A DNA stretch of 53,975 nucleotides from Streptantibioticus silvisoli (GTDB lineage Bacteria > Actinomycetota > Actinomycetes > Streptomycetales > Streptomycetaceae). The stretch is from contig NZ_JAAGKO020000057.1 of the NCBI RefSeq assembly GCF_027947535.2, forward strand, positions 1 through 53,975. The letters run 5' to 3'. Shown here piece by piece: positions 1 through 53,975 of this stretch; within the stretch, counting starts at the first letter, position 1; every line of letters starts with the position of its first letter. The position numbers and the translations under genes are program-made. Under the pieces are notes generated by a model. It had not been told where the DNA came from, did no database searches, and saw only the letters and a program-made list of their open reading frames with translations.

Positions 1-1920
1 CACATGCGCCGCCGCCACCTCACCGATCGAATGACCCAGCAAGAAGTCCGGCGTCACACCCCACGACTCCACCAACCGGAACAACGCCACCTCAAGCGCG
101 AACAACCCCGCCTGCGTATAAGCCGTCTGATCCAACAGCTCCGCGTCGCCGAACATCACCTCAAGCAACGGACGGTCCAACTCCCCGTCCAACCGCGCAC
201 ACACCGCGTCCAACGCATCCGCGAACACCGGGAACGCCGCATACAACCCGGCACCCATCCCCACCCGCTGCGCACCCTGACCCGTGAACAGGAACGCCGT
301 ACGGCCCGGGGTCGCCGTGCCGCGTATGACGCCCGTGCCGGTCTCGCCGTTCGCCAACCGGCTCAGGCCGACGGGCAGTTCGGTGCCGGTCCCGAGCACC
401 ACCGCGCGGTGTTCCAGCGCCGCACGACCGGTCGCCAACGCGTACGCGACGTCGAGCGGCCGCGACGCGACATCGGCCGCCACGTCGGCCCCCGCACCCG
501 CGAGCGCGTCCACGGACGCGTCAACGAGCGCGCCCAACCGCTCCGCCTGCGCGCGCAAAGCCGCGTCCGACTTCGCCGACAGCACCCACGGAAGGGTGGT
601 GAGCGTGGCGGAGGGGACGGGGGAAGTGGGTTCGCCGTTCGCGGCGGCCGGGGCCGGTGCGGGGGTCGCCTCTTCCAGGATGGTGTGCACGTTGGTGCCG
701 CTGATGCCGAAGGAGGAGACGCCAGCGCGGCGCGGGCGGGCGTCGGCGTGCCACGGCGCGTTCTCGGTCAGCAGGGCGACGTCGCCGGAGGTCCAGTCGA
801 CGTGGGGGGTCGGTGCGTCCACGTGCAGGGTCTTCGGCAGGACGCCGTGCCGCATGGCCATCACCATCTTGATCACGCCGGCGAGGCCGGACGTGGCCTG
901 GGTGTGGCCGATGTTGGACTTCAGCGAGCCGAGGCGCAGCGGCCGGTCGGCCGGGTGGCTCTGCCCGTAGGTGGCGAGGAGGGCCTGGGCCTCGATGGGG
1001 TCGCCCAGCCGGGTGCCGGTGCCGTGGCCCTCCACGACGTCGATGTCGGCGGGGGTGAGGCCGGCGTTTGCCAGTGCTCGCCGGATGACGCGTTGCTGGG
1101 AGGGGCCGTTCGGCGCGGTGAGGCCGTTGGAGGCGCCGTCGGAGTTCATCGCCGAGCCGCGGACGACGGCCAGGACGTCGTGTCCGTTGAGCCGGGCCCG
1201 GGAGAGGCGTTCGACGAGGACGACGGCGACGCCCTCCGACCAGCCGGTTCCGTCGGCCGCGGCGGCGAAGGGCTTGCAGCGGCCGTCGCCGGCCAGGCCG
1301 CCCTGCTTGCTGAACTCGGCGAACGCGGCGGGGGTGGACAGTACGGCGACGCCGCCGACGAGGGCCATCGTGCATTCGCCGTTGCGCAGGGCCTGGGCGG
1401 CCAGGTGCAGTGCCACCAGGGAGGAGGAGCACGCGGTGTCCACGGTGACCGCCGGGCCTTCGAGGCCGAAGGTGTAGGCGACCCGGCCCGAGATGACGCT
1501 GTTGGCGCTGCCGGTGAGGAGGTGTCCTTCGACGGCTTCGGGGAGCACCACCGCGGTGCCGTAGCCGTTGTTGGAGGCGCCGATGAAGACACCGGTCTGG
1601 TCGCCGCGTACGGAGCGCGGGTCGATGCCGCCGCGTTCGAAGGCTTCCCAGCAGCTTTCCAGCAGTACGCGCTGTTGCGGGTCCATGGCCAGCGCCTCGC
1701 GCGGCGAGATCCCGAAGAGTTCGGCGTCGAACTCGGTGGCGTGGTCGAGGAATCCGCCGGCCGTCGCGTAGGAGAAGCCGGCCTCGGACAGGTCCCAGCC
1801 GCGGTCGGTCGGGAAGGGTGAGATGCCTTCGCCGCCGGATTCGACGAGCCGCCAGAGTTCGTCGGGGTTCCGCACACCGCCGGGCAGGCGGCAGCTCATC
1901 GCGACGATGGCGATCGGCTC
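1..1920 (-). other. PKS module 9 (partial): KS and N-terminal half of AT
   Basis: KS about 1920-680 begins [15 protein letters not shown] and has [10 protein letters not shown]. The first catalytic His lies in VEGHGTGT, where most KSs of this locus read VEAHGTGT. The AT starts near 310 with [15 protein letters not shown] and reaches the nucleophile motif [12 protein letters not shown] at the window edge. The specificity motif (HAFH or YASH) and any reductive domains lie outside, so the chemistry of this module cannot be read here. Confidence 0.93.
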
Positions 1921-4900
1921 GTCGGCGGCGATCGGGCCGGGGTGGCGCTGTTCGCCGTCGGCCGGGTCGTCGGTCAGCAGGGCGACCAGGCGTTCGGCCA
2001 GTGCTGACACGTTCGGGTGGTCGAACGCGAGGGTGGTGGGCAGGGACAGTCCGGTCGCGGCGACCAGGCGGTTGCGCAGTTCGACGGCGGTCAGCGAGTC
2101 GAAGCCGAGGTCGGCGAAGGGGGTCCACGGCTCGATCGCCCGCGGGTCCGGGTGGCCGAGCACGGTCGCCATGGTGTCCCGTACCTGGTCGAGCAGGTGG
2201 CGGGTGCGTTCGGCAGGTGTCAACGCGGCCAGCCGGGCGCGGAGTTGGGAGCCGGCCGCGTCGGACGCCGCGGTCGTGCCGTCCGTGTCCGCGGGGCCGG
2301 CCTCGGGCAGTTCGGCGAACAGCGCGCTCGGGCGGGTGGCGGTGAACGTCGCGCCGAACCGGTCCCATGCCACGTCGGCGACGGTTCGGCAGGGGTCGTC
2401 GGTTCCGGCGAGCCGGCCGAGCGCGTCGACGGCGAGCTGTGGCGGCAGGGCGCGAAGTCCCCTGCGGCGCAGGTAGTCGGCGGCCTCGTCGCCGGCGGCC
2501 ATCCCGGAGTCGGCCCACGGGCCCCAGGCGATCGAGGTCGCGGCGAGGCCACGGGCGGCGCGGTTGCGGGCGAGCGCGTCGAGGTGGGCGTTCGCGGCGG
2601 CGTAGGCGGCCTGGCCGGCGCTGCCCCACACCCCGGCGATCGAGGAGAACAGCACGAACGCGTCCAGGGCCAGGTCCGCGGTCAGCTCGTCGAGGGTCGT
2701 GGCGCCGACGGCCTTGGCGCGGAGCATCGCTGCCAGCTCTTCGGGGCGCAGCGCGTCGATTGCGCTGTCGGCGACGGTGCCGGCGGCGTGCACGACGGCG
2801 GTGAGGGGTTGTCCGGCGGGAATGGCGGCCAGTACGGCGGCCAGTGCCTCGCGGTCGGCCGCGTCGCAGGCGACCACGTCGGCGTCGGTGCCGTGGGCGG
2901 CCAGTTCGGCGACGAGTTCCGCCACACCGGGCGCGTCCGGGCCGCGGCGGCTGGTCAGCACCACGCGGGCGGCGCCGTGCTCGGCGGCCCAGCGCGCGAC
3001 GTGACCGCCGAGCGCACCCGTACCGCCGGTGATCAGCACGGTTCCGTTCGGCCGCCAGGCGGTGCCGCCGGTACGGTTGCCCGGCCTGGCGCGGACGAGT
3101 CGGCGGCCGAAGGCGCCGGAGCCGCGTACGGCGACCTGGTCCTCGCCGCTGGCGCCGGACAGCAGCGCCGCCACCCGGGTGGCCGCGCGCTCGTCCATGA
3201 CCTCGGGCAGGTCGATCAGACCGCCCCAGGACTGCGGGTACTCCAGCGCCGCCACCCGGCCGAGGCCCCACACCTGGGCCTGTTCGGCGGACACCGCGGC
3301 CTCGGACCGGCCGACCGATACCGCCCCGCGGGTGACGCACCACAGCCGGCCGCGCTGATCGGTGTCCCCCATCGCCTGGACCAGTGCGAGCGTCGGCAGC
3401 ACGCCGCCGGTGCCCAGCCCCAGCAGGGAGACGACGCCCGAGACCGGGCCGGCGGCGGCCAGTCGCTCCGCCAGCGCGGTGCGGTCGGCCGAGGCGTCGA
3501 CCGTCAGCTCCACCACGTCGACGCCGGCGCCCCGCAGCGCGCCGGCCACCGCGCCGTCGTCGCCGCCGTCCGCGGCCGAGACCACCAGCCAGCGGCCCGC
3601 GGCCACGCCCGCCACGCCCGGCAGCGGGGTCCAGGAGACCCGGTAGCACCAGCCGTCCACCACGGACTGTTCCTGCCGCCTGCGCCGCCAGGCGGACAGC
3701 GCGGGCACGACCGTGCTCAGCGGCGCGTCGCCCTCCAGGCCGAGGGTGCCGGCCAGCGCCGTCAGGTCCTCGGTGTCCACCGCTTCCCAGAACTCGGTGA
3801 ACGCACCGTCGCCGGTGACCGGTACGGTCGCCGCGGTGGCGCCGTCGATCCAGTACCGCTCGCGCTGGAAGGCGTACGTCGGCAACGCCACCCGGCGGCC
3901 GCCCCTGCCGTCGAACACCGCGGTCCAGTCGACCGGCGTGCCGTGCGCGTACGCCGTGGCGAGGGCGGTCGCGATGCTCCGCGCCTCGTCGTGGTCGGCG
4001 CGCAGGGCCGGTACGGCGGTGAAGTCGGCGCACTGCTGCGCCATCGCGCTCAGGACGCCGTCCGGTCCCAACTCGACCAGGGTGGTGACGCCTTGCTCGT
4101 GCAGCGTGCCGATGCCGTCCGCGAACCGCACCGCCTCGCGGACGTGCCGCACCCAGTAGGCAGGCGTACGGATCTCGTCCGGGTCGACCAGCCGCCCGGT
4201 CAGGTTGGACACGATCGGCAGCCGCGGCGCCTCGAACGCCAACTGCCCGATGGCGGAGGCGAATTCATCGAGCATCGCCTCCATGCGCGGCGAGTGGAAC
4301 GCGTGCGAAACGGCCAACCGCTTCACCCGCCGCCCCGCCTCCCGCCACACGGACTCCAACTCCGCGACGACGTCCTCATCACCCGAAACCACCACCGACG
4401 ACGGCCCGTTGACCGCCGCCACACTCACCTCAGGACGCTCCGCGATCTCCGCGACGACGTCCGCCTCAGCGGCCTCCACCGCCAGCATCGCGCCGCCCGC
4501 GGGCAACGCCTGCATCAACCGACCACGAGCGGCCACCAGCACACACGCGTCATCCAACGACAGCACACCCGCCACGTGCGCGGCAGCCACCTCACCGATC
4601 GAATGCCCCAGCAGGAAGTCCGGCCGCACACCCCACGACTCCAACAGCCGGAACAGGGCGACTTCGAGACCGAACAACGCCGCCTGCGTGTACACCGTTT
4701 GATCCAGCAACTCCGCGTCGCCGAACACCACGTCACGCACCGAACGGCCCAACTCGACGTCCAACCGCACGCACACCGCGTCCAACGCCTCCGCGAACAC
4801 CGGGAACGCCGCGTACAACTCAGCGCCCATGCCCACGCGTTGCGCACCCTGGCCGGTGAACAGGAAGGCGGTACGGCCGCCGGCGGAGCGGCCTTCGGTC

Positions 4901-7900
4901 AGGGAACGGTGCGCGCGGCCGGCGGCCAGCGCGGCCAGGGCTTCGGCGGTCTCGGCCGGGGTGCCGGCCACGACGGCGGCCCGGTGGTCGAACGTCTCCC
5001 GGGTGGTGGTCAGCGAGAAGCCGAGGTCCAGCGGGGTGGGCGGCTCGTCGTCGGTGACGACGGCGAGCAGTCGTTCCGCCTGCGCCCGCAGCGCGTCCGC
5101 GGAGCGCGCCGAGAGGGCCAGCGGGGGGACCCAGCCGGTGGGCGGGCGCTGCGCCGGCCGCTCGATCCGTTCGGTGCCGGGCTGTTCCAGGATGGTGTGT
5201 ACGTTGGTGCCGCTGACCCCGAAGGACGAGACCGCGGCCCGGCGGGGCGTGCCGGCGCTCGGCCACGGCCGGTTGCCGGTGAGCAGTTCGACCGCGCCGG
5301 AGGCCCAGTCCACGTGCGGGGAGGGCTCGTCGGCGTGCAGGGTCGCGGGCAGTACCTCGTGCCGCAGTGCCATGACCATCTTGATCACGCCGGCCACGCC
5401 GGCGGCGGACTGGGTGTGCCCGATGTTGGACTTGACCGATCCCAGCCACAGCGGGCGGTCGGCGGGGCGGTCCTGTCCGTAGGTGGCCAGCAGGGCCTGC
5501 GCCTCGATGGGGTCGCCCAGTGCGGTTCCGGTGCCGTGGGCCTCCACCACGTCGACGTCCGAGGCGGACAGGCCGGCGCCGGCGAGCGCCTGGCGGATCA
5601 CCCGTTGCTGCGAGGGGCCGTTCGGTGCCGTCAGGCCGTTGGAGGCGCCGTCCTGGTTGACCGCGCTGCCGCGCACGACGGCCAGCACCTCGTGGCCGAG
5701 GCGGCGGGCGTCGGAGAGCCGTTCGACGACGAGGACGCCGGCGCCCTCGGCCCAGCCGGTACCGTCCGCGGTGGCCGAGAAGGGCTTGCAGCGGCCGTCG
5801 GCCGCCACGCCCTTCTGCCGGCTGAACTCGGTGAAGATCCCCGGGGTCGCCATGACGGTCGCGCCGCCGACCAGTGCCATCCGGCACTCGTCGTTGCGCA
5901 GTGCCTGCATGGCCAGGTGCAACGCCACCAGCGAGGACGAGCAGGCGGTGTCCACCGACACCGCCGGGCCCTCGAATCCGAAGGTGTACGCGATGCGGCC
6001 GGACGCCACGCTGGTCAGCGTGCCGGTCAGCGAGAGCCCTTCGACCTCGGGCCGGGGCGGTGCGCCGATCGCGTACAGGGAGCTGGCGACGCCCATGAAG
6101 ACGCCGACCTGTTCGCCGCGCAGCGACAGCGGTGCGATGCCGGCGCGTTCCAGGGCCTCCCAGGAGCTTTCCAGCAGCATGCGTTGCTGCGGGTCCATGG
6201 CCAGCGCCTCGCGCGGCGAGATGCCGAACAGCGCCGCGTCGAACTGGTCGGCGTCGTACACGAACCCGCCGTGCCGGGCGGCGGAGGTGCCGGGGCGTTC
6301 CGGGTCGGTGTCGAACAGCGCGCCGAGGTCCCAGCCGCGGTCGGTCGGGAAGGCGCTGATGGCGTCGGAGCCGGAGGTCACCAGGCGCCACAGGTCCTCC
6401 GGCGAGGTGACGCCGCCGGGGAACCGGCAGCCCATGCCGACGATGACCACCGGGTCGTCCGCCACGGGGGCGGCGGAGCGGGCTGGTGTCGCCCGTGCGG
6501 TCCCGCCGCCCACGAGGTCGGTGCGCAGGCGTTCGACGAGTGCGCGGGGGCTCGGGTGGTCGAACACCAGTGTGGCGGGCAGGCGCAGGCCGGAGACGGC
6601 GTTGATCCGGTTGCGCAGCTCGACGGCGGTGAGCGAGTCGAAGCCGAGTTCCTTGAACGCCCGTCCCGGTTCGACGGCGTCGGCCGATCCGTGGCCCAGG
6701 ACGGCGGCGACCTCGCCCAGCACGAGGCCGGTCAGCAGGCGTTCCTGGTCCGCCTGCGGCAGGCCGGCCAGCCGGTCGGCCAGCGCGTCCGGCCGGCCGG
6801 CGACCGCGCGCCGAACGCGGGGGCGCACCAGGCCGCGCAGCAGGGCCGGTACGGCGTTGTCGCCGATCCGGGCCCGCAGGCGCGCGAGGTCCAGCTTCAT
6901 GGGCAGCAGGTGGGCGAGGCCGGTGGCGAGGGCGGCGTCGAACAGGTCCAGTCCCTCGGCGTCGGACAGCGCGCTCCCGCCGGCCTGCGCGCGCGCCAGG
7001 TCGACGTCCGACAGGTGTCCGCTGACGGCGCTGTCGCGCTCCCACAGGGCCCAGGCGAGTGACACGCCGGCGAGGCCGTCGGCCTGCCGCTGCTGCGCGA
7101 GCGCGTCCAGCACCGCGTTCGCGGTGGCGTAGTTCGCCTGTCCGGGCGAGCCGAAGGTCGCCGACACGGACGAATACATCACGAACATGGCCAGGTCGAG
7201 GTGGCTCGTCAGTTCGTGCAGATGGCGTGCCGCGTCCGCCTTGGGGGCCAGGACCGCGTCCATCCGCTCCGGTGTCATGGATTCCACGACGCCGTCGTCC
7301 ACCACGCCCGCGGCGTGCACGACACCGGTCAGCGGATGCTCCACCGGTATCGCCGCCAACACCCCGGCCAACGCGGCCCGATCGGCCACGTCGCACGCCA
7401 CGACGCTTGCATCGGCGCCGAGTTCGGCCAGGTCCGCGACCAGTTCGGCGGCGCCGGGCGCATCCCCGCCCCGCCGGGACAGCAGCACCAAGTGCCGCAC
7501 CCCGTAAGCCGATACAAGGTGCCGGGCGACGAGCGCGCCGAGCGCGCCCGTACCGCCGGTGATCAGCACGGTGCCCTGCGGGTCCAGCTGCCGCGGCATG
7601 ACCAGCACGTTCTTGCCGATGTGCCGGCCCGAGCTCATCAACCGGAAGGCGCCCACCACGTCCCGTACGTCCCATGCGCGCACCGGCGGAAGGTCCAGGA
7701 CGCCGTCCTCGAACAATCCCAGCACCGACCGCAGGATCTCCCGCAGCCGGTCGAGACCGGCGTCGAACAGGTCGAAGGCCCGGTACACCGCCGGGGCGAA
7801 CGCCTCGGGGCTGCGGACGTCCGCCTTGCCCATCTCGACGAACCGGCCGCCGTCGGCCAGCAACCGCGCCGACGCGTCGACGAAGTCACCGGCGAGCGCA

Positions 7901-10900
7901 TTCAGCACCACGTCCACGCCACGGCCGTCCGACGCCGCCCGGAAGGCGTCCTCGAACCCGAGATCGCGTGAGGAGGCGATCCGCTCCGCGCAGACCCCCA
8001 GTTCACGCACCACCGGCCACTTCGGCTCACTGGCCGTCGCGTAGACCTCCGCACCCGCCCACCGGGCGAGTTGTACGGCCGCCATCCCCACACCGCCGGC
8101 GGCCGCGTGCACCAGCACGGACTGGCCGGCCGCCAGGCCGCCCAGGTCGAACAGCCCGTAGAAGGCCGTCATGAACGCCATCGGCACCGACGCCGCCCGC
8201 ACGAACGACCAGTCGTCGGGCATCCGCGCCAGCAGACGCGCGTCCGTCACCGCCTGCGGACCGAACCCGCCCGCGAACAGGCCGAAGACCCGGTCGCCCA
8301 CCGCCAGGTCGGTGACGCCGGCGCCGATCTCCAGCACGACACCGGCGCCCTCCGCACCCATGAGCCCGGGTTCCGGGTAGGTTCCCAGGCTCAGCAGCAC
8401 GTCGCGGAAGTTCACCCCGGCGGCGCGCATCGCGACCCGGACCTCACCGGCGGCCGGGCCGGCGCCGGGGCAGGGCACGGGGGCGACCTCTTCGAGCATG
8501 CCGCGCTCGGACGGCTCCAGCCGCCAGGACTCCGCCGGAACGGTCAGCACCGGCATCGAGGAGATCCGCGCCAGCCGCGGCACCCACGCCACGCCGCCGC
8601 GTACCGCGACCTGCGGCTCACCCGAGGCCAGTACCGCGCCGAGTACGCCTTCGTCCGGTTCGGTGTCGGCGTCCAGCAGCACCAGGCGGTCGGGGTGTTC
8701 CGACTGGGCCGACCGCGCCAGACCCCACACACCGGCCGCCGCCAGGTCGGTCGGCACCGCGCCGTCGCCGACACCGACGGCGCCGCGCGTCACCAGCACC
8801 AGCCGGCCGGTCCGTTCCCCGGCCAGCCACCGGCGCACGGTGTCCAGCACCCGCCCGGCGACCTCTGCCACGCCGCCGTCCGGAACGCGCACCGCGAGGT
8901 CGCCGTCCGCGTCCGCCCGGGCGACCTCGTCCAGCGCGCCCAGCGCGGGCCCGGGGGCGGCTTCGAGCGTCGCCCGGGACCACGTCAGGCCGAACAGCGC
9001 GTCGGCCGCAGCCGCGCCCGGTCCGCGCAGGCTGTCCGCCGTCCGCAGCACCAGGGAGTCCACGGACACCACGGCACCGCCGGTGGCGTCGAACGCCCGC
9101 ACCCGCACGGCGTCGCCGCTGATCCGTGACAGCCGCACGCGCAACGTCGAGGCCCCGGCGGCGAACAGCGACACGCCCGTCCAGCTGAACGGCAGACCCG
9201 CCTCGCCGATCAGGCCGGTGCCGTGCAGGGCGGCGTCCAGCAGGGCCGGGTGCAGGCCGTGCAGGGCGGCGTCGCGCCGGGCGCCCTGCGGCAGCTCCAC
9301 CTCGGCGCACAGGTCGCCGTCCACCCGCCAGGCGGACCGCAGCCCCTGGAAGACCGGCCCGTAGCGGTAGCCGGCCCGGGCGGCGCGGTCGTAGAAGCCG
9401 GTCAGGTCGACGGGCTCGGCGCCGGCGGGCGGCCAGGCGGTGAGGTCGAGGCGTTCGGGCGCGGTGTCCTCGTCGGTGAGCAGCCCGGCGGCGTTGCGCA
9501 GCCAGCCGGAGTCCTCGCCGTCGGGGCGGGAGTAGATCTCCACCGTCCTGGCACCGCTGTCCGCGGCCGCGCCGACGCTGACCTGGATCTGCGTGGCGCC
9601 GCGTTCGGGCAGCACCAGCGGCGCCTCCAGCGTCAGGTCCTCAAGACGCGTGCAGCCGACCTGCTCGCCGGCCCGCAACGCCAGTTCCACGAAGGCCGTG
9701 CCGGGCAGCAGCACCCGGTCGGTCACCACGTGGTCGGCCAGCCACGGGTGCGTGCCGGTCGAGAGCCGCCCGGTCAGCAGGACGCCGTCGCCGGAGGCCA
9801 GCGAGACCGCGGCGCCCAGCAGCGGGTGGTCGGCGGCGCCGAGTCCCACCGAGGCCATGTCACCGGAGAAGACACGGGCGTCCGGCCAGTACGACCGGGG
9901 TTCGAACGCGTACGTGGGCAGGTCGATCCGCCGGCCGCCGGCCGGTCGCAGCAGGGCGGGCCAGTCGATCCGTACCCCGTGGGCATGGGCGCGGGCCAGC
10001 GCCTCGCACAGGGTGTCGGTCTCGGCGCGGCCGTCGCGCAGGGCGGCGATCAGGCCGGTGCGCCCGGCGTCGTCGAGGCAGAGCTGTGCCATGGCGGTCA
10101 GCACGCCGTCCGGGCCCAGCTCGACGAACCGGGTCGCCCCCTTGGCGGTCAGCGTGGCGACACCGTCGGCGAACCGCACCGCCTGGCGCACGTGCCGGAC
10201 CCAATAGCCCGGTGTGCGGATCTCCGCCGGATCGGCCACTTCACCGGTGACGTTGGAGACGATCGGTATGCGCGGGGCCTCGAAGGTCAACCGCCCTGCC
10301 ACGGCGGCGAATTCGTCGAGCATCGCCGTCATGCGGGGTGAGTGGAAGGCGTGCGAGACGGTCAGCCGCTTCACCCGGCGACCCGCCGCACGCCAGGCGG
10401 TCTCCAGTTCCGCGACGACCTCCTCGTCACCGGAGACCACCACGGCCGACGGCCCGTTGACCGCCGCGACGTCGACCTCGGGGCGCTCGGCGATCTCCGC
10501 GGCGATCTCGGCCTCGGCCGCCTCCACCGCGAGCATGGCTCCGCCGGCGGGCAGCGCCTGCATCAACCGGCCGCGCGCGGCGACCAGTACGCACGCGTCG
10601 TCCAGCGACAGCACGCCGGCCACGTGGGCGGCCGTCAACTCACCGATGGAGTGGCCCAGCAGGAAGTCCGGCGTGACACCCCACGACTCCCACAGCCGGA
10701 ACAACGCCACTTCGAGCGCGAACAACGCCGCCTGCGTGAACACCGTCCGGTTCAGCAACTCGGCGTCGCCGAACATGACATCGCGCAGCGGACGGTCCAA
10801 CTCCCCGTCCAGCCGCGCGCACACCGCGTCCAGTGCCTGCGCGAACACCGGGAACGCCGCGTACAACTCGGCGCCCATGCCCACGCGTTGCGCGCCCTGG

Positions 10901-12609
10901 CCGGTGAACAGGAAGGCCGTTCGGCCCGGCGACGACGTTCCGGTGACGGCGCCGGGCACGCTTTCGCCGCGGGCGACGGCGGCGAGGCGGGCGAGGGCGG
11001 CGTCGCGGTCGGGCGCCCACACCACGGCGCGGCGTTCCAGGGTGGCCCGGGTGGTGGCGAGGGAGAAGGCGGTGTCGGCGAGGTCGGGCCGGGCGGGGTC
11101 CGACAGGAAGGAGCGCAGCCGGTCCGCCTGACCGCGCAGGCTCTCCTCGGAGCGGGCCGACAGCAGCAGCGGCACGGGCGAGGGCTGCCCGGCGGCCGGG
11201 GCGGCGTCGGTGGCGGGTTCGGGTTCCGGGGCCTGTTCGAGGATGACGTGCGCGTTGGTGCCGCTGACGCCGAAGGAGGAGACGCCCGCCCGGCGCGGGG
11301 TGTCGGTCCCGGTCCAGGGCCGGCCCTCGGTGAGCAGCCGCACGGTGTCGGCCGACCAGTCCACGTGCGGCGAGGGCTCGTCGGCGTGCAGGGTCGCGGG
11401 CAGTTCGCCGTGGCGCAGGGCCATGACCATCTTGATGACGCCGGCCACGCCCGCCGCGGCCTGGGTGTGCCCGATGTTGGACTTGACCGAGCCCAGCCAC
11501 AGGGGCCGGTCGGCGGGGCGGTCCTGGCCGTAGACGGCGAGCAGCGCCTGCGCCTCGATCGGGTCGCCGAGGGTGGTGCCGGTGCCGTGGGCCTCGACGG
11601 CGTCGATGTCGGCAGGGGTGAGTCCGGCGCCGGCCAACGCCTGCCGGATGACGCGCTGTTGGGAGGGGCCGTTGGGCGCGGTGAGTCCGTTGGAGGCGCC
11701 GTCCTGGTTGACCGCGGAGCCGCGCACCACCGCCAGCACCGGGTGTCCGTTGCGGCGGGCCTCGGACAGCCGCTCGACCAGCAGGACGCCGACGCCCTCG
11801 CCCCAGCCGGTGCCGTCGGCGCCCGCGCCGAACGCCTTGCAGCGGCCGTCGGGGGCCAGGCCGCGCTGCCGGCTGAACTCCACGAACGCGGTGGGCGTCG
11901 CCATCACGGTCGCGCCGCTGACCAGGGCAAGGCCGCACTCGTCCTTGCGCAGGGACTGCATGGCCAGGTGCAGGGCGACGAGCGAGGAGGAGCAGGCGGT
12001 GTCGACCGTGACCGCGGGGCCTTCGAGGCCGAAGGAGTAGGAGACGCGGCCGGACATGACGCTGGCGGCGCTGCCGGTGGCGAGGTAGCCGTCGGAGACG
12101 TCGGGGTTGCCGAACATCAAGGTGGCGTAGTCCTGGCCGTTGGTGCCGGCGAAGACCCCGGTGCGGCTGCCGCGCAGCGACGTCGGGTCGATACCGGCGC
12201 GTTCGAACGCCTCCCAGCAGGTCTGGAGCAGCAGGCGCTGCTGCGGGTCCATGGCCAGTGCCTCGCGCGGCGAGATGTCGAACAGCGCCGCGTCGAAGTC
12301 GGCGGCGTCGGTGAGGAAGCCGCCCTCGCGTCCGTAGGAGGTGCCGCGCTTGTCGGGGTCGTCGTCGAAGAGGGTGGCGAGGTCCCAGCCGCGGTCGTCC
12401 GGGAAGCCGGTGATCGCGTCGGTGCCGTCGGACACCAGCCGCCACAGCGCCTCGGGCGTGCGGACGCCGCCGGGGAAGCGGCAGCTCATGCCGATGATCG
12501 CGATCGGCTCGGTGTCGTGCTCCTCGGCGTCGCGCAGGCGCTGGCGCACCTGGCGGAGCTCTCCGGTCATCCAGCGGAGGTGCTCGACCAGCTTCTCTTC
12601 ATTGGACAT
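1..12609 (-). CDS. modular type I polyketide synthase, extension modules 7, 8 and start of 9 (3' end outside window)
   Basis: A cytosolic assembly-line PKS that should accept the chain from the giant PKS encoded just upstream. The frame is open from the ATG at 12609 to base 1, about 4,203 visible residues. Domains in order (approximate residues): N-terminal docking helix 1-30, KS7 32-457, AT7 562-904, DH7 924-1204, ER7 1361-1667, KR7 1671-1911, ACP7 1951-2027; KS8 2049-2481, AT8 2581-2917, KR8 2924-3437, ACP8 3471-3541; KS9 3564-3977, AT9 from about 4100, cut by the window edge just after its GHSIG motif. All three KSs have DTACSSS. AT7 and AT8 have HAFHS, the malonyl-CoA signature. The ATG is preceded by GGGAGA seven bases upstream (12617-12622). 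The start [20 protein letters not shown] is a typical class-1 docking helix. The gene lies 60 nt after the giant PKS and is probably in the same operon. Confidence 0.97.
1925..6465 (-). other. PKS module 8: KS-AT(malonyl)-KR(A-type)-ACP
   Basis: A complete ketoreducing module without DH or ER, expected to leave a beta-hydroxyl. KS 6465-5170 has [12 protein letters not shown] 4870-3860 has HAFHS. Before the KR, about 3800-3645, is a helical stretch with [10 protein letters not shown] and [14 protein letters not shown]. It matches the dimerization element known from DH-less KR modules. The catalytic KR half has [12 protein letters not shown] is replaced (AGTVADSA), and [15 protein letters not shown] carries the A-type Trp and the catalytic Tyr. 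An L-configured hydroxyl is therefore predicted. ACP 2200-1990 has GFDSL. Confidence 0.92.
6480..12515 (-). other. PKS module 7: KS-AT(malonyl)-DH-ER-KR-ACP
   Basis: A complete fully reducing extension module, expected to add malonate and reduce the beta-carbon to methylene. KS 12515-11240 has DTACSSS. AT 10925-9900 has GHSIGE and HAFHS. DH 9840-9000 has its catalytic His but reads [10 protein letters not shown], so the Gly of HxxxGxxxxP is Asp; LLDAALH retains the catalytic Asp. ER 8530-7610 has the nucleotide-binding motif [18 protein letters not shown] 7600-6880 has TGGTGALG, a VDD variant of the B-type LDD motif, and the catalytic Tyr in [11 protein letters not shown] 6760-6530 has GFDSL. 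AT7 has the same GHSIG/HAFH malonyl signature as the other extender ATs. Confidence 0.93.
12520..12609 (-). other. N-terminal docking helix of the module 7 PKS
   Basis: The first 30 or so residues form a charged amphipathic helix ([20 protein letters not shown]) directly before the KS start motif [15 protein letters not shown]. This is the class-1 N-terminal docking element of actinobacterial PKSs. Its natural partner should be the C-terminal tail of the giant PKS encoded immediately upstream; the pairing is inferred from gene order and was not computed. Confidence 0.85.
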
Positions 12610-12669
12610 TCGACTGTCTCCCACCAAGGACCGTCTGTGTTCGCATTCCTGGTTCCGCTCGCATGACGG
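12610..12669 (-). promoter_or_regulatory. 60-nt intergenic linker with ribosome binding site
   Basis: A short gap between the stop of the giant PKS (TGA, 12670-12672) and the ATG of the next PKS. It contains GGGAGA at 12617-12622, seven bases before the start codon. No hairpin or promoter-like element stands out, which supports co-transcription of the two PKS genes. Confidence 0.7.
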
Positions 12670-46893
<34,224 letters not shown>

Positions 46894-46910
46894 GAAGGGC
46901 TCACATCTGC

Positions 46911-47315
46911 TCAAGTACGACGAATCTGTCTGAGAGCGTTCTCGTACGGGACCGACCCGGCCTGCGGCCCGGCGCCCGCGGCCGGGGTCGGGGATCTGTC
47001 GCACAGGCCGCCGCGCACGATCGGGGCACGGCAGCCGTCATTCCGGCCGGCCCGGCGGCGCGGGGCCGGCGCGCGAACGGCGTGCGGGGCGAGGTGCCCG
47101 GCCGTGGAGTACGCGGGGGTCGGCGGGTGGGCGGGGCGGTGTGGTTCCCGGACCCAGGCCAGCGGGTGGCGCGGGTGGCTCGCGGGGTCGCACGGCGGGG
47201 CCGTCGCGGCGGGCGCGCTCGGGGCGGGTATCGGCGTGAGCCGGCCGCAGGCGCTGTCGTCCGCCGGTACGGGTGCGGTGGTCCGGCCGTTCGGCTCGAT
47301 CGCAAAGGCAGTCAC
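46911..47315 (-). CDS. hypothetical Pro/Ala-rich protein, 134 aa (uncertain)
   Basis: I do not recognise this ORF. It begins with GTG (47315-47313), with AGAGGGG seven bases upstream (47323-47329), and ends 17 nt before the ATG of the giant PKS. Most codons over the first two thirds end in G or C, as in genuine genes of this genome. The product ([20 protein letters not shown]...) is rich in Pro, Ala, Arg and His, with no membrane segment or known motif. In GC-rich DNA, non-coding sequence often mimics such an ORF, and other frames are also open here, so it may not be real. If it is translated, its position would couple it to the PKS. Confidence 0.3.
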
Positions 47316-47392
47316 GTTCTCGCCCCTCTCGGCCCGCAGCCGCGCTGACCTCCCACAAGCAGCTCGTCAAGCTGGATGTTGATGATCTTCAT
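47312..47392 (-). CDS. possible 26-residue leader peptide (uncertain)
   Basis: A short ORF beginning ATG at 47392 encodes MKIINIQLDELLVGG... and stops at a TGA that overlaps the GTG of the 134-residue ORF (GTGA), the layout used for translational coupling. No good Shine-Dalgarno precedes it. The palindrome AGGGAC-CTA-GTCCCT lies just upstream. It could be an upstream leader ORF or chance. I know of no family it belongs to. Confidence 0.2.
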   Translation of the reverse strand: MKIINIQLDELLVGGQRGCGPRGART

Positions 47393-47399
47393 GCTAATA

Positions 47400-47414
47400 A
47401 GGGACCTAGTCCCT
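47400..47414. promoter_or_regulatory. short palindrome, candidate operator
   Basis: Perfect 6-bp arms AGGGAC and GTCCCT flank the spacer CTA, in the A/T-rich part of the region upstream of the giant PKS. The symmetry suits a dimeric DNA-binding protein. It resembles but does not match the PAS-LuxR consensus, whose GGGA and TCCC half-sites are only two bases apart. Confidence 0.4.
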
Positions 47415-47447
47415 ACCAACCCCTAAAGAGGCAGCCCGAGCCCCTAA
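47410..47447 (-). promoter_or_regulatory. three helically phased TAGGG boxes
   Basis: On the minus strand TTAGGGG occurs at 47441-47447 and again at 47420-47426, exactly 21 bp apart, and a third TAGGGA lies at 47410-47415, 10 bp further. The spacing puts all three on about the same face of the helix, as in direct-repeat operators of SARP-type or large LuxR-type activators. No such regulator is in the window, so the binding protein is unknown. Confidence 0.4.
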
Positions 47448-47500
47448 TCGTCGCCGCGGGGCAGACGTAGCGGGGCGTGTTCTGCTGCCTCTTCAGGGGT
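47419..47500. repeat. long inverted repeat, 16-bp arms and 50-nt spacer
   Basis: ACCCCTAAAGAGGCAG at 47419-47434 pairs with CTGCCTCTTCAGGGGT at 47485-47500 at 15 of 16 positions. The distal arm lies about 20 nt after the permease stop codon, so the structure could end the exporter transcript. However, there is no run of T after the stem. The arms also contain the TAGGGG/CAGGGG boxes, so two inverted operator sites are an equally good explanation. Confidence 0.6.
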
Positions 47501-47519
47501 GTCCGCGCAGGTCGCCGGA

Positions 47520-49361
47520 TCAGGACCGCTGTGCGTGCAGCTCGCTGAGGCCGATGCGGGCGGCCAGCGCGAAGGAGCCCAGCCCGATCACGGACATCAG
47601 GGCGATGACCGGCCACTGCCAGGCGTTCGGCATGTACAGCGCGAGGAACCAGACGCGGGAGACCTTCCCCGACACCTTCATCAGCAACGGCACCAGGGCC
47701 TGGGGGAACAGCGCGATGCAGCCGACCAGGAAGCTGCTCCAGAACAGCCGCCGACGGTAGGCGGGCATCGCCTGGATGAAGGTGGCGCCCTCACCGGCCT
47801 TGCCCCGCTGCTCCTTGCCGGTCCGCATCAGGTACAGCAGTTCGGGTCCGCGCCTGGCCAGCGCCCGGTGCGCCGCACGCCCGAGCAGCGCGTAGCACAC
47901 CACCGCGGTGGCGGCGCCGGCCACCAGTCCGGCCCAGCGCAGGGCCGGTTCGTGGAGGAGCTGGCCGGCCAGGACGGTGGCCATCGCCGGTACCGCGGTG
48001 CCGAGCGCCATGATCATCATGACGAACGCCTGGCCGGTCACGTCCGAGTGGTCGAGCGGGGCGTTCCTGATCTCCCGGGGGTCGGGGCCGGGGGCCAGCT
48101 GGGTGACGGCGACCAGCGGGAGGAGTCCCGCGCCGCCGCCGAGCAGCGCGACGGTCGAGGCCAGCGCCCAGGGCCGCAGCTCCGGGTGGCCGCCGACCGC
48201 GATGCCGACGGCGGTCAGCACGACGGTCATCGGGGCGAAGACCGTCAGCCAGGCCAGCTGCCGGCCCCGGACGTCGGCACGTTCACTGCCCGGCATGAGG
48301 ACCGTCAGCCACAGCGCCGTGCCGTCCTGGCCGTAGAGGTTGGCGGCGGTGACCGCGCCCATCAGCGCGGTGAGCGCGCCGAGGAAGGGCAGGAACTCCG
48401 TGGAGTGGAACGCCAGCGGTACCAGGCAGGTCAGCACCGCGAAGGCCGGCGCGACGACGAAGCTCTGCATCCGCTGCGGATCACGCGCCCAGGTACGCAT
48501 CTCCTTGACGTACACCGCGGCCGTGGCACCGGACGACAGCCGGCCGCCCGGCGCGGCGCGGTCGGCCCCGGAGCCGCGTACGGTCGCCCGGGTCCAGCGG
48601 GCCGGGCCGAGGGACCGGGTCCACGCGACCCACAGCAGTGCGGTGAGGAGCGCGAGGCCGAGCAGCGGCAGCACGGTCATCGGCCAGTCGGACCGGGACG
48701 CCGCCTCGACGGCGAGCACCCCCCAGCTGGACGGCAGCGACCGCACGGTGATCGAGAACCCGTGGGAGAAGCCGGTGGTCAGCACGGAGTGCACGGCGAT
48801 GAACACCACCCAGCACGAGGAACTCGCCACCAGCATCGCCGCGTTGAGCAGGGCGCTGACGGCACCGCCGATCCGCGACCGGGACAGCGCGCCGAACAGG
48901 TGTGCCGTGAGCCGGGACAGCAGCACGACGAACAGCAGCTGGAGGAAGACGGCGGGCACGGCCACGACCACCGGGACGGCGCCCAGCCGGATTCCGAACG
49001 CCACCAGCGCGGTGAAGGCGACGAAGGTCACCGGTGCGGTCACGCCGACGAACGCCGAGCCGAGCAGTCCGAGCGCGAGCCTGCGGCGCGGGATCGGCTG
49101 GAGCTGGAACTGCTCGCCGCGCAGCACCGGCTGGCCGCTGTAGGCCGGGCCGAGCATCCATCCGAGGGTCCAGACGGCGAAGACGACCGCGAGCAGGTCC
49201 CTCACGGTGCTGTCGTGCGTCGCGTTCAGCGTCGCCACGTCGATGGTCGCGACCGCCAGCAGCAGGCCGACGAGGGCGCCGCCGAAGACCCAGCTGGACC
49301 GGGGACCGCTGATGTCCCGCCGCATGACGGCGAGCTTCATGTGGATCAGCGCGCCAGCCAC
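47520..49361 (-). CDS. ABC transporter permease, about 14 membrane helices
   Basis: A 613-residue integral membrane protein forming the channel of an ABC exporter with the ATPase encoded just before it. I count about 14 hydrophobic segments, among them SWVFGGALVGLLLAVA near the N-terminus, FVVLLSRL, LLPLLGLALLTALLW, FVMMIMALG and VIALMSVIGLGSFA near the end. A long charged loop sits roughly in the middle (after WVAWTRSLGP). The length suits a fused two-half ABC-2-like permease. The GTG at 49361 was chosen because AGGAAGGA lies five bases upstream (49367-49374). It overlaps the 3' end of the ATPase gene, so translation is probably coupled. An ATG at 49340 is possible but has no good Shine-Dalgarno. 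Placement among PKS genes suggests export of, or self-protection against, the polyketide; the substrate is inferred. Confidence 0.9.
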   Translation of the reverse strand: MAGALIHMKLAVMRRDISGPRSSWVFGGALVGLLLAVATIDVATLNATHDSTVRDLLAVVFAVWTLGWMLGPAYSGQPVLRGEQFQLQPIPRRRLALGLLGSAFVGVTAPVTFVAFTALVAFGIRLGAVPVVVAVPAVFLQLLFVVLLSRLTAHLFGALSRSRIGGAVSALLNAAMLVASSSCWVVFIAVHSVLTTGFSHGFSITVRSLPSSWGVLAVEAASRSDWPMTVLPLLGLALLTALLWVAWTRSLGPARWTRATVRGSGADRAAPGGRLSSGATAAVYVKEMRTWARDPQRMQSFVVAPAFAVLTCLVPLAFHSTEFLPFLGALTALMGAVTAANLYGQDGTALWLTVLMPGSERADVRGRQLAWLTVFAPMTVVLTAVGIAVGGHPELRPWALASTVALLGGGAGLLPLVAVTQLAPGPDPREIRNAPLDHSDVTGQAFVMMIMALGTAVPAMATVLAGQLLHEPALRWAGLVAGAATAVVCYALLGRAAHRALARRGPELLYLMRTGKEQRGKAGEGATFIQAMPAYRRRLFWSSFLVGCIALFPQALVPLLMKVSGKVSRVWFLALYMPNAWQWPVIALMSVIGLGSFALAARIGLSELHAQRS

Positions 49362-50152
49362 GACAGTCCTTCCTCGTTCTCCGCCCCGACGCCGACCAGT
49401 TCGACGAACCTCTCCTCCAGCGACACGCCGCCCCGCACCTGGTCCAGCGGTCCCTGGGCCACGACGTTGCCCTTGGCCATGACGGCGACGGTGTCACACA
49501 TCTGCTCGACCAGCGCCATGACGTGGCTGGACAGCAGTACGGAGCCGCCGCCGGCCACGAAGCGCTTGAGCAACCGCTTCAGCATGGCGGCGGCCACCGG
49601 GTCGACCGCCTCGAACGGTTCGTCCAGCACGAGCAGTCTCGGTCCGTGCAGCAACGCGACGGCCAGACCTATCTTCTTCCGCATGCCGGTGGAGTAGTCG
49701 AGGATGAGCGTCCGCTCGGTGTCGCCCGACAGTTCCAGGACCGCCAGCAGCTCGTCCACCCGCCCCGCGACCGTGGCCTTGTCCAGACCGCGCAACTGCC
49801 CCAGATAGCTCAGCAGTTCGCGGCCGGTCAGCTGTTCCGGCATCGCCAGGCCGTCGGGCAGGACGCCCATCAGCTCCTTGGCGCGCTCCGGTTCCTTCCA
49901 GACGTCGGTCCCGAAGACCTTCGCGTGCCCCGCGTCCGGGCGCAGCAGCCCGACCGCCATGGACAACATGGTGGTCTTGCCCGCGCCGTTGGGACCGACC
50001 AGTCCGAAGAACGATCCCGGCGCCACGGTGAGGTCGGCCTGTCCGACCGCCTCGTAGGTGCCGAACGTCTTTCGCAGGCCCACGAGTTCGAACGCGGCTG
50101 CCTGCCCATCGGCGGCGGGCGTGGGGGCACCGCCGTCCGACTCCTTCTGCAT
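49346..50152 (-). CDS. ABC transporter ATP-binding protein
   Basis: A 268-residue cytosolic ATPase that powers the adjacent permease. Walker A GPNGAGKT is at residues 53-60, the signature motif appears as YSTGMRKK at 153-160, Walker B LLVLDE at 173-178, the D-loop region EAVD follows, and the H-loop His is at 210. The pattern suits ABC-2 exporter ATPases of the antibiotic-resistance or multidrug kind. AAGGAG at 50168-50173 is nine bases from a TTG at 50158 and fifteen from the ATG at 50152, so the true start may be the TTG, which adds two residues. The gene starts about 30 nt after the PKS stop, and its 3' end overlaps the permease start. PKS, ATPase and permease therefore look like one transcription unit. 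Confidence 0.95.
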   Translation of the reverse strand: MQKESDGGAPTPAADGQAAAFELVGLRKTFGTYEAVGQADLTVAPGSFFGLVGPNGAGKTTMLSMAVGLLRPDAGHAKVFGTDVWKEPERAKELMGVLPDGLAMPEQLTGRELLSYLGQLRGLDKATVAGRVDELLAVLELSGDTERTLILDYSTGMRKKIGLAVALLHGPRLLVLDEPFEAVDPVAAAMLKRLLKRFVAGGGSVLLSSHVMALVEQMCDTVAVMAKGNVVAQGPLDQVRGGVSLEERFVELVGVGAENEEGLSWLAR

Positions 50153-50185
50153 AGTCAAGAACTCATTCTCCTTGTCATCTCTTTC

Positions 50186-53100
50186 CTACTCCAAGCTGTC
50201 CAGCTCGCTGTCGATCAGGTCGAAGATGTCCGCCTCGGTGGCGTTTTCGACGTCCCGGTCGTCGGGGGCCGCTGCCGGGTTCGAGGTATCACTCCACCGG
50301 GCGAGCAACGCTTCCATCCTGGCGCGAATCCTGGCCCGGTCGTCGCGGTTCAAACCCGGTGCGGCGGCTTCGAGTCGATCCAGGTCCTCCAGCGCCGCCA
50401 CGGCCGGGGACGGCGCCGCCGGAAGCAGCTTGCCGGCCAGGTAGCCGGCCAGGGCGGTGGGGTTGGGGTAGTCGAAGATCAGCGTCGGCGGCAGGCGCAG
50501 GCCGGTGGTGGCGCTGAGCTGGTTGCGCAGCTCGACCGCGGTCAGCGAGTCGAACCCCATCGCCGCGAACGCCTTCGCCGGTCCGATCGCCTGTCCCGAC
50601 GTGAAGCCCAGTACGCCGGCGGCATGCCCGCGCACGGTCTCCAGCAGCAGGGCGGACGCCTCGGCGGGGTCCAGGCCGGTCAGCCGCTCGGCGAACACGG
50701 CGGGCCGCGGGGCCGCCGCACTGCCCGCGGTCGGGCGGACCGGCCGGACCAGCGACTGCAACAGCCCCGGCAACGCACTCCCGGCAGCGGCCAGCGCGGC
50801 GGTGTCGACCGCCATCGGCAGCACAGCACCCCCCGCACCACCCAACGCCCGGTCCAACAGACCCAGTCCGTCCACCTCGCCCAACGGCACCAGACCCGAA
50901 CGCCCCACCCGCTCCCGCTCACCGGCGCTCAACTTCCCCAGCATCCCCCGGCCGTCCTCACCCAGCCACGGCCCCCAACCCAACGACACACCCGCCAACC
51001 CCTGCCGACGCCGATACTCCGCCAACCCGTCCAACACCCCGTTCGCCGCCGCATACCCCGCCTGCCCCGCCGAACCCACCGACGCCGACACCGACGAATA
51101 CAACACGAACAACGCCAAATCCAGCCGCGCCGTCAACTCATGCAAATACAACGCCGCCAACGCCTTCGGCTCCAACACCCCCTCCACCCGCTCCACCGTC
51201 AACGACTCCACCACACCGTCATCCACCACACCCGCCGCATGCACCACACCCGTCAACGCATGCTCCCCAGGGATCTCCCCCAACACCGCCGCCAGAGCAT
51301 CCCGGTCCGCCACATCACACGCGACAACGCTCACCCGCGCACCCAGCTCCGACAGCTCAGCCACCAGCTCCGCAGCCCCCGGCGCCTCCAGACCGCTCCG
51401 GCTGACCAACACCAACTGCCGCACCCCATACGCCGATACGAGATGCCGGGCCACCAAAGAACCCAACGCACCGGTGCCACCCGTGACCAGCACCGTGCCC
51501 CGCGGATCCAACCTGCGCGGCATCACCAACACGTTCTTCCCCACATGACGCCCCGAACCCATCAACCGGAACGCCCCCACCGCCTCCCGCACATCCCACG
51601 CCCGCACCGGCAAAAACGACAGATCCCCACCCTCGAACAACCCCACCAACGTCAACAAAATCTCCCGCAACCGCACCACACCCGCATCAAACAAATCGAA
51701 GGAGTGATAAGCAGCGGGGAAATCCTCGGCACGACGAACATCCGCCTTGCCCATCTCCACGAACCGACCGCCATCCGCCAGCAACCGCGCCGACGCATCG
51801 ACGTACTCCCCCGCCAGCGCGTTCAACACCACATCCACACCACGGCCGCCCGACGCCGCCCGGAACACCCCCTCGAACCCCAGATCACGCGACGACGCGA
51901 TCCGCCCCTCACCGACACCGAGACCCCGCACCACCGGCCACTTCGACTCACTCGCCGTCGCGAAAACCTCCGCACCCGCCCACCGGGCGAGCTGCACCGC
52001 CGCCATCCCCACCCCACCGGCAGCCGCATGCACCAACACCGACTCACCCGAACCCAGACCACCCAGGTCGAACAGGCCGTAGAACGCCGTCATGAACGCC
52101 ATCGGCACCGACGCCGCATCCACGAACGACCAACCCACGGGCATCCGCGCCAGCAACCGGTGATCGGTCACGGTGGTCGGGCCGAACCCACCCGCGAACA
52201 GGCCGAACACCCGGTCCCCCACGGCCAGATCCTCAACGTCCGCGCCCACCGCCAGCACCACGCCGGCCCCCTCCGCCCCCATCAAGCCGGGCTCTGGATA
52301 GGTACCGAGACCGATCAGCACGTCCCGGAAGTTCACCCCGGCCGCACGCACCTCCACCCGCACCTCACCCGCGCCGAGCTCTCCGGCCGCGGGCTGGATC
52401 ACCGGAGCGACCTCGTCCAGCACACCGTGCTCCGACGGCTCCAACCGCCAGTCACCCTCGCCCGCCAACGGCAGCACCAACCCACCGTCGTCCCTCACCA
52501 CCCGACCCGCCAGCAACTCCCCCTCCCGCAGCAGAACTTGCGGCAACCCACTGCCCACCGCCGCACCCAACGCCGCCCACGACGCCGCAGAACCATCCAC
52601 ATCCACCAACAGCACCCGCCCCGGATGCTCCAACTGCACCGACCGCACCAACCCCCACACACCCGCACCCGCCACATCCGACACCACATCACCCACCGCA
52701 CCACACGTCACCACCACCAAACGCGACCCACCACACCCCTCATCCCCCACCCAACACCGCACCTCACCCAGCACGCCCACCACCGCGTCCCGCACCACCG
52801 CCGTTCCGGTCCGCTCCGGGGACCCGCCCACCGGCAACACCACCACATCCGGCACCACTCCGGCCACCAGCTCCGCCACCCCGCTCAGCGCACGCACCCC
52901 GACACCCGCCCCGGCCAACGCCGCACCGGCGCCCAGGCCATCGGCACCCAGCACCACCACGTCACCCAACTCACCGGCGACCTCGGCACCCCGCGACCAC
53001 TCCAGCCGGTAGACGTCCCCCACCCCAGCAGCCACCCCGGCCCGCTCCAACTGCCCCGCCACCACCGGACGCACCGCAAGCCGCTCCACCGACACCACCG

Positions 53101-53975
53101 GAACACCCTCACCATCCACCGCCACCACCGAAAAACCACCCACACCAACCGGCGACAACCGCACCCGCAACACCGACGCACCCGACGCCCACAACGACAC
53201 CCCCGACCACGAAAACGGCAACCCCACACCACCAAAACCACCCGCACCCGAACCACCCGCACCATCCGCATCCGAACCACCCACCACCACACCCGCCGCC
53301 GCAGCCTGCAACGCACCATCCAACAACCCCGGATGCAACCCAAAACGACCCGCCCGACCCCACTCACCCTCCGGCAAACACACCTCAGCAAACACCTCAC
53401 CACCCACCACCCACGCACGCCTCACACCAGAAAACACCTCCCCATACTCCAAACCACCACCACCCAACACCCCATACACCTCACCCCTCCCCACCTCACA
53501 ACCACCCACCGGCGGCCACACACCAAACCCCTCAAAACCACCCACCGAACCCACAGAAACCCCCGACACCGGACTCAACACACCCGACGCATAACGCACC
53601 CACTCACCCTCCACCCAACCACCAACCCCACCCTCAACCCGACCGAACACCTCAACCGACCGAACACCCCCCACACCCACATCACCCACACACACCTGAA
53701 CCCCCACCCCACCCACCACCGGCAACACCAACGGCACCTCCAACACCAACTCCTCCACCCGACCACACCCCACCACATCACCCGCAGCCACCACCAACTC
53801 CACAAACACCGTCCCCGCCACCACCACCCGACCACCCACCACATGATCCCCCAACCACCCGTCCGACCCCACCGACAACCGACCCATGAACACCAACCCA
53901 CCACCACCCGCCAACCGCACACCCGCCCCCAACAACGGATGATCCACCACACCCAACCCCACCCCACCCACATCC
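50186..53975 (-). CDS. modular type I polyketide synthase, C-terminal module DH-ER-KR-ACP (5' end outside window)
   Basis: About 1,263 C-terminal residues of a PKS whose start lies beyond the right edge; the KS and AT of this module are not visible. Domains: DH 53945-53120, ER 52460-51530, KR 51510-50800, ACP 50680-50420, then a docking tail ending FDLIDSELDSLE. ER has [18 protein letters not shown] has [11 protein letters not shown] (B-type-like) and QAGYAAAN. ACP has GFDSL. The DH is odd: HVVGGRVVVA instead of HxxxGxxxxP, and YGEVF instead of YGPxF, though the His and LLDGALQ Asp remain. There is no thioesterase, so the chain passes to another PKS. The neighbouring loading PKS has no N-terminal docking domain and cannot be that partner; another protein outside the window, or a protein acting later, is implied. 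Confidence 0.95.
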   Translation of the reverse strand, partial: DVGGVGLGVVDHPLLGAGVRLAGGGGLVFMGRLSVGSDGWLGDHVVGGRVVVAGTVFVELVVAAGDVVGCGRVEELVLEVPLVLPVVGGVGVQVCVGDVGVGGVRSVEVFGRVEGGVGGWVEGEWVRYASGVLSPVSGVSVGSVGGFEGFGVWPPVGGCEVGRGEVYGVLGGGGLEYGEVFSGVRRAWVVGGEVFAEVCLPEGEWGRAGRFGLHPGLLDGALQAAAAGVVVGGSDADGAGGSGAGGFGGVGLPFSWSGVSLWASGASVLRVRLSPVGVGGFSVVAVDGEGVPVVSVERLAVRPVVAGQLERAGVAAGVGDVYRLEWSRGAEVAGELGDVVVLGADGLGAGAALAGAGVGVRALSGVAELVAGVVPDVVVLPVGGSPERTGTAVVRDAVVGVLGEVRCWVGDEGCGGSRLVVVTCGAVGDVVSDVAGAGVWGLVRSVQLEHPGRVLLVDVDGSAASWAALGAAVGSGLPQVLLREGELLAGRVVRDDGGLVLPLAGEGDWRLEPSEHGVLDEVAPVIQPAAGELGAGEVRVEVRAAGVNFRDVLIGLGTYPEPGLMGAEGAGVVLAVGADVEDLAVGDRVFGLFAGGFGPTTVTDHRLLARMPVGWSFVDAASVPMAFMTAFYGLFDLGGLGSGESVLVHAAAGGVGMAAVQLARWAGAEVFATASESKWPVVRGLGVGEGRIASSRDLGFEGVFRAASGGRGVDVVLNALAGEYVDASARLLADGGRFVEMGKADVRRAEDFPAAYHSFDLFDAGVVRLREILLTLVGLFEGGDLSFLPVRAWDVREAVGAFRLMGSGRHVGKNVLVMPRRLDPRGTVLVTGGTGALGSLVARHLVSAYGVRQLVLVSRSGLEAPGAAELVAELSELGARVSVVACDVADRDALAAVLGEIPGEHALTGVVHAAGVVDDGVVESLTVERVEGVLEPKALAALYLHELTARLDLALFVLYSSVSASVGSAGQAGYAAANGVLDGLAEYRRRQGLAGVSLGWGPWLGEDGRGMLGKLSAGERERVGRSGLVPLGEVDGLGLLDRALGGAGGAVLPMAVDTAALAAAGSALPGLLQSLVRPVRPTAGSAAAPRPAVFAERLTGLDPAEASALLLETVRGHAAGVLGFTSGQAIGPAKAFAAMGFDSLTAVELRNQLSATTGLRLPPTLIFDYPNPTALAGYLAGKLLPAAPSPAVAALEDLDRLEAAAPGLNRDDRARIRARMEALLARWSDTSNPAAAPDDRDVENATEADIFDLIDSELDSLE
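50189..50400 (-). other. C-terminal docking tail of the right-edge PKS
   Basis: After the ACP there are helical segments (DLDRLEAAAPGL, RARIRARMEALLARW), a linker, and a terminal acidic helix ATEADIFDLIDSELDSLE, the class-1 C-terminal docking layout. Its last helix differs from that of the giant PKS ([14 protein letters not shown]), as expected if each recognises a different partner. Confidence 0.85.
50400..53975 (-). other. fully reducing PKS module (partial): DH-ER-KR-ACP
   Basis: The visible part of a module expected to leave a methylene if its DH works. The DH half (53975 to about 53100) is Gly/Val-rich with a Gly/Ser/Asp insertion (GGSDADGAGGSGAGG). It uses codons such as GGG, GTG, GGT and TTG far more than the KR and ACP. 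The ER core shares long near-identical DNA with the ERs of modules 1 and 2, for example 51987-52050 against 33235-33300. Confidence 0.9.

Follow-up and report, generated by a model that had tools for sequence, protein, structure and literature searches.

A probably active dehydratase domain with extreme nucleotide skew and an altered motif proline in a fully reducing PKS module of Streptantibioticus silvisoli

The window, i.e. the whole stretch of DNA that was analysed (53,975 nucleotides of Streptantibioticus silvisoli), ends on its right side in a PKS reading frame (PKS frame A) that is open up to the contig edge at 53974 and has its 5' end beyond this edge. The Pfam domains of the frame are PKS_DH_N, PS-DH, zinc-dehydrogenase (ER), KR and ACP, and the ER and KR motifs downstream of the dehydratase domain (DH) are intact; gene gA of the comparison genome G216 has the same architecture and the same C-terminal docking segment. 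By its domain content (DH-ER-KR), the host module is of the fully reducing cis-AT PKS type and belongs to a giant polyketide assembly line. An earlier note had placed the DH at 53100-53975, which is the right region for a domain that proved to be slightly longer. The features of the locus are summarized in Table 1.

Table 1. Features at the right edge of the window (DH residue numbers; positions of the window)
Feature	Position	Strand	Basis or remark
PKS frame A, DH-ER-KR-ACP and C-terminal docking segment	50186..53974	-	1262-aa open frame; Pfam domains
ER-KR-ACP part, with a second copy in another module (contig C114 of the same genome, 22046-24281)	50438..52673	-	91.2% identity over 2239 alignment columns
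Stretch with the DH, putative collapsed two-copy repeat	52547..53975	-	Contig ends
Keto-saturated run of 220 consecutive fourfold-degenerate codons that end in G or T without exception	53042..53974	-	
Dehydratase domain (DH), 304 aa	53063..53974	-	Pfam PKS_DH_N and PS-DH; PDB sequence and fold matches; model
Gly-rich loop, about residues 233-250, between the catalytic Asp helix and LPFSW	53225..53278	-	Loop lengths; low-pLDDT blocks 231-250
Catalytic Asp219 (GAT)	53318..53320	-	Alignment columns and coordinates
Glu179 replacing Pro of YGPxF (YGEVF)	53438..53440	-	Also Glu in the G216 g4-m1 DH
Ala53 (GCG) replacing Pro of HxxxGxxxxP	53816..53818	-	CCC in the G216 DH
Catalytic His44 (CAT)	53843..53845	-	Alignment columns and coordinates

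The DH was compared within a panel of 228 DHs, comprising 162 from genome_contigs loci, 30 from the window and other contigs of its genome, 28 from other genomes of the family, and 8 from G216; its own genus is represented by one genome. DHs were detected with a profile built from eight DHs (E 1e-10), and the 262 hits were reduced to 228 by removing hits shorter than 230 aa and duplicates. Decayed DHs are under-sampled in this panel, because the loci were found with patterns that included the catalytic His or the LPF motif and the DHs were detected by profile.

The strange composition described in the earlier note, with a plus strand of nearly all A and C, was borne out: 86.2% of 53100-53975 is A or C, and all 216 fourfold-degenerate codons of the DH end in G or T. 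The GC skew of the DH is 0.71 and its TA skew 0.74, and it ranks first among the 228 distinct DHs both for keto skew at these codons and for keto content at codon positions 1 and 2. The A/C-rich template strand is predicted to form almost no pairing (-0.07 kcal/nt, compared with -0.52 on average in 50 other DHs). Weaker saturated runs were found in a survey of 619 ORFs (antisense frames and repeated loci included): 159 fourfold codons in a KR (locus L113), 138 around an AT on another contig of the same genome (C37, locus L026), and 110 in a DH (locus L081). In view of these runs and of the 1262 open codons carrying the expected domains, sequencing noise was rejected as the origin of the composition.

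Genetic repeats of intense nucleotide skew (GRINS) are defined, in the available excerpts of PMC10394414 and PMC9899208, by GC and TA skews that exceed 0.25 (PMC9899208: 0.15) across roughly 1 kb of coding PKS DNA and, as a second criterion, by a DNA identity above 80-90% with some other region of that PKS. The skews of the DH and of the region 50701-53850 (0.49/0.54) exceed the first limit, and the ER-KR-ACP part exceeds the second in its identity to C114; the skews of these two ER-KR-ACP copies are 0.35/0.41 (window) and 0.34/0.38 (C114). Judged from the DNA, the skew of the DH looks like an extreme case of this known kind. The earlier note was right on the odd composition and on the motif departures, and did not see their likely cause, a skewed, duplicated block.

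The HxxxGxxxxP motif of the DH reads DHVVGGRVVVAG and departs from the consensus only at its last residue, the Pro whose lack the earlier note had pointed out; Pro stands at this position in 226 of the 227 panel DHs with a residue there, the window DH having the single Ala and one DH a gap. The initial HVVGG is ordinary and is also found in the erythromycin DH (PDB 3el6). The catalytic His and Asp, which the same note had reported as remaining, were located by alignment, Gln223 is kept in the DxxxQ/H motif (DGALQ), and the LPFxW motif reads LPFSW. Of the features expected of an active DH, both catalytic residues, DxxxQ/H and LPFxW are present, while the complete HxxxGxxxxP and YGPxF are absent.

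The absence of Pro from YGPxF was confirmed; its rejection as a mark of decay rests on the same YGE in the unskewed DH that G216 has in an orthologous DH-ER-KR module. With 18 of 228 DHs, YGx lacking Pro is no rarity, and its frequency in DHs followed by an ER (7/37, window DH included) is no lower than elsewhere (11/173). PDB entry 6k97 ('Fusion DH') reads YGETF; no paper naming this entry was among the matches listed in the literature search. Similarly, the Gly-rich insertion of the earlier note is a real, long Gly-rich stretch that lies in the alpha3-beta11 loop, which is variable or unmodelled in solved DHs (PMC6697708), and it was rejected as a unique insertion: 33 residues separate the catalytic Asp from the LPF Pro (panel median 20, range 14-37), and six of the 228 DHs, the window DH included, have a loop at least this long. 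The verdict of the earlier note that activity is uncertain was formally right, but most of its supposed signs of degeneracy are not signs of decay.

Structural modelling, which the earlier note had proposed as a check, gave a confident predicted double-hotdog fold (pLDDT 92, pTM 0.91); the best fold match of the model is rifamycin DH10 (PDB 4ln9, TM 0.86/0.93).

The best match of the DH (60% identity) is the DH of the first module of g4 in the orthologous line of G216 (g4-m1, a DH-ER-KR module; C3:1256259-1257134). The two share the identical stretch GGLEYGEVFSGV, which includes YGE; the G216 g4-m1 DH differs in its skews (0.00/0.15), in its canonical motif Pro and in a shorter loop before LPFSW. 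At third codon positions, 164 differences run from amino in the G216 DH to keto in the window DH and none in the reverse direction. The keto content is raised in 92 of the 119 amino-acid replacements, lowered in 7 and equal in 20; the change from CCC to GCG at codon 53, Pro to Ala if Pro is the ancestral state, is among the keto-raising ones. Skew and loss of conserved columns are not associated among the 227 other DHs (rho -0.02), and the putative loss of Pro by drive is therefore a single case.

That the DH is inactive or strongly impaired, with an idle ER and a hydroxyl left by the module, as the earlier note had considered, appears unlikely, and from sequence and predicted model it is a less likely reading than an active DH. 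This reading would draw on the loss of the otherwise constant motif Pro, on a Gly at position 216 next to the helix of the catalytic Asp, where 225 of the 227 other DHs have Ala, and on the 11th highest loss among the 228 DHs of columns conserved at 90% or more. The retention of conserved columns (42/44 and 62/69) is compatible with it and was dropped as a sign of life, since another DH of the same genome (locus L028), with Tyr for the catalytic His, retains as many (42/44 and 62/68) and column retention thus cannot separate live from dead DHs; two other DHs without His or Asp retain 38/44 and 34/42. Against inactivity stand the conserved His, Asp, Gln and LPFSW, the occurrence of YGE in the unskewed G216 DH, and an Ala variant, chaxamycin DH9, that is predicted to be functional from its product according to the available excerpt of PMC4551226. 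Furthermore, the putative acceptor KS falls into the small-residue group, which follows 9 of 20 DH-ER-KR, 4 of 33 KR and 1 of 61 DH-KR modules; this is a weak argument, as the docking is itself predicted, the KS and module types were assigned by simple patterns, and the motif was not read at 9 of the 114 junctions. The conservation of the ER may reflect gene conversion. Positive evidence for a hydroxyl remaining at the module did not emerge from this analysis, nor did any proof of activity.

The right end of contig C114 has exactly 127 nt in common with the window (52547-52673), and the ends of C114 and C7 have 47 nt in common upstream, just before the DH. The sharing of sequence by these contig ends with the window and with each other suggests that the DH is a two-copy repeat collapsed at the contig edge. 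The same geometry could have arisen from an assembly misjoin, by which the DH would belong only to the other module (the g4-m1 orthologue at the right end of C114), joined to the ER of the window module through the shared 127-mer, and the module's own DH would be missing from the assembly. Consistent with a misjoin, the closest G216 DH is that of g4-m1 (60%) rather than the positional counterpart (54%), and C7, which carries the upstream region of g4-m1, likewise runs up to the DH. A lost second DH should nevertheless have appeared as a contig, and none was found by DNA and protein searches of the genome's own assembly, in which the best DNA match reached 75% over 256 bases and the next best DH has 54% identity; moreover, the frame crosses the junction without a stop, and on C114, immediately ahead of the DH, the upstream part of the window gene has those 47 nt in common with C7. 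We consider a misjoin improbable.

A double-bond-shifting DH in place of an ordinary one is very improbable and was rejected, since the shifting DHs of the lasonolide line are recognised in the available excerpt of PMC9600693 by a lack of the Pro of HxxxGxxxxP together with a lack of the Gln/His of DxxxQ/H, and the window DH lacks only the former, keeping Asp219 and Gln223 and being followed by an intact ER.

The reading that we favour, and regard as fairly likely on sequence and model, is an ordinarily folded, probably active DH of a DH-ER-KR module, which would yield a fully reduced product, encoded by an extreme GRINS whose drive altered the motif Pro and whose block has copies in two modules. 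The coding strand would have been subject to a strand-specific drive in favour of G and T, which would have gone to completion at fourfold silent sites, shifted variable amino-acid positions towards Gly and Val, and reached an otherwise invariant site, where a C-to-G change would have converted the Pro of HxxxGxxxxP to Ala. The YGE would go back to the DH type found in a second fully reducing module of this line; the long loop lies in a variable region. The DH-ER-KR-ACP block was probably duplicated in the two modules via gene conversion, from the g4-m1 type into the window module, its DH part having collapsed at the contig edge.

With the fourfold silent sites exhausted, further drive could act only on amino acids. 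More tentatively, and as a reading that is less likely than not, we suggest that GRINS drive, after silent saturation, can overcome the purifying selection that acts on an invariant catalytic-motif residue, and that gene conversion then carries the changed motif into a further module of the line; the nearly unpaired template strand of the saturated copy could favour strand invasion and so sustain the process. If this is true, GRINS edit enzyme chemistry directly, beyond the swapping of existing domains. With a catalytic-motif residue changed in the direction of the drive, the DH offers a clean test case for the effect of nucleotide-skew repeats on protein sequence. It also warns that composition, as well as inherited variants like YGE, can lead motif-based calls of inactive DHs astray, and that skew repeats can break or collapse draft assemblies right at the domain of interest.

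Among known DHs, rifamycin DH10 (PDB 4ln9), the fluvirucin DH (6obv) and erythromycin DH4 (3el6) have the double-hotdog fold and catalytic His and Asp as predicted for the window DH; they differ in keeping the motif Pro, and their identity to it in the fold search is 41-42% (4ln9, 6obv) and 35% (3el6). Chaxamycin DH9 resembles it in having retained the catalytic His and in carrying Ala for the Pro of HxxxGxxxxP, and differs in its module, for which the excerpt of PMC4551226 mentions no ER; chaxamycin DH6 and DH7 are reported there to contain both motifs and yet must be inactive, so that motifs alone do not decide activity. With the GRINS of PMC10394414 and PMC9899208, as far as their excerpts describe them, the locus shares the strong coding-strand GC and TA skew in a cis-AT PKS at domain-sized scale and the near-identity of a block to another module of the same line (here ER-KR-ACP). 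It differs in a DH skew near 0.7, far above the quoted limit of 0.25, in fourfold sites fully saturated across the whole DH, in the alteration of a motif residue that is otherwise invariant in the panel, and in a DH part whose identity to a second copy is deduced from contig ends.

The window spans one complete contig, C84, from a draft assembly (8.7 Mb, 130 contigs), and the dehydratase (DH) domain studied here lies in the PKS frame at its right edge (see table). The giant PKS gene encodes six extension modules according to the domain map; the active-site replacement in its first ketosynthase (KS) is that of KSQ loading modules. Further skewed blocks were found in this gene (33001-36150, 38551-42300 and shorter ones; about 0.31 GC and 0.41 TA skew on the coding strand), and these cover AT-DH-ER parts of its modules.

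Features of the window discussed in the text
Feature	Coordinates	Strand	Remarks
PKS frame, right edge	53974 to 50186	minus	DH-ER-KR-ACP and C-terminal docking segment
DH	53974-53063	minus	304 aa
ABC-transporter pair	47520-50158	minus	between two PKS genes; adjoins right-edge frame
Giant PKS gene	12670-47004	minus	11,444 aa
First KS of giant PKS	46126-46893		active-site Cys replaced by Gln (VDAGQASS)

The coding strand of the DH has a GC skew of 0.71 and a TA skew of 0.74, and 300-base stretches of this domain show the strongest skew in the window. All fourfold-degenerate codons (216/216) end in G or T (keto bases); over all third positions, A is absent and C amounts to 1%. The run of G/T-ending fourfold codons through the DH comprises 220 codons and ends at codon 312, directly past the domain. 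In 619 ORFs of 700 aa or longer from the retrieved DNA (antisense frames and repeated loci counted in), the longest comparable run elsewhere has 159 codons; it belongs to a KR encoded by Streptomyces spiramenti (contig locus L113). Other saturated runs were observed around an AT on contig C37 of the same genome (L026, 138 codons) and in a DH of Streptomyces violaceusniger (L081, 110 codons). The protein contains 25.7% Gly and 23.4% Val, with maxima of 17.4% and 18.1% among 227 other DHs. In these 227 DHs the keto share at codon positions 1 and 2 increases with fourfold-site skew (Spearman 0.64), so the amino-acid effect of skew is general; the DH studied here has 0.793 versus 0.656 predicted, i.e. 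about six SD above the line (residual SD 0.022). The template strand of this DH has little predicted pairing (-0.07 kcal/nt; the average over 50 other DHs picked at random is -0.52, with RNA parameters), which is a consequence of composition. Opposite the PKS, the plus strand is open for 1484 aa (49523-53974); there is no evidence that this frame is a gene, and it is likewise a by-product of base composition.

The panel comprised 228 distinct DHs (minimum length 230 aa). In 226 of them HxxxGxxxxP ends in Pro, one has a gap at this position, and Ala (Ala53) occurs only in the DH studied here. The observation of the earlier note, which had called this domain compositionally odd and motif-degenerate, holds, and more strongly than stated there. 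YGx without Pro occurs in 18 of the 228: in 7 of 37 DHs followed by an ER (the studied DH counted) versus 11 of 173 without, a comparison limited to DHs followed by 450 or more residues (the 18 DHs with less all have Pro). His44, Tyr177, Asp219, Gln223 and LPFSW are intact. Of the columns conserved in at least 95% of the DHs, 42 of 44 are kept (Pro53 and Ala216 are lost), and at 90% conservation 62 of 69, the 11th highest loss among 228. Three panel DHs with replaced His or Asp keep 38/44, 34/42 and 42/44 columns; the last, from the same genome, equals the studied DH, so column retention cannot separate live from dead DHs. Loss of conserved columns is unrelated to skew (rho -0.02; 227 other DHs). 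The same-genome DH just mentioned (L028, contig C37) has Tyr for the catalytic His with otherwise well-kept motifs, and is probably inactive.

A model of the DH (AlphaFold2, 61 aligned DHs) has pLDDT 92 and pTM 0.91, with low confidence chiefly in the Gly-rich loop, and in Foldseek it matched rifamycin DH10 (4ln9, TM 0.86/0.93), 6obv and 3el6; these values concern the fold, not the activity. The position of the loop, after the catalytic Asp and before the Pro of LPF, corresponds to the alpha3-beta11 region, described in PMC6697708 as variable or unmodelled in the BorA and FluA DHs. PMC4551226 reports a chaxamycin DH9 with Ala at the motif Pro, predicted functional from the product, and DH6 and DH7 with both motifs present that must nevertheless be inactive. 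DHs with Ser at this position carry mixed active and inactive annotations, one being proposed as active (PMC9600693); the same source marks double-bond-shifting DHs by joint loss of Pro and Gln/His, and this joint loss is absent from the studied DH. Two inactive DHs were explained by His to Tyr (PMC9673147).

KS gatekeeping motifs (PMC11321453) were tabulated for 114 junctions (9 unread). Small-residue motifs follow 9/20 DH-ER-KR, 4/33 KR and 1/61 DH-KR modules; MYH-like motifs follow 50/61 DH-KR and 6/20 DH-ER-KR modules; hydroxyl-type motifs follow 17/33 KR modules and 1/20 DH-ER-KR modules. From gene order and docking segments, we infer that the acceptor is the KS with SSSS on contig C61 of the same genome, which belongs to the small-residue group; this hints at a fully reduced intermediate. 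An inactive DH that leaves a hydroxyl, as the earlier note considered, is possible, though less likely than an active one.

The orthologous assembly line in G216, a genome of the same family, has its genes in the same arrangement (a giant PKS, then the ABC pair, then a further PKS), the transporter proteins being 64% and 77% identical. Its PKS after the ABC pair (KS-AT-KR-ACP/KS-AT-DH-ER-KR-ACP) has a similar docking end; the positionally matching DH shares 54% identity and has YGPVF. Identity is highest (60%) to a DH from the fully reducing first module of another gene (g4-m1). That DH contains the identical stretch GGLEYGEVFSGV and has Pro at the usual motif position; its skews are 0.00/0.15. 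YGE therefore follows that DH type rather than the skew. Against the g4-m1 DH, third positions differ amino (A/C) to keto in 164 cases and never in reverse, and 119 replacements raise keto content in 92, lower it in 7 and leave it equal in 20. Codon 53 is GCG versus CCC; the Pro loss thus comes down to one C-to-G difference at the first codon position, which agrees with the drive towards G+T. Judging by the other 226 DHs, Pro is the likely ancestral state.

Contig C114 ends on the right in the linker preceding the ER of the g4-m1 orthologue and matches window 50438-52673 with 91.2% identity (2239 alignment columns); its terminal 127 nt are identical to 52547-52673. Exactly 127 nt are also common to the left ends of C8 and C61, and window 1-127 equals C61 64041-64167, which suggests that the window contig breaks off at a repeat on its left side as well. 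We read these shared ends as assembler k-mer vertices. On the upstream side, the left end of C114 holds the KS-AT of the DH-bearing gene (assigned by comparison with G216), and the outermost 47 nt of this end reappear in C7 (14748-14794, 14 nt from the end), where the g4-m1 orthologue has its KS-AT. One assembled DH hence has two flanks upstream and two downstream. No second DH copy was found in the assembly. Two nearly identical copies are the simplest reading of the contig ends; a misjoin through the shared 127-mer is the rival explanation.

Such a pair may have arisen by conversion of the g4-m1 DH type into the DH-bearing module, and would make the domain a GRINS (genetic repeat of intense nucleotide skew) in the published sense (PMC10394414 and PMC9899208). 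The available portions of PMC10394414, PMC9899208, PMC11907408 and PMC9205934 make no mention of saturation or of catalytic-motif residue loss; the original GRINS description lies outside this scope, and we do not claim keto saturation with motif-residue loss as unreported. The most fitting description is an extreme GRINS in a DH that probably still works.
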